Assembly: GCA_003569245.1 (NCBI GenBank)
Contig: BGOM01000008.1
Span: 1 to 64,000 of the forward strand
Reading direction: 5' to 3'
Length of the DNA: 64,000 bases
Origin: Opitutia bacterium
GTDB lineage: Bacteria; Verrucomicrobiota; Verrucomicrobiia; Opitutales; UBA953
Part shown: positions 1-64,000 of the stretch, one piece after another
Position numbering within the stretch: the stretch's first letter is position 1
Layout: every line of letters starts with the position of its first letter
Notes under the pieces: model-generated
Database searches by the model: none
What the model was told of the DNA's origin: nothing
Seen by the model: the letters and a program-made list of their open reading frames with translations, nothing else
Program-made: the position numbers and the translations under genes

Positions 1-552
1 CCTTGAGGGCGATCTGGTTGTAGAGGGCGACGTCGCGGAGTTACGCGGGGTGGCGAGTTTCCCCTCGGGCACCGGAGTGGTGGTCGCGAAGACGAGCTTG
101 GCACCGGTCCTTGCGCAGCTCCGTGACGAGCGCGCGAGATTGCTTTCGTAATCCGCGGGTTCCACCTGGCGCTTGCCGCCCGGCATGATCTTCAGGTCGT
201 GCAACCCGAAGTTGAAGTGGATGACATCCCATTTGTCCTTGCCGAGCCACGTCGCGAGATTCGCCACCCCGTTGGAAGTCGGTCCGCCGTTCGTCGGGAT
301 GCGGTGGACGTTGGCCTTGCCCTCGAGCAGCTTGCGGACGGGCAGGGTGTACCCGATTGAGATGAATCGCCGATAAGCAGGATGCGCGGGAGGCCGGCGA
401 CATCCTTGATCGGCGTCATCGCCGGGTCGGGCGCCTTGGTCTTCGCCTTCGGCGCGACTTTGACGGTTTCCGTGGGCTGGGCCGGGGCAGGCTCGACCGC
501 GAGGGCGAGGGTGGTGAGCGCGAGGAGCAGGCCGAAAGGCAAGCGTCTTCAT
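1..552 (-). pseudogene. SGNH/GDSL hydrolase, N-terminal part, multiply frameshifted at window edge
   Basis: Read on the minus strand this is the front of a secreted SGNH-family esterase/hydrolase; its 3' end lies outside the window. The natural start is the ATG at 552-550, followed by a hydrophobic signal peptide ([14 protein letters not shown]). The block I motif ILLIGDSISIGYT appears near 385-345 only if the frame is changed straight after GDS. Further pieces typical of the family ([46 protein letters not shown]) lie in different frames. At least five one-base indels are needed, near 535-537 (extra base in an AAA run), 363-366, 132-137, 105-107 and 40-60. Because the homologous protein text stays intact between the shifts, I infer sequencing or assembly error at a contig end rather than gene decay. 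The exact substrate cannot be told. Confidence 0.7.
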
Positions 553-603
553 GGGATGGTCCGACCCTGTCGCGCGCCCGCCCGCTGGCAAGCGGGCAAT
601 CGA

Positions 604-2486
604 CTATCGGTTGAGCAGCTGCTTGGTCACCTGGCCCAGGTCGACCTCCGGCTTGCGGTCCAGCGTGGCTTGTAGCCGGCCGGGGCTTCGACCTTGGTGC
701 GGAAGAGGACGGTGTTGTCCAAGTCAAGGTCCTCGGACCAGATGAATTTGGCGCCGGCGAAATCCCCGCGGGCCTTATCGAAGGATTCTTTCGGTTTCAC
801 GCGTTCCTCGGTGTACACGGTCGCGTTCGCCCAGCCCGAGTCGTCGAAGTCGACGGCGTACCAGTTCGCCGGGATGGATTCATGGCGGACCTGCGGGTTG
901 GCGGTATCGCGGTTGAGCGGACCTTTGAAGAAACTCTTCGCCTTCCATTTCGCATCGGTGACGGTGCCGTCGGAGAACCTGATGATCAGGCCGGCGTCGC
1001 CGATGTGGTTACCGTACTCCAGGCCGGTCTTGGGGTCGGCGTTGTCCATGGCCATCACCGCGATGGTCATCGGGTATTCGGGCATGATGTCGACCGACAC
1101 GACATTGTGGGGCATGTATTCGATCGGGTCGACCACGCGCAGCTTGCCGTTGATGAAGAGGAGGAACCAGTTGTCCGCGTAGACGTTGAGCTTCAGGGCG
1201 TCGGAGGGGGAGGGCTTGATGAGGCCGGGAGGATCGCCAGGCCCGCCTTTGCCGCCCTTGCCCTTGCCGCCTTTGGGCCGGTCGCCCTTTGGTCGGTCGG
1301 TCTCGCCAGGGCCAGGTTGGGCCTGTTCGCCGGTCTCGCCCACTTCACCTTTGGCCCCCTCCTGCTCCGTCGCCGGCGGGCGTTTGCCTCCCTTGCCCTT
1401 GCCTTTGCCGTCGCCGCCCTTCGGACGCTCCCCGCCGGGACCGCCCGCGCCGCCCGGGCGCCGTTCGCCCGGTTTGTACGTCTCGGTCTCGGTCGTGCCG
1501 TCCGGCTTGGAGTAGATGAACGTCCAGGTGCCGTCCTCGTTCGCCGTGTACTTCACGCTCAAGGTCTTGCCGTTGAGCGCGTAGTTGAGCGCGTAGTTCT
1601 TGCCGTCGGCGGCGACCACGAAGTCCTTGATCAGGGCGCCTCGCAAGGGCTGTTGTGAGTAGGCCGTGCCTTCTCGGCGCACATGGCTGGCGGAAGGCTG
1701 AGGGTCGACCTGTCCGTCGATCTCGGTCACCTCGCCGTGGAAGCCTCCGTTGATGTACGGGTAGTTCTTCTGCGCATGATAGTGGTAGCCGAGGGCCTTC
1801 GTCTCGTGGCCGCCGAACTCGTCGAGTTTGCCCACGGCGCCGCCATCCGGTTCGTTGAACCCGTAGATCGGGTAGCCATCCAGCGCGACCGCGATCGGCT
1901 TGCCCTTGCCCAGCGTCTTCTCGAGGAACACCGGCGCGTCGTGGTAATGGTAATCGTCGCCCTTGCCGCAGTGGCCCCCGAAGTTGTCGAGCTCACCGAA
2001 CTTCTTGGCGTCGTCGCCGCGGTTGTTGAGCGCGTTGAAGATCGGAATGCCGTTCGCGGCCAGCGCGATCGCCCCGCGCATGAAGTGCGTCTTGGCCGAC
2101 ATCGGTTCCTTGGCGGGCACGGGGTGCAGCGGGATGCGCCAGGCCTTGTCGCCGACGTAGGTCTGTGGGATCGGCACCTGCTGCTGCCAGGACTTGATGC
2201 CGGCCATCAAGGGGTGGTCGGGCAGGCCCTTGGCCTCGACGTAGAGATACTTCTCATCCCAGCGGACCCCGACCTTCGGGGCGAAGGCCGCGAAGGGCGC
2301 AGCCAGCGGCGGGGTGGGGCCGGTCGAGCCGGTCGCGGCCGGCAGAAAGAACGTGAGGCGTGATTCGCCGGCTGTCACCGTTTCCATCGCGCGGTGTTTC
2401 GCCTCGATCGGAGGGACGTGGGCGAGGAGGTCGGCGTTGCCGAAGGTCAAGGCCAGCAGCGGCAGGAGGCATGACGATTTCTTCAT
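604..2486 (-). CDS. Secreted YHYH-domain protein with low-complexity linker (frameshift near C-terminus)
   Basis: About 625 residues. A signal peptide (residues 1-22) is followed by a YHYH domain: the name-giving motif is seen twice, GDDYHYHD at 179-182 and GYHYHAQ at 234-237, with the conserved LDGYPIYGF between them. Next comes a Gly/Lys/Pro-rich linker (about 345-430) and a C-terminal beta-rich domain (about 435-610) with paired segments such as NWFLLFINGK and WYAVDFDDSGW that suggests a galactose-binding-like fold. YHYH proteins are extracellular and of unknown activity; the histidines suggest metal binding, which is inference. The frame as given ends at 627, but one missing base near 666-670 shifts it: restoring it gives TLDRKPEVDLGQVTKQLLNR and a stop at 604-606. 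The same cluster of indels affects the neighbouring gene. Confidence 0.75.
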
Positions 2487-2528
2487 GGAGGAATTATAAG
2501 GCGGTAGGGCTTAACGGAAGATTAAGGG

Positions 2529-2692
2529 GTTGTATTAGGGCCAGGGATAGGGCCTGGGCTTGGGACAGAGACAGGGGCAGAGTCAGGGAGGGGCAGGTAA
2601 TCTTGGATAAAAGATGAAGACAAAGCGTCTACCAAGACTTCGGTCTTCACTTTCCCTGACCCTGCCCCTGGCCCTGACCCCCTGGTATTCCT
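2529..2692. repeat. Compound hexamer repeat: GGGNNN array, hairpin, CCCTGN array
   Basis: This intergenic element lies between two minus-strand genes. Its left arm (about 2537-2590) is a run of degenerate GGGNNN hexamers (GGGCCA, GGGATA, GGGCCT, GGGCTT, GGGACA), a pattern compatible with a G-quadruplex on the plus strand. A short hairpin with a TTCG loop follows (AAGAC 2634-2638, GTCTT 2643-2647). Its right arm is CCCTGA CCCTGC CCCTGG CCCTGA (2654-2677), roughly the complement of the left arm. Two more elements of the same make-up occur at 11651-12203 and 32374-32477. Function unknown; structure-based transcription termination is one possibility. The adjoining 2500-2527 looks like degenerate heptamers. 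Confidence 0.7.
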
Positions 2693-2700
2693 CCCCAGCC

Positions 2701-3651
2701 CTATTTCAACAACCCCTCGATTTCCTGCAAGGTGTCCGACGGGATGGTCAGGCGGCCGCCGCCGATCGTCTCGGCGATCTGGCCGGGCTTGCGGGCGCCG
2801 ACGATCGCGGAGGTGACGCGCGTCTGGCGGAGCACCCAGGCGATGGCGAGCTCCGCGGGGGTGGTGCCGAGGCGGGCGGCGAGGGTACGCAGGCCGCCGT
2901 TCAGCGCGATGTTGCGGGAGAGCAGCGGTTCGTTGAACTGGGGGTCGCCGCGACGGTGGTCGGTCGCGGGCAGGGCATCGACCCAAGCCTGCGTCACCTT
3001 GCCGCTGAGCAGGCCTTTCTGCATCGGGCTGTAGGGGATGAGGCCGATGTCGTGCGCCTCGCAGTACGGGATGATCTCGGCCTCGATGCCGCGGTTCAGC
3101 ATGCTGTAGGGCGGCTGCAGGAACGCCACGGGGTGGATCGGCTGGAGGCGCTTGAGTTGCGCGACGTTGAAGTTGCTGACGCCGGCCCAGCGGACCTTGC
3201 CTTCCCGCACCAGCTCGGCGATCGCGGACCAACCCTCCTCGATGTCCTCGTCGGGCTGCGGCCAGTGGATCTGGTACATGTCGATGACGTCGACGCCGAG
3301 GCGGCGCAGGCTGTCCTCGATCTCGCGGCGGATGCTGGCGCGCTTGAGGCGGGGAACGATCTGGCGGTCCGCGTCCCAGCAGCGTTCGCATTTGGTGGAG
3401 ATGATCGGCCGGCGACCCTTAAGCTCCTTGAGCGCGCGCCCCACGACGTCCTCGCAATGGCCGAGCCCGTAGACCGGCGCGGTGTCGAGCCAGTTGACGC
3501 CGAGGTCCAGCGCTTCGTGGATCGTGCGGATCGAGAGGGCGTCGTCCTGCGGCCCCCAGCCGAACTTCCAGTCGCCGCCGCCCATGGCCCACGTGCCCAA
3601 GCCGACCGGGGTGAGGTGGAGGTCGGCGCGGCCGAGCTTGCGGAGGTTCAT
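2701..3651 (-). CDS. Aldo/keto reductase
   Basis: A 316-residue NAD(P)H-dependent oxidoreductase of the aldo/keto reductase superfamily, a single TIM barrel in the cytoplasm; no signal peptide. The catalytic tetrad is visible: Asp and Tyr in LDTAPVYG, Lys in ISTKCE, His in YQIHWP. The C-terminal cofactor region SAIVGARKPGQIAET is typical. I chose the ATG at 3651 because family homology starts there (MNLRKLGRADLHLTPVGLG), 5 bases after the sulfatase stop; the longer open frame upstream only runs antisense-free through the sulfatase gene. The two genes form a likely operon. Reductases of this type beside sulfatases often act on sugars released from polysaccharides, but the substrate here is unknown. 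Confidence 0.9.
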   Translation of the reverse strand: MNLRKLGRADLHLTPVGLGTWAMGGGDWKFGWGPQDDALSIRTIHEALDLGVNWLDTAPVYGLGHCEDVVGRALKELKGRRPIISTKCERCWDADRQIVPRLKRASIRREIEDSLRRLGVDVIDMYQIHWPQPDEDIEEGWSAIAELVREGKVRWAGVSNFNVAQLKRLQPIHPVAFLQPPYSMLNRGIEAEIIPYCEAHDIGLIPYSPMQKGLLSGKVTQAWVDALPATDHRRGDPQFNEPLLSRNIALNGGLRTLAARLGTTPAELAIAWVLRQTRVTSAIVGARKPGQIAETIGGGRLTIPSDTLQEIEGLLK

Positions 3652-3656
3652 GGTGC

Positions 3657-5033
3657 TTACTTGGACTCGCCCTTGCGGGCCTTGTTCGCCTCCTGCAGCT
3701 GTTTCTGGGTCCGCATCGGCCAGTCGGGGTGGTCGACGTGCGCCTCCTTGAAGATCGCCAGGGCTTGGGCGACGAGTTCGGGGCGTTGGGCCGCAAGATC
3801 GACCTTCTCCGCGGCGTCGGTCCGGAGGTCGTAGATCTCGACCTTGGCGGCCGGCCCGTTGCGCACCGCCTTCCAATCCCCCCAGCGGGCGGCTTGCAAC
3901 GACTGCGCCTCATGCAGTTCCCAGTAGAAGTGGTCGCGCTTCGGGGCGGAGCCGCCGCGCAGGAACGAGGCCAGGGAAAGGCCATCGGTCTTCAGTCCGG
4001 CCGGGGCGGGGGTGCCGGAGATTTCCAGCGCCGTCGGGAGGAAATCCCAGAACGCCCAAGGCTCTTCGCTCACCCGGCCCGCCGGGACCTTGCCGGGCCA
4101 GCGGGCAAGCGCCGCCTGGCGAAGCGCGCCCTCGTAAAGGCCGCGCTTGTAGCCGCGCAGACCGTTGGCGGCCTGGTCGAAAAGCTTGCCGAGCTCGGAG
4201 CTCGGCGCGAACGACGACCCGTTGTCCCCCGCGGTCATCACCAAGGTGTCCTCGTCCAGTCCCAGCTGCTTGAGCAGCGCGAGCACGCGGCCGATGTCGG
4301 CGTCGAGCCGGGTCACCTGCGCGGCGTAGGCCTTCTGCGTCGCCGTCCACGGCTTGTCCTTGTAGGCGCCGAAGTCGCCGATCTCGTGGCGGCCGTGCGG
4401 CAGGGTGATGGCGTAGAAAAGGAAGAAGGGCTTGTCCTTCTGCGCCCGGATCCAGGCTTCGACATCCTGCTGGATGAGGTCCTGCGCATAGGTCTGGCCC
4501 ACCCCTTTGCCATCGTTGCCCGGCAGCTCGAAGCGCTGGTCATCGCGGTAGAGGTAGGTCGGGTAGTAACTGTGGGCGTGACGTTGGCAGTTGTAGCCGA
4601 AGAAATGATCGAAGCCTTGCTTCAGGGGGCTGCCGGGCGTGTCGAACATCCCCATGCCCCACTTGCCCATGCACGCGGTGGCGTACCCCGAGCCCTTCAG
4701 GGCCTTGGCGACCGTGATCGAGTCGGCCGGGATCGGCAGCTGGCCCTCGACCTTCAGTTCGCGGTTCGCGCGGATCGGGCTGTGTCCGGTGTGCTGACCG
4801 AGCATCAGGGACGTCCGGCTCGGCGCGCAGACCGCGGTGCCGCAGTAGCCTTGGGTGAACCGCGTGCCTTCCTTCGCCATGCGGTCGAGGTTCGGCGTCT
4901 GGATCAGCTTCTGTCCGTAGCAACCGAGGTCGCCCTGCGCGAGGTCGTCGCTCAGGATGAAGATGATGTTCGGTTTACGGGGCTCGGCGGCGCCTACGAC
5001 CGCGGTGAGAAGAAGGAGTAGGAAGCGGGGCAT
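3657..5033 (-). CDS. Secreted sulfatase (arylsulfatase family)
   Basis: 458 residues with a short signal peptide (1-16) and then the alkaline-phosphatase-fold sulfatase domain. The N-terminal metal site is [18 protein letters not shown] (residues 23-40), and the formylglycine motif is CAPSR at 69-73, so it is a type I sulfatase that needs maturation of Cys69. [11 protein letters not shown] carries the second metal-site Asp and Asn. It should hydrolyse sulfate esters outside the cytoplasm, probably on a sulfated glycan; the exact substrate cannot be read from sequence. The start at 5033 gives a clean signal peptide; the open frame upstream crosses repeat-containing DNA. The aldo/keto reductase follows after 5 bases. 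No anaerobic or FGE-type maturase is seen in the window. Confidence 0.93.
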
Positions 5034-5052
5034 GGGATTACGGAAAGGGGGT

Positions 5053-5196
5053 AGCGGTTGGCGGAAAGCCGTTAGGCGAGCCCATGACAAAAAGGGCAGG
5101 GGTGAGGTGATGCATAGCGTCCTTTGGCCGTGTAACAACCCAATCCCCATCCTAGGTTTGGACTATCTAACCGCCAACCGCTAAACTTTAACCGCT
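5053..5196. repeat. Inverted heptamer arrays (AACCGCC family)
   Basis: In the 184-base gap upstream of the sulfatase two short arrays face each other. At 5169-5196 there are four heptamers AACCGCC AACCGCT AAACTTT AACCGCT. At 5053-5080 the complement is seen as AGCGGTT GGCGGAA AGCCGTT AGGCGAG. Within them TAGCGGTTGGCGG (5052-5064) and CCGCCAACCGCTA (5171-5183) are a perfect 13-base inverted repeat 106 bases apart. The same unit recurs at 56951-56978. It contains no gene that I can support. Confidence 0.7.
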
Positions 5197-5217
5197 GGGC
5201 GCAAGCTCTTCCGCCGC

Positions 5218-6258
5218 TTACTCCGCCTGATCCTTCAGCCACTGCTGGTACTGGGCCTCGGTCTGCTCCGCGGTCAGCTTGCCGGTGTGGATGAGGATAC
5301 GGAAGCGGAAGGTCTCCGACTTGCCGGGCTGGATGGTGAAGTTGAGCGTGGTCTTGCCCTTGGTGAATTCCTTGGCGCCGAAGGGGTTGGCGGCGAAGAG
5401 GCCGTAGCCGCGGTTGTGCCAATAGGTCGGGAAGGTGCTGTTCTTCGGGTGGTCGAAGATACCGATACAGACATCCTCGCCCAGGACGGCCCCGGAGAGG
5501 GTCATCCACTTGGCCCGCGTGCTCCAGCCGCCCTTCTCGCCGACCTTGCCCTCGCTGCTGAGGTAGACGCCGTTGACGCCGGTGTTGTCGAGCTTGGCGA
5601 CGGTGGTGGGTTTGCCGCTGCCGTCGGTGAAGATCTCGGGCTTGGTCGAGGGCTCCTCGAGCGAGCGGGTGACGCGGATGGCGATGACGCCTTCCTTGGA
5701 GTCATGGAAGACCGCCGGCTTGTCCTGCGCGGTCAGGGTGACGATGCGGTCGATGATGCGCAGGTCCTTGGCGGCGCGGAAGACGAGCTGCTCGTCCTGC
5801 TTCAGCACCGTGGAGCCATCGGCCATGATCCAGTCGGCGCTGACCTGCAGCGTCGCGACGCCCTCGCCGGACCGGGCGGACTTGATGCCGGTGTGCTTGA
5901 CGCGTCCGTAGGGGACCTTGCTGTCGCGGCTGAAGCCCTCGGGCGGCGAGTTCCAGAAGTCGGTGCCGTTCACGTTGCCGTAGTTGAACCACGACGAGAT
6001 GTGGTGCGGGTGGTCGGTGCGTTCGCCGGCGACCTTCTCGAGCGGGAAGCCGCGGGTGAAGATCTTGCCCGTCGACGTGCGCAGCGGGGAGAGGAGGGGC
6101 TTCTTCTGGTCGTTCCAGAAGACGTACGACGTGAAGGGCTGGCCGTCGACGAGGACGTCGACCTGCTGCTTGTCCTTTTGCTCCACGAGCTGGACCTGCT
6201 CGGCGCGGACCGGGCCGAGGGCGGAGAGGAGGGCGAGGAGGGGGAGGGCGGCTTTCAT
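5218..6258 (-). CDS. Secreted DUF6807 (PmoA-like) family protein
   Basis: 346 residues: signal peptide (1-18, cleaved near VRA-EQ), then a beta-sandwich domain of the DUF6807 family, formerly labelled PmoA-like. Visible family features are DHPHHISSWFNYGNVNGTDFWN near residues 75-97 (two segments DHPHH and GTDFW), a repeated FHDSKEG, and IGIFDHPKNSTFPTYWHNR with RGYGLFAANPFG further on. The family is common in Planctomycetes and Verrucomicrobia next to sulfatases and glycan-degrading genes, and its activity is not established; the name methane oxygenase found in some databases is misleading. The ATG at 6258 is chosen for the signal peptide; an AGGAG-like sequence lies about 12 bases upstream, one of few in this window. 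Confidence 0.85.
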   Translation of the reverse strand: MKAALPLLALLSALGPVRAEQVQLVEQKDKQQVDVLVDGQPFTSYVFWNDQKKPLLSPLRTSTGKIFTRGFPLEKVAGERTDHPHHISSWFNYGNVNGTDFWNSPPEGFSRDSKVPYGRVKHTGIKSARSGEGVATLQVSADWIMADGSTVLKQDEQLVFRAAKDLRIIDRIVTLTAQDKPAVFHDSKEGVIAIRVTRSLEEPSTKPEIFTDGSGKPTTVAKLDNTGVNGVYLSSEGKVGEKGGWSTRAKWMTLSGAVLGEDVCIGIFDHPKNSTFPTYWHNRGYGLFAANPFGAKEFTKGKTTLNFTIQPGKSETFRFRILIHTGKLTAEQTEAQYQQWLKDQAE

Positions 6259-6329
6259 GGGAGAGGGGAGCTCCTGACGCCTAACCCTGCCCGGCCCTCC
6301 TGCCAAGGGAGTAAAATGAATAATATCTG

Positions 6330-6722
6330 TCAGGCGCCGGCGACCATGAAGCCGAGCGTTTCCAGCAGGAGCAGACCGGAGAGGATCGCGCCCTGTCGCC
6401 AGAAAAGCCGATGTTGCTCGAGGGCCGGGCCGAGTTCCCCCTCCGCGCCGAGGTGGCGCCCGCAGCGCAGGAGCGACCGGAAGGTTCGGACTCCGTAGGC
6501 GCCGGTGGCGGCGGCGAGCACGCCGAGGCAGAAAGCGATCGTGTCGCCGGTCAGCGTGCCGATGTGGTCCGGGAAAAGGATCAGCATCATGACCGCCCAG
6601 GTCAGCGCTCCCAGTCCCAGCAGGATCATGCCGACAAGACCCAGCCAAGCCATGACCAGGATGCTCGTCCGGGCTTTCCGGAAGATTTCCGCAGGCGGGC
6701 TATCCGTGTTATCGGGGTTCAT
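6330..6722 (-). CDS. Small membrane protein, unknown function
   Basis: 130 residues, no recognised family. A 20-residue polar N-terminus (MNPDNTDSPPAEIF) precedes two close hydrophobic helices (about 22-45 and 58-78, including ILVMAWLGLVGMILLGLGA and GDTIAFCLGVLAAATGAYG). A charged stretch follows (LLRCGRHLGAEGELGPALEQH), then a last hydrophobic segment (ILSGLLLLETLGFMVAGA), so three membrane passages in all. It starts 2 bases after the stop of the upstream membrane gene, so the two are surely co-transcribed and may form one complex. The chosen ATG is the first that leaves the neighbour intact. Confidence 0.7.
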   Translation of the reverse strand: MNPDNTDSPPAEIFRKARTSILVMAWLGLVGMILLGLGALTWAVMMLILFPDHIGTLTGDTIAFCLGVLAAATGAYGVRTFRSLLRCGRHLGAEGELGPALEQHRLFWRQGAILSGLLLLETLGFMVAGA

Positions 6723-6724
6723 GG

Positions 6725-7036
6725 TCAAGGTGAGCGGAGGAAGTTCCAAGTCAGGGCTGCGGCGAGGAAAGCCCAGAGCAGCAGGTGGGCCCGAAGGTTC
6801 GTCTGCCAGAACTCGGCGAAGGCCTGCGCCGCCTCGGTGCCTCCGGTCACGTCCGGCCAACGCGCGGCTTGGGCGAGTTTCCAGAGTTTGCGCCCGACAT
6901 AGACGTGGGTCGCGACGTAGGCCGCGACCAGGTAGAAAAGGCGGTCATGGAGCAATCGTTCCGGTCCGAAGGGCTGGCCGGTGGCGACCCCATGATGGAT
7001 GATGGTCAGGATGACCAAGGTCACCGCCAGGAGCAT
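6725..7036 (-). CDS. Small membrane protein, unknown function, start uncertain
   Basis: At least 103 residues with a first hydrophobic helix, an amphipathic middle (FGPERLLHDRLFYLVAAYVATHVYVGRKLW) read as two segments, and a C-terminal helix (NLRAHLLLWAFLAAALTWNFL). The ATG at 7036 lies inside the first membrane helix: the same frame runs upstream through TRPWLLATGALLALW and SPTPSPGEALRR to about 7190 but has no ATG, GTG or TTG there. Either a one-base error in the GGGG/CCCC runs near 7095-7100 hides the true start, or the protein begins mid-helix. It overlaps nothing and is followed after 2 bases by the other small membrane gene. Function unknown. Confidence 0.6.
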   Translation of the reverse strand: MLLAVTLVILTIIHHGVATGQPFGPERLLHDRLFYLVAAYVATHVYVGRKLWKLAQAARWPDVTGGTEAAQAFAEFWQTNLRAHLLLWAFLAAALTWNFLRSP

Positions 7037-7232
7037 CCAGAGCGCGAGCAGGGCGCCGGTGGCGAGGAGCCAAGGGCGGGTCCGGCGGAGCGCTTCCCCG
7101 GGGCTCGGGGTCGGGGAGGCGGGGGAGGCACTCCGATAGCCTACTGGCCGGCTGAACGGCTGCCAAGGGTCATGTTTTCTATTTGTGATAAGGAACCAAG
7201 CGGGCGTACCGTGGGTCGAGACCCCGTACCCT

Positions 7233-10200
7233 ATGCGCCCCGTCCTGCTCGGAGCGGCCCTCGCCGCCGTGTCCTGCTTCGCCGCCGACCTCCCGGCCGG
7301 TCCCGCCGTCCGCGTCCCGTTGAAGGACTACAAGCACGGGCAGACGCCCGCCGAGGCGATGAAGGCGATGTCCTTGCCCGCCGGTTTCCAGGTCACCCTT
7401 GTCGCGGCCGAGCCGCGCGTGGTGCAGCCGATCGCGATGTGCTTCGACGAACGCGGCCGGCTCTGGGTCGTCGAGGGGATGTCCTACCCCCGCAAGCGCG
7501 GCGAGGGCAAGGGGCGCGACCGCATCCTCATCCTCGAGGACGTGAACGGCGACGGCTCGTACGCCAAGGGCACGGTCTTCCTCGAAGGCCTCGATCTCGT
7601 GAGCGGCATCGAGGTCGGCCATGGCGGCGTGTGGATCGGCGCGGCGCCCGAGCTGCTCTTCATCCCCAAGGACGCGCAAGACCGCCCGGGCAAGCCCGAG
7701 GTGGTGCTCGATGGTTGGGCGATGCAGGACACCCACGAGACCTTGAACAGCTTCACCTGGGGCCCCGATGGCTGGCTCTACGGGTGCCACGGTGTCTTCA
7801 CGCACTCCGTCGTCGGCAAGCCAGGCACGCCATCCGAGCAACGACGCAAGCTCAACGCCGGCGTCTGGCGCCTCCACCCGCGGACCCGCGCCTTCGAGGT
7901 CTTCGCCGAGGGCACGAGCAACCCGTGGGGCCTGGACTTCAACGCCCGCGGCGAGATGTTCATCACGGCCTGCGTGATCCCGCACCTTTATCACATCCTG
8001 CCCGGCGCCCGTTACCAACGTCAGGCCGGCCAGCATTTCGAGCCCTACACCTACGACGACATCAAGACCATCGCCGACCACCCGCACTTCACCGGCTCCA
8101 TCGTGCATCGCCCCGCCGAGCGCCGCATCGTCCAGCCCGACAGCACGGACGAGGCCGGGGGCGGTCATGCCCACTGCGGCCTGGCGATCTACGACGGCGA
8201 TAACTTCCCCGCGGCGTACCAAGGCTTGCTGCTGTTCGGCAACCTGCATGGCCACCGCGTGCTCGCCGACCAGGTCGAGCCCAAGGGCAGCGGGTATGTC
8301 GGCCATCACGCGGGCGATTTCGCGCGCAGCAACGACGCCTGGTTCATCCCCGTCTCCCAGCGCGTCGGCCCGGACGGCGCCCTTTACGTCAGCGACTGGA
8401 CCGACCCGCAGACCTGCCATAACAATAACCAGGAAATCTGGGATCGGAGCAATGGACGAATCTATCGCATCGCCTACGGTAACCCGAGGTCCCGGGCGCA
8501 GGACCTGACGAAGCTGGATGCGCCGGCCTTGGCGAAGGTGGCGGTGGACGACCCCAACGGTCTGCTGGCCCGGCAGGCCCGCAAGGTCCTGGCTGAACGC
8601 GGCGCCCTCGCCGAGCCGGCCCGCGCTTTCCTCGCGGCCGTGGTGGCCGATGCTTCCGCCCCGGTCGAACGTCGCCTGCGCGCTTTCTGGGCCGCGCTTT
8701 CGTCCACCTCCGACGTCGCCGATCTCGTGGCCCTCGCCGCGCGCGACCGCGAGGCGTCGCTGCGGGCCTGGGCCGTGCGTGCCGCCGTCGAGCGCGGGCC
8801 GGCCCTGCCGCTCGTCGATGACGCCGATCCCGTCGTCCGCCGGGAACTCGCCTCCGCTTTGCAGAAGGTCCCGGCCACCGTCGCGGCCGACCTGGCGTCC
8901 CGCTTGCTCGCGCATGGCGAGGATACGGCGGATCACAACCTCCCGCTGCTCATCTGGTATGGCGTCGAGCCGCTGGTCGGCGCGGATGCGGAACTCGGCA
9001 TGCGTCTGGCGGTCGCCTCCAAAATGCCCAAGGTCACGGAATTCATCTACCGCCGGCTATCCGCGGATGCCGCCGGTCGGATGCGTCTTCTCGGCATCGC
9101 CGCGCGCACGGCCGACCTGGTCGCACGTGAGCGCTTGCTCGAGGGGCTCGTCGCGGGCGTCCGGCAGGGTGGGGCGTTCGTGGCGCCCGCCGAATGGTCG
9201 GCCTGGTCGAAGGCCCTCCGCGCCGACGCGGGCGCGAACCTTGTCGCCCTGGTGAACGAGCTCGACGCGCTTGCCGGCGATGAGCCGAGCCGGGCCTTTT
9301 TCCGCGGTCACCTCGCCGACGCCAAGGCGCCGCCCGCTGCCCGTCAGCGCGCCTTGGCCGTCCTGGTCCAGGCGCGCGACCGCGCCGCCGCCCCGGTGCT
9401 GCACGCCTGCCTGACGGATGCTTCCGTCTCCGGCGTCCTGCGTCGCCTGGTCATCCAGGCGCTCGCCTCGCTCGGCGATGCCGACACCGCCGGGCGGCTG
9501 ATCGCCGGCTTCAAGGGTTTCTCGCCTGCGGAGAAGTCCGACGCCTTGCCCGCGCTGATCGCCAACCCGGCCGCCGCGGCCCGCACCTGGAGGCCGTCGC
9601 CGCCGGCGACCTTGACCGGGCCTTGCTCTCACCTGTCGCCATCCGCCAGCTCAAGTCGATGAGGGACGCCAAGGTCGACGCGCTCCTCGCCCAGGTCGTG
9701 GGCGTCGTCAATGCCAGCAAGGCCGACTTCGCCAAGAGCAAGGCGAAGTATGTCGACCTGCTTTCCGCCAAGGCGATGAAGAAGGCCGATCTGGCCGCGG
9801 GCAAGGTTCTCTACCAGCAGTCATGCGGTCTCTGCCACCAGCTCTTCGGCGACGGCAACGCCGTCGGCCCCAATCTCACCGGCTCCAATCGCGCGAACCT
9901 CGATTACCTCCTCGAGAACGTCCTCGACCCGAACGCCCTCATCGGGAAGGACTACCAGCTCAACGTCTTCAAGCTGAAGAATGGCAATACCGTGAGCGGC
10001 TTGGTGCAGTCGGAGGACGCGCAGGTATTCAATGCCGTCATGCCCGGCGGGGTGAAGTTGGCCGTCGCCAAGGCCGAGGTCGCGAGCCGCGAGATCCTGC
10101 CGGTCTCGTTGATGCCGGAAGGCCTCTTCGACGCTCTCACCCCCGCCCAGGTCGTCGACCTCGTGGCTTACCTTCAGTCCCCCGATGGTAAGACCAAGCC

Positions 10201-10675
10201 CGTGGCCGCTCCCGAGGGGGGCGTCTGGCGCGTCGACGGCGTCGTCGAAGGCGAGTCGCTCAAGGTCCTGGGTAAGACCGGCGGACGGGTGTCGAACCAG
10301 CCGATGACCAAGTTCAAGGCCAGCCGGTGGAGCGGTAACGACCACCTCTGGTGGGCCGACGCCAAGACGGGCGACAACCTCACGATCGCCTTGCCGATCA
10401 AGGAGCAGGGCACCTATCAACTCACCTTCGTCTGCACCAAGGCCCATGATTATGGCCGCTTCGAACTGCGCCTCGATGGCAAGGTCATCACCGGTCCGCA
10501 GGGTCTCGACCTTTACAACGCCAAGGAGGTCGTCACGTCCGGTGAGCTCGACGGCGGTCGCCACGAACTCGCGGCCGGCGAGCATAAGCTCGAGGTGCGC
10601 ATCCTGTCCCCGAATCCCGTGGCCACCCCGCGCAACATGTTCGGCCTCGACTTCCTCAAGGTCGAAAAGAAATAA
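7233..10675 (+). CDS. PVC-type membrane-bound dehydrogenase with HEAT-like region and CxxCH cytochrome domain (frameshifted)
   Basis: A secreted protein of about 1146 residues once one missing base near 9583-9590 is restored. The order is signal peptide (1-20), a six-bladed propeller of the Pirellula/Verrucomicrobium dehydrogenase type (about 25-420, with GFQVTLVAAEP, FDERGRLWVVEG, DWTDPQTCH), an alpha-helical HEAT-like region (about 430-800), a haem-c domain with CGLCH at 9824-9838 and the motif GPNLTGSNR, then a C-terminal carbohydrate-binding-like domain (GTYQLTFVCTKAHDYGRFELRLDG, read as two segments). The first frame otherwise ends at 9662 in nonsense, while the second resumes exact family sequence HLEAVAAGDLDRALLSPVAI. 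It likely oxidises a sugar or alcohol in the periplasm and passes electrons to its own haem. The lactonase follows 13 bases later. Confidence 0.85.
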
Positions 10676-10688
10676 CCTTACCACCCCC

Positions 10689-11636
10689 ATGAAAGCCCTC
10701 CTCCCGCTGTTCGTCGTCGCCTCCGTCCTCGCGGCACCCGCCCCGACCATCGAGAAACTCGACCCTGCTTTGGACGCGCTCGTCGCGGCCGACGCCAAGA
10801 TCGAGAAGGTCGGCACCGGTTACGGCTGGGCCGAAGGCCCGATCTGGTTCAAGGACCGCTTCGTCTTCTCCGACGTCCCGAAGAACATCGCCTACGCATG
10901 GAAGCGCGGCGACGCCGAGCCGGCCGTCTTCCTCAAGCCCAGCGGTACCGACGAGCCCTCCGACCTCCAGGGGTCCAACGGTCTCGCCGTCGACGCCAAG
11001 GGCAGCCTCGTGCTTTGCCAGCATGGCGCCCGTCGGGTCGGTCAGTCGCTCGGCGACGGCAAGTTCAAGCCCCTCGCGACCACGTTCGAGGGCAAGAAAT
11101 TCAACAGCCCGAACGACCTCGCCATCGCCGCCGATGGCTCCGTCTACTTCACCGACCCGCCCTATGGTCTGCCGAAGGGGCAGAAGGCGGAGCAGGATTT
11201 CCACGGCGTGTACAAGCTGGCCGTCGACGGCAAGGTCACGCTCGTCAGCAAGGCGGTCAAGTGGCCCAACGGCATCGCCCTGAGCCTCGATCAAAAGACG
11301 ATTTACCTGGCGGTCTCGGATAGCGCCAACACCCGCGTCGCCGCGTGCGACCTAGACGGCGGCAACCTGCGTGACATCTTCGTCGCCCAGCCGCTGAAGA
11401 AGGCCGGCCGTCCCGGTGGTTGCGACGGGCTCAAGGTCGACGCCGAGGGCAATCTCTGGACGACCGGGCCGGGCGGCGTGCTCATCCTCTCGCCCCAGGG
11501 CAAGCATCTCGGCTCGATTCTCTTCCACCAGCCCACCGCGAACCTCGCGTGGGGCGAGGATGGCAAGACCCTCTTCGTCACCTCGAACCACGACGTCTTC
11601 GTGTTGCGTACGAAGGTCAAGGGAGCGGGGTTTTAA
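10689..11636 (+). CDS. Secreted SMP-30/gluconolactonase family protein
   Basis: 315 residues with a signal peptide (1-16) and a six-bladed beta-propeller of the SMP-30/gluconolactonase/LRE family. Metal-binding and catalytic positions are visible: Glu in GYGWAEGP (residue 49), Asn in FNSPNDLAIAADG, and the DSANTRV segment with the Asp. It should open sugar lactones, such as gluconolactone, in the periplasm. It is co-directional with the cytochrome dehydrogenase 13 bases upstream, which could make the lactone; that pairing is an inference. A purine-rich repeat starts 14 bases after the stop. The start ATG at 10689 has no Shine-Dalgarno sequence (CCACCCCC precedes it). Confidence 0.9.
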   Translation: MKALLPLFVVASVLAAPAPTIEKLDPALDALVAADAKIEKVGTGYGWAEGPIWFKDRFVFSDVPKNIAYAWKRGDAEPAVFLKPSGTDEPSDLQGSNGLAVDAKGSLVLCQHGARRVGQSLGDGKFKPLATTFEGKKFNSPNDLAIAADGSVYFTDPPYGLPKGQKAEQDFHGVYKLAVDGKVTLVSKAVKWPNGIALSLDQKTIYLAVSDSANTRVAACDLDGGNLRDIFVAQPLKKAGRPGGCDGLKVDAEGNLWTTGPGGVLILSPQGKHLGSILFHQPTANLAWGEDGKTLFVTSNHDVFVLRTKVKGAGF

Positions 11637-11647
11637 GGGGAGGGCGG

Positions 11648-11686
<39 letters not shown>

Positions 11687-11697
11687 GCCTGCGATCC

Positions 11698-12066
11698 TTA
11701 GTTAGTCGCTTTCTCCCTTGCCCTGAGGATGCCGCTGATGAGCCGGATGACCTCGGTCGCGTCGTTGATGGTGCTCTCGACTTCATGGGCATGGACCAGT
11801 TCTGAAACGATGGCGACTTTCAGTTGGGCTCGGACTTCCGCGCAGGATCCTAGGGAGATACGATAGAAGCGGGAGGTGTCCTTGCCACATCGTCGCTCGT
11901 AGCCCTCAGCTAGGTTGCTTGGCACAGAGAGTGCGGCCCGCCGGATTTGGTCGCAAATCCAACCATGGTCCCGAAGTCCTGAATAGCGCGTTAACTTGAT
12001 TGTTTTTCCTGCGAAGAGGACCGCCTTTTGATAGGCGATCAAGTTATCCAAACTTATTGGCTCCAT
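11698..12066 (-). CDS. Four-helix-bundle protein (23S rRNA IVP / Avd-like family)
   Basis: 122 residues of the small four-helix-bundle family first known from intervening sequences of 23S rRNA and related to the Avd accessory protein of diversity-generating retroelements. Family signatures are present: LIAYQKAVLFAGK at the start, RRAALSVPSNLAEGYERR in the middle, the SLGSCAEVRAQL segment, and a final helix with EVIRLISGIL. Homologues bind nucleic acid in some contexts; the role outside rRNA or retroelements is unknown. There is no reverse transcriptase or rRNA nearby. I chose the ATG at 12066 (MEPISLDNL) since family members start there; an in-frame ATG at 12135 would add 23 residues without homology. 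The gene sits between the two arms of a hexamer repeat. Confidence 0.88.
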   Translation of the reverse strand: MEPISLDNLIAYQKAVLFAGKTIKLTRYSGLRDHGWICDQIRRAALSVPSNLAEGYERRCGKDTSRFYRISLGSCAEVRAQLKVAIVSELVHAHEVESTINDATEVIRLISGILRAREKATN

Positions 12067-12186
12067 GGCTTGATGGCTATGACTTGGATTAGCTTCCTGA
12101 AGTCGAAATCTGTGGGCACCTTGCCTGAAGCGCACCTGAGGGGTTTTTATGAAGTCTGGTCTTCGTCTGCATGTCTGTATTCCTTT

Positions 12187-12203
12187 CCCTGACCCTGACC
12201 CTG
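12187..12203. repeat. CCCTGA hexamer arm
   Basis: CCCTGA CCCTGA CCCTG follows a TTT tract, as in the right arms at 2654-2677 and 32460-32477. It lies between the four-helix-bundle gene and the zinc dehydrogenase, and pairs in composition with the ACAGGG array at 11651-11686. The rest of 12067-12298 holds no gene that I can support. Confidence 0.75.
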
Positions 12204-12298
12204 TAACTGATAACTAATCAAGCCCCGGCCCCGGCCCTTGGCTCCCCCGCCAAATCCTTGCCCTTTCCGCGGAGGTCTCCCATATCAGAGTGGTCCCC

Positions 12299-13339
12299 AT
12301 GAAAGCGTTGCTGCTCACCGAATATAAACGCATGTCCTACACGGACGTGCCGAGCCCCGTCTGCGGCCCGGAGGAGGTCCTGATCCAGGTCAAGGCCTGC
12401 GGCATCTGCGGCTCGGATATCCATGGCTACGACGGCTCCACGGGGCGCCGGATTCCGCCCTTGGTCATGGGGCATGAGGCGGCCGGTGTGATCACCGGCG
12501 TGGGTGCGCAGGTGACGACCCTGAAGCCGGGACAGCGCGTGACCTTCGACTCGACGGTCTTCTGCGGCGGCTGCGTCCACTGCCGGCGCGGCGACGTGAA
12601 TCTTTGCGATAACCGCCAGGTGCTCGGCGTCTCCTGCGGCGACTATCGCCGCCATGGCGCGTTCGCCGAATTCGTCACGGTGCCCGCGCGTATCGTCCAC
12701 GTGCTACCCGACGCCTTGGGCTTCAACGAGGCCGCCATGATCGAGGCCGTCTCCGTGGGCGTGCACGCCGTGCGCCTCACGCCCTGCGCCCCGGGCGACA
12801 CGGCCGTGGTCGTCGGGACCGGGATGATCGGCTTGCTCACCCTGCAGGCCGCGAGGATCGCCGGCTTCGCCCAGATCATCGCCGTCGATACCGAGGAGTC
12901 CCGCCTCGCCGTCGCGCGCGAGCTGGGGGCGACGCATCTTTTCAACGCCAAGACCGGCGGCGACCTCGCGGAGTTCGTGAAGGGGCTGACGAAGGGGCAG
13001 GGCGCCGACGCCGCTTTCGAGTGCGTCGGCCTGAACGCCACCGTGCTCTCCGCGATCCACGCGGTCCGCAAGGGCGGTACCGTGACCCTCGTCGGCAACC
13101 TCTCGCCCAAGACCGAGCTCCCGCTCCAGGTCGTCGTCACCCGCCAGCTGCGCCTGCAGGGCTCCTGCGCCTCGGCCGGCGAGATCCCGCGCTGTATCGA
13201 ACTCCTCGCGACCAAGCAGATCAAGGTGGATAAGATCATCTCCGCCGTCGCCCCGCTCGAGCAGGGCGCCGATTGGTTCGCCAAGCTGTACGCCGGCGCG
13301 CCCGGCGTGATGAAAGTCATCCTCGCCCCGAACTCCTGA
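12299..13339 (+). CDS. Zinc-dependent alcohol dehydrogenase (idonate/sorbitol dehydrogenase-like)
   Basis: 346 residues of the medium-chain dehydrogenase family. The catalytic zinc site is Cys37 (GICGSD) with His59-Glu60 (MGHE); the structural zinc site has four cysteines, 89, 92, 95 and 103 (CGGCVHCRRGDVNLC). The Rossmann motif is VVGTGMIGLLTLQA. It most resembles sorbitol, threonine and galactitol-phosphate type dehydrogenases and oxidises a secondary alcohol with NAD(P). Its stop overlaps the start of an SDR gene (TGATG), and a GntP permease follows, which is the gene set of L-idonate use (IdnD-IdnO-IdnT); the idonate assignment is inference from context. The start at 12299 is preferred over the in-frame GTG at 12290. 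Confidence 0.9.
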   Translation: MKALLLTEYKRMSYTDVPSPVCGPEEVLIQVKACGICGSDIHGYDGSTGRRIPPLVMGHEAAGVITGVGAQVTTLKPGQRVTFDSTVFCGGCVHCRRGDVNLCDNRQVLGVSCGDYRRHGAFAEFVTVPARIVHVLPDALGFNEAAMIEAVSVGVHAVRLTPCAPGDTAVVVGTGMIGLLTLQAARIAGFAQIIAVDTEESRLAVARELGATHLFNAKTGGDLAEFVKGLTKGQGADAAFECVGLNATVLSAIHAVRKGGTVTLVGNLSPKTELPLQVVVTRQLRLQGSCASAGEIPRCIELLATKQIKVDKIISAVAPLEQGADWFAKLYAGAPGVMKVILAPNS

Positions 13340-14136
13340 TGTCCTCCCCGTTCTTCAGCCTCGCCGGCAAGGTCGCCTTCGTCACCGGTACCAGCCGCGG
13401 TCTCGGCCAGCATTTCGCCCGCGCCCTCGCGCAGGCCGGCGCCGATATCGCCATGTCGAGCCGCGACGTCGCCAAGCTTGATGCTTTCCGCAAGGAAATC
13501 GAGGCGCTCGGTCGCCGCACCTGCGCCGTCGCCCTCGACGTCCGCGACGGCGCCAGCATCAAGGCCGGTGTGGCCGAGGTGGAGCGCCAGATGGGGCGCA
13601 TCGACATCCTCGTGAACAACGCCGGTTGCAACATCCGTAAGCCGGCCCTCGAGGTCAGCTGGGAGGACTGGAACACCATCCTCGACACCAATCTGCGCGG
13701 GACGTTCTTCACGTCGCAGGCGGTCGCCCCTGGCATGATCGCGCGTGGCTACGGCCGGATCATCAACATCGGCTCGGTGACCTGCGTCGCCGGTTACGCC
13801 GGCCTCGCGCCCTACGGCGCCAGCCGCGGGGGCGTGAAGCAGCTCACGATGAGCCTGGCCGACGACTGGGGGCGCCATGGCGTCACGGTCAACTGCCTTG
13901 CCCCGGGCTGGTTCAAGACCGCCCAGAACGCCGTCCTTTACGAGCAGAAGGAATGGGTCGACTACCTGTGCGACCGTATCCCGCTGAAGCGCCCCGGCGC
14001 CGCCGGCGACCTCGCCGGGCCCGTCGTCTTCCTCGCCTCGGAGGAGAGTCGCTACGTCACGGGCCAGACCCTGCTGGTCGATGGCGGTATCAGCACCGGC
14101 GCCACCCGCGCCACGGTCGCCCCGCCCAAGGCCTGA
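13339..14136 (+). CDS. SDR oxidoreductase, gluconate 5-dehydrogenase-like, with Arg for the catalytic Lys
   Basis: 265 residues, a classical short-chain dehydrogenase. It shows the cofactor motif TGTSRGLG (16-23), NNAG (93-96), catalytic Ser146 (IGSV) and Tyr159. In the YxxxK position it has Tyr159-Gly-Ala-Ser-Arg163, so the usual Lys is Arg. A Lys lies four residues later (GGVKQL). The closest match is to gluconate 5-dehydrogenase/5-ketogluconate reductase and 2-deoxy-gluconate dehydrogenases. Its start overlaps the stop of the zinc dehydrogenase by one base, so translation is coupled, and the GntP permease starts 10 bases later. It probably interconverts a keto-sugar acid and gluconate. Whether the Arg form is active needs assay. 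Confidence 0.88.
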   Translation: MSSPFFSLAGKVAFVTGTSRGLGQHFARALAQAGADIAMSSRDVAKLDAFRKEIEALGRRTCAVALDVRDGASIKAGVAEVERQMGRIDILVNNAGCNIRKPALEVSWEDWNTILDTNLRGTFFTSQAVAPGMIARGYGRIINIGSVTCVAGYAGLAPYGASRGGVKQLTMSLADDWGRHGVTVNCLAPGWFKTAQNAVLYEQKEWVDYLCDRIPLKRPGAAGDLAGPVVFLASEESRYVTGQTLLVDGGISTGATRATVAPPKA

Positions 14137-14146
14137 TTCGCTTTCC

Positions 14147-15484
14147 ATGCTCTTCGCCCTCCTCGCCATCGCCGTCCTGGTCGGCCTCGTCACCTGGCTG
14201 AAGCTCAACCCCTTCATCGCCCTGCTGATCAGCTCCCTGACGCTCGGGGCGATGGTCGTGATCGATTCCGGGGCGCTCACCATGGCTGAGGTCCTCAAGG
14301 CCTTCCAGACGGGTTTCGGCAACACCTTGGCCGGTACCGGCGCCATCATCGTGCTGGGCGTCGTCTTCGGCAAGCTCCTCGCCGAATCCGGCGGGGCCGG
14401 GGTGCTCGCCAAGGAGTTCATCCGGGTGCTCGGCCCCGGGCGCATCGGTCTCTGCATCATCCTGCTCGCCCTGTGCGTGGGCATGACCACCTGGTTCGCG
14501 GTCGGCCTGTTGCTCATCCTGCCGATCGTGATCACCTTGGCGAAGGAGACCGGCCGGCCGTTCCTCCTGTTGGTGCTCCCGATGCTGTCCTTCCTTTCGG
14601 TCATGCACGGACTGATGCCTCCGCACCCCGGCCCCGTCATCGCGATCGAGGCCCTCCGCGCCGACATGGGCAAGGTGATCCTCTGGGCCTTGGTCCTGGG
14701 CATCCCCGTCGCCGCCATCGCCGGGCCGTTCTTCGCCCGGCTGGCCGTCAAGCGGGTCGAGGTCGCCACGCCGGACTTCACGCCTTCGGTTTCCGCCCAG
14801 CAGGTCCTCCCGACCTTCGGGCTCACGCTCTTCACCGTCCTCCTGCCGGTGATGCTCCTCCTCGCGGGCACCGTCGTCGAGCTGCTCCACGCGAAGGAAA
14901 CCCTCTGGGGTAAGGTCGGCCTGTTCGTCGGTCATCCCGTCATCGCCCTGCTGACATCGGTGCTCTTCGCGATGTGGGCCTTTGGCCGCCGCTGCGGCCG
15001 GACCGCCGGCGAACTCCTGAAATTCTCCGAGCAGAGCGTCGCCGGCATCGGCATGACGCTCATCCTGGTCGGCGCCGGCGGCGGCTTCGCGCTCGTGATG
15101 CGCACGGCGGGCGTGGACAAGCAGCTCGCCGAGCTGGCCGCCTCGGCCGGCTTGCCGCTGCTGGTCTACGGCTGGCTCGTGTCGGCCTTCATCCGAGTCG
15201 CCACCGGCTCCGCCACCGTGGCCATCACCGTCGCCTCGGGTTTCATCGCCCCGGTGATGGCGGCCCACCCCGGCACAAGCCCCGAGCTCATGGTCATCTC
15301 GGTCGGTTGCGGCTCGCTCTTCCTCTCGCACCTCAACGACAGCGGTTTCTGGATGGTCAAGGAATGCCTCGGCCTGTCCGTCGGCCAGACGTTGCGCACG
15401 TGGACGATCACGGAGACCCTCATCGGCCTTTCGGGGCTCGGCATGGCCCTGCTGGCCGAGCAGGTGCTACGATTCTTTTCCTGA
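14147..15484 (+). CDS. GntP family gluconate/sugar-acid permease
   Basis: 445 residues with about 12 to 14 membrane helices. Family hallmarks are FQTGFGNTLAGTGAIIVLG near the first third, the conserved loop HGLMPPHPGPV (about 162-172), AFIRVATGSATVAI, and HLNDSGFWMVKE near the C-terminus. GntP proteins carry gluconate, idonate and related aldonates with protons across the inner membrane. Position directly after the zinc dehydrogenase and the SDR supports a sugar-acid role. No sugar-acid kinase is present in the window, so the product would need a kinase or dehydratase encoded elsewhere. The ATG at 14147 is taken because the first membrane helix begins at once (MLFALLAIAVLVGLV). Confidence 0.93.
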   Translation: MLFALLAIAVLVGLVTWLKLNPFIALLISSLTLGAMVVIDSGALTMAEVLKAFQTGFGNTLAGTGAIIVLGVVFGKLLAESGGAGVLAKEFIRVLGPGRIGLCIILLALCVGMTTWFAVGLLLILPIVITLAKETGRPFLLLVLPMLSFLSVMHGLMPPHPGPVIAIEALRADMGKVILWALVLGIPVAAIAGPFFARLAVKRVEVATPDFTPSVSAQQVLPTFGLTLFTVLLPVMLLLAGTVVELLHAKETLWGKVGLFVGHPVIALLTSVLFAMWAFGRRCGRTAGELLKFSEQSVAGIGMTLILVGAGGGFALVMRTAGVDKQLAELAASAGLPLLVYGWLVSAFIRVATGSATVAITVASGFIAPVMAAHPGTSPELMVISVGCGSLFLSHLNDSGFWMVKECLGLSVGQTLRTWTITETLIGLSGLGMALLAEQVLRFFS

Positions 15485-15488
15485 GCAG

Positions 15489-16151
15489 ATGACCCGGTAT
15501 TTGTGGCTTTTGCTCGGTGCGGCCCTGTCGGGAGCGGCGGAACCCGCGCCTGCGCGCATCATGGCGGTGGGAGACTCGATCACGCAGGGAGGCGGGAAGA
15601 CCTTCGCGACCTACCGTCTCCTCCTGGCGGAGAAACTGAAGGCCGCCGGTGTCCGCTGCGAGTTCGTGGGGTCGCGACCGACCGAGGGCTCCGCGACTCC
15701 CCTGTGGCATGAGGCCTACGGCGGCAAGAACGCCGAATACCTCGCGTCGATCCTTGAGGCCAAACTCAAGGCCCATCCCGCCGATATCGTGATGTTGCAG
15801 GCCGGCCATAACCACTTCATCGAGGAAAAGCCGGTCGCCGGCATCGTCGCGGCGCACCGCGAGATGGTGACCACGGCGCGACGGCTCAACCCCAAGGCCA
15901 TCGTGTTCATCGCGCAGGTCATCCCCAGCGGCAAGCTGCCCAAATACGCTTATATACCGGACCTGAACGTCGCCCTGGCCGCCTTGGTGAAGGAACTCCA
16001 CCGCCCCGAGCAGCCGGTCTACCTCGTCGACCTTGCCACCGGCTTCGATCCTGCACAGGACACCATCGCGGACCGGGTGCACCCGAACGCAGCGGGTGCC
16101 GAGAAGATCGCCCGGCGCTGGGCGGAGGCCCTGACGCCCTGCCTGCGGTGA
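15489..16151 (+). CDS. Secreted SGNH/GDSL hydrolase
   Basis: 220 residues with a signal peptide (1-17). SGNH block I is VGDSITQGGG with the nucleophilic Ser; the block III region reads LQAGHNHF, where the usual GxND is GHNH; the catalytic Asp-His pair is DRVHPNAAG near the C-terminus. It should be an extracytoplasmic esterase, for example removing acetyl groups from glycans, but the substrate is not decided by sequence. It starts 4 bases after the permease stop and ends the plus-strand operon; downstream DNA is AT-rich and carries a separate promoter. The Asp in place of Asn question (His-Asn-His) may affect the oxyanion hole. Confidence 0.87.
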   Translation: MTRYLWLLLGAALSGAAEPAPARIMAVGDSITQGGGKTFATYRLLLAEKLKAAGVRCEFVGSRPTEGSATPLWHEAYGGKNAEYLASILEAKLKAHPADIVMLQAGHNHFIEEKPVAGIVAAHREMVTTARRLNPKAIVFIAQVIPSGKLPKYAYIPDLNVALAALVKELHRPEQPVYLVDLATGFDPAQDTIADRVHPNAAGAEKIARRWAEALTPCLR

Positions 16152-16194
16152 TGTACATAGTATGATATTACCTTTTTAACCCTTGGCTTTGCTT

Positions 16195-16224
16195 TTGACA
16201 GGCGGCGAATCCGGCGGCTAGTTT
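16195..16224 (+). promoter_or_regulatory. Sigma-70-type promoter of the outer-membrane barrel gene
   Basis: TTGACA at 16195-16200 and TAGTTT at 16219-16224 are separated by 18 bases, in a locally AT-rich stretch. The ATG of the next gene lies only 8 bases after the -10 box, so the transcript would have almost no leader. Confidence 0.65.
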
Positions 16225-16232
16225 GCGTGTGT

Positions 16233-16874
16233 ATGAAAACCACCCCGTTCATCGCCCTCGCCTTCCTTGCCGCGGCTTCGGCCGAGGCCCAGACCAAGAC
16301 CGGCAACTCCGGTCTGCCTTATGACCGCCTCTCCGTCGTGCGCAGCTTCGGGAGCGACGTGCATTCGACGGGCATCGTCGGTTCCGTCCAGCTGTGGGAT
16401 TTCCTGCTGGGCGCCGACCACACCCGGTCGACCTATTCGAATCTCGGCACGGTGACCGGCAAGCGGACCGGATTCAACCTGGGTTACCTCGTCGGCACCG
16501 GCGACGCCGACCTGATCTTCTCCGTCAATTACGCCAACGGCGAAGGCTCCGGCAGGCTGACCAACGGCACCGCGGTGTCCGTCGACGCCTCGGCGCTGGG
16601 GTTCGGCGTCGCCTGGCGCCAACGGATCAACGCCTCCTTCGATTACACCTTCTCCTACGGTCACAGCCGCACCCAGTACGAGGCGGGTTATTCTTTCTCG
16701 GGTCTGGCCCTCGCCGGCAAGGCCACGGATTCGACGGATAACGTCGGTCTCTCCCTGCGTTATGCTTTCAACAAGTCCGTCGACTTCACCCTCGGCTATT
16801 CTCACGGCCTGGGCGGGGGCGGCCTCGCCGGGGATAACAACAGCTGGTCCGTCGCCTTGGGTTGGTTCTTCTGA
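16233..16874 (+). CDS. Small outer-membrane beta-barrel protein
   Basis: 213 residues: signal peptide (1-20, ending SAEAQ) and then alternating amphipathic strands typical of an 8 to 10-stranded barrel (for example SVVRSFGSDVHSTGIVGS, GVAWRQRINASFDYTFSYGH, VGLSLRYAFNKSVDFTLGY). The chain ends in Trp-Phe-Phe, the aromatic C-terminal signature recognised by the BAM machinery. No specific family can be named; it could be a small porin, an adhesin or an envelope stabiliser. It is a single-gene unit with its own strong promoter just upstream and a rho-independent terminator just downstream, which suggests high and separate expression. ATG 16233 is used instead of the GTG at 16227 because the signal peptide starts there. 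Confidence 0.8.
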   Translation: MKTTPFIALAFLAAASAEAQTKTGNSGLPYDRLSVVRSFGSDVHSTGIVGSVQLWDFLLGADHTRSTYSNLGTVTGKRTGFNLGYLVGTGDADLIFSVNYANGEGSGRLTNGTAVSVDASALGFGVAWRQRINASFDYTFSYGHSRTQYEAGYSFSGLALAGKATDSTDNVGLSLRYAFNKSVDFTLGYSHGLGGGGLAGDNNSWSVALGWFF

Positions 16875-16897
16875 GCGAAACCCGAAGTTTTTCCGCC

Positions 16898-16926
16898 AAG
16901 GGTCGGCCTCAGCGCCGACCCTTTTT
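16898..16926 (+). terminator. Rho-independent terminator after the barrel gene
   Basis: The stem AAGGGTCGGC (16898-16907) pairs with GCCGACCCTT (16914-16923) around a 6-base loop, and a T tract follows on the plus strand. It ends transcription of the barrel gene ahead of the convergent NosR/ApbE fusion gene. Confidence 0.85.
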
Positions 16927-16935
16927 GTTGTCCGC

Positions 16936-19533
16936 CTACTTCGCGCTCCGCGACGACTTCCAGACTTCGCCCTTCGGGCTGACCAGCCAGACGGCCAGTC
17001 CCTCCTCTTCGGCGAGGCGCTTGGCCTCGTCCCAGCCGACCGACATCAGCGCGGTCGCCCAACCATCCGCGCGGAGCCCGGACGGGTGCCAGACGCAGCA
17101 GAGTTCGACGGTGGGCGCCACGGGACGCCCCGTCTTCGGTGAAAGGATGTGCGAGACGGGTTTGCCGGCTTCCTGACGCTTGGCGCGGTAGAGACCGGAC
17201 GGCGAGAGGCAGGTGTCGGTCAAGGTCACTTTTGCCAGCAGTTTGCGAGGGTTGAACGGGTCTTCGATGCCGACATTCCAGCGGCCGGAAGCCAGGAGCT
17301 CGCCGCCGATCTCGATCAGGAAGTCATGCTGCCCGTGCCGGCGCAGGATCGTCGCCACCTGGTCGTCGGCGTAGCCTTGCAGCACGGAGCCCAGGTCGAT
17401 CGCCAGTTTCGGGTGGGCCTTGCTAAGCATGGCCCGGTCAAGGTCCAAGGTCAGCTGCTCCCAGCCCACCTGCGGCAGAAGCGCCGCCAGCGCCGCGTCG
17501 GTCGGGGTCGGCTGCTGGCCCGCGGGGCCGTAGCTCCAGGCGGCGGTCAGCGGGGCGACGGTGACATCATAAGACCCGCGCGTCTTGGCGCTGAGGGTGC
17601 GGGCGAAGCCGACGAGTTCCAGCAACTCCGGAGTCACCCCGACAGGCGCGGTCGTGTCCGCCCGGTTGAACGCGCTGGTCGCGGAGGACTCCCGCCAGTG
17701 CGAGAGCGAGAACTCGAGGCGGTTGAGCTCGGCCTCGATCTCGCGGTTGAGGAGGTCGCGGTCGATGCTGGCCCCGCGGATCTTCACCGTCCAAGTCGTG
17801 CCGAAGGCCGCGCCATGGATTTCGGTGATGGGTGCTTCCGAGGTGGTCGCCAGGTGGATGTTCTCCGCGGGGAAAGCCGCGGTGAACGCGGCCCCGATGG
17901 CCAGGATCGCGGCGGCGCCGGTGTCGCGGGCCGACCAGCGGTCGCTTTCGCTCGGGGTGCGGACCAGCTTGAGGAGGGCCCCGGTCGGGCAGGCGTATTT
18001 ACAGAATCCCTGCGGCACGAAGAGGGCCGCCACCAATCCGCCGGCGGCCAGCGTGAGCGGGATGAGCGTGGCCGCGCCGAGCGCCCAGGCGTCGAACGGC
18101 TCCCAGCGTCCGAGGTTCATGCCCGGCCAGGCGAGCGCCGCGAGGAACACCACCGCCAGCAGCGCGAAAGGCAGGATGGAGAGACGCTTGTGCCAGCGTG
18201 TCGGGACGTGGAGATGCAGTCCGCGGAAGCGGCCCAGCAGCTCCTGCGCCGCGCCGTGGGGGCAGAGGTGATGGCAGTAAGGCTGGCGCCGGGCGGCCCA
18301 CGGCACGAGCAGGGCGACGGCCCCGAGGGCGACCAGGCCGGAGGCTTGGCTCCAACCCAGCCCATGCCGTGCCCAGCCGGCGAAGAGCGCGAGGGAGAGC
18401 AGCTGGCCGAGCCAGAGTCCCAGCCCGCCGACCAGCAGCAGTTGCCACGTCAGGCGGAGGCCCGGCCGCCCGTGCAGGGGCGAGAAGGTCATGACGAGAC
18501 CGCCCAGCAGGAAGCACCAGAGGGCGAGCCCCCGGGCGCCTTCCTCGCGTCGGCGGGCCTCCGCGCCCGACTGCCGGGTGTCGTCGGCGAAGCGCCGCTT
18601 GATCCCTTCCGCCATCGCGTAGCTGGTCAAGGTCGCCCCGGCCACGCCTTCGAGGCGCGCCTTGCCGAAATCGAGCGTCGCCCATTCGCGGGCCGTCCAC
18701 TTCGTGAGTAGTTTGTGATATTCCTCGTCGGCGCGGACACGGTCCACGTAGTCCGTGGTGTCGTAGGTTTCCCGGATGAGCACCTTGCGTAGCGTCAGCC
18801 CGTCGGTCGCCAGTGCGATCAAGGTGTCCGTCGGGCCGGCGTAGCCGTTGACTTCGTCGCCCGAGGGCGAGGTGCGCACCACGAAGCCGAGGTGGGTATT
18901 GCCCGGTCCGCGGACGAGGTTCCAACCGAGGCGCGGGGTGTTGGGCTCGAAGCCGACGGCCTCGGGGAACCCTGCTTCCTTGATTTCCTCGAGTTTGAGC
19001 GGGGTGGGGAAGCGCAGGGAGGCGTAGTTGCCGGAGAGCCGCTTCTGGATGGATTCCTCGATGGCCAGGGCGGTCAAGGTCGAGCCCGCGTAGCCCTCGA
19101 GCTTCGGCGCGGGCTGGGAGGTCGGCCGCCAGTCCTTGAAGCCCCGTTCGAAGGCGGCGTTGTCGCGCAGCTTGTCGACGTGATCGGGGGTGTCCTCGCT
19201 CGTGAGGATGCGGGTGCCGACGATGCGTTCCTGGTTGTCGAGCGCCACCAGCACGTTCGTCGGCCCGGAATAGCCGAGGATGGCGTCCGCATCCGGGGAA
19301 GTGGTGAGCAGGCGCCCGACCCGGTTGCCGTACTCGTCCTGCGCCAGCAAGGTCTCCTGGGGCCCCGCCTTGAATTGGCGGGCCTGCGGGAAGAAGGCCT
19401 GCACTTCCGCCAAGGTCAGGCGCGTCAACGCCGTTTCCCGCGGCGGCGTGGCGCGGTGCAGCAGGAGCGCGGCGCACGCGAGGGCGGCCAACCGCCAGCC
19501 CCGGAGCAACCAGGTCTGCGCGCGCGGCGACAT
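16936..19533 (-). CDS. FMN-binding / NosR-like polyferredoxin / ApbE fusion protein
   Basis: 865 residues joining parts that are usually separate. An N-terminal membrane anchor (10-26) is followed by two extracytoplasmic FMN-binding domains (about 60-165 and 200-312) with flavinylation-type motifs AGSTLT (149-154) and AGATLT (299-304). A NosR/NirI-like membrane part (335-555) has two CxxxCP iron-sulfur motifs, CHHLCP (420-425) and CKYACP (511-516). The C-terminal 290 residues are an ApbE flavin transferase (FGTTWTVKIRG, GSYDVTVAPLTAAW, LAIDLGSVLQGYA, DGWATALMSVGW). ApbE attaches FMN to Thr in FMN-binding domains, so the protein probably flavinylates itself and moves electrons across the membrane. 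It starts 3 bases after the FAD oxidoreductase, its likely partner. Confidence 0.9.
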   Translation of the reverse strand: MSPRAQTWLLRGWRLAALACAALLLHRATPPRETALTRLTLAEVQAFFPQARQFKAGPQETLLAQDEYGNRVGRLLTTSPDADAILGYSGPTNVLVALDNQERIVGTRILTSEDTPDHVDKLRDNAAFERGFKDWRPTSQPAPKLEGYAGSTLTALAIEESIQKRLSGNYASLRFPTPLKLEEIKEAGFPEAVGFEPNTPRLGWNLVRGPGNTHLGFVVRTSPSGDEVNGYAGPTDTLIALATDGLTLRKVLIRETYDTTDYVDRVRADEEYHKLLTKWTAREWATLDFGKARLEGVAGATLTSYAMAEGIKRRFADDTRQSGAEARRREEGARGLALWCFLLGGLVMTFSPLHGRPGLRLTWQLLLVGGLGLWLGQLLSLALFAGWARHGLGWSQASGLVALGAVALLVPWAARRQPYCHHLCPHGAAQELLGRFRGLHLHVPTRWHKRLSILPFALLAVVFLAALAWPGMNLGRWEPFDAWALGAATLIPLTLAAGGLVAALFVPQGFCKYACPTGALLKLVRTPSESDRWSARDTGAAAILAIGAAFTAAFPAENIHLATTSEAPITEIHGAAFGTTWTVKIRGASIDRDLLNREIEAELNRLEFSLSHWRESSATSAFNRADTTAPVGVTPELLELVGFARTLSAKTRGSYDVTVAPLTAAWSYGPAGQQPTPTDAALAALLPQVGWEQLTLDLDRAMLSKAHPKLAIDLGSVLQGYADDQVATILRRHGQHDFLIEIGGELLASGRWNVGIEDPFNPRKLLAKVTLTDTCLSPSGLYRAKRQEAGKPVSHILSPKTGRPVAPTVELCCVWHPSGLRADGWATALMSVGWDEAKRLAEEEGLAVWLVSPKGEVWKSSRSAK

Positions 19534-19536
19534 CGC

Positions 19537-21909
19537 TTACTTCGCGGGCACCAGCTGGACGGCGTCGGCGTGGATGTTGCCGTTGGCGTTGCGGCCGCCG
19601 AGGGTGACCGTGCGGCGTCCCTCGGTGAACTCGTAGGTGCCGACCGCGTGGAAGCCGCCCTCCGGCGTGGTCTTCTGGTTCAGGGTGACCGTCACGGCCT
19701 TGTCGCCGGTCGGGTTCAGCGTGGCGGTGGCGTTGCTGGCCCGGTTCTCGTGGCCGGCCCAGTAGATGCGGACCTCATAGCGACCGGTCTTCGGGATCTC
19801 GAAGGCGTACTCGGCCTCGTTGTCGCCCTTCGGGGCGTAGTGGTAGCCGGCGCCGAGGTGGGGGATGCCGGCGCCCGAGGTCCAGCGGCCCTTCAGCTTG
19901 GCCTCGGTGTCGTCGACAACCAAACCGGGCAGCTTCGTGAGTTCGGCCTTCTCCTCCGTCGTAAGCTTGGGCCCGGCTCCGGCGGTCTTGCCGAGGTCGG
20001 CGTTCATGCGGCCCACGGGCAGCAGCTTGTAGTCCGCGATCTTGTCATCCAGGAACAGCTCGCCCTTGAGCTCGGTGCGGCGCATGCGGCCCGGTTGCTC
20101 CATCAGCTTGATGAGTTCGGGCAGATGCCGGGCGTAGACGCCGCGCGGGTCGGTGTTCTCGCGGACGGCCAGGTAGGCGGCCTTGCCGACGACCTCGCCC
20201 ATCATGCCGATGGTACGCATGACGCGTACCGTGCCCAGGGCCTCGTGCGTGACCGAGATGTGGCGGCCGGCCATGAAGAGGTTGCCGATGTTCTTGGAGT
20301 AGAACAGGCGGTAGGGCAGGGGGTAGCCGTTGCGGCGGTCGACGGCGACCACGTGCTTGCCGCTCGGGTCCACGTAACCGAAGGCCGCGCGCGAGATGAA
20401 CGGGTTCTCGGGGAACTTCTTCGCGTACTGTTCGCGCGCGTAGTGCAGGTCGATGTCCCAGGTCGTGGGTACGCAGCCGTCGGGGAAATCCTTACGGGAC
20501 ACGATGTCCTCCTTGGTCAGGATGATGTCTCCGGTCAGCAGGCGCGACTCGCGCGGGCCGCCCACGTGCGAGGCCCATCTGAGGTCGGCCCGGGCGTACT
20601 TGGCGTGCTCCGGCCCGTTCTTCAGGGCCGAGAAGGCGCCATAGATCGCCCGGAAGTTCCAGTCGCGGATGTATTCAAGGTCCTTGATCGGATCCTGGTC
20701 GAAACCCGACTCCCAGAACCACTCCGCCTTCATGAAGGGCTTCTCGTCGAGGGTCGATTTCGACTTCTGCAGAAGCGGGAAATCGCCTAGCGCCAAGGGC
20801 AGGGCCCACGGCGTCGCGGGCCAGGTCGTGGGCTGCTCGGCCTCCTGGTAGAACCACATGTTGGACATGCCCATGCGCTTGTCCGGCTCCTGCCGGAAGT
20901 CGGCCCCGGCGTAGGCGCCGACCCAGCCATGGCCGGTGGTGTCCGCCACGAACTTCGCGCGGAAGACCCGCTCGCGGCCGCTGCGGACGTCGATCGCCTT
21001 CACCGCGGCGATGCGGTTGCCGTCCATGACGACGCCGGTCGCGAAGTGCCCGAGGAAGAGGCTGATGTTCTTCTCGGCGCGGACGACCTTCTCCTTGAGC
21101 TCGTCGCCGAAGCTGTCGACGCGTCCGGGGCTGTCGGGCGAGCGGTCGGCGATCTCCTCGATGATCTCGCCGAGGTGCGGGTATTTGCCGCGGGTGGTGC
21201 CGCCCATGGCCCAGACGCCGATCTCGGAGCTGCCGTTGCCGCCGAGCACGAAGCGATCCTGGAGGAACGCGACCTTCAGCGACTGCCGGGCGCCCGAGAG
21301 GGCCGCCCCGAGGCCGCCGTAGCCGCCACCGACGACGACGAGGTCGAATTCGCCTTGGTCTTCCGGTCCCTGCGGGCTGTTCCACTTCGAGCGGGCGGCG
21401 ACGAGCGCCTCGCCCTCGGGCGGGGTGAAGGCGGCGTCCTTGCTGAACAGGATGGCGTCGGCGCGACCGGCGAAGCCGGTGAGGTCATGGAGGGCGAGCT
21501 TCACCTCGCCCGCGGGCAGGGTGACCTTGCCGCCGGCCTGCCAATGCCACTCGGCTCCTTGGTTGCCGAATTCGGCGGCGACGGGCTGTCCGTTGACGAT
21601 CAATTGGAAGCGGCCCGGGGTGCCCGGCGCTTTCCAGTGGGCGACCCAATCCTTGGTGCGCACCCAGACCCGGTACTCGCCGGCGGCGGGGATGCGGACG
21701 GTGCCCGTGGCGTCGGCGACGGGTTTGCCGAGGCCGTGGGCCAGGAGGTAGGGCGAGCCGACGATGTTGGTGAAAGCCGTGTCGAGTTTCCAGCCGCCGT
21801 GGCTGGCGAGGGACTCGGCCTCGAGGAAGACGGTGTCGGCGGTCGCGGCTTGGCCGACGAGGGCGGCGAAGCCGGTGAGTCCGAGGAGGGGGAGCAGACG
21901 GAGGGACAT
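19537..21909 (-). CDS. Secreted FAD-dependent oxidoreductase with flanking carbohydrate-binding-like domains
   Basis: 790 residues. A signal peptide (1-24) is followed by a beta-sandwich domain (about 25-165, DTVFLEAESLASHGGW, GEYRVWVRTKDW), then an FAD-dependent oxidoreductase core (about 190-640; dinucleotide motif VVVGGGYGGLGAAL, later GRHISVTHEALGTVR and TIGMMGE), and a C-terminal domain like the golvesin/xanthan-lyase module (about 680-790; YEVRIYWAGHENRASN, FTEGRRTVTLGGR). This layout is typical of PVC bacteria and suggests oxidation or elimination on a bound polysaccharide outside the cytoplasm; activity is unproven. It is followed 3 bases later by the FMN/NosR/ApbE fusion, a plausible electron acceptor. 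Upstream (minus strand) a TAGGATAAAT box lies about 15 bases before the ATG. Confidence 0.85.
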   Translation of the reverse strand: MSLRLLPLLGLTGFAALVGQAATADTVFLEAESLASHGGWKLDTAFTNIVGSPYLLAHGLGKPVADATGTVRIPAAGEYRVWVRTKDWVAHWKAPGTPGRFQLIVNGQPVAAEFGNQGAEWHWQAGGKVTLPAGEVKLALHDLTGFAGRADAILFSKDAAFTPPEGEALVAARSKWNSPQGPEDQGEFDLVVVGGGYGGLGAALSGARQSLKVAFLQDRFVLGGNGSSEIGVWAMGGTTRGKYPHLGEIIEEIADRSPDSPGRVDSFGDELKEKVVRAEKNISLFLGHFATGVVMDGNRIAAVKAIDVRSGRERVFRAKFVADTTGHGWVGAYAGADFRQEPDKRMGMSNMWFYQEAEQPTTWPATPWALPLALGDFPLLQKSKSTLDEKPFMKAEWFWESGFDQDPIKDLEYIRDWNFRAIYGAFSALKNGPEHAKYARADLRWASHVGGPRESRLLTGDIILTKEDIVSRKDFPDGCVPTTWDIDLHYAREQYAKKFPENPFISRAAFGYVDPSGKHVVAVDRRNGYPLPYRLFYSKNIGNLFMAGRHISVTHEALGTVRVMRTIGMMGEVVGKAAYLAVRENTDPRGVYARHLPELIKLMEQPGRMRRTELKGELFLDDKIADYKLLPVGRMNADLGKTAGAGPKLTTEEKAELTKLPGLVVDDTEAKLKGRWTSGAGIPHLGAGYHYAPKGDNEAEYAFEIPKTGRYEVRIYWAGHENRASNATATLNPTGDKAVTVTLNQKTTPEGGFHAVGTYEFTEGRRTVTLGGRNANGNIHADAVQLVPAK

Positions 21910-21999
21910 GGGTTTTAGATTTATCCTAAGACCGACGACTTCCAGCCGAAAGCGGTCCGGCGACCCTTATTTCCGCTCAAAACGGTCGGCGGGATGGGG

Positions 22000-22027
22000 T
22001 TGCCCCGGCGCGGGTCGAGGCTAGTTT
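22000..22027 (+). promoter_or_regulatory. Candidate promoter of the LamG protein gene, leaderless geometry
   Basis: TTGCCC (22000-22005) and TAGTTT (22022-22027) are 16 bases apart, and the ATG at 22034 begins 6 bases after the -10 box. The -10 sequence is the same as that at 16219. There is no Shine-Dalgarno sequence. Confidence 0.45.
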
Positions 22028-22033
22028 TGCAGC

Positions 22034-22876
22034 ATGCGATCCCTTCTGCTCGTCCTCGTCCTTGGTTGCGCCCGCTTGTCGGCCCAGGCTTGGTCCGCCC
22101 CGCTCACCGAAGGTCTGCGGGTCGATCTGGATGCCGCGCGGGGCGTCACCTTGGACGCCCAGGGGCGGGTCGCCAAGTGGACCAACCAGGCCGGCCCGGC
22201 GGAAGTCCGGGAATTCGTCGGTCAGGACAAAGGCCGCAAGGTGCCTGGTTCGGGGCTGCCGGCCGCGGGCGAGGGCGTGATCATCTTCCGGGCCCAGGAA
22301 CTGCTCTGTCGCGACGAGCAGGCCTTTGACGGCCTGATCAAGGGCGACGGTTGCACCTGGGTCGCGGTGCTCAAGCCCTACGCCCAGGCCAAGGGCGGTC
22401 TCAAGGATGTGAATTCCTTTTTCGGGAACCTGCGCAACGGCGGCAAGTACGAGGGCGTCTGGGGCTGTCTGGATGACGATAACACTGTCTGGTGGGGCGC
22501 CCGCAACGGGCTGACGTTCGGCCGCTTCGACGTCAACAACCCGAAGGTCGCCGGGCCGAAGCTCGAGGCCGGTCGACGCTACGTCATCGCCGGTCGGTTG
22601 GGGGCGGGCACGGGCAGCGTCGCGATCGAGCTCTTTGTCGACGAGCCCAAGGCCGTGGCCGCCGGTCGCTTCCCCGTCAATCCCGCGGCGGACGCCTCCA
22701 AGTTGTCGATCGGGCAGGAGCGCGACGCCACGCAGCATCCGGGCTTCGAATCCTTCGACGGTGAACTTGGACGTTTCCTGCTCTGGTCGCGCCCGCTCAA
22801 GGACGAGGAACTCGCCACGGTGATGTCCGGGTTGCGCACGCCGTCCGCGACGCCGGCCGCGGTGCCCGCCAAGTAG
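22034..22876 (+). CDS. Secreted LamG-like (concanavalin fold) protein
   Basis: 280 residues with a signal peptide (1-18) and a single jelly-roll domain of the LamG/concanavalin type. Typical features are LRVDLDAARGVTLDAQGRVAKW near the start, the central GCTWVAVLKPYA strand, and the closing pattern FDGELGRFLLWSRPLKDEELATVMSGL, the usual last strand and helix of such domains. It probably binds carbohydrate or cell-surface material; no catalytic residues can be named. It is a single-gene unit between its own promoter and a strong hairpin, divergent from the FAD oxidoreductase. Confidence 0.8.
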   Translation: MRSLLLVLVLGCARLSAQAWSAPLTEGLRVDLDAARGVTLDAQGRVAKWTNQAGPAEVREFVGQDKGRKVPGSGLPAAGEGVIIFRAQELLCRDEQAFDGLIKGDGCTWVAVLKPYAQAKGGLKDVNSFFGNLRNGGKYEGVWGCLDDDNTVWWGARNGLTFGRFDVNNPKVAGPKLEAGRRYVIAGRLGAGTGSVAIELFVDEPKAVAAGRFPVNPAADASKLSIGQERDATQHPGFESFDGELGRFLLWSRPLKDEELATVMSGLRTPSATPAAVPAK

Positions 22877-22890
22877 TCGCCGGTTCATGA

Positions 22891-22916
22891 AGAAGCCCCG
22901 GAGGTCCGGGGCTTCT
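22891..22916. terminator. Perfect 12-bp hairpin between convergent genes
   Basis: AGAAGCCCCGGA (22891-22902) is exactly repeated in complement at 22905-22916 with almost no loop (effectively 11 bp and 4 bases). It lies between the LamG gene and the convergent helical-protein gene. No long T tract follows on either strand, so it is a bidirectional terminator or transcript-end stabiliser. Confidence 0.75.
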
Positions 22917-22933
22917 AGGTCCGCATCGGGCGC

Positions 22934-23458
22934 TTACTTCGCGGCGGGCGACGGCTCGGGCTTCTTCTCCTCGGTCTTCGCCTTGTCGCCGAAGGGGAAG
23001 GGCTTGGCCGGCGTCTTGGCGTCGGCCCCTTTCTTGCCGGCACCGGCTTCCTTGGCCCGCTCCTTCAGCTTGTCCTCCATCGCATCGGTGATCTTCTCGA
23101 TGGTCTCCTTGGACAGGGAAGGCTCGGCCTTGGCGATGGCGGCACGGAGCGCCTTGCGGACATCCTCCGCGAGGGCCTCCAGCTCGGTACGGGAGTCCTT
23201 CTTCTCGGCGGCGGTGGCGAATTCCATGCTCTTGCGCTTCTCGAGCTGCTTCTCGCGGGCGGCCTTGACGGCCTCGTCCAGCTGGGCCTTGGCGAAGGCG
23301 GCGCGGAACTTGGCCATATCCTCCTTCGCGACGCCCTCGATGTCGGGCACGAGCGCGGCGCGTCCGGCCTTCGCGGACTTGCCTGGCTTGGTCTCGGGGC
23401 TGTCGGCGGCCGGCAGCGCGAGGGTGGCGGTGAGGAGGAAGAGGAGGGTGGTTTTCAT
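22934..23458 (-). CDS. Secreted helical-module protein (KADPSL-module family), one module
   Basis: 174 residues, no known family that I recognise. Signal peptide (1-19), short linker, then one helical module of about 100 residues starting VPDIEGVAKEDMAKFRAAF and including AAIAKAEPSLSKETIEKI, and a Lys/Pro-rich tail with TPAKPFPFGD. The module is clearly shared with the two upstream genes and the one at 24841-25341. It is almost all helix, highly charged, Ala-rich and free of Cys. It is the last of three genes with gaps of 7 and 4 bases, so they form one operon. The start at 23458 is set by the signal peptide. A role in the envelope as a spacer or ligand-binding helical rod is a guess. Confidence 0.75.
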   Translation of the reverse strand: MKTTLLFLLTATLALPAADSPETKPGKSAKAGRAALVPDIEGVAKEDMAKFRAAFAKAQLDEAVKAAREKQLEKRKSMEFATAAEKKDSRTELEALAEDVRKALRAAIAKAEPSLSKETIEKITDAMEDKLKERAKEAGAGKKGADAKTPAKPFPFGDKAKTEEKKPEPSPAAK

Positions 23459-23465
23459 GGGAAGA

Positions 23466-23867
23466 TTATTTACGCGGCTTGCCTTTGGCCTTCGGGGCGG
23501 GTGTCGTCCCGCTTTGCCGGGCAGCTTGGATGTAGCCATCGAGGAAGGCGGACGGCAGGTCCGGATCCGCCTTGAGCATGGCGTTGCGGTAAGCGGTGAG
23601 CAGGTCGGCCTGGGCGCTCTTGGCGCTCATCCGCAGGCTGGTTTGCTCATCCTTGGCGGCGGCTTGGGTCTGCGTCCGCAACTCCTTGACCCGGGCTTCG
23701 GCCGACTTCACGGCGTCGGCTTGGGCGGCGACTGCGAAGGCAGAGGCGAGCCGCGCGCTCTCCGCTTCGGTGGGCTTGGCCGGCGCAGGCTTGGTCGCGC
23801 CCGTCGCGGCGTAGACGCCGACGGCGAGTAACAGCAGGGGGAGGAGGCGAGGCTTGGCCGGCTCCAT
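23466..23867 (-). CDS. Secreted helical-module protein, divergent member
   Basis: 133 residues: an N-terminal hydrophobic signal or anchor (LLPLLLLAVGVYAATG), a short linker, and one helical module that keeps the family frame (ESARLASAFAVAAQADAVKS, then AYRNAMLKADPDLPSAFLD) but lacks the DVEGV opening. The KADPDL motif aligns with KADPSL of its neighbours. The tail is short and basic (KAKGKPRK). It sits between two members of the same family, 4 and 7 bases away. It is the most divergent copy. No function can be assigned. Confidence 0.65.
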   Translation of the reverse strand: MEPAKPRLLPLLLLAVGVYAATGATKPAPAKPTEAESARLASAFAVAAQADAVKSAEARVKELRTQTQAAAKDEQTSLRMSAKSAQADLLTAYRNAMLKADPDLPSAFLDGYIQAARQSGTTPAPKAKGKPRK

Positions 23868-23871
23868 GGTG

Positions 23872-24738
23872 TTAGCGGCCTGCCGGTCGCATCCGCGACT
23901 CGACGACCTCGCTGATCTTGGCGATGACCTCGGCGCTCAGGCTCGGGTCGGCCTTGCCGATGGCCGCGCGGGTGGTCTCGCGGATCTTGGCAGTGAGGGC
24001 TTCGAACTCTTCCTTCATGTCGGCCTTTTCCTTGCCGGAGAGGAACTGGGTGTTGGCGCCCATCTTCTTGAGTTTCTCGCGGGCCGCGACGACCTCCGGG
24101 TCGCGGAAGGACTTCATCGCGGCGACGCGGAACTTGGCCATGTCCTCGGCGCTGACGCCTTCGACGTCGGCCAGCAGGACGGAGAGGTTGGGTTGGGCGG
24201 GTCGCCTGGGTTCGCCGCTCTTGGGCGCGGGTGCGCCCGCCGCCGGCGTCTTCGCCTCGTCCCCGAAAGGGAACGGCTTCGCCGGCGTCGCCGCCGCCTT
24301 GGCCTCCTTGGCCATGGTTTCCTTCATCCGGGCGCGCGCCTTATCCTCGAAGGCCTCGATGACTTTGGCGATCGTCTCCTTCGCGAGGGTCGGATCCGCC
24401 TTGGCGTACGCGGCCATCAGGGCGTCGCGGTTGAGCTGGGTCACGCCTTCGAACTCGCCGCGCATCTCCCTTTTTTCCTCGGCTCCGGCGAATTCGGCCC
24501 GCTGGCGCAGCTCGGCCAGCTTGGCCTTGGCCGCGATGACCGCGGGGTCCTGCTGGGCCCGCGGAGAGGCCGCGCGGAACTTCATCATCTGCTCCTGGCT
24601 GACGCCTTCCACGTCCGGGATCAGTTTCTCGAGCATCGCGCGGTTGGGTGCCGGCCGGTCCGATCCAGGCTTGGCGGCGGGTTCCGCGGCCGAAAGCGCG
24701 CCGGCGATCAGCAGCAGGGCGAGGCAGGGAGTCTTCAT
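23872..24738 (-). CDS. Secreted helical-module protein with two modules
   Basis: 288 residues. After a signal peptide (1-17) come two copies of the module, residues about 37-138 (IPDVEGVSQEQMMKFRAA, then KADPTLAKETIAKVIEAF) and about 185-285 (LADVEGVSAEDMAKFRVAA, then KADPSLSAEVIAKISEV). Between them is the Pro-rich linker with TPAKPFPFGD, identical in core to the tail of the gene at 22934-23458, which indicates duplication within this locus. Invariant positions are a DVEGV-like opening, FR, DPxV, and KADPxL. It is first in a three-gene operon; the terminator of the upstream one-gene unit lies just before it. The start at 24738 (MKTPCLALLL) is chosen for the signal peptide rather than the ATG at 24759. 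Confidence 0.75.
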   Translation of the reverse strand: MKTPCLALLLIAGALSAAEPAAKPGSDRPAPNRAMLEKLIPDVEGVSQEQMMKFRAASPRAQQDPAVIAAKAKLAELRQRAEFAGAEEKREMRGEFEGVTQLNRDALMAAYAKADPTLAKETIAKVIEAFEDKARARMKETMAKEAKAAATPAKPFPFGDEAKTPAAGAPAPKSGEPRRPAQPNLSVLLADVEGVSAEDMAKFRVAAMKSFRDPEVVAAREKLKKMGANTQFLSGKEKADMKEEFEALTAKIRETTRAAIGKADPSLSAEVIAKISEVVESRMRPAGR

Positions 24739-24788
24739 CTTCTGCAACTTTAACCCCATGGACCGTCCAAAGTTCGACCGGTAAGGCC

Positions 24789-24816
24789 AAAAAAAGACCC
24801 CGGCGAACCGGGGTCT
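24789..24816 (-). terminator. Rho-independent terminator of the 24841-25341 gene
   Basis: On the minus strand AGACCCCGG (24816-24808), loop TTCG and CCGGGGTCT (24803-24795) form a strong stem followed by a run of seven T (24795-24789). It separates the one-module gene from the three-gene operon that follows. Confidence 0.92.
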
Positions 24817-24840
24817 GTCTTCGAGCCTGTAATCCGAGGA

Positions 24841-25341
24841 TTACTTGGCTTCAGGCTTGGCCTCGGGCTTGCCTTCCGGCCGGCCCTTGCCTTCGCCGCC
24901 CTTGCCGCCCTTGGCGCGATTAGCCATCGCTTCCTGGGCCTTCTTCACGACTTCGGCGAGCTCGGGGTGGGCCTTGACGATGGCGGCGTTGACGGCTTCG
25001 TTCAGGGCCTTGTAGGCCTTGGCGCCTTCTTCGCGGGCGGCCTTCTTGGCGTCTTCGTCCTTGGCTTCGGCGCCCTTGGCGCGGGCGGCGGCGGCGGCAT
25101 CGGCGAGCTTCTTGATCTCCGGGTCTTCCATGGCGGCCTTGCGGGCGTCGCCGAGCTTCTTCATGTCCTCAGGGGACACGCCGGGGATCTGGAAACCGCC
25201 TTTGCCTTTGCCTTCGCCCTTGCCCTTGCCTTCGCCCTTGGGGGCGTCGGGCTTCTTGGCTTCGCCGCCGGCGGGGGCGTCGGCCGCGATGAGACCGGCC
25301 GTGGTGATCAGGGCCAGGAGGAGGGGGAACTTGAGTTTCAT
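24841..25341 (-). CDS. Secreted Lys/Gly/Ala-rich helical-module protein
   Basis: 166 residues: signal peptide (1-20), a Gly/Lys spacer (GEGKGKGEGKGKGG), one helical module beginning IPGVSPEDMKKLGDARKA with KAHPELAEVVKKAQEAM where others have KADPSL, and a repetitive basic tail (KPEAKPEAK). It is a fourth member of the family encoded next door, transcribed on its own with a strong terminator. The composition, rich in Lys, Ala, Glu and Gly, suggests an extended, charged, secreted protein. Function unknown. Confidence 0.75.
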   Translation of the reverse strand: MKLKFPLLLALITTAGLIAADAPAGGEAKKPDAPKGEGKGKGEGKGKGGFQIPGVSPEDMKKLGDARKAAMEDPEIKKLADAAAAARAKGAEAKDEDAKKAAREEGAKAYKALNEAVNAAIVKAHPELAEVVKKAQEAMANRAKGGKGGEGKGRPEGKPEAKPEAK

Positions 25342-25466
25342 GGGTAGGATTGGATTAGGGTTCGGAGATGAAACCCCCGCGGCGACGGAAGGTTTCGCCG
25401 GAGTTTATTCATTTTATGACACTCCGCACCAATGACTTGCGGGTCCGGGCGGGCAGACTCGGCGGC

Positions 25467-26237
25467 ATGTCCCCCCTGATCCTGCATGTCCCGCACGCCT
25501 CCCGCCTGATTCCCGCCGCCGACCGGGGGGATTTCCTCCTGAGCGACGGGGAACTCGCCGCGGAGGGTCGGCGGTTGGTCGATGCGCACACCGATACGCT
25601 CTTCGGGGCCGAGTGCTGGCCGGGGGCGGTGCTCGCGGCGAAGGTCTCGCGCCTGGTCGTCGACGTGGAGCGTTTCGCGGACGACGCCCGCGAGCCGTGC
25701 GCCCGCGTCGGCATGGGCGCGACCTACGTGCGCACGACCGAGGGACGGCCGCTGCGCGCCCTGTCGGCGGCCCGCCGCGCGGCGTTATTGGAAAGTTACT
25801 ACGTACCGCATCATGCGGCCGCCGACCGGCTCGCGGCGGAGCGGTTGGCGGTCCGGGGGCGCTGCCTGGTGCTCGACGCGCACAGCTACCCGCTGGGCCC
25901 GCTGCCGACGGAGGTGGCCGCCGGGCGGCCGGAGATCGGGCTGGGCACCGACGCCGTCCACACGTGTCCCGAGCTCCGGGATCTGCTCGCCGGTTTCTTC
26001 CGCGCCCGAGGTTACGAGGTCGCCGTGGATGCGCCGTTCAGCGGCGCCTTCGTCCCGAGCGCCTGCTTCGGCGCGGATCCGCGTTGTCAGGCGATCATGG
26101 TGGAGGTGCGTCGCGACCTCTATATGGACGAGTCCACGGGGGAGCGGCACGGCGGTTTTGAGCGCGTGCGCGCGGATCTGGTCGCGCTTCAGCCGCGGTT
26201 GGCCGACTTCGCCGTCCGCGCGGTCTGGCCTACCTAG
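25467..26237 (+). CDS. N-formylglutamate amidohydrolase family protein
   Basis: 256 residues, cytoplasmic, no signal peptide. Family hallmarks are ILHVPHASRLIP at the start, a VDAHTDTLF segment with metal-site Asp/His, RLVVDVERFADD, DAHSYPLGP, and MVEVRRDLYMDE near the end. The family contains N-formylglutamate deformylases of histidine degradation (HutG) and relatives of unknown substrate. No other histidine-degradation gene is in the window, so the substrate stays open. The ATG at 25467 is chosen because homology starts two residues later. Its 3' end overlaps the convergent gene at 26230-26805 by 8 bases. Confidence 0.85.
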   Translation: MSPLILHVPHASRLIPAADRGDFLLSDGELAAEGRRLVDAHTDTLFGAECWPGAVLAAKVSRLVVDVERFADDAREPCARVGMGATYVRTTEGRPLRALSAARRAALLESYYVPHHAAADRLAAERLAVRGRCLVLDAHSYPLGPLPTEVAAGRPEIGLGTDAVHTCPELRDLLAGFFRARGYEVAVDAPFSGAFVPSACFGADPRCQAIMVEVRRDLYMDESTGERHGGFERVRADLVALQPRLADFAVRAVWPT

Positions 26238-26805
26238 GCTCGGGCAGGGTGGTGGGGTGCCCGGCGGCGGCCAGCTCCGCCGCGAACTCCGACATGGCCT
26301 CGGTCCACATGGCGCGGATCCGCGGCAATTGCCCGTCGCGTTCCTGCTCGCTACGTTCGGGCCAGGCCTCCTCGAGCGCCTTCCATTCCTCGATCAAGGC
26401 CTTGAGGCGCGGTCGTTCCAGCCAGCGTTTGGCCACAGGGTCGAAGGTCTCCGCGCCCAGGCGGGCCTTCTCCGTCTTCAGGAATTCGCCCCACTGCTTG
26501 ACGACCTCGTCCTTCTGCGCTTTCGCCGAGCGGTGGTCGGGCAGGTGGTTCTCGGCCCGATCGAGTTTCAGGCCGGCGGTGCTGCGGACCCCGGTCGACG
26601 GGCCGGACGACGGAGCCGTGCGGGACGTCGCCGGGCGGAGCGCCGCGGCGGAAGGTTCCGGCGGGCGCGGGTCGACGCGTCGGGTCAGCCAGAAGATGGC
26701 AAGAAGCAAGCCGCCGACCGCGAGGCATACCATGAACCAGCCTCGCCGGCTCAAGGGACGACCGCTCGATTCTTGCGGTCGATGGTCGGTCGGTGGTAGA
26801 CGCAT
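26230..26805 (-). CDS. Membrane-anchored protein, paralogue of the next gene
   Basis: 191 residues, unknown family. A basic N-terminus leads into one membrane helix (WFMVCLAVGGLLLAIFWL, about 24-41), followed by a Ser/Pro-rich linker, the motif TAGLKLDRAENHLPD, and a helical domain (KDEVVKQWGEFLK, LKALIEEWKALEEAWPERSEQE, MWTEAMSEFAAELAAAG). The gene upstream encodes the same layout with GLKLDKSANVIPD and ELEAKWPKATDDEKA, so the two are paralogues. They are 9 bases apart and share a promoter. The protein should be anchored in the inner membrane with the domain outside. Its end overlaps the convergent amidohydrolase gene by 8 bases. Confidence 0.7.
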   Translation of the reverse strand: MRLPPTDHRPQESSGRPLSRRGWFMVCLAVGGLLLAIFWLTRRVDPRPPEPSAAALRPATSRTAPSSGPSTGVRSTAGLKLDRAENHLPDHRSAKAQKDEVVKQWGEFLKTEKARLGAETFDPVAKRWLERPRLKALIEEWKALEEAWPERSEQERDGQLPRIRAMWTEAMSEFAAELAAAGHPTTLPEPR

Positions 26806-26814
26806 TGTCCGGCG

Positions 26815-27495
26815 TCACATGATGATGACCGGGGCGGCCGCCGGTGCGGCGGGCGCGGCGGGCGGCGGGGCGGGTTGGTTTTCCGCCGGCACGGAGAGGG
26901 TCCCGCTGTTGATGATGACGGTGCCTTGGCTGTTGCCGACCGTTAGCCCGCCGGCGCTCCCGCCCGCCTGGCGCGCCGCCTCCGCGCGGACCATGCCGAG
27001 GCCCTGGGCGCGGATCGCCTCCATCTGTCCCATGATCGCGGCCTTTTCGTCATCGGTCGCCTTCGGCCACTTGGCCTCGAGTTCGCGCGTCTGCTGGAAC
27101 ATGGCCCGGAATTGCTCGTTCTGGAAGAGCGAGCGCATCACGGCCCCCGTGCGCTCGCGGTCGCCCTGGAAGATTTCCTCAAACTGCTTGCGACCGTCGT
27201 CGCGCCAGTTCCGGAACTTGGATTCGAGCGCCTCCTTGGCCGTCAGGTCGCGGGAGCGCGCCTCCTTGTCCAGGTCGGGGATGACGTTGGCGCTCTTGTC
27301 GAGCTTCAGGCCCTTGGCGCTGCGCACCACGGCGCCGGGACGTTGCTCGCCCGCGGAGCCGTTGCCGGCGGCGGCGGGTTGGGCGACGGGTCGGGCGGCG
27401 GTCGGCGCGGGGTCGGCGAAGAAACGAGCGATCAGGGCGACGCCGCCGGCGACGCAGATGACCGTGAGGACGAGGGTGGTCTTGGACGTCTTCAT
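26815..27495 (-). CDS. Membrane-anchored helical protein, paralogue of the downstream gene
   Basis: 226 residues, unknown family. An N-terminal membrane helix (LVLTVICVAGGVALIARFF, about 8-26), a linker with KGLKLDKSANVIPDLDKE, then a charged helical domain (about 80-175; FRNWRDDGRKQFEEIFQGD, FRAMFQQTRELEAKWPKA). The end differs from the paralogue: a beta-like stretch TVIINSGTLSV and a Pro/Ala-rich tail (PAPPPAAPAAPAAAPVIIM) that may cross peptidoglycan or sit in the envelope. It is the first gene of a two-gene operon, divergent from the hydroxyproline operon. A -10-like box lies 6 bases before its ATG. The helical domain recalls the modules at 22934-25341 in style, but I cannot show common descent. 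Confidence 0.7.
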   Translation of the reverse strand: MKTSKTTLVLTVICVAGGVALIARFFADPAPTAARPVAQPAAAGNGSAGEQRPGAVVRSAKGLKLDKSANVIPDLDKEARSRDLTAKEALESKFRNWRDDGRKQFEEIFQGDRERTGAVMRSLFQNEQFRAMFQQTRELEAKWPKATDDEKAAIMGQMEAIRAQGLGMVRAEAARQAGGSAGGLTVGNSQGTVIINSGTLSVPAENQPAPPPAAPAAPAAAPVIIM

Positions 27496-27501
27496 GTCGG
27501 A

Positions 27502-27530
27502 GGAATACGCTCATTTAACTCCGAGGTGAA
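27502..27530 (-). promoter_or_regulatory. Candidate promoter of the anchored-protein pair, leaderless geometry
   Basis: On the minus strand TTCACC (27530-27525), a 17-base spacer and TATTCC (27507-27502) stand 6 bases before the ATG at 27495. No Shine-Dalgarno sequence is present. The rest of 27531-27617 is the divergent control region of the hydroxyproline operon; it has an AT-rich stretch (TTTTTATTAACCAATAGG) before the ATG at 27618. Confidence 0.4.
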
Positions 27531-27617
27531 GGCGAAGTTGGCCCAAAAGACGGGACCCTCCGCGCCGGGCGGGCTTATCCCTCGACTTTGGTCGTTTTTA
27601 TTAACCAATAGGAACCC

Positions 27618-28580
27618 ATGGCTGCAGCCCAACCCATGCCTGCCGGATCGGTCCGGGTCATCGACTCCCACACGGGCGGTGAGCCGACCCGCGTCGTCGT
27701 CGCCGGGGGGCCGGATCTCGGGGGTGGGACGGTCCGGGATCGTCTGGAGCGCTTCCGCCGCGACCACGACCGGTTCCGCTCCGCGGTCGTCAACGAGCCC
27801 CGCGGCTCCGACGTGATGGTCGGGGCGTTGCTTGTCCCGCCGCACGACCCCTCCTGCCGCTTCGGGGTCATCTTTTTCAACAATGTCGGCACCCTCTGGA
27901 TGTGCGGGCACGGTACCATCGGTCTGGTCGCGACGCTCGCCCACCTCGGCCTGATCGGCCCGGGGGAGGTCCGCCTCGACACCGCCGTGGGCCCCGTGGC
28001 CGCGACCTTGCACGCGGACGGCACCGTCACGCTCGCGAATGTTCCCTCCTACCGCCATGCCAGGCAGGTCGCGGTCGAGGTGCCGGGCTTGGGGGTCGTC
28101 CGCGGCGATATCGCCTGGGGCGGCAACTGGTTCTTCCTCGTCGAGCAGCATGGCCTGACCGTCGCCTTGGAGCACGTCGAGGCGCTGACCGATTACGCCT
28201 GGAAGGTCCGTCAGGCCCTCGGCGCCCAAGGCATCGTCGGCGCGGACGGCGGCGAGATCGATCACATCGAACTTTTCGCACCGACCCCGACGGCGGATAG
28301 CCGGAATTTCGTGCTCTGCCCCGGCAAGGCCTACGACCGTTCGCCCTGCGGCACCGGCACCAGCGCGAAGGTCGCGTGCCTCGCCGCGGACGGCAAACTC
28401 GCCGAAGGCGCGACCTGGAAGCAGGAGAGCGTCATCGGCAGCCATTTCCTCGCCTCCTACCGCCGGCTCCCGGACGGCCAGGTCCAGCCCTTGGTGACCG
28501 GCCGCGCTTTCGTCCAGGCCGACGCCACTTTCCTGTTCCATCCGGAGGACCCCTTCGCCTGGGGCATCCGTCCCGCATGA
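27618..28580 (+). CDS. 4-hydroxyproline 2-epimerase (proline racemase family)
   Basis: 320 residues, cytoplasmic. The two catalytic cysteines of the proline racemase superfamily are both present, Cys96 in MCGHGTIG and Cys244 in [11 protein letters not shown]. Two cysteines mark racemases/epimerases, whereas a Thr in place of one marks 3-hydroxyproline dehydratases. Within an operon with a D-amino-acid-type oxidase, a DapA-family deaminase and a dioxovalerate dehydrogenase, the role is epimerisation of trans-4-hydroxy-L-proline to cis-4-hydroxy-D-proline, the first step of the pathway. The stop overlaps the next start (ATGA). No regulator or transporter gene is adjacent. An internal in-frame ATG at 27636 is an alternative start. 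Confidence 0.92.
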
Positions 28581-29830
28581 GCGGGCCGGTCGTCATCGTC
28601 GGCGGCGGGATCGTCGGCCTGAGCGCCGCCTACGAGCTCCTGCGTCGCGGGCGGTCCGTCGTGCTGCTGGAGAAGGGGGCCGCGGATCATGATTCCTGCT
28701 CGCTCGGCAACGCCGGGATGATCGTCCCCAGTCACTTCGTGCCGCTCGCCGCGCCCGGCATGGTGGCGCTCGGCCTCAAGTGGATGTTCGACCGCGAGAG
28801 CCCGTTCTGGGTCCGTCCGCGCCTCGATGCGGACCTGTTCTCGTGGGGTTGGAAGTTCTGGCGCGCCTCGACCTCGGCCCACGTCGAACGCTGCACGCCC
28901 GTGCTCCGCGACCTGAACCTGCGCAGCCGCGAGCTCTTCCTGCGCCACCGCGCCGAGCTGCCCGCCGCCTTCGACCTCGAGGACGTGGGCTTGCTCGCCT
29001 TGTGCCGCACGCAGCAGACGCTCGATCACGAGGCGGTGTTCGCCGCCAAGTCCGACGCCGTCGGCGTGCCGACCGAGGTCCTGTCGGCCGACGAGGTCCG
29101 TCGCCGCGACCCGGGCGTCGATTACGCCATCGCCGGCGCGGTGCTGTTCACGAAGGACGCGCACCTCGACCCGCGCAAGCTGGTCGCCGTCCTGACCGCG
29201 GAGGTCACCCGCCTCGGCGGCCGCATCGTCTTCGACGCCGAGGTCACGGGCTGGAAAGGGGAGGGCGACCTCCTGCGCGCGGCCGTGACCAAGCAGGGCG
29301 AGTTCGCCGGCGAGACCTTCGTGCTCGCCGCCGGTGCCTGGTCGCCCGCCGCCGCCGCCGCCCTGGGGCTGCGCCTCCCGATGCAGGCCGGCAAGGGCTA
29401 CAGCATGCGGCTGGAGCGCCCGGTCCAGCGCCCGAAGTATTGCTCGCTCCTGATGGAGGCCCGCGTCGCCGTCACCCCGATGGGCTCCGCGCTCACCGTC
29501 GGCGGCACCATGGAGATCACGGGGAACGACCTGTCCGTGAATCCCGCGCGCGTCCGCGGCATCCGCAAGGCGTTCGTCCGATACTACCCGGCGTTCAAGG
29601 AAGCCGATTTCGAAGCCGTCCCGGTCTGGTCCGGGCTCCGCCCTTGTCCGCCCGACGGCATGCCCTACCTCGGGCGCACCCGCGCCAAGCGCAACCTCGT
29701 GGTCGCCACCGGCCATTCCATGATGGGCCTGAGCCTCGGCCCCGTCACGGGCGAGATCGTCGCCCAGCTCGTCTGCGGCGAACCCACGTCCGTCGCGCTC
29801 CGCGAGGTCGACCCCGACCGCCACGCCTGA
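28577..29830 (+). CDS. FAD-dependent D-hydroxyproline dehydrogenase (DadA family)
   Basis: 417 residues. The FAD-binding motif [16 protein letters not shown] is at residues 5-20, followed by the Glu that binds ribose (LLEKG) and [11 protein letters not shown], typical of DadA-type D-amino acid dehydrogenases. The C-terminal FAD contact [16 protein letters not shown] is present. In this operon it should oxidise cis-4-hydroxy-D-proline to 1-pyrroline-4-hydroxy-2-carboxylate and pass electrons to the respiratory chain. The single-polypeptide form is used here, not the multi-subunit type. Its ATG overlaps the epimerase stop by 4 bases, so translation is coupled. Confidence 0.88.
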
Positions 29831-29855
29831 TTTTCCACCTACTATCCACCCCACC

Positions 29856-30782
29856 ATGACCACCTCCGCCTCCAAGAAAAAAGTCCGCGCCCAATGGGAA
29901 GGCGTGATCCCCGCGATCACGACCCCTTTCCGCAAGGACGGCAAGCTCGACGCCGCCGAGATCACCCGCCAGTGCCGCTGGATGGTCGACTCCGGTTGCA
30001 TCGGCATCGTCCCGTGCGGTTCGCTCGGCGAAGGCGCCACGCTGACCTACGACGAGAAGGTCGAGCTCATCCGGCTTTGCGTGAAGGCCGTGCCTGGCAC
30101 GCCGATCATCCCCGGTATCGCCTCCCTCTCCACCGCCGAGGCGATCGCCCTGGCCAGGGAATCCGAGCGCCTCGGTTGCGGCGGCCTGATGGTCCTGCCG
30201 CCCTACGTCTACAGCACCGATTGGCGCGAGATGAAGGCCCACGTCTCGGCCGTCATCGCCGCGACCAAGCTGCCGTGCATGCTCTACAACAACCCGCCGG
30301 CCTATAAGACCGACTTCCTTCCCGCCCAGATCGCCGAGCTCGCCGCGGAGCATCGCAACCTCGAGGCCGTGAAGGAATCCTCCGGCGACTCCCGTCGCGT
30401 CACCGCCATCCGCCACCTCCTCGGCGATCGCCTGACCATCCTCGTCGGCATGGATGACTGCATCCTCGAGGGCATCGCCGCCGGCGCCCGCGGCTGGATC
30501 GCCGGCCTGGTCAACGCCTTCCCGGTCGAATCCGTCGAGCTCTACGAGGCCGCGATGATCGGCGACCGCGAGACCGCGGACGAGATCTACAAGTGGTTCC
30601 TGCCGTTGCTCCGCCTCGATACCGTGCCGAAGTTCGTCCAGCACATCAAGTGGGTGCAGTCCAAGGTCCGCGGCTCCAATCCCTCGGTCCGCGGCCCGCG
30701 CCTCGCCCTCGACGGGGCCGACCTGGCCCTGGCTGCCAAGACCCTGCAGGTGGCCCTGAAGAACCGTCCTAAGATCAAGTAA
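29856..30782 (+). CDS. DapA-family 1-pyrroline-4-hydroxy-2-carboxylate deaminase
   Basis: 308 residues, a TIM-barrel enzyme of the dihydrodipicolinate synthase/N-acetylneuraminate lyase family. The Schiff-base lysine is Lys173 (EAVKESSGD) and the catalytic tyrosine is Tyr144 (CMLYNNPPAY). GSLGEGATLTYDEK near residue 55 is the carboxylate-binding loop. DapA itself would sit in a lysine pathway; here, between D-hydroxyproline dehydrogenase and the dioxovalerate dehydrogenase, the product is most likely 2,5-dioxopentanoate from pyrroline-hydroxy-carboxylate. It starts 25 bases after the dehydrogenase and ends one base before the aldehyde dehydrogenase start. No Shine-Dalgarno sequence is seen. 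Confidence 0.9.
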   Translation: MTTSASKKKVRAQWEGVIPAITTPFRKDGKLDAAEITRQCRWMVDSGCIGIVPCGSLGEGATLTYDEKVELIRLCVKAVPGTPIIPGIASLSTAEAIALARESERLGCGGLMVLPPYVYSTDWREMKAHVSAVIAATKLPCMLYNNPPAYKTDFLPAQIAELAAEHRNLEAVKESSGDSRRVTAIRHLLGDRLTILVGMDDCILEGIAAGARGWIAGLVNAFPVESVELYEAAMIGDRETADEIYKWFLPLLRLDTVPKFVQHIKWVQSKVRGSNPSVRGPRLALDGADLALAAKTLQVALKNRPKIK

Positions 30783-30783
30783 C

Positions 30784-32367
30784 ATGTCCACGCCCCTTCT
30801 CGGTCTTTCCTACCTCGGCTTCGCCCGCGGTCGTCCCGGCGCCTACCGCTGGCAGTCGTTCAACACGACGACCTGGAACCACCTCCCGGAGTTCTTCCAC
30901 TCCGCCACGGCCGAGGATGTCGCCACGGCCGGCAATCTCGCCGCCGAGGCGGCCCCGGTCCTCGCCGCCTTGTCCGGCAAGGCCAAGGCCGCCTTCCTGC
31001 GCGACATCGCGGTGCGCATCGAGGCCGCCACCCCGGCGCTGGCCGCGCGCGCCCAGGCGGAGACCTCGCTGCCCGAGGCCCGTTGCCTCGGTGAGATTGG
31101 CCGGACCATGGGTCAGCTCCGCCTCTTCGCCGACCTCGTCGAGAAGGGTCAGTGGGTCGACGCGCGCATCGAGACCGCCAACCCCGAACGCAAGCCGCTC
31201 CCGAAGCCCGACCACCGCTCGATGTGCCGCGCCCTCGGCCCGGTCGCCGTCTTCTGCGCGAGCAATTTCCCCTTCGCCTATTCCGTCGCCGGCGGCGACA
31301 CCGCCTCCGCTTTCGCGGCCGGCTGCCCCGTCGTCGTGATGGCGCATCACGCCCACCCCGGCGTCGCCGACCTCATGGGCGGGCTGATCGTGGACGCCGT
31401 GCGCGCGGCGGGCCTGCCCGAGGGCACCTTCTCGATGCTGCAGGGCGATGGTCGCGAGGTCGGTCAGCTGCTCGCCAAGCATCCCGCCATCCGCGCGATC
31501 GGCTTCACCGGTTCGCGCACGGGCGGCCGCGCCCTCATGGACACCGCCGCGGCCCGCGAGGTGCCGATCCCGGTCTACGCCGAGATGAGCAGCATCAATC
31601 CGGTCGTCCTGCTCGAGGGCGCGCTCGCCGCGCGGGGCGAAGCCATCGCCACCGGCCTCGGCGCGTCCTGCACGCTGGGTGTCGGCCAGTTCTGCACGCA
31701 GCCCGGCCTGTTGCTGATGGTCCGCTCCGCCGCCGCGGAAGCCTTCGCCGGTCATCTCGCCGCCCAGTTCCGCGCCGCGCCCGAGGGCGTGATGCTCACC
31801 CCGCCGATCCAGCAGGCCTACGTCAAGGGGCTCACCGCGCGTTCCGGTCGGGGCGGCATCCAGACGTACGCGCCCGGCAAGGGCAGCGGTAAGCCGGGTC
31901 GGGCCTTGCCCACCTTGCTCGCCGTCGCGGCCAAGACCTTCCTGTCCGACAAATCCCTGCAGGCTGAGCTCTTCGGTCCGTGCTCGCTGATCGTGTGGTG
32001 CGATGACGCCGCGCAGTTACACAAGGTGCTCGGCGCGCTCGAGGGCAACCTGACCGCCACCGTGCATGGCACCGATGAGGAGCTCGCCGCCAACGCCGCG
32101 TTGATCGAGCGTCTCGCGGCCCTGGCCGGCCGCGTGGTCGTCAACGGCTTCCCCACCGGCGTCGAGGTCTCCCATGCCATCGTGCATGGTGGTCCGTATC
32201 CCTCGCTCTCGGACGGGCGCACGACCTCCGTCGGTTCCAACGCGATTTACCGTTTCACCCGGCTCGTCTGCTACCAGAATTTCCCGGATGCCGCGCTCCC
32301 CGTGGAGCTCCGGGCCGCCAATCCCCTGGGCATCCTCCGGATGGTCAATGGCGAGATGGTGAAGTAG
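30784..32367 (+). CDS. 2,5-dioxovalerate (alpha-ketoglutarate semialdehyde) dehydrogenase
   Basis: 527 residues, an aldehyde dehydrogenase of the type III alpha-ketoglutarate semialdehyde dehydrogenase kind. The catalytic residues are Cys304 (GQFCTQPG), Glu267 (YAEMSSINP) and Asn161 (SNFPFAYS); the cofactor motif is GFTGSRTGG. It oxidises 2,5-dioxopentanoate to 2-oxoglutarate, the final step that delivers hydroxyproline carbon to the citric acid cycle. The same product arises in oxidative pentose and uronate pathways, so it may serve these too. It is the last gene of the operon, with a hexamer repeat array starting 7 bases after its stop. Confidence 0.92.
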   Translation: MSTPLLGLSYLGFARGRPGAYRWQSFNTTTWNHLPEFFHSATAEDVATAGNLAAEAAPVLAALSGKAKAAFLRDIAVRIEAATPALAARAQAETSLPEARCLGEIGRTMGQLRLFADLVEKGQWVDARIETANPERKPLPKPDHRSMCRALGPVAVFCASNFPFAYSVAGGDTASAFAAGCPVVVMAHHAHPGVADLMGGLIVDAVRAAGLPEGTFSMLQGDGREVGQLLAKHPAIRAIGFTGSRTGGRALMDTAAAREVPIPVYAEMSSINPVVLLEGALAARGEAIATGLGASCTLGVGQFCTQPGLLLMVRSAAAEAFAGHLAAQFRAAPEGVMLTPPIQQAYVKGLTARSGRGGIQTYAPGKGSGKPGRALPTLLAVAAKTFLSDKSLQAELFGPCSLIVWCDDAAQLHKVLGALEGNLTATVHGTDEELAANAALIERLAALAGRVVVNGFPTGVEVSHAIVHGGPYPSLSDGRTTSVGSNAIYRFTRLVCYQNFPDAALPVELRAANPLGILRMVNGEMVK

Positions 32368-32373
32368 GAGGGA

Positions 32374-32477
32374 GGGCTAGGGACAGGGCTAGGGCCGGGG
32401 ACAGGGCTAGGGGCAGGGCTAGGGCTAGGGACAGGCTCGCTGCCTTTTACTAGTCCTTCCCCTGACCCTGACCCTTT
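32374..32477. repeat. Compound hexamer repeat between convergent genes
   Basis: About ten hexamers (GGGCTA, GGGACA, GGGCCG, GGGGCA in mixed order) fill 32374-32433, then a 26-base spacer, then CCCTGA CCCTGA CCCTTT at 32460-32477. The layout equals that at 2529-2692. The G-rich arm fits a quadruplex pattern on the strand of the hydroxyproline operon, whose stop is 7 bases upstream. The gap 32368-32492 has no other feature. Confidence 0.8.
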
Positions 32478-32492
32478 ACCTGGTTAGGTTGC

Positions 32493-33167
32493 TTACCTTC
32501 CCACCAGCATCCCCCACCAGGTGCGGGTGTAGGGGAGGGCGAGGTTCTCCAGGCAGGCGGCGGTGAAGGCGTCGTCGATTTCCTCGCGCGGGTGACCGTC
32601 GAGTAGGTTCGCGGCCGCCAACTCGGCGCGGCCACGGCGCGCCGCGTCCACGATGTTGCGGTGCTTCGCCGCGTGGATGGCCGCGAGGATGGCGGCGATG
32701 GCGCAGAAGGTCATCAGGCCGAAGATGAGCGTGCCTTCCTTCATGAAGATAAAGGCCAGCAGGAGGAACGGCCAACCATTGCCCCAGAGGATCATGAACG
32801 AGTCCCAGGAGGATTGGGAGCCAAGCCGGCGGTCGCGGTGTTGCAAGGCATGCCCGGCGAGGCGGGCGGCCCGGGCCACGTCGAAGAGCGTGCGTCCGTG
32901 GTACGTCTCCGGCGACAGCTTGATCGCCGGCTCGAAGGCCGAGTAGTAATCGGTGATCGCCAGGGAGGTCTCGTCGACGTCGACCTGCTCGATCTTGCCG
33001 CGCAGCAGGATGATGCGTGCGGCCTGCGCCCCGCTGATGCCGCGGACCAGCAGGACGCGCCCGTGTTTGCGGGTCAGCGACTTGAGCCGGCGGTAGGCCA
33101 GCCAAGGCAGGGCCAGCGCCAGCCCGCCCAGCAACAGGGCGAGGATCAGGAATTTGGCCTGCCACAT
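32493..33167 (-). CDS. YugP-like membrane protein (Zn_peptidase_2 family) with lost HE of the zinc motif
   Basis: 224 residues, the usual length of the YugP/Zn_peptidase_2 family. An N-terminal membrane helix (5-24), the conserved GISGAQAARIIL (43-54), ITDYYSAFEPAIKLSPETYHGRTL read as two segments, and two later helices (about 118-160) match the family. Active members have HExGHAxQ; here the segment is RLAGHALQH (102-110), so the first His is Arg102 and the catalytic Glu is Leu103, while the second His (106) remains. The protein is therefore predicted to be inactive as a protease, perhaps a pseudo-enzyme or scaffold. It is divergent from hemF, 145 bases apart. The overall pattern is clear; its function is not known. 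Confidence 0.72.
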   Translation of the reverse strand: MWQAKFLILALLLGGLALALPWLAYRRLKSLTRKHGRVLLVRGISGAQAARIILLRGKIEQVDVDETSLAITDYYSAFEPAIKLSPETYHGRTLFDVARAARLAGHALQHRDRRLGSQSSWDSFMILWGNGWPFLLLAFIFMKEGTLIFGLMTFCAIAAILAAIHAAKHRNIVDAARRGRAELAAANLLDGHPREEIDDAFTAACLENLALPYTRTWWGMLVGR

Positions 33168-33209
33168 GGGGTCACGCTGGGGTTTCGCGGGTTTCCTTCA
33201 AGGCCTACC

Positions 33210-33238
33210 TTGAACCAAGTTCGCATAGGGGGGATAAG
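33210..33238 (+). promoter_or_regulatory. Promoter of the hemFEH operon
   Basis: TTGAAC (33210-33215) and GATAAG (33233-33238) have the ideal 17-base spacing. Transcription would begin near 33245, at an in-frame GTG (33244), or give a 70-base leader before the ATG at 33313. It lies in the divergent gap to the YugP-like gene. Confidence 0.6.
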
Positions 33239-33312
33239 CCCGGGTGGATTCTGGTCCGCTCGCCGCGCCCTGCGTTGACCCCGCGGGGTCGGAGCCGTTG
33301 GATGACGGTGTC

Positions 33313-34203
33313 ATGAATCCCGAAGTCGTCCGCGAATACCTCCTGGGGCTGCAGGATCGCCTGTGCGCGCTCATGGAGGAGGTCGATGGCCAGGCCAAGT
33401 ACCAGAACGATGCCTGGACCCGGGCCGAAGGCGGCGGCGGTCGGACCCGCGTCATCGCCGGAGGCGCGGTGTTGGAGAAGGGCGGGGTGGCCTTCTCGGA
33501 TGTCCGCGGCAGCAAGTTGCCGCCCTCCGCCACGCACAACCGGCCGGAGCTCGCCGGGCGCGGTTTCCGCGCGATGGGCGTCTCCGTTGTCCACCACCCG
33601 CTGAACCCTTACGCTCCCACCTCGCACATGAACGTGCGTTTCTTCTGCACCGATGGTCCCGACCCGGTCTGGTGGATGGGCGGCGGCTTCGACCTCACGC
33701 CCTATTATGGTTTCACGGAGGATGCCGTGTCCTGGCATCGCGCCGCCCGGACGGCCACCGGCGAGCACTACGAGAAGTTCAAGGCGTGGTGCGATGACTA
33801 CTTCCTCCTCAAGCATCGCGGGGAGGCCCGCGGCATCGGCGGCGTGTTCTACGATGACTTCACCGAGGGTGGCTTCGAGGGTGCTTTCGCCCTCATGCGC
33901 CGGGTGGGGGACGCCTATGGTCCTGCGTACGCCGAGATTTTGCGCCGTCGCGCCCATCTGCCCTACGGCCCCCGGGAGGTCGCGTGGCAGGAGGTCCGGC
34001 GCGGCCGCTACGTCGAGTTCAACCTCGTCTTTGACCGCGGCACCATCTTCGGCCTGCAGTCCGGCGGTCGGACCGAGTCCATCCTGATGTCCCTGCCGCC
34101 CCGGGTCCAGTGGCGCTACGCCCATCAGCCCGAGGCCGGTACCCCGGAGGCAGAACTAATCTCGCATTATCTGAAACCGCAGGATTGGCTGAAGGGGTCT
34201 TGA
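33313..34203 (+). CDS. hemF: Oxygen-dependent coproporphyrinogen III oxidase
   Basis: 296 residues, the usual HemF length. Hallmarks are [12 protein letters not shown], the conserved block NVRFFCTDG followed by [15 protein letters not shown], and [20 protein letters not shown] read as two segments. It converts coproporphyrinogen III to protoporphyrinogen IX with oxygen, in the cytoplasm, so the cell can grow with air. The stop overlaps the hemE start (TGATG). The ATG at 33313 fits HemF alignments ([14 protein letters not shown]); a GTG at 33244, right at the predicted transcription start, would add 23 residues with no family match. The uroporphyrinogen decarboxylase and ferrochelatase follow; protoporphyrinogen oxidase is not in the window. 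Confidence 0.96.
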
Positions 34204-35234
34204 TGAACTCCCGCGACCGCTTCCTCGCCGCCCTGCGCCGCCAGCCCCATGGCCGCGCCCCTGTCTGGATCATGCGCCAGGCCGGTCGCTACCTGCCCGA
34301 GTACCGCGCCCTCAAGGCCAAGTCCGACTTCGTCACGATGGTCCGCACCCCCGACCTTGCGGTCGAGGTGACCTTGCAGCCGTTGCGCCGCTTTCCGCAG
34401 CTCGACGCCGCGATCTTGTTCAGCGACATCCTGGTGATTCCCGAGGCGTTGGGAGTCGGTTATCGTTTTCGCGACGAAGGCGGTATCGCCATGGAGCGCG
34501 CGTTGCGTTCGGCGGCGGACGTGGACGGCCTCGCCGTCGCCGGCGCCGCCGATCGCCTGCGCTACGTCTACGCCGCGCTGGCGCAGTTGCGCCGCGAACT
34601 CGGTCACGACAAGGCCCTCCTCGGTTTCGCCGGGTCGCCGTGGACCTTGGCCTGCTACCTCGTCGAGGGCGGCGGCTCCGAGGACTTCCCGAAGACCAAG
34701 GCGCTGGTGAAGTCGGACCCCAAGATGATGCATCGCATCCTCGGGATCCTCGCCGAGGCGGTCGCGGAATACCTCACCCGCCAGTTCGCGGCCGGCGCCG
34801 ACGCCATCCAGATCTTCGACAGCTGGGCCGGCGCCCTGCAGGGACCCGACTACGAGGAGTTCTCGCTGCGCTACATCCGCGCGGTGCTCGAACGTCTTCC
34901 GGCCGGCGCCCCGGTCATCCTTTACGCCAAAGGCAAGTCCCCGCAGGCCGCCGCGCTGGCCGCGACCGGCGTGCCTTGTCTCGGGGTCGATTGGACCATG
35001 CCTTTGTCCCACGTCCGGCGTCTCGCCGGCCGGCCGATCTGCCTGCAGGGCAACCTCGACCCCGAGTTCATGGTCGGTGATCCCGGGGCTGCGCACGCCG
35101 CCGCCATGGAAGTCCTGGCCGACAACGCGGACGACCCGGGCCACATCTTCAACCTGGGGCACGGCATCACGCCTCAGGCCCGGATCGAGTCCTTCCAGGC
35201 GGTGCTGGACGCGGTGGTCGCCTCCGGCGTTTGA
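34203..35234 (+). CDS. hemE: Uroporphyrinogen decarboxylase
   Basis: 343 residues. The signature PVWIMRQAGRYLPEYR at residues 18-33 has the invariant Arg of the substrate pocket; LFSDILVIPEALG carries the catalytic Asp; GFAGSPWTLACYLVEGGGS and FDSWAG follow as expected, and the closing NLGHGITP is present. It decarboxylates the four acetates of uroporphyrinogen III to give coproporphyrinogen III, the HemF substrate. It overlaps the hemF stop by one base and hemH begins 30 bases after its own stop. The order hemF-hemE-hemH puts three late steps of haem synthesis in one operon. Confidence 0.97.
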   Translation: MNSRDRFLAALRRQPHGRAPVWIMRQAGRYLPEYRALKAKSDFVTMVRTPDLAVEVTLQPLRRFPQLDAAILFSDILVIPEALGVGYRFRDEGGIAMERALRSAADVDGLAVAGAADRLRYVYAALAQLRRELGHDKALLGFAGSPWTLACYLVEGGGSEDFPKTKALVKSDPKMMHRILGILAEAVAEYLTRQFAAGADAIQIFDSWAGALQGPDYEEFSLRYIRAVLERLPAGAPVILYAKGKSPQAAALAATGVPCLGVDWTMPLSHVRRLAGRPICLQGNLDPEFMVGDPGAAHAAAMEVLADNADDPGHIFNLGHGITPQARIESFQAVLDAVVASGV

Positions 35235-35259
35235 CAAGGCCGGTTTACCCGACTTTCTG
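35231..35259 (+). promoter_or_regulatory. Possible internal promoter for hemH
   Basis: An exact TTGACA (35231-35236) overlaps the hemE stop; 17 bases later stands TTTCTG (35254-35259), a poor -10 box, 5 bases before the hemH ATG. It may give extra hemH transcription; the -10 is weak. Confidence 0.3.
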
Positions 35260-35264
35260 CGGGT

Positions 35265-36290
35265 ATGGCGCGCAAAGGCATCCTCCTGCTCAACCTCGGC
35301 TCCCCGAAGAGCACTTCCGTTCCCGACGTCCGGACTTACCTCCGGGAATTCCTGGGCGACGAGCGCGTCATCGATTATCCCGCCCCCTTCCGCTTCGCGC
35401 TGCTCGAAGGCATCGTCCTGCGGACCCGCCCCAAGAAGTCGGCCGCCGCCTACGCCACCGTGTGGACGCCCGAAGGCGCCCCGCTCTTGGTCACGACCGA
35501 GAAACTCCGCGCCAAGCTGGAGAAGGCGACTGGCCTGCCCGTCGTCACCGGCATGCGCTACGGCACTCCCTCCTGCGCCGAAGCCGTCCAGAAGGTCCTG
35601 GAGCTGGGCATCGACGACCTGTTCGTCATGCCGCAGTACCCGCACTACGCCATGTCCTCGTATGAGACCGTGGTGGTGAAGATCCAGGAGGAGCTCGCCC
35701 GCCTCGCGCCCGGACTCAAGTACCACGTCCTGCAACCCTACTTCAACGACCCCGCCTACATCGACTGCCTGGTGGAATCCGCCAAGCCCTGGCTCGCTAA
35801 GCCCTTCGACAAGGTGCTGTTCTCCTACCACGGCGTCCCGGAGCGTCACCTGCGCAAGGGCGACGCCTCCAAGGCGCATTGCACCAAGGTCAAGGATTGC
35901 TGCCTCCAGGCCAGCCCGTCCCACGCCAACTGCTACAAGCACCAGTGCGTCCAGACCACGCTGCTCTTCGCCCGTCGGGCCGGCCTGCGCGAGGATCAGT
36001 ACGAGATGTCCTTCCAGTCGCGCTTCGGGCCGGAGAAGTGGGTCCCGCCCTACACCGACGAGCGCTTCGAGGCGCTGCCCGGCGAAGGCTGCAAGAAGCT
36101 CCTGGTCATGTGCCCGGCCTTCACCGCCGACTGCCTCGAGACGATCGAGGAAATCAGCGAGGAAGGTAAGGAGGAGTTCCTCCACGCCGGCGGCGAGTCC
36201 TTCGAGCAGATCCCGTGCCTCAACGACCAGGACATCTACGTGAAGTACCTGGCCGACCGCGCCGCGGCCTGGAAGCCCGACCATCGCTGA
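35265..36290 (+). CDS. hemH: Ferrochelatase
   Basis: 341 residues, cytoplasmic or membrane-associated. It begins ARKGILLLNLGSPKS; the metal-ligand His lies in FSYHGVPERHL and the catalytic Glu in FTADCLETIEEI. The segment between them is Cys-rich (KVKDCCLQASP, then NCYKHQCVQT), a pattern common in ferrochelatases of Bacteroidetes and PVC bacteria. It inserts ferrous iron into protoporphyrin IX to make haem, which the several c-type cytochrome proteins of this window need. It is the third gene of hemF-hemE-hemH, 30 bases after hemE. Presence of hemH with protoporphyrinogen chemistry (HemF) points to the protoporphyrin-dependent route. Confidence 0.96.
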   Translation: MARKGILLLNLGSPKSTSVPDVRTYLREFLGDERVIDYPAPFRFALLEGIVLRTRPKKSAAAYATVWTPEGAPLLVTTEKLRAKLEKATGLPVVTGMRYGTPSCAEAVQKVLELGIDDLFVMPQYPHYAMSSYETVVVKIQEELARLAPGLKYHVLQPYFNDPAYIDCLVESAKPWLAKPFDKVLFSYHGVPERHLRKGDASKAHCTKVKDCCLQASPSHANCYKHQCVQTTLLFARRAGLREDQYEMSFQSRFGPEKWVPPYTDERFEALPGEGCKKLLVMCPAFTADCLETIEEISEEGKEEFLHAGGESFEQIPCLNDQDIYVKYLADRAAAWKPDHR

Positions 36291-36342
36291 GCGGCCTTGC
36301 CCTGGGGGCGGGGTGGGTCTAGGTGTGCCGGGCTTCCCCGTC

Positions 36343-37500
36343 ATGCCTGCCACCGCCCGCCGCCTCGAAGGCTTCACCGAGTCCGTCATCCGCGGGATGA
36401 CGCGCCTCGCCAACCAGCACGGGGCCTTGAATCTTTCCCAAGGCTTCCCCGACTTCGACCCGCCGGAGGCGCTGCTGGCCGCGCTGGAGCGCGCCACGCG
36501 CGGGCCGCACCACCAGTACGCCGTCACCTGGGGCGCCCCGCGTTTTCGCCAAGCCCTCGCCAGCAAGGTGAACCGATGCACCGGCCTCTCGCTCGACCCG
36601 GACCAGCACTTCGTCGTCACCTGCGGCAGCACCGAGGCGATGATGGCGGCGATGATGACGGCGTGCGACCCGGGCGACAAGGTCATCGTCTTCTCCCCGT
36701 TCTACGAGAACTACGCGGCCGACGCCATCTTGTCCGGGGCGGAGCCGATCTTCGTGCCGTTGCGGGCGCCGGACTTCACGTACGATCCCGCCGAACTCGC
36801 CCGGGCGTTCGCGCAGAAGCCGAAGGCCATCATCGTCTGCAACCCTTCCAACCCTTGCGGCAAGGTCTTCACGCGCGCGGAGCTGATGGAGATCGTCGGC
36901 CTGGCGGAGCGGCATGACGCGTTCGTCATCACCGACGAACCTTACGAGCACATCGTCTACGCCCCGCACGCGCATGTCCACGTCGCCGCCTTGCCCGGGG
37001 CCTTCGAGCGCACCATCACCTGCAACTCCCTCTCGAAGACCTACTCGATCACCGGTTGGCGTCTCGGTTACGTACAGGCCGCCCCGCTGATCATCCAGCG
37101 GGCCCGCAAGGTCCACGACTTCCTGACCGTTGGCGCCGCCGCGCCCCTGCAGGAGGCGGCCGTCGCCGGTCTGGAACTGCCGATGTCCTACTACCAGGAG
37201 ATGGCCGCCGGTTATGCCCGCAAGCGCACCTTGTTCAGCGGTCTCCTCGCGAAGACCGGGCTCAAGTACACCGAGCCGCAGGGGGCATATTACTCGCTCC
37301 TCGACATCTCTCCCCTCGGTTTCAAGACCGACACCGAAGCCGCGGAATGGATGGTGAAGGAGGTCGGCCTGGCCGGCGTGCCGGGCTCGAGCTTCTTCCG
37401 GGAGCCGGAGCACCGTTACATCCGTTTCCACTTCGCCAAGAAGGAGGAGACCTTGCTGGCCGCCGGGGAAAAACTCGCCCGCCTCGCCCGGGGGCGCTGA
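36343..37500 (+). CDS. PLP-dependent class I/II aminotransferase
   Basis: 385 residues, fold type I. The PLP lysine is Lys232 in NSLSKTYSITGWRLGY; Asn and Asp contacts lie in CNPSNPCGK and ITDEPYEH; the C-terminal Arg that binds the substrate carboxylate lies in HRYIRFHFA. The sequence is closest to methionine/kynurenine-oxoglutarate type aminotransferases (LNLSQGFPDFDPPEAL at the front is typical), which transfer amino groups between aromatic or sulfur amino acids and keto acids. It follows hemH by 52 bases and may share its transcript. No specific substrate can be fixed. ATG 36343 matches family starts. Confidence 0.9.
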   Translation: MPATARRLEGFTESVIRGMTRLANQHGALNLSQGFPDFDPPEALLAALERATRGPHHQYAVTWGAPRFRQALASKVNRCTGLSLDPDQHFVVTCGSTEAMMAAMMTACDPGDKVIVFSPFYENYAADAILSGAEPIFVPLRAPDFTYDPAELARAFAQKPKAIIVCNPSNPCGKVFTRAELMEIVGLAERHDAFVITDEPYEHIVYAPHAHVHVAALPGAFERTITCNSLSKTYSITGWRLGYVQAAPLIIQRARKVHDFLTVGAAAPLQEAAVAGLELPMSYYQEMAAGYARKRTLFSGLLAKTGLKYTEPQGAYYSLLDISPLGFKTDTEAAEWMVKEVGLAGVPGSSFFREPEHRYIRFHFAKKEETLLAAGEKLARLARGR

Positions 37501-37545
37501 GCGGTCCGAACTCGCCCCGACGCCGTCTGCCCATAGTCTGACCTC

Positions 37546-38274
37546 ATGCGTCTCCTGCTCACCCTCGGCTGCCTGACCCTCGTCGCGACGGCGGCGCCCG
37601 CCGGCAAGGCCGTCCAGGCCGAAAAGGAGGAGCGCGGACCCAAGAGTCCCGAGGCCAAGGTGCGCGTCACCGGCAAGGGCCACATCATCGAGTACAAGGA
37701 AGGCGAGACGATTGTCATCCGCACGGAAGGCGCGAAGGGCGAGCCGCGGAAGCTCAGGCTCGCGATCCCGCGTACCGCGACCTGGCCCCACCTCGGCAGC
37801 GTCTTCTTCGAGGTCATCTTCGACCCGCCCGCCCACATCGAGGGCAATTTCCCGGTCCATAGCCCCATGCGCCCCGAGTCGGTCGCCGAGGGGATGGAGG
37901 TCTGGTATGCCCTGGAAGGGCCGAACGCCGATAACCTGCAGCTCTATCAGGTCGCCTGCCGCGTGGATGCCGAGAGCGCGGCCCGCTTCAACGCCGTCGT
38001 GCGCAACGCGGTGAAGCTCCGCGAGTCCCGCGAACAGCCCGAGATCGCCCGGGATTATCAATGTCGCCTCATCGAGGCCCCGAAAGGCAGCGGCAACTAC
38101 CCCGACGACCCCGCGTTGCTCGCGAAATACGTGAAAGCGAACGCGATCTACCCCGACCGGCTCGACGTCAAGGCCCCGCCGTCCGGCCGCAACGGCTACG
38201 GCAAAGGTCTCAAATCGTCGGACGTCTACGCCAACGGCGTCGGCGCGCCGGAACGTCGCAAGGAAGGGAAGTGA
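37546..38274 (+). CDS. Secreted protein of unknown function
   Basis: 242 residues, no family recognised. Signal peptide (1-17), a short basic linker (about 22-45), then a mixed domain with KGHIIEYKEGETIVIRTEG read as one beta region, FFEVIFDPPAHIEGNFPVHSP read as two segments, and a helical part (SAARFNAVVRNAVKLRESRE). The last 40 residues are rich in Gly, Lys and Tyr. There are no catalytic motifs that I can see. It is preceded by a TAGTCT box 6 bases before the ATG and ends 3 bases before the convergent LamG gene. Not part of the haem operon, as far as spacing tells. Confidence 0.65.
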   Translation: MRLLLTLGCLTLVATAAPAGKAVQAEKEERGPKSPEAKVRVTGKGHIIEYKEGETIVIRTEGAKGEPRKLRLAIPRTATWPHLGSVFFEVIFDPPAHIEGNFPVHSPMRPESVAEGMEVWYALEGPNADNLQLYQVACRVDAESAARFNAVVRNAVKLRESREQPEIARDYQCRLIEAPKGSGNYPDDPALLAKYVKANAIYPDRLDVKAPPSGRNGYGKGLKSSDVYANGVGAPERRKEGK

Positions 38275-38277
38275 CGT

Positions 38278-39225
38278 TCACTTCAGCCCGGCCGAACGGT
38301 GCAGGCGGGCGACTTCCTCGTCGGTCAGGGCCCGGTCGAAGACGGCGAGGCCGGCGAGCCGGGCTTTCAGGGCCTCGCCGAGCATGCTGCCGACCGCATA
38401 GCGGGCGCCGACGGTGAAGTTGGCGCCCCCGCCGGGCTTGGTGCTGGCGTGCTTGGCGGGGTCGTAGGCGAAGATGCCTTTGTCGTAGAAGTAGGGGTTG
38501 ATCCCGCGATGCCCGCCGTCGGGTCCTTCCTTCGTGAAATAAGGATCGTCCCGTTTATCCTGCTTTGCGTCGACTTCGCGGACCTCGAGGACGCCGTTGT
38601 AATAGGCCTTGATCCAGCGGCCATCGTAGGTGAAGGCGAGGGTGACCCATTCGCCCATCGGCAGGCGGGTACGGTTGGCGGCGTAGTCGGCGCACCAGGG
38701 GAGCGCGGAGCCGTCGGCGCGCCGGGAATGGCCGCCCAGGCCGGAGATATGGGGCGTCAGCTGACCCGGACCTCCGTAAGTCGGCATGTTCAACAGCATC
38801 GCGTATTGCCGGGTGCCCGTGTCATCGAAGGCGCCTTTCCCCTCGCTCCACATGCCGGCGATGGTCGAGCCGCGCTTGAGCTCATCCATGCGCACCACCG
38901 CGAACATCGACACTCGCGCCTTCGGGCCGGCGATGTTCAGGTCGCCGGTCCGGGCGTAAGGAATCTCCAGGTAGTGCTGGCCGCGGAAGTGGGCCGAGTA
39001 GCCCGAGTAGGACCCGCCTTCCACGCGAGGGATATCCGGGCCGACCGTGGTGAGCGGGTGCTTTTCCTTCGTGCCTTGGGAAAGTCGCGGGGCCGTCGGC
39101 TCCTCGCCGAAAGTCCAGAACGCGACCAAGCCAGGGGTCTGTTTGACGAGGTTGGCGTCGCCCGTCGGGGTCGGCGCGGCGTAGCCGACGACGGCAAGCC
39201 AGAGCACGAGACCGAGGGCGCGCAT
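38278..39225 (-). CDS. Secreted LamG-like protein, third gene of a PSD1-DUF1501 module
   Basis: 315 residues with a signal peptide (1-16) and one LamG/concanavalin-type jelly roll: VAFWTFGEEPTAPRLSQG, AHFRGQHYLEIPYAR, VSMFAVVRMDELKRGSTIAGM read as two segments, WVTLAFTYDGRWIKAYYNG and the closing RLAGLAVFDRALTDEEVARL. Such domains bind sugars or proteins on surfaces. It starts 3 bases after the DUF1501 gene and is the last gene of the run PSD1-DUF1501-LamG, so it is likely co-expressed with them. Its N-terminal half matches LamG parts found inside the PSD1 proteins of the same window. Confidence 0.8.
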   Translation of the reverse strand: MRALGLVLWLAVVGYAAPTPTGDANLVKQTPGLVAFWTFGEEPTAPRLSQGTKEKHPLTTVGPDIPRVEGGSYSGYSAHFRGQHYLEIPYARTGDLNIAGPKARVSMFAVVRMDELKRGSTIAGMWSEGKGAFDDTGTRQYAMLLNMPTYGGPGQLTPHISGLGGHSRRADGSALPWCADYAANRTRLPMGEWVTLAFTYDGRWIKAYYNGVLEVREVDAKQDKRDDPYFTKEGPDGGHRGINPYFYDKGIFAYDPAKHASTKPGGGANFTVGARYAVGSMLGEALKARLAGLAVFDRALTDEEVARLHRSAGLK

Positions 39226-39228
39226 GGT

Positions 39229-40491
39229 TCAGGCGAACAGGGCCGCGATGGGTTTGCCACCATCGGTCACCGGTACCGGACGGGCGCCATCCTTGAGGTC
39301 GACGGAGGTGTCGACCCCGAGGGCGGTCAGGATGGTGGCGTGGAAGTCGGGTACGCTGACCGGGTCCTGCAGCACCTTCTTCGACAAGTCATCGGTGACG
39401 CCGTAGGCGCCGCGGTGACGGAGCCCCCCGCCGGCCAGCACCATCGAGAAGGCGGAGCCTTGATGTCCGCGTCCGCCGCGACCATCGAACTCCGCGGGTC
39501 GGCCGAATTCGGTCGCGACCACGATCAGGGTCTTGTCGAGCAGGTCTTTCGATCGCAGGTCCGTGGTGAGCGCGGCGAGGGCATGGTCGAGCTCGCGGAT
39601 CAGCGTGTGCTGGTCGGCGATGCCGTCGTTATGGACATCCCAGCCGGTGCCGTTGATGAAGTTCAGGTTATGGGAGACTTCGACGAAGCGCACGCCGCCC
39701 TCGATCAGGCGTCGGGCGAGCAGGCAGCGCTGGCCGAACTCGCCGCCGTAGGAGGCCCGTAGGTCGGTCGGTTCCTTCGCGAGGTCGAAATGGCGCATGA
39801 ACGCGGGGCCCGCCAGCCGGAAGGCCTCCCGCTGCGCGTCGGCGTATTCGGCCAAAGCGGATCCGGCCGACGTTTCGCCCGTGCCGGCGAGCAGGGCGCG
39901 ACGGTCGGACTCCCGTTCGTTCGTCAGGCCCTCCGGACGGGTGAAACCCGCGGGCCCGGTCTGCGTGTCCACCAGGTAAACATAGCCGTCCTTCACGCCG
40001 AGGAAACCCGGGCCGCGGCTCACGTTCGGGAAGCCGATGAGCATGTAGGCCGGGACCTTCGGGTCGACAGCCCCGCGGCGGTGCGCGACGATCGAGCCGA
40101 GCGAGGGGTAGAGGGCGTTGCCGCTGACCATGCGGCCCGTGTGGACCAGGTTCGTGGCGAAAGCGTGCTCGTCGATGACCTTGTGCTGCACCGAGCGAAC
40201 GGCCGTCATGTGCTCCATCAGCTTGGCCGTGCGCGGAAGGTGCTCGCAGACGCGGACGCCCGCGACGGAGGTCTCGATCGACGGGTAGAGCGAGCCGGCC
40301 TTCTTCTTGGTCGCTCGGTTGTCGCCGACCGCCTTGGGGTCGAAGGTGTCGATCTGGCCCATGCCTCCGCCGAGCCAGATGAAGATACAATGCTCGGCCT
40401 TGCCTTTGGGCGCGTGGAGGGTCGTGGCGCCGGGTAACTGCGCGGCGAAGGGTGCCAGCCCCAGGGCGGTGAGGAAGGTGCGGCGGTCCAT
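39229..40491 (-). CDS. DUF1501 family protein, variant with degenerate motifs
   Basis: 420 residues with a twin-arginine start ([17 protein letters not shown]), so it is probably exported folded. DUF1501 belongs to the alkaline-phosphatase/sulfatase fold: the front is [17 protein letters not shown]. Two motifs that are standard in the other copies here are changed: EFGRTP reads EFGRPAEF, and GDGRDHNP reads GGRGHQGS. The role of the family is unknown; it always travels with PSD1 cytochromes. It begins 4 bases after the PSD1 gene and is followed by a LamG gene. The start at 40491 is chosen for the Tat signal. The motif loss hints at altered or lost metal binding. Confidence 0.88.
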
Positions 40492-40495
40492 AGGA

Positions 40496-43400
40496 TCAGT
40501 GATAGAGGGCTTCGGGGGAGTTGACGAGCGCCCAGAGGGCATCCTCGGCGCGCCGGCGCCAGCCAGCCTCGAGCCGGGAGGTCGCCGGGTCGCCCCGGCG
40601 GGCGTCCTCGGACTGTTGTTGACGGACAAGGGTGGCGTCTTTGTCGAGGTGGTTGGACCACGAGACGTAGTAGGCCGGGCGGCGAGGGCCCGTCGGCGGC
40701 GGGACGCCGGTCTCCGTGAGCCGGGTCGCGAAGCCGGGTCGAAGCCGTTCGGCGTAGCGCTGGAGCTCCGCCGGGGTGGGCCGGCGGGTGAGCACGCGCA
40801 GGAAGAGGGTTTCGATCAACGCCTCCGGCGAGGTGGCTTCCCGGCAGAGCGCCGTGGCGCCATGGTCGTCGCTCAAGCCCGTGAGCCAGGTCCCCATCAC
40901 GCCGTTGGCCAGGATGGCCGGCTGCAGGGAGTTGGCGGCATGGTCGCGCTCGGACAGCGGGTCCGGACGGCTGGCGCGCCAACCGAACGCGGCGAGCACA
41001 TCGCCGACCGCCTGGATGCGGGGTAGCGCGAGGGCGGGGCGGTCGCGTTCGTTGGACGTCGAGGTCAGCATCCACGCGCGGGTGGGCTGACCCAGCGAGA
41101 TCGAGTTGTCGGATTCGCGGATGCCGTCGATGTCGAGGCTGACCTCCTCCGTACGGAACGGTTTGCCCGTGGCGGCGAAGAGCCCGTCGACGATCTGTTC
41201 GGCGGTCAGGCGGCGCGGGGCGCGCGCGGCGTAGAGTTCGGGCTGCGTCCGCAGCGACGCGTCGTCGGCGCGCTGGTAGGCCTGGGAATTGAGGATGAGC
41301 CGGCGGACGTGGTCGGCGTCGTAGCCGCTCCGCACCAGTTCGCGCGCCAGCCAGCGCAGCAGGGCGGGGTGGGTGTCGCGGCTGCGCTCGAAATCGCCGG
41401 ACTGCTCGACGAGACCGCGGCCCATCAGCTGCGTCCAGAGGCGGTTGACCATCACCTGGGCGAAGCGTTCGTTCGACGGCACGGTCAGCAAGGTCGCCAA
41501 CCGGTCGCGCGGGTCATGCGGGTCGCGCGCCAGCTCATCCGCGACGCTCTCGGTCGCGAGCTCCGGGAAAGGCCAATGCGGCTGCACGATCGAGCCCGGG
41601 GCCAAGGTCACCTCGATGAGCGGCTTGCGGCCGCCTTCGCGGAGCTTGTCCAACGCCACGCTGCTGGTGGCGGGCACCTTCACGCCCTTCGTCTCGAGCA
41701 ACGCCGCCAGCGCGAAGACCTGCTCCTGCTTCGTCGAGGTCGCGGGCGAATCATGGCAACGCGCGCACTTGGCGTCGATCCCGAGGAAGGCCGCGGTCAG
41801 CACGGTGGCCTTCGCGGCCATGGGGACGTCGTTCTGCGAGGCCATGCCGAAGCCGGCCGGTCCGCCGAACCGCTCGCTACCTTGCAGGCGGACCAACTCG
41901 GTCACCATGAGGTCGAGCGGCTTGTGGTCGCGCAGGCTTTCGTGCAGCCACCAGCGGAACGGCCCCGAGTTGTTCAACGTCGGGTTCAGGATGTTCGGGT
42001 TCTCGGCGAGGAGATCCTGCCAGTAGCCCATCGCCGCGTCGGCCGCGCGCGGGTCGGCCAGCAGGCGGTCGATGACCTTGGCGCGCTTGTCAGGCGAGCG
42101 GTCCCCCTCGAACGCCGCGATCTCGGCGGTCGTCGGCGGCACGCCCACGACGTCGAACGTCACGCGGCGGAGGAAGGCGAGGTCGGAGCAGACAGGGGCG
42201 ACCTGCGTCGGTTGGGGGCGGAATTCCGGCCAGTGGGCGCCGTCCTGGATCCAGCGGCGAAGGAGCGTCCGCTCGGCGACCGTGAGTCCCGGGCCTTTCG
42301 GCGGCATCCTCTCCTCGTCATCGGTCGAGCAGATACGGGCGAGCAGCGCGCCCTTCGAGGGATCACCCGGCACGATGGCTGGGCCGTCGGATTTTCCTCC
42401 CTGGAGCGCACCGGCACGGGTGTCCAGGTGCAGTCCGCCTTTCGCCTTCGCGCCCTGGTGGCATTCGAGGCATTTGCTTTCGAGAATGGGCCAGACCTCC
42501 CGGTGGAAGTCGAGGTCGGACGGGCGACCGACTTCGGCGCGGTAGGCGGCCAGTTTGTCGGCGATGAAGGCATCGACGGGGTTATGGGCCGCGAAGCCGT
42601 CGGGGACCGGTATCTCGGGGGTGGACCGCAGCCAGGCCTGGCCGGCCTCGCGGCGCCTCCGCCAGTAGTCCGCCTCCGTGGCGCGGGCGGCGGCGCGATG
42701 TTTGTCGTCGAGGGCGGTCAGGCGGTTCTCCTCCTGCGCAGCGTAGCGGGACCAGCCGTCGTCATCGTAGGTCGGTGGCGTCGAGCCAGGGCCCAGCAGG
42801 CTCCAGGTCTGGCTACCTGCCAAGGAGATCGCCGCGACCGTCTCGCCCAGCTCGGCGCGTCGGCGTGACTTCGGGTTGATCACGTAGCCCACGATCGTCT
42901 CGAGCGCGATGCGGTGTTCGCGCCCGTCGCTCGTGAATTCGCACCAGGCTTCACGGTTGCCCGGGGGCGCGAAGCGGAAGGTCGGCCCCAGGTCGAGGAA
43001 CTTGTCCTGCACCTTGACCGGCTTGTCGTCGGAGCCACCGGGAGGAAAGGGGGTGGTCAGCACCAGGCGGTCGTCGATGAAGAGCGCCGAAGCCCCGCGC
43101 CCGCGTAGGAGCAGCCGGTGCTTGCCCGCCGGCAAGGTCACCTTCGCGCCGGCGCGGAAGAAATAGGGACTGCCGCGGTCGCCGCGGACCCCGGTCGTGA
43201 CGTAAAGGTGGGGCGGGCGGAAGAAACCGAAGGCCGGCGCCGCGTAGCTTTCCGTGGTCGGCAGGACCTCGCCCGGCCAGGCGTTCTTCTCCGGCTTCCA
43301 CTGCGTCGCGAGCTGGACCAGGACCTCGCCCGGTCTCACTTGGTCCCAGGCGGTGAAGGAACTCGCCTTGACCGCGGGGGCCGCGCCCTGCGTGGCCTTG

Positions 43401-44245
43401 TGGCCCGTCGTGGCCGTGCTGTCGTTGCCGGCGTTCGCGCTGGCATCGCGCGGCGCCGCGACCGCGACGGCGAGCGGGGGCAGGGTGGTCCGGAAACGTC
43501 CGGTGAGTTGCTGGGCCGAGAGCGCCCGCCGATGCACGGCGACCTCATCGAGCCACCCGGAGAAGCTGTTGTTCGGGCTACCCGCCATCGATGAGCCGAG
43601 CCAGACGGCATCGTCGTCCACGAGGGGGGCTTCCCGGGTAGCCCCGCCCATGTCCCAGGCCCCTTGGATTTCCTGTCCGTCGACATAACCACGCACGCTC
43701 GCCGGGTCCCCGAAGACGTAGCTCACCGCGACGTGATGCCAGCGTCCGTCGTCGATGAGGCCGCGCTTGGTCGTCCAGCGGTGCCAACGGTCATCACCTT
43801 GGTCGCCGGCGGCCGGGGTCGTCGCGAAGAGGAAGCTCGGGCAGGCGGAGCCGTACATCTCGCGGAGGCGGAGCGCCCAGTTCTGGTTGGAGGAGCCCGC
43901 CTTCGTCCGGCCTTTGCCGATCAGGTAGACATTGGAGCCCTTGCGGAGACCATCCAGTTTCACCCAAGCCTCCAAGGTGATCGCGTCTCCGTTGGTGAAG
44001 TCAAACCGATGGTCCGGGGAGTCCGGTAGCATCAGGCGGGCGCCCTTGCCGTCGAACCGCGCCGCTTGGTTCTTCAGATCAAATGTCGGGTAGTCGGGTC
44101 GGCGGGGGCCGGGCTGAACAAAGACTACGCCGCCCGCGGCGACCAGGTCGGGCCGGGTCTCGCCTTGGAACGTCCAGGCGGGGGTGTCCTGAGCCACCAG
44201 GCCGGTGGCTAGGCATGCGAATAGACCTAGTCGGGCCAGGGGCAT
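40496..44245 (-). CDS. PSD1 cytochrome protein with N-terminal LamG domain (PSCyt1-DUF1549-DUF1553)
   Basis: 1249 residues, secreted (signal peptide 1-19). In order: a LamG domain (about 25-260), a PA14-like carbohydrate-binding domain (about 300-480), a PSCyt1 cytochrome part with CLECHQ near residue 590, DUF1549 (about 650-860) with a second haem motif CARCHDS near 826, and DUF1553 (about 920-1249; [15 protein letters not shown]). Two CxxCH sites predict two c-type haems. PSD1 proteins are very common in Planctomycetes and Verrucomicrobia and are thought to act in extracytoplasmic redox steps of polysaccharide use; this is not proven. It heads the operon PSD1-DUF1501-LamG. The CARCHDHK form of the other two copies is CARCHDSP here. 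Confidence 0.9.
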
Positions 44246-44355
44246 GGTTAAAGCTAGGACAAGGTGGTTGGGGGGCGGTTCAATCTTAAATACAGTACCG
44301 CTCATCGAAGGGTTGAAGGCTGGCTCAGGGTGGGCAACCTAGGACTACCCCCCCT

Positions 44356-45735
44356 ATGAAACCCTCGCTCCTCTTGCTGCTAGCCGCCGGTAACCTCCTC
44401 GCCGCCGACCCCGCCCTGACGATCTACAATGGCGGTTACGCGGTCGTCCGGGAGACTCTGCCCTTGGACCTGAAGGCCGGCGTCAACCAGGCCTCCTTCG
44501 CCGGCGCCACCTCGCAGGTCGAGCCCGACTCCGTCATCCTGCGGGACCTGGCGGGCAAGGTCGATTTCCGGATCCTGGAGCAGTCCTACCGCAACGACCC
44601 GGTGTCCCAGGCGATGCTGCTTTCGCTCTTCGAAGGCAAGACCCTCGAGTTCGTCCGCCACGAGGCGAACAAGCCGGACCGCACCATCGCCGGCAAGGTC
44701 GTGCGCAGCGGTTTCGTTCCGGGCGGTCAGTTCGTGGAGCCCATCATCGAGGTGGACGGCAAACTCCAGTTCTCGCTGCCCGGGGAGCCGATCTTCCCGT
44801 CTCTGGGGTCGGATAACATCCTCAAGCCGACGCTGAACTGGAAGTTGCAAACCGCCGCCGCGGGCAAGTTCGAGGCCGAGGTCGCGTACCTCAGCCGCGG
44901 TTTCACGTGGGAAGCCAGCTACAACCTCGTCGCCGAGGAAAAGGGCGACACCCTGGACGTGGTCGGCTGGATCACCATGAACAACCAGAGCGGCATGACC
45001 TTTCCGGAAGCACGGATCAAGCTCATGGCCGGGGACGTCCAGCGTGTCACGGAGAACTTGCCGCCGATGGCGATGGCCGTGGCCCGCGGTGGCGCGGTGA
45101 TGGACGCCGCGGTCGTCACGGAGAAGGCCTTCGACGAGTTTCATCTGTATACCCTCGCCCATCCGGCGACCTTGCGTGACAAGGAGACCAAGCAGGTCGA
45201 ATTCGTCCGCGCGACGGGCGTCAAGGCCGAGCGGATCTACGTCTTCGAGGGCCGGGGCAACACCCGCCGGGGGGCTCCGGGCAAGGTCCAGGTCTTCCGC
45301 GAGTTCCGCAATACCGAGGCCAACAAGCTCGGGCTCGCCTTGCCCAAGGGCAAGGTCCGCTTCTATTCGCAGGACGGTGACCGCCAGCTGGAGTTCGTCG
45401 GCGAGAACACCATCGACCATACCCCGAAGGGCGAGGTCATCCGGGTCCTGACCGGTAATAGTTTCGACCTTGTCGGCGAGCGCCGTCAGGTCAATCAGAC
45501 CGAGGATGGCGCCAATCGCGTGGCCACCCAGACGATCGAGGTGAAGTTGCGCAACCGCAAGGCCGAGCCGGTGGTCATCCGCGTCCGCGAGCACGCGACC
45601 CGCGGCGGCAAGTGGACGCTCACCGCGCAGAGCCAGCCGCACGAGAAGCTGGACGCGACCACCTTCGAGTTCGCCGTACCGCTCCAGCCCAACGAGGAGA
45701 AGGTCGTCACTTACACCATCCGGAGCACCTGGTAA
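44356..45735 (+). CDS. Secreted DUF4139 family protein
   Basis: 459 residues with a signal peptide (1-17). It begins with TIYNGGYAVVRETLPLDLKAG, has the conserved LSRGFTWEASYNLVAEEK in the middle, MNNQSGMTFPEARIKLMAGDVQR read as two segments, and VFREFRNTEANKLGLALPKGKVRFY near two thirds; the end (PLQPNEEKVVTYTIRS) is the usual DUF4139 close. The domain is a beta-rich fold of unknown function found in secreted proteins of many bacteria. It is a single gene, divergent from the PSD1 gene and convergent with the pyruvyltransferase homologue, 6 bases from its end. No enzymatic residues can be named. Confidence 0.88.
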   Translation: MKPSLLLLLAAGNLLAADPALTIYNGGYAVVRETLPLDLKAGVNQASFAGATSQVEPDSVILRDLAGKVDFRILEQSYRNDPVSQAMLLSLFEGKTLEFVRHEANKPDRTIAGKVVRSGFVPGGQFVEPIIEVDGKLQFSLPGEPIFPSLGSDNILKPTLNWKLQTAAAGKFEAEVAYLSRGFTWEASYNLVAEEKGDTLDVVGWITMNNQSGMTFPEARIKLMAGDVQRVTENLPPMAMAVARGGAVMDAAVVTEKAFDEFHLYTLAHPATLRDKETKQVEFVRATGVKAERIYVFEGRGNTRRGAPGKVQVFREFRNTEANKLGLALPKGKVRFYSQDGDRQLEFVGENTIDHTPKGEVIRVLTGNSFDLVGERRQVNQTEDGANRVATQTIEVKLRNRKAEPVVIRVREHATRGGKWTLTAQSQPHEKLDATTFEFAVPLQPNEEKVVTYTIRSTW

Positions 45736-45741
45736 GCCTGG

Positions 45742-46968
45742 TCAGCCCGCGGCGCGGGCGACCTGGCCGACCATGATCCGGTGGAGCTCGGCGGCGCGGG
45801 CGCGGGCGTCGGCGGCCTTGGCGCGGGCTCCCGCTGGGTCCTTGGCCATGGCCAGCACCGCATCGGGCAGGCGGGCCACCTCGGCCTCCTGGTCGAAGTC
45901 GAACAACCAATCGCCCAGCCCGAGGTCGCGCCACATCAGGCCCTTGGTCGTCTGGGTTTCCCAGCGGCAGACGAGGGCGGGGATGCCGTTGCCGATGGCC
46001 ATGATCGGGCTGTGCATCTCGTTGCCGAACAGGCCGGCGCTCCGGCGGTAGACGCTGAGCGCCTCGTCGGTCAGCCAGAAGTCCGGTTTCCAGGCGCAGC
46101 GCGCGCGGGCCGTCGGAGACAGCCGATCCAGGATCATCTCCTTGCCCAACGCCATCTGGGTTTCGTCCTCCGGGCAGAGCAGCACCTTCAGGTCCGTCTC
46201 ACGGGCGAGCCGCTCGATCGCCGTGCGGTGCGGTGCGTGGTCATGGTCCTTCAGGCGATCGTTCATCGCCTGCTTCGCCGGGTCGAAGGCCGCCTTCTTG
46301 CGCGGAATCGTCCAGTAAGGCGTCTGTCGGTAGCGGGGCAGACAACAAAGGAACTTGCCGGGCTGCAGGTCGAAGCGGCGCAGGAGCGCCTCGGCCCGGG
46401 CATCGTCGGCAAGATCGACGGCGAAGGCGCCGTCCGGACCGAACTCCATGAGGGGCGAGGTGACGCCCTTGGCCTTGGCCAAGGCGAGCGAAGCGCTGTC
46501 GCGAAAGTAGACGAAGCGGGCGCCGGAGAGCAGGCGGACGATCCTTTCCGGCAGGGAGGCTTCGACCACGGTGATGCCGAAGACGCCGTAGGGCTTGCCG
46601 GTGGTCTTGACCCAGCGTTCGACGGCGTCGGCCCCCACGAGGGAAGGTCCCGAGCCGTGGAGCAGGAAATCGCAGCGGGCGAATGCTTCGGTGAGCTCGG
46701 CGGTCGTCTGGGCGAAGCGCAGGGCCGGGAAGCGCCGCTGCAGCATGTCCTTGACCCCGTTGCCGACGTCGCCCGGCCAGAGGGTGACCTCGGCGGCGGG
46801 GAGATGCCGTTCGAGGAGGGCGAGCACGCCCGGGGTGTGGGCGATGTCGCCGATGTTCACCGTCTGCCAGGACGAGCGCAGCAGGATCCGGGGCGGGCGG
46901 CCCGGCGAGGCGCAGCCGGCGGCCAGGGTGGCGAGCAGGGTGGAGGCGAGGAAGTCGCGGCGAAGCAT
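45742..46968 (-). CDS. Polysaccharide pyruvyltransferase homologue with Tat/lipoprotein signal
   Basis: 408 residues. It belongs to the polysaccharide pyruvyl transferase family: LLRSSWQTVNIGDIAHTPG at the start (NIGD motif), FLLHGSGPSLVG, GVFGITVV, FRDSASLALAKAKG, FGPDGAFAVDL, and FGNEMHSPIMAIGNGIPAL near the end. Normal members are cytoplasmic and add ketal pyruvate to sugars. This one begins MLRRDFLASTLLATLAAGCAS, a twin-arginine signal ending in a lipobox-like AAGC, so it should be exported and lipid-anchored. How it would obtain phosphoenolpyruvate outside is unclear. It is the last gene of a run with two secreted proteins (gaps of 1 base). Confidence 0.82.
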   Translation of the reverse strand: MLRRDFLASTLLATLAAGCASPGRPPRILLRSSWQTVNIGDIAHTPGVLALLERHLPAAEVTLWPGDVGNGVKDMLQRRFPALRFAQTTAELTEAFARCDFLLHGSGPSLVGADAVERWVKTTGKPYGVFGITVVEASLPERIVRLLSGARFVYFRDSASLALAKAKGVTSPLMEFGPDGAFAVDLADDARAEALLRRFDLQPGKFLCCLPRYRQTPYWTIPRKKAAFDPAKQAMNDRLKDHDHAPHRTAIERLARETDLKVLLCPEDETQMALGKEMILDRLSPTARARCAWKPDFWLTDEALSVYRRSAGLFGNEMHSPIMAIGNGIPALVCRWETQTTKGLMWRDLGLGDWLFDFDQEAEVARLPDAVLAMAKDPAGARAKAADARARAAELHRIMVGQVARAAG

Positions 46969-46969
46969 T

Positions 46970-47734
46970 TTACTTAACTTGGTAGATGTTCACGTCGTCG
47001 ATCCAGACGGTGCTCGGGGCCAGGAAGCTGAACCAGCGTTTCATCGGGTGGGCGAAGCCCGTCGAGCGATGGCGGGAGACCAGTTTGCCGTCAAGCGAGC
47101 AGCGCATCTCGTCGCCCTCGGTCACGAGCGTCAGCGTGTGCCACGCGTTATCCGCCTTCAGCGGCACCGTGAGTTGCTTCGTCCGGAGGAGAGCCTCGAG
47201 CTCGGGCGCGACCTTGGTCTTCGCCGCGGTGGCCGCTTCCCTTTGCTTGCGGATCGCGAGGTTCATCTCGCCCGTCATGCTGTCCTTCAGGGTCAGCTGG
47301 GTCGGGGAGAGGATCGCATAACCGAGATGTCCCGCATGCACGCCGGGCAGCGACCGGTCGACGAAGCCCAGCTGCAGCGTCTCTCCTTTGTTCAGGCCTG
47401 GGAAGCGGAAGCGCAGCGTCACGCCCCCGTCGGCGAAGCCCGCGTCATGGTGGATGTGGATGGCGTGTCCGGCCTCCTTCGTCGCGCTGCTCACCTTGAG
47501 GATCCCCTCGTCGAGGTCGGCCTGCTTGATGTTCGGCACCCGGTCGGCCGTGGCGCTTTCCCAGCCGTTGCCGAGGGCCTTGAGTCCGGTGCCGGTCTCC
47601 TCGCGGTCGAAGGTGTCGGCGAAGAGCAGCTTGCCCTTCTCCTTGAGCCAGGCCGCGTCATCGCGGGCGGGCGGTTCAGCGGCGGCCAGCGTGAGCGTGA
47701 GAAGGCCGAGGAGGGTCAGGCGACGGAGGGGCAT
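46970..47734 (-). CDS. Secreted concanavalin-like domain protein
   Basis: 254 residues with a signal peptide (1-18) and one beta-sandwich domain of the concanavalin/DUF1080-like type. Features are LLFADTFDREETGTGLKALGNGW read as two segments, ILKVSSATKEAGHAIHIHHD, VTLRFRFPGLNKGETLQLGF, and a final WHTLTLVTEGDEMRCSLDGK with VWIDDVNIYQV. Related domains hydrolyse or bind sugars; no catalytic pair is evident. It stands between the DUF4091-like gene (1 base before) and the pyruvyltransferase homologue (1 base after), so the three form an operon on glycan metabolism, by inference. Confidence 0.75.
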   Translation of the reverse strand: MPLRRLTLLGLLTLTLAAAEPPARDDAAWLKEKGKLLFADTFDREETGTGLKALGNGWESATADRVPNIKQADLDEGILKVSSATKEAGHAIHIHHDAGFADGGVTLRFRFPGLNKGETLQLGFVDRSLPGVHAGHLGYAILSPTQLTLKDSMTGEMNLAIRKQREAATAAKTKVAPELEALLRTKQLTVPLKADNAWHTLTLVTEGDEMRCSLDGKLVSRHRSTGFAHPMKRWFSFLAPSTVWIDDVNIYQVK

Positions 47735-47735
47735 G

Positions 47736-50093
47736 TTATTTCGAGGTAGGTGGAGGGAGGGCGCTGATCGGCTTCAGGTGACTTGGATCCTGCGCGCGTG
47801 GGCGGGGGTCATGCCAGCGGACGCGGGGGGCGGGAGCCTGGGCGTCGAGCCAGGCGCCGAGACGCAGACGGAGTTCAGCCACCGAGCGGGCGGCGCCGTC
47901 GCCGAAGGCCGAGCTGCCGGCGTCGTCCGCGTACGTCTTGATGGTGCCGGCCCGCAAGCCGGGCAGGGCGAGCACGGCGGCGCCGACGGCATCGCGGTCC
48001 TGTCCGGAGGCGGCCGCGTAGATGGCGAGGTACTCGGCGAGCTGCTGCCCGGCACGGAACGCCTTGAGGCGCAGGCTGGGCATCGGGCCGTCGGGTCCGG
48101 GGTAGAAGACCGCGAGGTCATCGGGCTTTATCAGGGATTCTTTCGTCCCGATGGTTTGCCAGGGTACCACGCCGTCGGCGCCCAGCGCCCATGTCTCCGC
48201 GCACCAGGCGACGTTGCCGAGGAGGGGTTGGCCGTGCTTGGTGACGCTGCCGTACATGTAGGTCAGCTTGCCTTCGCGGCGATTGCGGCCGATCACGCGC
48301 TGCGGGTACTCGCGGAGCACGCCGGCTACCACGTCGACGTTGGTGACGCCGTCGAGAAGGTCGCGTTGCCACTCGGGGCGGGAGAGGTCGATGCGGAAGG
48401 CCTTGCGGACATCGCCATAACGCGCCGTGGCTTTCCAGAATTCCTCGCCGAAGCGGCGGATCGCCCAGAAATCCTGCGTGTGCTGGGGTTCGTCGTAGAT
48501 CCAGGTGGCCGAGGTGGTCTTCCAGCTGCCGGGTTTCCCGTTCTTGCCGTTCTTGAAGTAGACTTTGTTGTTCAGGTAGAACTCGAACATCGTCTCGTCC
48601 CAGCCTTTCTCGGAGAAGTGGCGCGCGAAGCCGGCGGCCGCGGTCGCGAACTCGCGCCAGTAGTCGGGCCCGAAGGCGTTTTCGATCCAGTAGCCGCCCT
48701 TGAAGTGCTTCTCGTGGTCCATCGGCCAGTTCTCGTTGAGCGGCAGGTAGAGGGCCTCCGTCGGCACTTTGCCGCGGGGCAGGTCGGCGAAGGCCGAACC
48801 ATCGGCGAGCGGGCCGAAGCGGGCATCCCAGGCCGTCCAGTCGAAGGAGCCGTCGGGGCGGAGCTTCGGCGCGGCGGTGACGCGGCCGCTCCAACCATAA
48901 GTGAGGATGTTGAGCGTCAGGCGATGCTCATGGGCGAGGCGGAACCACGGGCGTTCCTGGTCCATCATGCCGTATCCGTTCATCTGCGCGATGAACGACA
49001 ACCGGTCAGGGAGGGTGAAATTCCAGACCGTGACCGCAAAAGGCACGTCCTTGCCGCCGAGGCGCAGGGTGCCCCGATGTTCGCCCGGTCGGGCGTCCTT
49101 CGGGATCTGGAATTCCAGGAGGCGGCCGTTCGGCGAGGGCACCAACGGGTCTTGGTGGGCGCCGACCTTGCGGACATCGTAGCGCCGGACCGGCAGGTCG
49201 AGGACGACGCTTTGCGGGGCTTCCTCGAGCAGCATGGTCACCGCTTCGCCCTTGGCCGCGAAAAGCTTCAGGCCGGGGATCGGCAGGCCGGCCGCATCGG
49301 TGGCCTTCACCGTCGACGTTTCGGTCGTGAGCTTAGGCAAGGGCGGGAGTTCCGCGGCTTTGGCGGGCTTGAGCGTCGGATCGGGCGGGAAGGCCACGGT
49401 CGGGGCCGGCCCGTCCTCGAGCCAGAGCGTGAAATAGGGCGCGGACTTCCGGTTGCTGTCCTTGCTGGCGACGTAGCGGTTGGGGAAGAGCGCGTAGGTG
49501 AACTGGTCGCCGTCGCGCCGGTATTCGCTGCCGACGTCATCCATCACCAGGAAGCCGTAACTCCGGCCGTCGAGGCGGGCCTGGACGACCGCCGGTTCGA
49601 TCGGGATCGTCTGCCACCGGTTTTCATCAGGCGGGGTGGGGTCGCCGAAGCCCCAGAGCGAGCCGCCGAGGCCGAGGGAGACCGCGGTGACGTCCTTGCC
49701 GTCGCCGTTCCAGCGCTGTTCGCCGGTGCGCGCCCAGCGGAAGCTGCTCGCGCCGGGCTCCTTCGCGTAGCTGGTGCCTTTCCCTTCGACCCATTCCTGG
49801 GCGATGGTCGAGACCGTCGTGCGGCCGAGGATGGGTGCCGCTTCCAGGTGCAGGTGGAGCGTCGCCCGGACGACCCGTTTGCCGCGGAACTTCGTCGGGT
49901 CGAAGTCGATGAGGAAGAATTCCTGCGTGCCCTTCAGTTTCAGTTTGGGAGAGCCTCCGTTGTTGCCCTCCTGTTCGGAGGGGAACGAGGAGATCCAGGC
50001 ATCCCGTGAGGTCTCGACTCGGAGCGGGGTGGCGGCGATGACCTCGGCGACGCCGAGGGCGAAGAGCAGGCTGAGGGGTGTACAGCGGGTCAC
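47736..50093 (-). CDS. Secreted DUF4091-like glycoside hydrolase candidate with DNRLRE-like domain
   Basis: 785 residues with a signal peptide (1-21). The N-terminal part (about 22-230) is a DNRLRE-type binding domain (SRDAWISSFPSEQEGN, FFLIDFDPTKFRGKRVVRA). The central and C-terminal part (about 290-760) resembles DUF4091/(beta/alpha)8 glycoside-hydrolase-like proteins, with FYLNNKVYFKNG and the acidic motif TSATWIYDEPQHTQDFW, where Asp-Glu may be catalytic. No CAZy family can be fixed from sequence reading. The start is GTG at 50093; a TATCAA box lies 6 bases before it. It leads the run with the concanavalin-like protein and the pyruvyltransferase homologue. Confidence 0.75.
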   Translation of the reverse strand: MTRCTPLSLLFALGVAEVIAATPLRVETSRDAWISSFPSEQEGNNGGSPKLKLKGTQEFFLIDFDPTKFRGKRVVRATLHLHLEAAPILGRTTVSTIAQEWVEGKGTSYAKEPGASSFRWARTGEQRWNGDGKDVTAVSLGLGGSLWGFGDPTPPDENRWQTIPIEPAVVQARLDGRSYGFLVMDDVGSEYRRDGDQFTYALFPNRYVASKDSNRKSAPYFTLWLEDGPAPTVAFPPDPTLKPAKAAELPPLPKLTTETSTVKATDAAGLPIPGLKLFAAKGEAVTMLLEEAPQSVVLDLPVRRYDVRKVGAHQDPLVPSPNGRLLEFQIPKDARPGEHRGTLRLGGKDVPFAVTVWNFTLPDRLSFIAQMNGYGMMDQERPWFRLAHEHRLTLNILTYGWSGRVTAAPKLRPDGSFDWTAWDARFGPLADGSAFADLPRGKVPTEALYLPLNENWPMDHEKHFKGGYWIENAFGPDYWREFATAAAGFARHFSEKGWDETMFEFYLNNKVYFKNGKNGKPGSWKTTSATWIYDEPQHTQDFWAIRRFGEEFWKATARYGDVRKAFRIDLSRPEWQRDLLDGVTNVDVVAGVLREYPQRVIGRNRREGKLTYMYGSVTKHGQPLLGNVAWCAETWALGADGVVPWQTIGTKESLIKPDDLAVFYPGPDGPMPSLRLKAFRAGQQLAEYLAIYAAASGQDRDAVGAAVLALPGLRAGTIKTYADDAGSSAFGDGAARSVAELRLRLGAWLDAQAPAPRVRWHDPRPRAQDPSHLKPISALPPPTSK

Positions 50094-50146
50094 GGGGCGT
50101 TGATAGCCCGCGGCCGACCGCTTGCCACCCCAATGTCGGGCGCGCT

Positions 50147-51211
50147 TTACCGCTTGAGCACCCGGAGGCGGTGATTCTCAGAGTCGCCCACGAAGACCGT
50201 GCCATCCGGGTCGACCCAGATACCGTGGGGGCGGGCCAGGCCGCACTTCAGCGGATCGCCGTCCGGCCCGTCGTGCTTGGCGCCCGTCCCGAGCATCAGC
50301 TCAAGGTTACCCGTCTTCGCGTCGATCATCCGGATGGAGTGGGATTCGGTGTCGACCAGCCAGGCATTGCCTTGGGCGTCGACGGCGACCCCTTTCGGGC
50401 CGCTGAGGGTGGCGAGCTTGGCCGGGCCGCCGTTGCCGGTGAACCCCTTCTTCCCGTTCCCGGCGATGTGGGTGATTTTGTCGGCCTTCAGGTCGAGTTT
50501 GAAGACCTGATTGCCCTCGCGGGTGCAGACCCAGAGGTTGCCGGCGGCGTCGAAGTCGATCGAGCGCGGCCCCCGGAGCGGCGTGCCCTTGACCGGGGCG
50601 CCGTCGGGGGTGGCGCCGGGCTGGCCCGTCCCGGCGATGGTGCTGATCCGCTTGGTCTTCATGTCGACCTTGCGGATCACGTGGTTGCCGATGTCGCAGA
50701 TGAACAAGTCGCCGTTGCCGTCGAACTGGATGCTGTGCGGCTGCTTCAGCTGGGCCTGCTCGGCCGGTCCGCCGTCGCCGGAGTAGCCTGGTTTGCCGGT
50801 GCCGACGACCGTGGTGATGATGCCTGTCTTCACGTCGATCTTGCGCACGGCGTGGTTCTGCATGTCGACCACGAAGAGATTACCGCGCTTCGGGCCGAAG
50901 CGCAGTTCGTGGGGAAGGTTGAAGGTCGCCGCCTTGGCGGGGCCGCCATCACCGGAGTAGCCCGCCTTGCCCGTGCCGGCGATCAGCGTGATCTGGCCGT
51001 CCTTGTCCACGCGCCGGATGCGCTGGCCGCCATATTCGCAATACCAGATCGCGCCGTCGGGACCACGGACCACTCCGAAGGGATTGTCCATCTTCGCCGC
51101 GGTGGCCGGACCGCCGTCGCCGGCGAAGCCCTTTTCGCCGGTACCGGCGAAGGTCGAGACAGACGCGGCGGAGAGGGAGGCGGCCGCAAGGATCAGGAGG
51201 AGGCGGAGCAT
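50147..51211 (-). CDS. Secreted NHL-repeat beta-propeller protein
   Basis: 354 residues with a signal peptide (1-17). Six repeats of the NHL type fill the chain, each with the pattern AGTGxxGYSGDGGPA, then a Pro-Asp-Gly-xx-Trp/Leu loop and IRKVD: for example at residues 22-70, 78-125 and 136-183. This predicts a six-bladed propeller with a central surface for a ligand or a protein partner. It may bind sugars or contact the PSD1/DUF1501 proteins next to it; no active site is evident. It lies 140 bases downstream of the DUF1501 gene, separated by a heptamer repeat, so it may be transcribed together with it or alone. Confidence 0.85.
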   Translation of the reverse strand: MLRLLLILAAASLSAASVSTFAGTGEKGFAGDGGPATAAKMDNPFGVVRGPDGAIWYCEYGGQRIRRVDKDGQITLIAGTGKAGYSGDGGPAKAATFNLPHELRFGPKRGNLFVVDMQNHAVRKIDVKTGIITTVVGTGKPGYSGDGGPAEQAQLKQPHSIQFDGNGDLFICDIGNHVIRKVDMKTKRISTIAGTGQPGATPDGAPVKGTPLRGPRSIDFDAAGNLWVCTREGNQVFKLDLKADKITHIAGNGKKGFTGNGGPAKLATLSGPKGVAVDAQGNAWLVDTESHSIRMIDAKTGNLELMLGTGAKHDGPDGDPLKCGLARPHGIWVDPDGTVFVGDSENHRLRVLKR

Positions 51212-51228
51212 GGCGGGGGAGGGTAGAG

Positions 51229-51301
51229 TGCGGAGTAAAGAGTACGGAGTGCAGAGTACGGAGTACGGAGAGAGTACGGAGTGCAGTGTGCGGAGGCGGA
51301 G
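51229..51301. repeat. TACGGAG heptamer array
   Basis: Ten degenerate heptamers follow without gaps except one 4-base slip: TGCGGAG TAAAGAG TACGGAG TGCAGAG TACGGAG TACGGAG, AGAG, TACGGAG TGCAGTG TGCGGAG, then GCGGAG. The array sits between the DUF1501 and NHL genes. The remaining 51302-51350 is purine-rich (GGGACAGAAGCAGAGGCAGG) and resembles the hexamer arrays. No gene is seen here. Confidence 0.85.
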
Positions 51302-51350
51302 GGAGGGTGAGGAAAAGGGACAGAAGCAGAGGCAGGGGACGGTCGCAGTG

Positions 51351-52757
51351 CTAGGCGATGATGTCCTTCACCACATTGCCGTGCACGTCGGTGAGGCGGA
51401 AGTCGCGTCCGCCGAAGCGGTAGGTGAGTTTCTCGTGGTCGATGCCGAGCTGGTGGAGGATCGTGGCCCAGAAGTCGTAAACCGTCAGCGGCTTGTCGAC
51501 GGCGTAGTAGCCGAGCTCGTCGGTCGCGCCGAAGACGGTGCCGGGTTTGAAGCCGCCACCGGCGACCCATAGGCTGAAGCCATAGGGGTTGTGGTCGCGT
51601 CCATCACCGCCTTGCGAAAACGGCGTGCGGCCGAACTCGCCGGAGAAGATGACGATGGTGCTGTCGAGGAGGCCGCGCTGCTTGAGGTCCTTGAGGAGAG
51701 CGGCGATAGGCTGGTCGACCTGGTGGGCCATCTGGGTGTGGCCTTTCACGATCGCGCCATGATGGTCCCATGGGTTGGCGGGATTGCCGCCGCCGAGATT
51801 CGCGGAGAGGCAGCTCAGCTCGACGAACCGGACGCCGCGTTCGACGAGGCGTCGCGCCAGCAACGCCTGACGGGCGTAGCCGGCGGTGAGCTTATCCGGC
51901 GAGTCGATGCCATACATGGCCTGCGTGGCCGCGGATTCGCCGCGGAGGTCGCAGATCTCGGGGACGGCGGCCTGCATCCGGTAGGCGGTCTCGTAGTTGC
52001 GGATGGCGGCCTCGACCTGCGGTTCGCGGGAGGCTTCGGCGAAGGCCCGGTCGACCTCGTGGATGAAGCCGAGGCGTCGGCGCTGCGCGGCGTCGGCTTC
52101 CCCGGGCTTGATGTTGGCGAGGGGCAGGGCGCCGTCGGCCTTGATGATCGAGGCCTGATGCTGGCCGGGCAGGTAGCCGTTGTTGAACAGGCCCACGCCG
52201 CCGTGCGGGACGCCGGCGTTGCCGCTCTGCAGGACGACAAAGCCGGGGAGGTTCTGGTTCTCCGTCCCCAGACCGTAGTTCATCCAGGCGCCCGCGCTGG
52301 GGTGCCCCATGAAGGGGAAGCCGGTGTGGAAGAAGTAGTTCCCTTGGGCGTGCTCGCTGACCTTGCTGGTCATCGACCGGACGACCGTGAGGTCGTCGGC
52401 GCACGCGGCGATCTGCGGGAAAAGGTTGGTCATCTCGATGCCCGACCGGCCGTAGCGCCTGGTTTCCCACGGGCTGCCCATGATGTTGCCGTTGTTGTTG
52501 AAGACCGTGCGTTGGACCGGGACCGGCATCGGTTTCCCGTTGAGTTTGGTCAGGGCGGGCTTGGGATCGAAGGAGTCGACGTGCGAGACGCCGCCGGACA
52601 TGTAGCAGAAGATGACGTTCTTGGCCTTGGCCTTCAGGGGGCGCTTGCCGGTGGCTTCGGCGCCGAAGGCAGGCGAGGCGAGGAGGCCGGACAGGGCGAT
52701 GCCGCCGAAGCCCAGGGAGCAGCGGCGGAGCAGTTCGCGGCGGGTGAGCGGGTGCAT
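51351..52757 (-). CDS. DUF1501 family protein
   Basis: 468 residues. A twin-arginine signal ([21 protein letters not shown] read as two parts: RRELLRR and a hydrophobic run to residue 33) leads into the DUF1501 domain of the alkaline phosphatase/sulfatase fold: [18 protein letters not shown] at the front, [13 protein letters not shown] and WDHHG in the second half, then [11 protein letters not shown] and [12 protein letters not shown], the family hallmarks. The activity is unknown. It starts 1 base after the PSD1 stop, as in many PVC genomes, and so is co-translated with it. Export by Tat suggests folding with a cofactor or metals in the cytoplasm. Confidence 0.93.
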
Positions 52758-52758
52758 C

Positions 52759-55700
52759 TTATTTGAGATAAAGGAACTCCTTGAGGTTGAGCACGGACTG
52801 GGCGAAGTCCGCCCAGACCATCGCGGGCTGGCCGGCGTGGGTCGCCTTGAGGTCGGTCAGGTAGCGGGCGGCGGCGGCGTGCTCGGCGGTCGTGGCCGGG
52901 CGGGCGAGGGCTTGGACGAAGAGGGCGTCCACCTTGGCGGCGTCGGCCTGTTTCGGGTGAAGGCGGGACGCCCACTGCCTGGCGGCCTCGATCACGAAGC
53001 CGTCGTTGAGCAGCGTGAGCGACTGCGCCGGGACATTGGTCGCGTCGCGCCGGCCGACCGTGGTGAAGGGCTTGGGGCCGTCGAAGGTGGTGATCAGCGG
53101 GTTGAGCGAGTTGCGCCGGATGGTGAGGTAGACGCTGCGGCGGACCTGCTGGCCCGGGGCGGCCAGGGCGTTATCGCCCGGACCGTACATCCGATGCTCC
53201 AGCTTCCCGGCGAGGGTGAGGAGCGAGTCACGGAGCGCCTCACCCGCGAGGCGCCGGACGTGGGCGTGGCCCAGCAGGTCGTTCGCGGGGTCCTTGGCCA
53301 GGGCGGACGCCGTGGGCAGGCTGGCCCGGCGGAAAGCGTCGGTCAGGAGCAGCTCGCGGAGCAGCGTCTTCACCGACCATTGCTGTTCGATGAAGCGGCG
53401 GGCCAGGTGGTCCAGCAGTTCCGGATGCGTCGGCTGGTCCCCGAGTCGGCCGAAATTGTCGACGGTGCCGACGAGCCCGCGGCCGAAGACATGATGCCAG
53501 AGCCGGTTGACCATCACGCGCGCGGTGAGCGGATTGTCGGGCGCGGCGATCTTGTCGGCGAGTTCCCGGCGGCCGCTGCCGGGGGTCGCGAAGGCTTTGG
53601 CGTCGAAGACCTCGAGGTAGCGCCGCGGCACGGCAGCCGCCGGTTGCTTGTATTCCCCGCGCACGAAGAGCGGCATGTCGATGCCTTCGGCTTCGAGGAA
53701 ACCCGGCGCGCGGCGCGGGACGGGGAGCTCGGCCTCGAGCCGGCGGTATTCGGCGGTCAGGGTGGCGAGCTGGGGTGACGCGGCCGTGGAGGCGTCGAGC
53801 ATCCCATGTCGCACTCCGGCATCCAGCAGCGCGGCCTGGGCTTCGTCGGCTTCATCCCGTCCCCAGGCGACGGCGGCGGCGGAGAGGGCGCTGACAACCT
53901 CCTCCACCGTGCGAAGTTTCGGTACCGCCGTGACGATCGCTTCGCCGGAAGGCCCGGCGGTTCGGCTGGCATGGAAGACCACCTGGCGGATACCATAGAA
54001 GCCGTCGGGGCCTTCGGCTTTCCGGTCCGGGTTCGGGGAGTCGTCGGGCAGGGTGAGTTCAAGGTAAGCGTAGGAGCCCTTACGGTATGCGGTATCGAGG
54101 GTGATCCAGGCCGGCTTGGGCGAGTCGATGGACGCCTTGGGGAAGCGGGAACCGCCGGGGGATAGCGGGTAGTTATCGGGGATGAGCCGCAGCGTCGCGC
54201 CCTTGCCCATGGCCTGGACGCTGACAAAGTCCGTGGTCACCTTGAAGCGGGGCGAGGTCAGGACGGCGCTCTGCTTGGTCGAGAGCGTGTGGGAGTGCAG
54301 GCCGGAGGGAAGGATGCGGGCAAGGACGGCGTCGCCTTTCGTCTCGACCCGGAAATCTCCGGGCGCGAAGCGACCGTCGAGGCCGTTGCCATGCCGATGC
54401 CAGGCGGCGGCGGTGCGGTCGCTCAGGGTCCAGTCGGGCTTTTCGCTCCGCGGAGCCTTGGGTTCCTTGGGTTGAAGGCCGACCCGCAGGAAGGTCGCCG
54501 CATGCAGCGGATGGGTCGGGTCCGCTTCGCCTTTGACTAGTCCCTCGTCGAGTCTGGCGTCGGTGGCTGTCAGCGCGTTCAGGCGGGATCGTAATCGGTT
54601 CGCCTCGGCGCGGAGCGCGTCGAGCGACCCGTTCTTCGCGGTGACGGGCGCGATCTCTCCGCGGAGCGTGCCGGCGCGGAAGGAATCGGCCACCTGCGCG
54701 GCGGTGAGGGCGAAGCCGTAGAGGCGGGCCTCCTCCAGCTCGCCGCGGAGGAACGCGTTGCCGCCGCCGGTGTGGCGACGGCCGAAGAGGAGGCGGGACT
54801 TGCCGGCCGTGAACGCGGTCGGTCCGGCCGTTTCGTTGGCGGGTGCGTAACCCTGGCCGTAAGGTTGGCCGTTGCGGTAGAGTTCGATGCGCCCGTCGGG
54901 CTGATAGACGATCGCCAAGTGGATCAGGGCGCCGGCTTTCGCGGTCTCGGTCGGTCCGTCGACGTTCCGGGTGCGGACGCCGTTGTTGCTGCCGGCCATC
55001 CACTTGGCCGGCTGCCTTTCGCCGAAGACGATCGCATCGAAGACCGCGCCGCCGATGGACTCGACCGTGACGACGCCGCCGCCGCGCTGCGCGAGGGTGG
55101 GTAGGGCGACCCACGCCTCGAGCGTCTTGGCCGCGAGGGTCTCGGCGGTCGGTCCGGTCTCGGCGAAAGCATCCTCGCCGTCGAGAATCAGGCGTCCGTC
55201 GCGGATCACGGCGGCACCGTTGAGTTTCGCGTCGAGCCGACCGACGAGGTCGCGGCCGTCCTGTTCGAAGGTCCACCAGTGGCTCGGCGCCGGGCCGGCG
55301 CTCTGGTCGGACTTTAGACGCCGCCGGAAATCCTCGCCGGCGAGGCTGCTTTCGATCTTCGCCAGTTCGTCCTGCAGGCGGACGCGTTCCTTGGAGCGAG
55401 CGCGGATACGTTCGAGGGCGGCAGGCAGGTCCTGGGCCTGCTGGGCCCACCGGGCCGAGAGTTCGGTGCGGATGGCCTGCTTGAGTTCGCTCAGGCGGGC
55501 GCGGTGCCGGTCGAGCACGGCGGGGGAGTCCACGGTCACCTGCCCGGGGCGGGCGGAGGCGAAGATGCCGTAGAACGCGGTGAAGTCGGCCTGGCTGATG
55601 GCGTCGAACTTGTGGTCGTGACAGCGGGCGCAGGAGACCGTGAGTCCTAGGAACGTCTTGCTGACGACATCAATCTGGTTGTCCACGTTGCGGACTTGCT

Positions 55701-56739
55701 CCTCGATGGTGTCCACCGGTTGGTAGCCATGCTCGATCATGCGGAAATGACCGGTGCCGAGGATCGACTCGTTCAGTTGTTCGGCGGAGTCGAGGCGCGG
55801 GGTCGGCAGCAGGTCACCCGCCAGCTGCTCGCGGACGAACTGGTCGTAGGGCACGTCGGCGTTGAAGGCGCGGATTAGATAATCCCGGTAGCGCCAGGAC
55901 TGCGGGATCGCGGGATCGCCTTCGCTGCCGTGGGTGTCGGCGTAGCGGACAAGGTCCATCCAATGGCGGGCGAAGTGTTCGCCGAAGCGGGGCGAAGCCA
56001 GCAACCTGTCGACCACTTTCGCATAGGCTTCCGGTGAGGCGTCGGCTGCGAAGTCCGCGATCTCGGCCGGCGTCGGGGGCAGGCCCGTCAGCACATAGGT
56101 CGCGCGGCGGAGGAGCGTGGCCTTGTCGGCGGCCCCGGAGGGCGTGATGCCGGCCGCGACGATCCGGGCGTCGAGAAAACGGTCGATCGGGCTGGCGGCC
56201 TTGCCGGCCGGCACGGCGGGGGAGGTGACCGGCTGGAAGCTCCACCAGTTCCGGCGGACCTGCAGCAGATCGGACCACGCGGGGGTGATCGAGTCCGCGG
56301 GAGGTTGATCCCGAGGGTCGGGCGCGCCGCGGTTCACCCATTCCACGAAGTCCGCGACGATCTTCGCGTCGAGCTGCGGACGCTTCTTGGGCATCCGCAG
56401 CGTCTCATGGGAGTGATCCATGGATTGGATCAGGAGGCTCTTCCTCGCGTCGCCCGGGACGATGGCAGCTCCTTCTTCGCCGCCCTTGAGCAAACCGTCG
56501 CGATAATCGAGGCGGAGGTCCCCTTTCTGCTTCTTCGCATCATGGCATTCATAGCACTCCGCGACGAGCACCGGGCGGATCTTCGATTCGAAGAACTCCA
56601 CGTCCGCCGGTTTGAGATCGGCGGCCAGGGCGGTGGTCAGCGAAAGGCCGAGTAAGCTTAGGGTGCGAAGCGGGGAGGCCAAGGCGGTGGGGTGCGCAGA
56701 CGATGAAAGAGGAAGGATGAGGGATAAAGGACGAAACAC
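52759..56739 (-). CDS. PSD1 cytochrome protein with internal LamG domain (PSCyt1-DUF1549-LamG-DUF1553)
   Basis: About 1307 to 1326 residues, secreted. In order: PSCyt1 with CYECHD at 62-66 (counted from the GTG start), DUF1549 (about 180-400) with CARCHDHK near residue 369, a long coiled helical stretch (about 410-480), a LamG domain (about 500-690), a further binding region, and DUF1553 (about 1070-1326; [22 protein letters not shown] read as two parts, ending LKEFLYLK). Two c-type haems are predicted. The GTG at 56739 starts inside a heptamer repeat; a TTG at 56682 that begins directly before the signal peptide ([19 protein letters not shown]) may be the true start. DUF1501 follows after 1 base. 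Confidence 0.9.
56702..56735. repeat. GGATGAG-type heptamer array
   Basis: Degenerate heptamers GATGAAA GAGGAAG GATGAG-like units: from 56715 the series GGATGAG GGATAAA GGACGAA is clear. It overlaps the first codons of the PSD1 frame if the GTG at 56739 is used, which argues for the TTG start at 56682. The stretch 56740-56950 has further G/A-rich pieces (GAGGACCGAGGATATGAGG) and no gene that I can support. Confidence 0.6.
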
Positions 56740-56950
56740 GTGAGGACCGAGGATATGAGGTCAGGAGGCTAATCCTATGGGCCCGGATGGCAAGTTGGGG
56801 GCTTAGGCTGCCGGTCGCCTTCGGCAGCGGCGTGACTAGGTCGGGCCGGGCGCCGTGTAGCCTACCACGGCCTGACTTTGACCCTATGGCGAACCCGCGA
56901 GGCAGCACGCGGTGCTACCCCTACCTCGATGCATCGGACACGTCTTTCCG

Positions 56951-56978
56951 AACCGCCAACCGCCAACCGCCAACCGCT
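56951..56978. repeat. AACCGCC heptamer array
   Basis: Four heptamers in register, AACCGCC three times and then AACCGCT, end on the stop codon of the beta-helix/propeller gene. The unit and its order are the same as at 5169-5196, 51 kb away. Confidence 0.85.
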
Positions 56979-59008
56979 CACTCCAACACCTGAATATGAT
57001 TGATGCTGGTGAACCGGCGATGGTCGGTGAACTGGCGGATCAGCTTCTTCTGGTCGTCCACCTCGAAGATCTGGGCGGTGGCGCCGAGGTGGCCGTGGCC
57101 GAGCCAGTTCATCACGATGGTATTGCCGTTGGCGAGGCGCTCGACCGAGCTGGCGAGGTAGAGGTGGTTGTCGGTGACCTCGTCGCGGCCGATGTTCCAG
57201 ACGACCTTGCCGGACTTGTCGTATTCCACGACGCCGTCGCCTTCGCCGAGGGCGACGAGCCAATTACCGTTGGTGAGTTCGCGGATGTCATGGACATCCC
57301 CGTTGACGGGCTGGGAGCGGAGCAATTTGCCTTCCGGCGAGAGCTCAAGCACCGCGCGGTCGCCCTTGGCGCTCACGAGGTAGCGTCCGTCGGCCGTCTT
57401 GCGGCAACCGCGCATCTGCTCGTGGGTCTTGATGGTCGGCGTCAGCGGGACTTTGATCTCCTTGGCGATTTTCCCGTCACGGCCGACCTCGAGGAGCCGC
57501 CCTGGGCCGCACTCGACCACGAGCACGCGTCCGTCGGCGAGCGGCTGGCAGCCCTGGATCTCGGTCTTCGGGTCGGCGACGTATTCCCAGGCCACGGACT
57601 GGTCAGGCTTCACTTCCTTGGCGCCCTTGACATGGCTGAAGAGCACGTTGCCGTTGGGCAGCAGCCAGGAGTCCTGGGGCTTCTCGGCCGGCGTGGACCA
57701 CTCGACGCGTCCGTCGGCGGCGACGATGGCGACCTTGTTGCCGACATAGTCGCTGACAAGCAAGCGACGGCCGAAAGGTTTCGGGTCGAGGCTCCTGGCC
57801 GGCCCGGAGACACGGTTGCCCATGGCATTGAGGTTGTTCTTGCCGGCGGGCGGCATCGGCGGCTCCCAGCCGCGCGGGGCACCGGTGTTGATGACAGGCT
57901 TGAACGTGTTATCGCCTACGCGGAGGTTGTCGGCGATGACCCCGTTCTGCGAATGGCGCCAGCAGTGGATGGCTTCGCCGTCGCTCTTGATGACGTTGCC
58001 GATGACCTCATAGCCATCGAGGTTGAAGTTAGGTTCGATGGAGGTCGTCTTGGTCTCCATGTAGTTGAAGTTGCAGCGGACGTTGCGGAGCTGGCCGCGG
58101 AAGGAGGGGTGTCCGAGCAGATAGCCGCTGCCGTTGGGGTTGATCGTGCGCGTGAACTGGACGGTGATGTTCTCGGCGTCGAACGATTCGCCCGGTCCGA
58201 CCTTGCCGCCGGGCAGGAACTTGCCGGTGTGTTCCCCGTAGGCCATCACCGAGCGGTTGGTGTCGGTCATCGTGATGCCTTCGACGAGCACGTTGCGGAC
58301 GCGGCCATGGGCGAGCACGCAGGCGTTGATGTTCTTCACCAGGAAACCCGGCTGGACGTTACGGGAGGCGTTCATGTCGATCGTGCCCTTGCCCGTGATG
58401 CGGACACCTGAGATCGGCTCGGGCTGGCGGCCGTGGCCGATGCGGATGCCGTAGGCCTCGGGGCCATCGTAGCTGACGAACCAGACGCTGCGGACGTTGT
58501 GACCGGTCTTGCTGCCGAACCTCACCTTCACGCCGCGGCTCAGTTCCTGCCAGTCGCCCGTGATGGGGACACGCTTGTGCGAGGTGTCGCTGAACTTATC
58601 GCCCCAGGAGAAGGTGTCCGGCCGCCCGTCCTTGCCCTCGCTGTCGGTGATGATGGTGAATTCGCGGACGCCGCTCAGGTCGTAGTCGCCGCCGATCTCG
58701 AGGTCGTCGAGCTTCTTGCCCGCGTCCTGGTCGGTCGTGATCTCGCCGACCTTCTCCAGTTTGCAGGAATCATCAGCCAGCTTCAGTGTCGCGCCGGCCA
58801 TGAGCTCGATCTCGACGGACTTGTCGACGTAGAGGATCGAGCGGTGCTTCTTCAGGCCGTGCTGATGCAGCCCGGGGAGGAAGGTGAGCTTGTCGCCCGG
58901 CGCGGCCGCGTCCATGACGGCCTGTGGATCGTCGCCCGGCTTGATGCGGTGTTCGGCGGCGTCGGCGGTGACGGCCAACAGGATGAGGGTAAGCGACGTC
59001 AGGCGCAT
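56978..59008 (-). CDS. Secreted fusion of a pectin-lyase-like beta-helix and a beta-propeller
   Basis: 676 residues with a signal peptide (1-17). Residues about 20-400 form a right-handed parallel beta-helix like pectin lyases and polysaccharide-binding NosD-type proteins: repeated short strands with VEIELMAGATLKLADDS, ISGVRITGKGTIDMNASRN read as two parts, NVLVEGITMTDTNRSVM and EVIGNVIKSDGEAIHCWRH. Residues about 415-676 form a propeller (RLLVSDYVGNKVAIVAADG, GNVLFSHVKGAKEV, GNWLVALGEGDGVVEYD, GNTIVMNWLGHGH). I cannot place catalytic residues. It is the third gene after PSD1 and DUF1501, 3 bases from the DUF1501 stop, and lies near a pectate lyase gene, so it may bind or cut pectic material. 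Confidence 0.78.
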   Translation of the reverse strand: MRLTSLTLILLAVTADAAEHRIKPGDDPQAVMDAAAPGDKLTFLPGLHQHGLKKHRSILYVDKSVEIELMAGATLKLADDSCKLEKVGEITTDQDAGKKLDDLEIGGDYDLSGVREFTIITDSEGKDGRPDTFSWGDKFSDTSHKRVPITGDWQELSRGVKVRFGSKTGHNVRSVWFVSYDGPEAYGIRIGHGRQPEPISGVRITGKGTIDMNASRNVQPGFLVKNINACVLAHGRVRNVLVEGITMTDTNRSVMAYGEHTGKFLPGGKVGPGESFDAENITVQFTRTINPNGSGYLLGHPSFRGQLRNVRCNFNYMETKTTSIEPNFNLDGYEVIGNVIKSDGEAIHCWRHSQNGVIADNLRVGDNTFKPVINTGAPRGWEPPMPPAGKNNLNAMGNRVSGPARSLDPKPFGRRLLVSDYVGNKVAIVAADGRVEWSTPAEKPQDSWLLPNGNVLFSHVKGAKEVKPDQSVAWEYVADPKTEIQGCQPLADGRVLVVECGPGRLLEVGRDGKIAKEIKVPLTPTIKTHEQMRGCRKTADGRYLVSAKGDRAVLELSPEGKLLRSQPVNGDVHDIRELTNGNWLVALGEGDGVVEYDKSGKVVWNIGRDEVTDNHLYLASSVERLANGNTIVMNWLGHGHLGATAQIFEVDDQKKLIRQFTDHRRFTSINHIQVLE

Positions 59009-59011
59009 CGG

Positions 59012-60442
59012 TCAGCCGATAATCTTCTTATAAGGCTCGCCCTCGTTCTGGGTCGGGCGTTCCGGACGGCCTTTGTAACGGTAGGTCAGGCCCATGTTGT
59101 CGATGCCCAGCAGCCACAGGATGGTCGCATGGAGGTCATGGACGTGCAAGGGGGTCTCCTGGGCGCGCAGGCCCAGCTCGTCGGTGCTGCCGATGGTCTG
59201 GCCGCCCTTCACGCCGCCGCCGGCCATCCACATCGTGAAGCCGGTGGGGTTATGGTCGCGCCCGTCACCCTTCTCGGACATGGGGGTGCGCCCGAACTCG
59301 CCGCCCCAGACGACGAGCGTGTCCTCGAGCAGGCCGCGCGCCTTGAGGTCCTTGAGCAGGCCGGCCACCGGCTTGTCCATGGAGGCGCAGAGGCCGGCAT
59401 GGTTGGATTCGATCTTGGCGTGGGCGTCCCACTTGGAACCGGCGCCATGGTAGATCTGCACGAAGCGGACGCCTTGCTCCACCATCCGGCGGGCGAGCAG
59501 GCAGAGCCGGCCCATACCTTCGGTGGTCTTGTCGTCGAGTCCGTAGAGTCTGCGGGTGGGCTCGGTCTCGCCGGTGAGGTCGACGACGCCGGGGGCCTCG
59601 GCCTGCATGCGCGCGGCCAGCTCATACCCGGCCAGGCGGGCGCCGAGCTCGGAGCGGTCGGGGTGGCGGCCGGCGAACTCGCGGTTGACGTCGGTGATGA
59701 GACGGAGTTTCGACCGCTGGAGATCCGCGCTGACGGCTTCCGGGGTGTTGAGGTGCGGGATCGGTTCGGCGCCGCCGGAGATCCGCACGCCTTGGTAGAC
59801 GGCCGGCATGAAGCCGGCGCTCCAGTTGCGCGGCCCGTTGATGACCGTGGACTGGTTATCCTGCATCACGACGAAGGCGGGCAGGTTGGCGTTCTCGCTG
59901 CCGATGCCGTAGCTGATCCAGGAACCGAGCGAGGGTTTGCCGCCGAGGATCGAGCCGGTATTCATCTGGCAGACCCCCGCGGAATGGTTGATGCCGTCGG
60001 CTTTGCAGGAGCGGATCACGGCGAGGTCATCGGCGCAGGAGGCGATGTGCGGGATCCAGTCCGAGAACCATTGGCCCGACTGGCCATGCTGCTTCCACGC
60101 GCGCTTGGAACCCAGCAGGGGCGACTTTGATTCGCCCATGGCCGTGATGACGGAGCCGAAGCTATCCGGCAGCCGCTGGCCGGCCAGCTTGTTGAGCAGG
60201 GGTTTCGGGTCGAAGAGGTCCATCTGCGACGGACCGCCTTCCATGAAGAGGAAGATGACGCTCTTGGCGCGCGGTTTGATCTGGCCGACGCCGGGCTGGA
60301 GCGGGGTGCCGGGGGCCGGCACGGAAAGGTCCTTGGCGAGGAGGTCGCTGAAGGCCATGGCTCCCAGGCCCAGGCCGGCGTTGAAGAGGAAGTCGCGGCG
60401 GGAAGACGACGCTTCGACGCGATGGCAGCGGGGATCGTTCAT
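59012..60442 (-). CDS. DUF1501 family protein
   Basis: 476 residues. A twin-arginine motif (SSSRRDFLFNAGLGLGAMAF) follows a 12-residue polar start. DUF1501 hallmarks are complete: FLFMEGGPSQMDLFDPKP near residue 90, GVRFVQIYHGAGSKWDAHA read as one block, [25 protein letters not shown] read as two segments, and LWLLGIDNMGLTYRYKG near the end. The ATG at 60442 overlaps the PSD1 stop (ATGA), giving translational coupling; an upstream frame from 60484 would lie within PSD1. Function as for the family is unknown; a sulfatase-type metal hydrolase fold is inferred from the family. Confidence 0.93.
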   Translation of the reverse strand: MNDPRCHRVEASSSRRDFLFNAGLGLGAMAFSDLLAKDLSVPAPGTPLQPGVGQIKPRAKSVIFLFMEGGPSQMDLFDPKPLLNKLAGQRLPDSFGSVITAMGESKSPLLGSKRAWKQHGQSGQWFSDWIPHIASCADDLAVIRSCKADGINHSAGVCQMNTGSILGGKPSLGSWISYGIGSENANLPAFVVMQDNQSTVINGPRNWSAGFMPAVYQGVRISGGAEPIPHLNTPEAVSADLQRSKLRLITDVNREFAGRHPDRSELGARLAGYELAARMQAEAPGVVDLTGETEPTRRLYGLDDKTTEGMGRLCLLARRMVEQGVRFVQIYHGAGSKWDAHAKIESNHAGLCASMDKPVAGLLKDLKARGLLEDTLVVWGGEFGRTPMSEKGDGRDHNPTGFTMWMAGGGVKGGQTIGSTDELGLRAQETPLHVHDLHATILWLLGIDNMGLTYRYKGRPERPTQNEGEPYKKIIG

Positions 60443-63400
60443 TCGACGTAAAGGAATTCGGAGGAATTGAGGAGGGCGTGGCACAGCGCCGCGAGCGGAG
60501 TCCGGTCGGCGTTCTTCGCCACCGGTTTCTTGCCGGTGGCGATGGTCAGGTCGCGACCCTGCCCCGACGAGTCCTTCGTCAGGCCGGTCTTGTTCTCGAA
60601 GCGCCAGAAGCCGAGCGTCGAGGGCTGCGCGTCCTCGGAGGCGTACAGCAGGAGCGAGTCGGGCAGGGCGCCGGCGCTCAGGCGGACATCGTCGATCACG
60701 CCATGGAACGAGCCTTCCGGTTCGCCATGCTTGCCGCCGGGGTGGAAGGGATGCGTGCCCGTGTCCAACCGGGCCAGTCGTCCGGTGACCTGCTCATGCA
60801 GCAGGGGTTCGTCGTCGTTCGCGAGGTCCTTGAGGGTGAAGACCACGGTGCCCGGCTGGCCGTCCTTCGCGAACGTCAGCGCGGCCGCCACGTAGTAAGG
60901 CTTGTGCAGCGTGAGCCGCAGGTTGGAGAAATAGACCGCCTCGCCGAACTTGCCGTCGGCGAGCTGGCCGAAGCCTTGCAGCACCAGGGCCAGCGGGGTC
61001 CGGCGGGATTTCTGGCCGGTGATACCGAACTGCCAGGAGCCTTCCTTCGAGCTCTTCACGCCCTGGGAGGCGATCGCGCGGACCGTCGCGCCGTCGCTGA
61101 CCGAGCGCGGCACGATGACCGCCTCGATCGTGAAGCCGGCCGAGAGGTCGAGCCGCGTCGTGCGCTCGGCCGTCAGGAGGTTCGTGTTCCCGGCTTCGAG
61201 GCGCAGGCCTTGCCCGTCGCGGAAGGGCACTTTCTCGGACGTCAGGTCGACGGCCGCCGCGTTCCGGGCGGTGGCGTCGGGTTTCTGGCCGCGGACCTCG
61301 GCGAGGAAGGCGAGGGCGCGGGTCGCCTCGGCCGGGGCGGGCGTGCGGCCGTAGAGCAGCTGGTAGAGGCGGCGGATCTGGCCGGGTTCGTCGCCGGGGA
61401 CTTCTTTCCGCAGGCGGTCGGCCAGGGCCTCCCCGCGCTTCACCATGAACGGGCTGTTCAGCAGCAGGAGGGATTGGATGGGCGTCGTCGTGACGTCGCG
61501 GGCGGCGGTGCTCGCGAACCATTGCGGCGCGTCGAAGACGTCGGCCAGCGGGTCACGGTTGTTCCGCATGATCCGCGTGAAGATGCTCCGGATCGGTTCG
61601 CCATGGACCTGGCCGGGGCCGGAGCGCTTGGTCAGTTTCAGCTCGCCCGTCGCGGCGAACAGCGCGTCGCGGATCTCCTCCGCCTCCAGACGCTGCGGCT
61701 GAAAACGCCAGAGCAAGGTGTTCTGGGGATCCCGGAGGTTGCCGGCTTGCGGGGTCGGGTGACGGGAGGACTGCCGGTAGGTCGCGCTGGTCAGGACCAG
61801 CCGGTGCATCGCCTTCTGATCCCAGCCCTTCGCCATGAACTCGGCGGCGAGCCAATCCAGCAGCTCGGGGTGCGAGGGCGGTTCGCCCAGGCGGCCGAAG
61901 TCGCTGCTATTGGGCGCCAGGCCGCGTCGGAAGTACTGCTGCCAGAGGCGATTCATCGCGAGGCGGGCGGTGAAAGGGTTGGTGGGTTCCGTCAGCCAAC
62001 GCGCCAACGCGGATCGTCGGCCGGTGGTCCGTCCGTCGGCCGGCGGGATGATCTTCGCCGGCGGCGCCGGGACCGTCGCGCTCAGCACGGAAAGGAAGGC
62101 CGGGGGGACGAGCGTGCCTTTCTTCGGGATGGTCGCGTCGAGGCCGGCCGGGCCCGTTTCCGTCACCGCCAGCACCAGGGGCGGCGGGCCGGGCTTCAGC
62201 GCATCCGCCTCGGCGAGTTTCCGTCGCAGGTCGGCCTGCGTCACGCTGTCCTCCCCTTTGACGGAATTCATCAGCTGGTTGAACTTGTAATCGACCTGCC
62301 GCCAGGCGAGGGCGGCGATCTGGGTCTCGAGCGGTGACCGTTCCGCGGCCGGCTTGCGGACCATGTCCTGGATGTCGTCGGGGAAGACGCCCACGGCCTC
62401 TTTCTCGGCGTTGCGGCGGTATTTCTGCTCGAGCCGGGCGAGGGCGGCGCGGGGCTCGGCGGTGCGTTGCTCCCAGGCCGCCTGCTTTTGCGCGTGCTCC
62501 GCGGCTTCCGCCGGGGTCCAGGCGGCGCGATCGTCCACCGGCAGCACGTTCGTGAAGAAGCTGCGCAACGCGAAGTAGTCGCGCTGCAGGATCGGGTCGA
62601 ACTTATGGTCGTGGCAGCGCGCGCACTGCATCCCCGCGCCGAGGAAGACGTCCCCGGTCGTGTCGGTCAGGTCGTTGAGGATCGTCTCCCACTGGCCGCG
62701 GGCGTCGCGGTTGTTGTATTCGTAGATCCAGTGGCGCAGGTAGCCCGTCGCCGTGAGCGCCGCGGGATCGCCCGGGAACAGCTCGTCCCCGGCCAGTTGT
62801 TCCTGGACGAACCGGTCGTAGGGCTTGTTCGTGTTGTAGGCCTCGATGACGTAGTCGCGGTAGCGCCAGGCGGTCGGCCGGAAGTCGTCGATGCGGAATC
62901 CGTCGCTGTCCGCGTAGCGCACGAGGTCGAGCCAGGCGCGGGCCTGCCGTTCGCCGAAGGCGGGGGAGGCGAGCAGGCGGTCGACGAGTTTCTCGTAGGC
63001 CAGCGGGTCCGGGTCGGCGACGAAGGCCTCGACCTCGGCCGGCGTCGGCGGCAGGCCCGTGACATCGAAGGTGACGCGGCGGAGCAAGGTGGCCCGCTCG
63101 GCGGCCGGGGCCGGCGTGAGCCCGGCCTCGCTCAGGCTGGCGGCGATGAAACGATCGATGGGGTGGGAGGCGGCGCCGGCCGGCGGCTCGGCCCGTCTGA
63201 CCGGCTGGTAGGCCCACCAGGCTCTCTCCTTCGCGCCGATCGTGCCGGGGAGGTACTTGGCGTCGCTTTTCGCCGTGACGCGGCTGGCCGGCCAGGGCGC
63301 GCCCGCCCGGACCCAGTCCGACAGCACCTTGACCTCCGCGGCGGTCAGGCGTTCGCCCTTCGGCGGCATCATGATCTCAGGGTCGGCGGACCGGATGTTC

Positions 63401-63645
63401 CGCAGGAAGAGGCTTTTCTCCGGGTCGCCGGGCACCAGGGCCGCGCCGCCGTCCCCGCCGGTGGTCAGGCCGGCGAGGGAATCCATGACCAGACCGCCCT
63501 TGTTCTTCCCCGCCGCGTGGCTGTGGCACTTGAAGCAACGCTCCTCGAGCAACGCGACGGCCCGCTCCGCGACGGGCTCATCGGCCCCGCGCAGGGGCAG
63601 GACGGCGAGGCCGAGCAGCAGGGCATGATGGACGCGGAGAGGCAT
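60439..63645 (-). CDS. PSD1 cytochrome protein with C-terminal LamG domain (PSCyt1-DUF1549-DUF1553)
   Basis: 1068 residues, secreted (signal peptide 1-20). PSCyt1 has CFKCHSH at 37-42; DUF1549 (about 160-380) has CARCHDHK near residue 339; DUF1553 spans about 540-800 (ARWLTEPTNPFTARLAMNRLWQ read as two parts, RRGLAPNSSDFGRLGEPPSHP read as two parts); a LamG domain lies at about 830-1030, and the usual end LLNSSEFLYVE is kept. Unlike the other two copies the LamG part is at the C-terminus. It overlaps the DUF1501 start by 4 bases and heads the run PSD1-DUF1501-beta-helix. A TATTCT box lies 6 bases before the ATG. A pectate lyase gene ends 71 bases upstream. Confidence 0.92.
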   Translation of the reverse strand: MPLRVHHALLLGLAVLPLRGADEPVAERAVALLEERCFKCHSHAAGKNKGGLVMDSLAGLTTGGDGGAALVPGDPEKSLFLRNIRSADPEIMMPPKGERLTAAEVKVLSDWVRAGAPWPASRVTAKSDAKYLPGTIGAKERAWWAYQPVRRAEPPAGAASHPIDRFIAASLSEAGLTPAPAAERATLLRRVTFDVTGLPPTPAEVEAFVADPDPLAYEKLVDRLLASPAFGERQARAWLDLVRYADSDGFRIDDFRPTAWRYRDYVIEAYNTNKPYDRFVQEQLAGDELFPGDPAALTATGYLRHWIYEYNNRDARGQWETILNDLTDTTGDVFLGAGMQCARCHDHKFDPILQRDYFALRSFFTNVLPVDDRAAWTPAEAAEHAQKQAAWEQRTAEPRAALARLEQKYRRNAEKEAVGVFPDDIQDMVRKPAAERSPLETQIAALAWRQVDYKFNQLMNSVKGEDSVTQADLRRKLAEADALKPGPPPLVLAVTETGPAGLDATIPKKGTLVPPAFLSVLSATVPAPPAKIIPPADGRTTGRRSALARWLTEPTNPFTARLAMNRLWQQYFRRGLAPNSSDFGRLGEPPSHPELLDWLAAEFMAKGWDQKAMHRLVLTSATYRQSSRHPTPQAGNLRDPQNTLLWRFQPQRLEAEEIRDALFAATGELKLTKRSGPGQVHGEPIRSIFTRIMRNNRDPLADVFDAPQWFASTAARDVTTTPIQSLLLLNSPFMVKRGEALADRLRKEVPGDEPGQIRRLYQLLYGRTPAPAEATRALAFLAEVRGQKPDATARNAAAVDLTSEKVPFRDGQGLRLEAGNTNLLTAERTTRLDLSAGFTIEAVIVPRSVSDGATVRAIASQGVKSSKEGSWQFGITGQKSRRTPLALVLQGFGQLADGKFGEAVYFSNLRLTLHKPYYVAAALTFAKDGQPGTVVFTLKDLANDDEPLLHEQVTGRLARLDTGTHPFHPGGKHGEPEGSFHGVIDDVRLSAGALPDSLLLYASEDAQPSTLGFWRFENKTGLTKDSSGQGRDLTIATGKKPVAKNADRTPLAALCHALLNSSEFLYVE

Positions 63646-63715
63646 CTTATGAGAATATGAATAAGCCCGGCCCTCCGGCTGGGAAGGGTAAAAACCGCCC
63701 GCCGCCGGACCGGTC

Positions 63716-64000
63716 TCAGCGACGGCGCTTCCAGTCCGGGTAATCCTTCGCGAGCAGGTCCCGGGCGTAAGCCCCCAGCCAGCTGTACCCGTTGCGACGC
63801 TCGTAGCCGATATCGGCCAGGGCGGGCTTGGGCACGCCGTCGCGGTCGCAGAAGTAAGGCTGCCCCGTCTTGAGGTCGTAGAAGCGGGCCCAGAGGGCCG
63901 GGGCGCCGGGGTCCTTGACCACCACGTGGTCCTTGCCCTTGGGGGCCTTCGGGTCGTCGACCGTGTCGACGCGGATACCGGTGAGCTTGTGGGCTTCGAA
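63716..64000 (-). CDS. Pectate lyase (PL10-like), C-terminal part, cut by the window edge
   Basis: The last about 94 residues are visible on the minus strand; the 5' part lies beyond the window. The piece FEAHKLTGIRVDTVDDP is followed by LWARFYDLKTGQPYFCDRDG, ALADIGYERRNGYSWLGAYA and the ending AKDYPDWKRRR. This matches the C-terminal end of family 10-type pectate lyases, where Arg-Phe-Tyr-xx-xx, Phe-Cys-xRDG and ERRxGYxW are conserved. The enzyme would cut polygalacturonate by beta-elimination. A 71-base gap separates it from the next PSD1 gene downstream on the same strand, so it may be in the same operon, which links the module to pectin. Confidence 0.85.
   Translation of the reverse strand, partial: FEAHKLTGIRVDTVDDPKAPKGKDHVVVKDPGAPALWARFYDLKTGQPYFCDRDGVPKPALADIGYERRNGYSWLGAYARDLLAKDYPDWKRRR

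Follow-up and report, generated by a model that had tools for sequence, protein, structure and literature searches.

What kind of protein is encoded by four adjacent genes on the minus strand of the window (the whole stretch of Opitutia DNA analysed, 64,000 nucleotides long), and is the module from which these genes are built related to any known protein? The genes encode secreted proteins that carry five copies of one module of approximately 105 residues. The initial annotation saw in them a lineage-specific secreted rod or binding protein of no named family.

Gene 1 (22934-23458, minus strand) encodes a one-module protein of 174 amino acids with the module at 23045-23368 and the signal peptide MKTTLLFLLTATLALPAAD. 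Its start is placed at 23458, a longer open reading frame to 23539 being an upstream extension only, and its orthologues are present genus-wide. Gene 2 (23466-23867, minus strand) encodes the most divergent one-module protein, of 133 amino acids, gene 3 (23872-24738, minus strand) a protein of 288 amino acids with two modules (24316-24630 and 23875-24186), and gene 4 (24841-25341, minus strand) a one-module protein of 166 amino acids with Gly/Lys-rich flanks and the module at 24892-25212. A hydrophobic, signal-like N-terminus was judged by inspection to be present in all four; by this reading the proteins carry export signals, and their final location would probably be the periplasm.

Genes 3, 2 and 1 follow each other at distances of 4 and 7 bases. 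Behind gene 4, a hairpin scan returned a terminator-like hairpin with a 9-pair stem and a T run (24795-24816, minus strand); the scan as a whole yielded no more hairpins than chance, and the position of this one is right for a gene 4 terminator, so that gene 4 probably has a transcript separate from that of genes 3-2-1. Between gene 1 and a convergent LamG-like gene lies the perfect inverted repeat GAAGCCCCGGA-GG-TCCGGGGCTTC (22892-22915, not assigned to a strand), which was read directly off the sequence, is absent from the list of the terminator scan and, from its position, is likely a terminator.

Homology of the module copies is evident from pairwise local alignments, scored against 500 shuffles. 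The gene 1 module and both gene 3 modules, as well as the gene 3 modules between themselves, align at z 27-29, the gene 4 module aligns with those of genes 1 and 3 at z 7-9, and the gene 2 module at z 5-6; the direct local alignment of gene 2 with gene 4 is not significant (z 1.3). Since gene 2 is found by profiles from which it was excluded—at E 2.3e-6 by a four-copy profile and at E 6.4e-12 by a profile of 62 modules—the count of five modules in four genes is right. The modules of genes 1 and 4 were likewise recovered by module profile search (E 1.6e-36 and 8.6e-26, respectively). Reading frames, alignment scores and profile searches thus confirm the initial description of signal peptide-bearing genes with one, one, two and one module copies, and support the claim of one homologous, secreted helical module that grew by duplication. 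The proposed common motifs fared unevenly. While KA[DEH]PxL is found in all five copies, for the DVEGV opening three copies have D[VI]EGV and gene 4 has PGV, FR is confined to the copies of genes 1 and 3, and DPxV (DPxV/DPEI) is missing from genes 1 and 2, which have DEAV and ADAV instead.

A further conserved element, KPFPFG, is encoded in the tail of gene 1 (22989-23005, minus strand) and in the linker of gene 3 (24263-24279, minus strand). Among the fetched loci, KPFPF[GA] occurs 24 times, in every case shortly after a module and nearly always inside TPxKPFPFG[DE]; at the DNA level, 33 matches were obtained in 55 genomes, of which about 30 lie within arrays and about three outside (G039:C4, G027:C55, G052:C3). 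The identity of TPAKPFPFGD in two of the genes had been offered as evidence for duplication of the array. However, because the motif is conserved throughout the genus and its synonymous codons differ between genes 1 and 3, it is not the trace of a recent duplication. Embedded in an otherwise loose Lys/Ala-rich tail, TPxKPFPFG[DE] rather resembles a short, conserved peptide for binding.

Within the genus, a survey of Verrucomicrobiota genomes returned module matches for 51 of 55 genomes, and the module mostly occupies the same locus; the four genomes without a match are 0.9-1.3 Mb in size, which is small for the genus. Three sister genera show weaker matches (13 of 16 genomes) and a fourth shows none (eight genomes); outside the family, matches are scattered and partial only, and the remainder of the phylum essentially lacks the module. 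These counts support a module largely restricted to one genus, as the lineage-specific part of the initial proposal had it. The relatives with names are Opitutae metagenome assemblies from lakes and fresh water (fresh water as judged from the names), and a literature search for an earlier description of such a secreted module family in Opitutae yielded nothing relevant. In a tree of 56 modules, in which many deep forks lack resolution, modules from the same position cluster together across species (for example gene 3 N-module, gene 3 C-module, gene 1, gene 4); hence the duplications are old and precede the divergence of the species compared. Gene 2 is a long-branch copy to which nothing else in the genus is closely related, and in a 92%-identical relative (G014) it is absent, with a 41-base spacer at this position (window 23466-23867 versus L002 2365-2409); this difference would reflect either a recent gain or a recent loss of a whole module gene.

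The family extends past 25341 to two further genes upstream. These genes, n5 (26230-26805, minus strand) and n6 (26815-27495, minus strand), encode signal-anchored helical proteins that are paralogous to one another (z 8.2) and remotely related to the module. The n6 protein, with its module-like part around 27004-27153, scores E 0.037 against the module profile, orthologues of n5/n6 from other genomes match it at about 1e-5 to 1e-6, and the n5/n6 family profile aligns with module helices 1 to 3 at P 1.7e-7 (probability 94%, 0 of 150 block shuffles). On account of this remote kinship, the cluster is counted as six genes, interrupted by an opposite-strand N-formylglutamate amidohydrolase gene. 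A similarity of the n5/n6 family to Metal_resist was set aside as driven by transmembrane segments. Both proteins share an S-A-x-GLKLD-x-x-x-N-x-x-PD motif, and their genes are syntenic in most genomes. In most of 20 loci, the array is flanked on one side by ApbE/FMN-binding, FAD-dependent oxidoreductase and LamG-like genes, and on the other by the amidohydrolase and n5/n6 genes. Next to these genes (27618-30782, plus strand), reading of the open reading frames indicates proline racemase-like, D-amino acid oxidase-like and dihydrodipicolinate synthase-like genes, a set typical of hydroxyproline catabolism. Elsewhere in the same genome, weak module-like matches (G000:C19:177862-178503, E 1e-4, and G000:C5:88585-88776, E 0.003) are possibly further distant relatives.

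As to the identity of the module, scans of the four proteins against Pfam and NCBIfam gave no match over the cut-off, which agrees with its having been called unnamed. Metal_resist (PF13801) does not exceed the curated Pfam score in the four proteins or anywhere in the genome, and a search of the genome at E 0.1 gave none for LTXXQ (PF07813); one related module protein matches Metal_resist at E 2e-4, which is below the Pfam cut-off. Ordinary secreted proteins of the Metal_resist/LTXXQ-like kind exist in other families of the order (L058 1426-2022, L067 1378-1995), while this genome has none above the cut-off. Matches to UPF0449, PRP1_N and KinB_sensor were discarded as scattered helices in few members, as were the PDB sequence-profile matches to 2vpn (a TRAP binding protein, E 6e-4), apolipoprotein and prefoldin, which concern local helices in different regions. 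A degenerate-pattern search of the genome contigs based on the module alignment failed for lack of a sufficiently conserved stretch; with a single protein it returned three loci. The absence of an accepted family match, the merely local PDB sequence matches, the Ala/Lys/Glu-rich composition of the module and the confinement of strong matches to one genus would all suit an unrelated, lineage-specific four-helix secreted family with a structural or surface-binding role, in which any likeness to CnrX, ZraP or Spy reflects common helical-hairpin geometry.

An AlphaFold model built from 62 modules shows four helices (pLDDT 86.9, pTM 0.75), in the order of a short helix with a GVSxED opening, a DPxVxAA helix, a long third helix and, after a KADPSLSxE turn, the fourth; the two-module protein was predicted as two such four-helix units joined by a low-confidence linker. 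The model thus shows a compact module, about 105 residues long, with linkers that are flexible and of low confidence, and not a continuous rod. This speaks against the rod proposed initially, and likewise against the reading as an unrelated family; the secreted and lineage-restricted character of the proteins stands, and a binding function is possible.

The hypothesis of a relationship to CnrX, ZraP, Spy and CpxP had been stated before the fold results were obtained. In a Foldseek search of the module model against 350,542 PDB chains, CnrX occupies ranks 1 to 8, weakly at E 0.29-0.97, no match lying below E 0.001; CnrX and ZraP are also among the fold matches of the two-module model, and a search of the viral BFVD gave no match below E 0.6. 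Upon structural realignment, ZraP ranks first, in a near tie with other helical chains, for both the module model (Z 6.0, 4.5 Å over 74) and the gene 3 model (Z 6.3). With the module model, CnrX reaches Z 5.5 (3.9 Å over 87), level with RicA (Z 5.9) and the N-terminal domains of spidroins (Z 5.4); no Z exceeds 8. Spy and CpxP structures are not among the fold matches listed, which is counted neither for nor against the hypothesis. Helical bundles often match by chance at such Foldseek E and Z values. The scores would, therefore, also be expected of an unrelated family, whereas the filling of all top eight ranks by CnrX speaks against one.

Profile comparison provided an independent test. Against 26 Verrucomicrobiota Metal_resist proteins, the module profile aligns at P 4e-4 over 88 columns, a score reached by one block shuffle in 200 and by none in 300; a smaller, untrimmed alignment of 16 proteins gave a weaker result (P 0.002 over 48 columns). 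The alignment is in register at both ends: GVSxED meets LTPEQ, and DPSLSxExxxK meets LTPEQxxKL, with the Q of LTxxQ not being conserved in the modules. A profile of 16 of these Metal_resist proteins recovers CnrX (6e-18), Spy (4e-12), CpxP (1e-7) and ZraP (7e-6), in addition to NccX, from the PDB, which ties the Metal_resist set to solved structures. This in-register match beyond shuffles weighs against an unrelated family, which we consider possible but not probable. It also sets Metal_resist apart from YlbF (PF06133), the other helical family with some claim to the module. Descent from YlbF/RicA-type proteins that gained a signal peptide would accord with the Z score of RicA, with profile matches to RicA and YmcA at E 0.1-0.5 and with a Com_YlbF match (E 0.0019) in one of 62 members; yet the corresponding profile-profile score covers 32 columns only and is reached by 24 of 300 shuffles, so that the family was rejected and such an origin is very improbable.

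If the CnrX superfamily is the nearest relative, the modules could be CnrX-like periplasmic sensors of metal or stress that control a membrane anti-sigma factor. CnrX is indeed the best fold match, and some orthologues of the module proteins look membrane-anchored (MKQLFPLLLAAAVGSAATYF). However, metal sensing by CnrX depends on Met123 and metal ligands (PMC7689651), whereas the modules contain 0.3% His and 0.2% Cys, neither of which is enriched in any column. Metal sensing is disfavoured because of this near absence of His and Cys and of any conserved His column, and was rejected; in addition, the flanking genes are metabolic, and the neighbours read include neither a sigma nor an anti-sigma gene. 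A sensor of this type is, hence, very unlikely, if slightly less so than a YlbF origin.

Taken together, we favour, with a probability of roughly one half, the reading that the module family comprises divergent, duplicated and metal-free Spy/CpxP-like periplasmic proteins that bind clients or partners. Membership of the CnrX/ZraP/Spy/CpxP superfamily is likely, and the modules would work in the manner of its members; since Pfam cut-offs are not reached and metal ligands are lacking, they are not assigned to a named family. Spy is a secreted four-helix dimer whose positively charged cradle binds unfolded clients (PMC8144458). A comparable binding role fits the exported four-helix units and the basic mature proteins (pI 9.3-9.9), whose charge resides mostly in the tails, the modules alone being near neutral to weakly basic. 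According to this Spy/CpxP-like reading, each module would fold like a domain of the superfamily, would probably dimerise, and would bind either polypeptide clients or a partner in the membrane, with neither ATP nor metal, as do Spy and CpxP. Duplication would have given rise to one- and two-module as well as soluble and membrane-anchored forms, and the TPxKPFPFG[DE] tail may dock a common partner. A chaperone or adaptor role is a guess by analogy, and the locus shows no link to stress regulation. More far-reaching, and in our view doubtful, is the idea that freshwater Opitutae possess, in the genus-wide six-gene locus, a new periplasmic system that serves proteostasis or acts as an adaptor, in which metal-free Spy-like modules, some of them paired, share TPxKPFPFG[DE] as a docking peptide for one envelope partner. 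To our knowledge, Spy, CpxP and CnrX have been studied almost exclusively in Proteobacteria; if correct, the favoured reading would show how the fold diversifies into client or partner binding in small-genome freshwater Verrucomicrobiota. The array defines a distinct family that can be given a name and that carries a conserved peptide motif, and CnrX/ZraP/Spy/CpxP is its nearest fold and profile lead, which the initial annotation had missed.

Compared with known systems, the modules resemble CnrX/NccX (Metal_resist) in a predicted four-helix, probably periplasmic domain of about 110 residues and in end motifs that align in register with Metal_resist proteins, but they lack metal ligands, stay below the Pfam cut-off, are duplicated in tandem within and between genes, and have no sigma/anti-sigma genes in sight near the array. 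ZraP gives the best structural realignment for both models; unlike ZraP, the modules have no Cys/His metal-binding motif, and no two-component system is seen adjoining the array. With Spy/CpxP (LTXXQ), to which they are tied only via the Metal_resist profile, they have in common that they are small secreted helical proteins with two short motifs, one before helix 1 and one before helix 4; in contrast to Spy/CpxP, these motifs read VSxED and LSxE in place of LTxxQ, and the proteins possess long low-complexity Lys-rich tails and occur in two-module forms.
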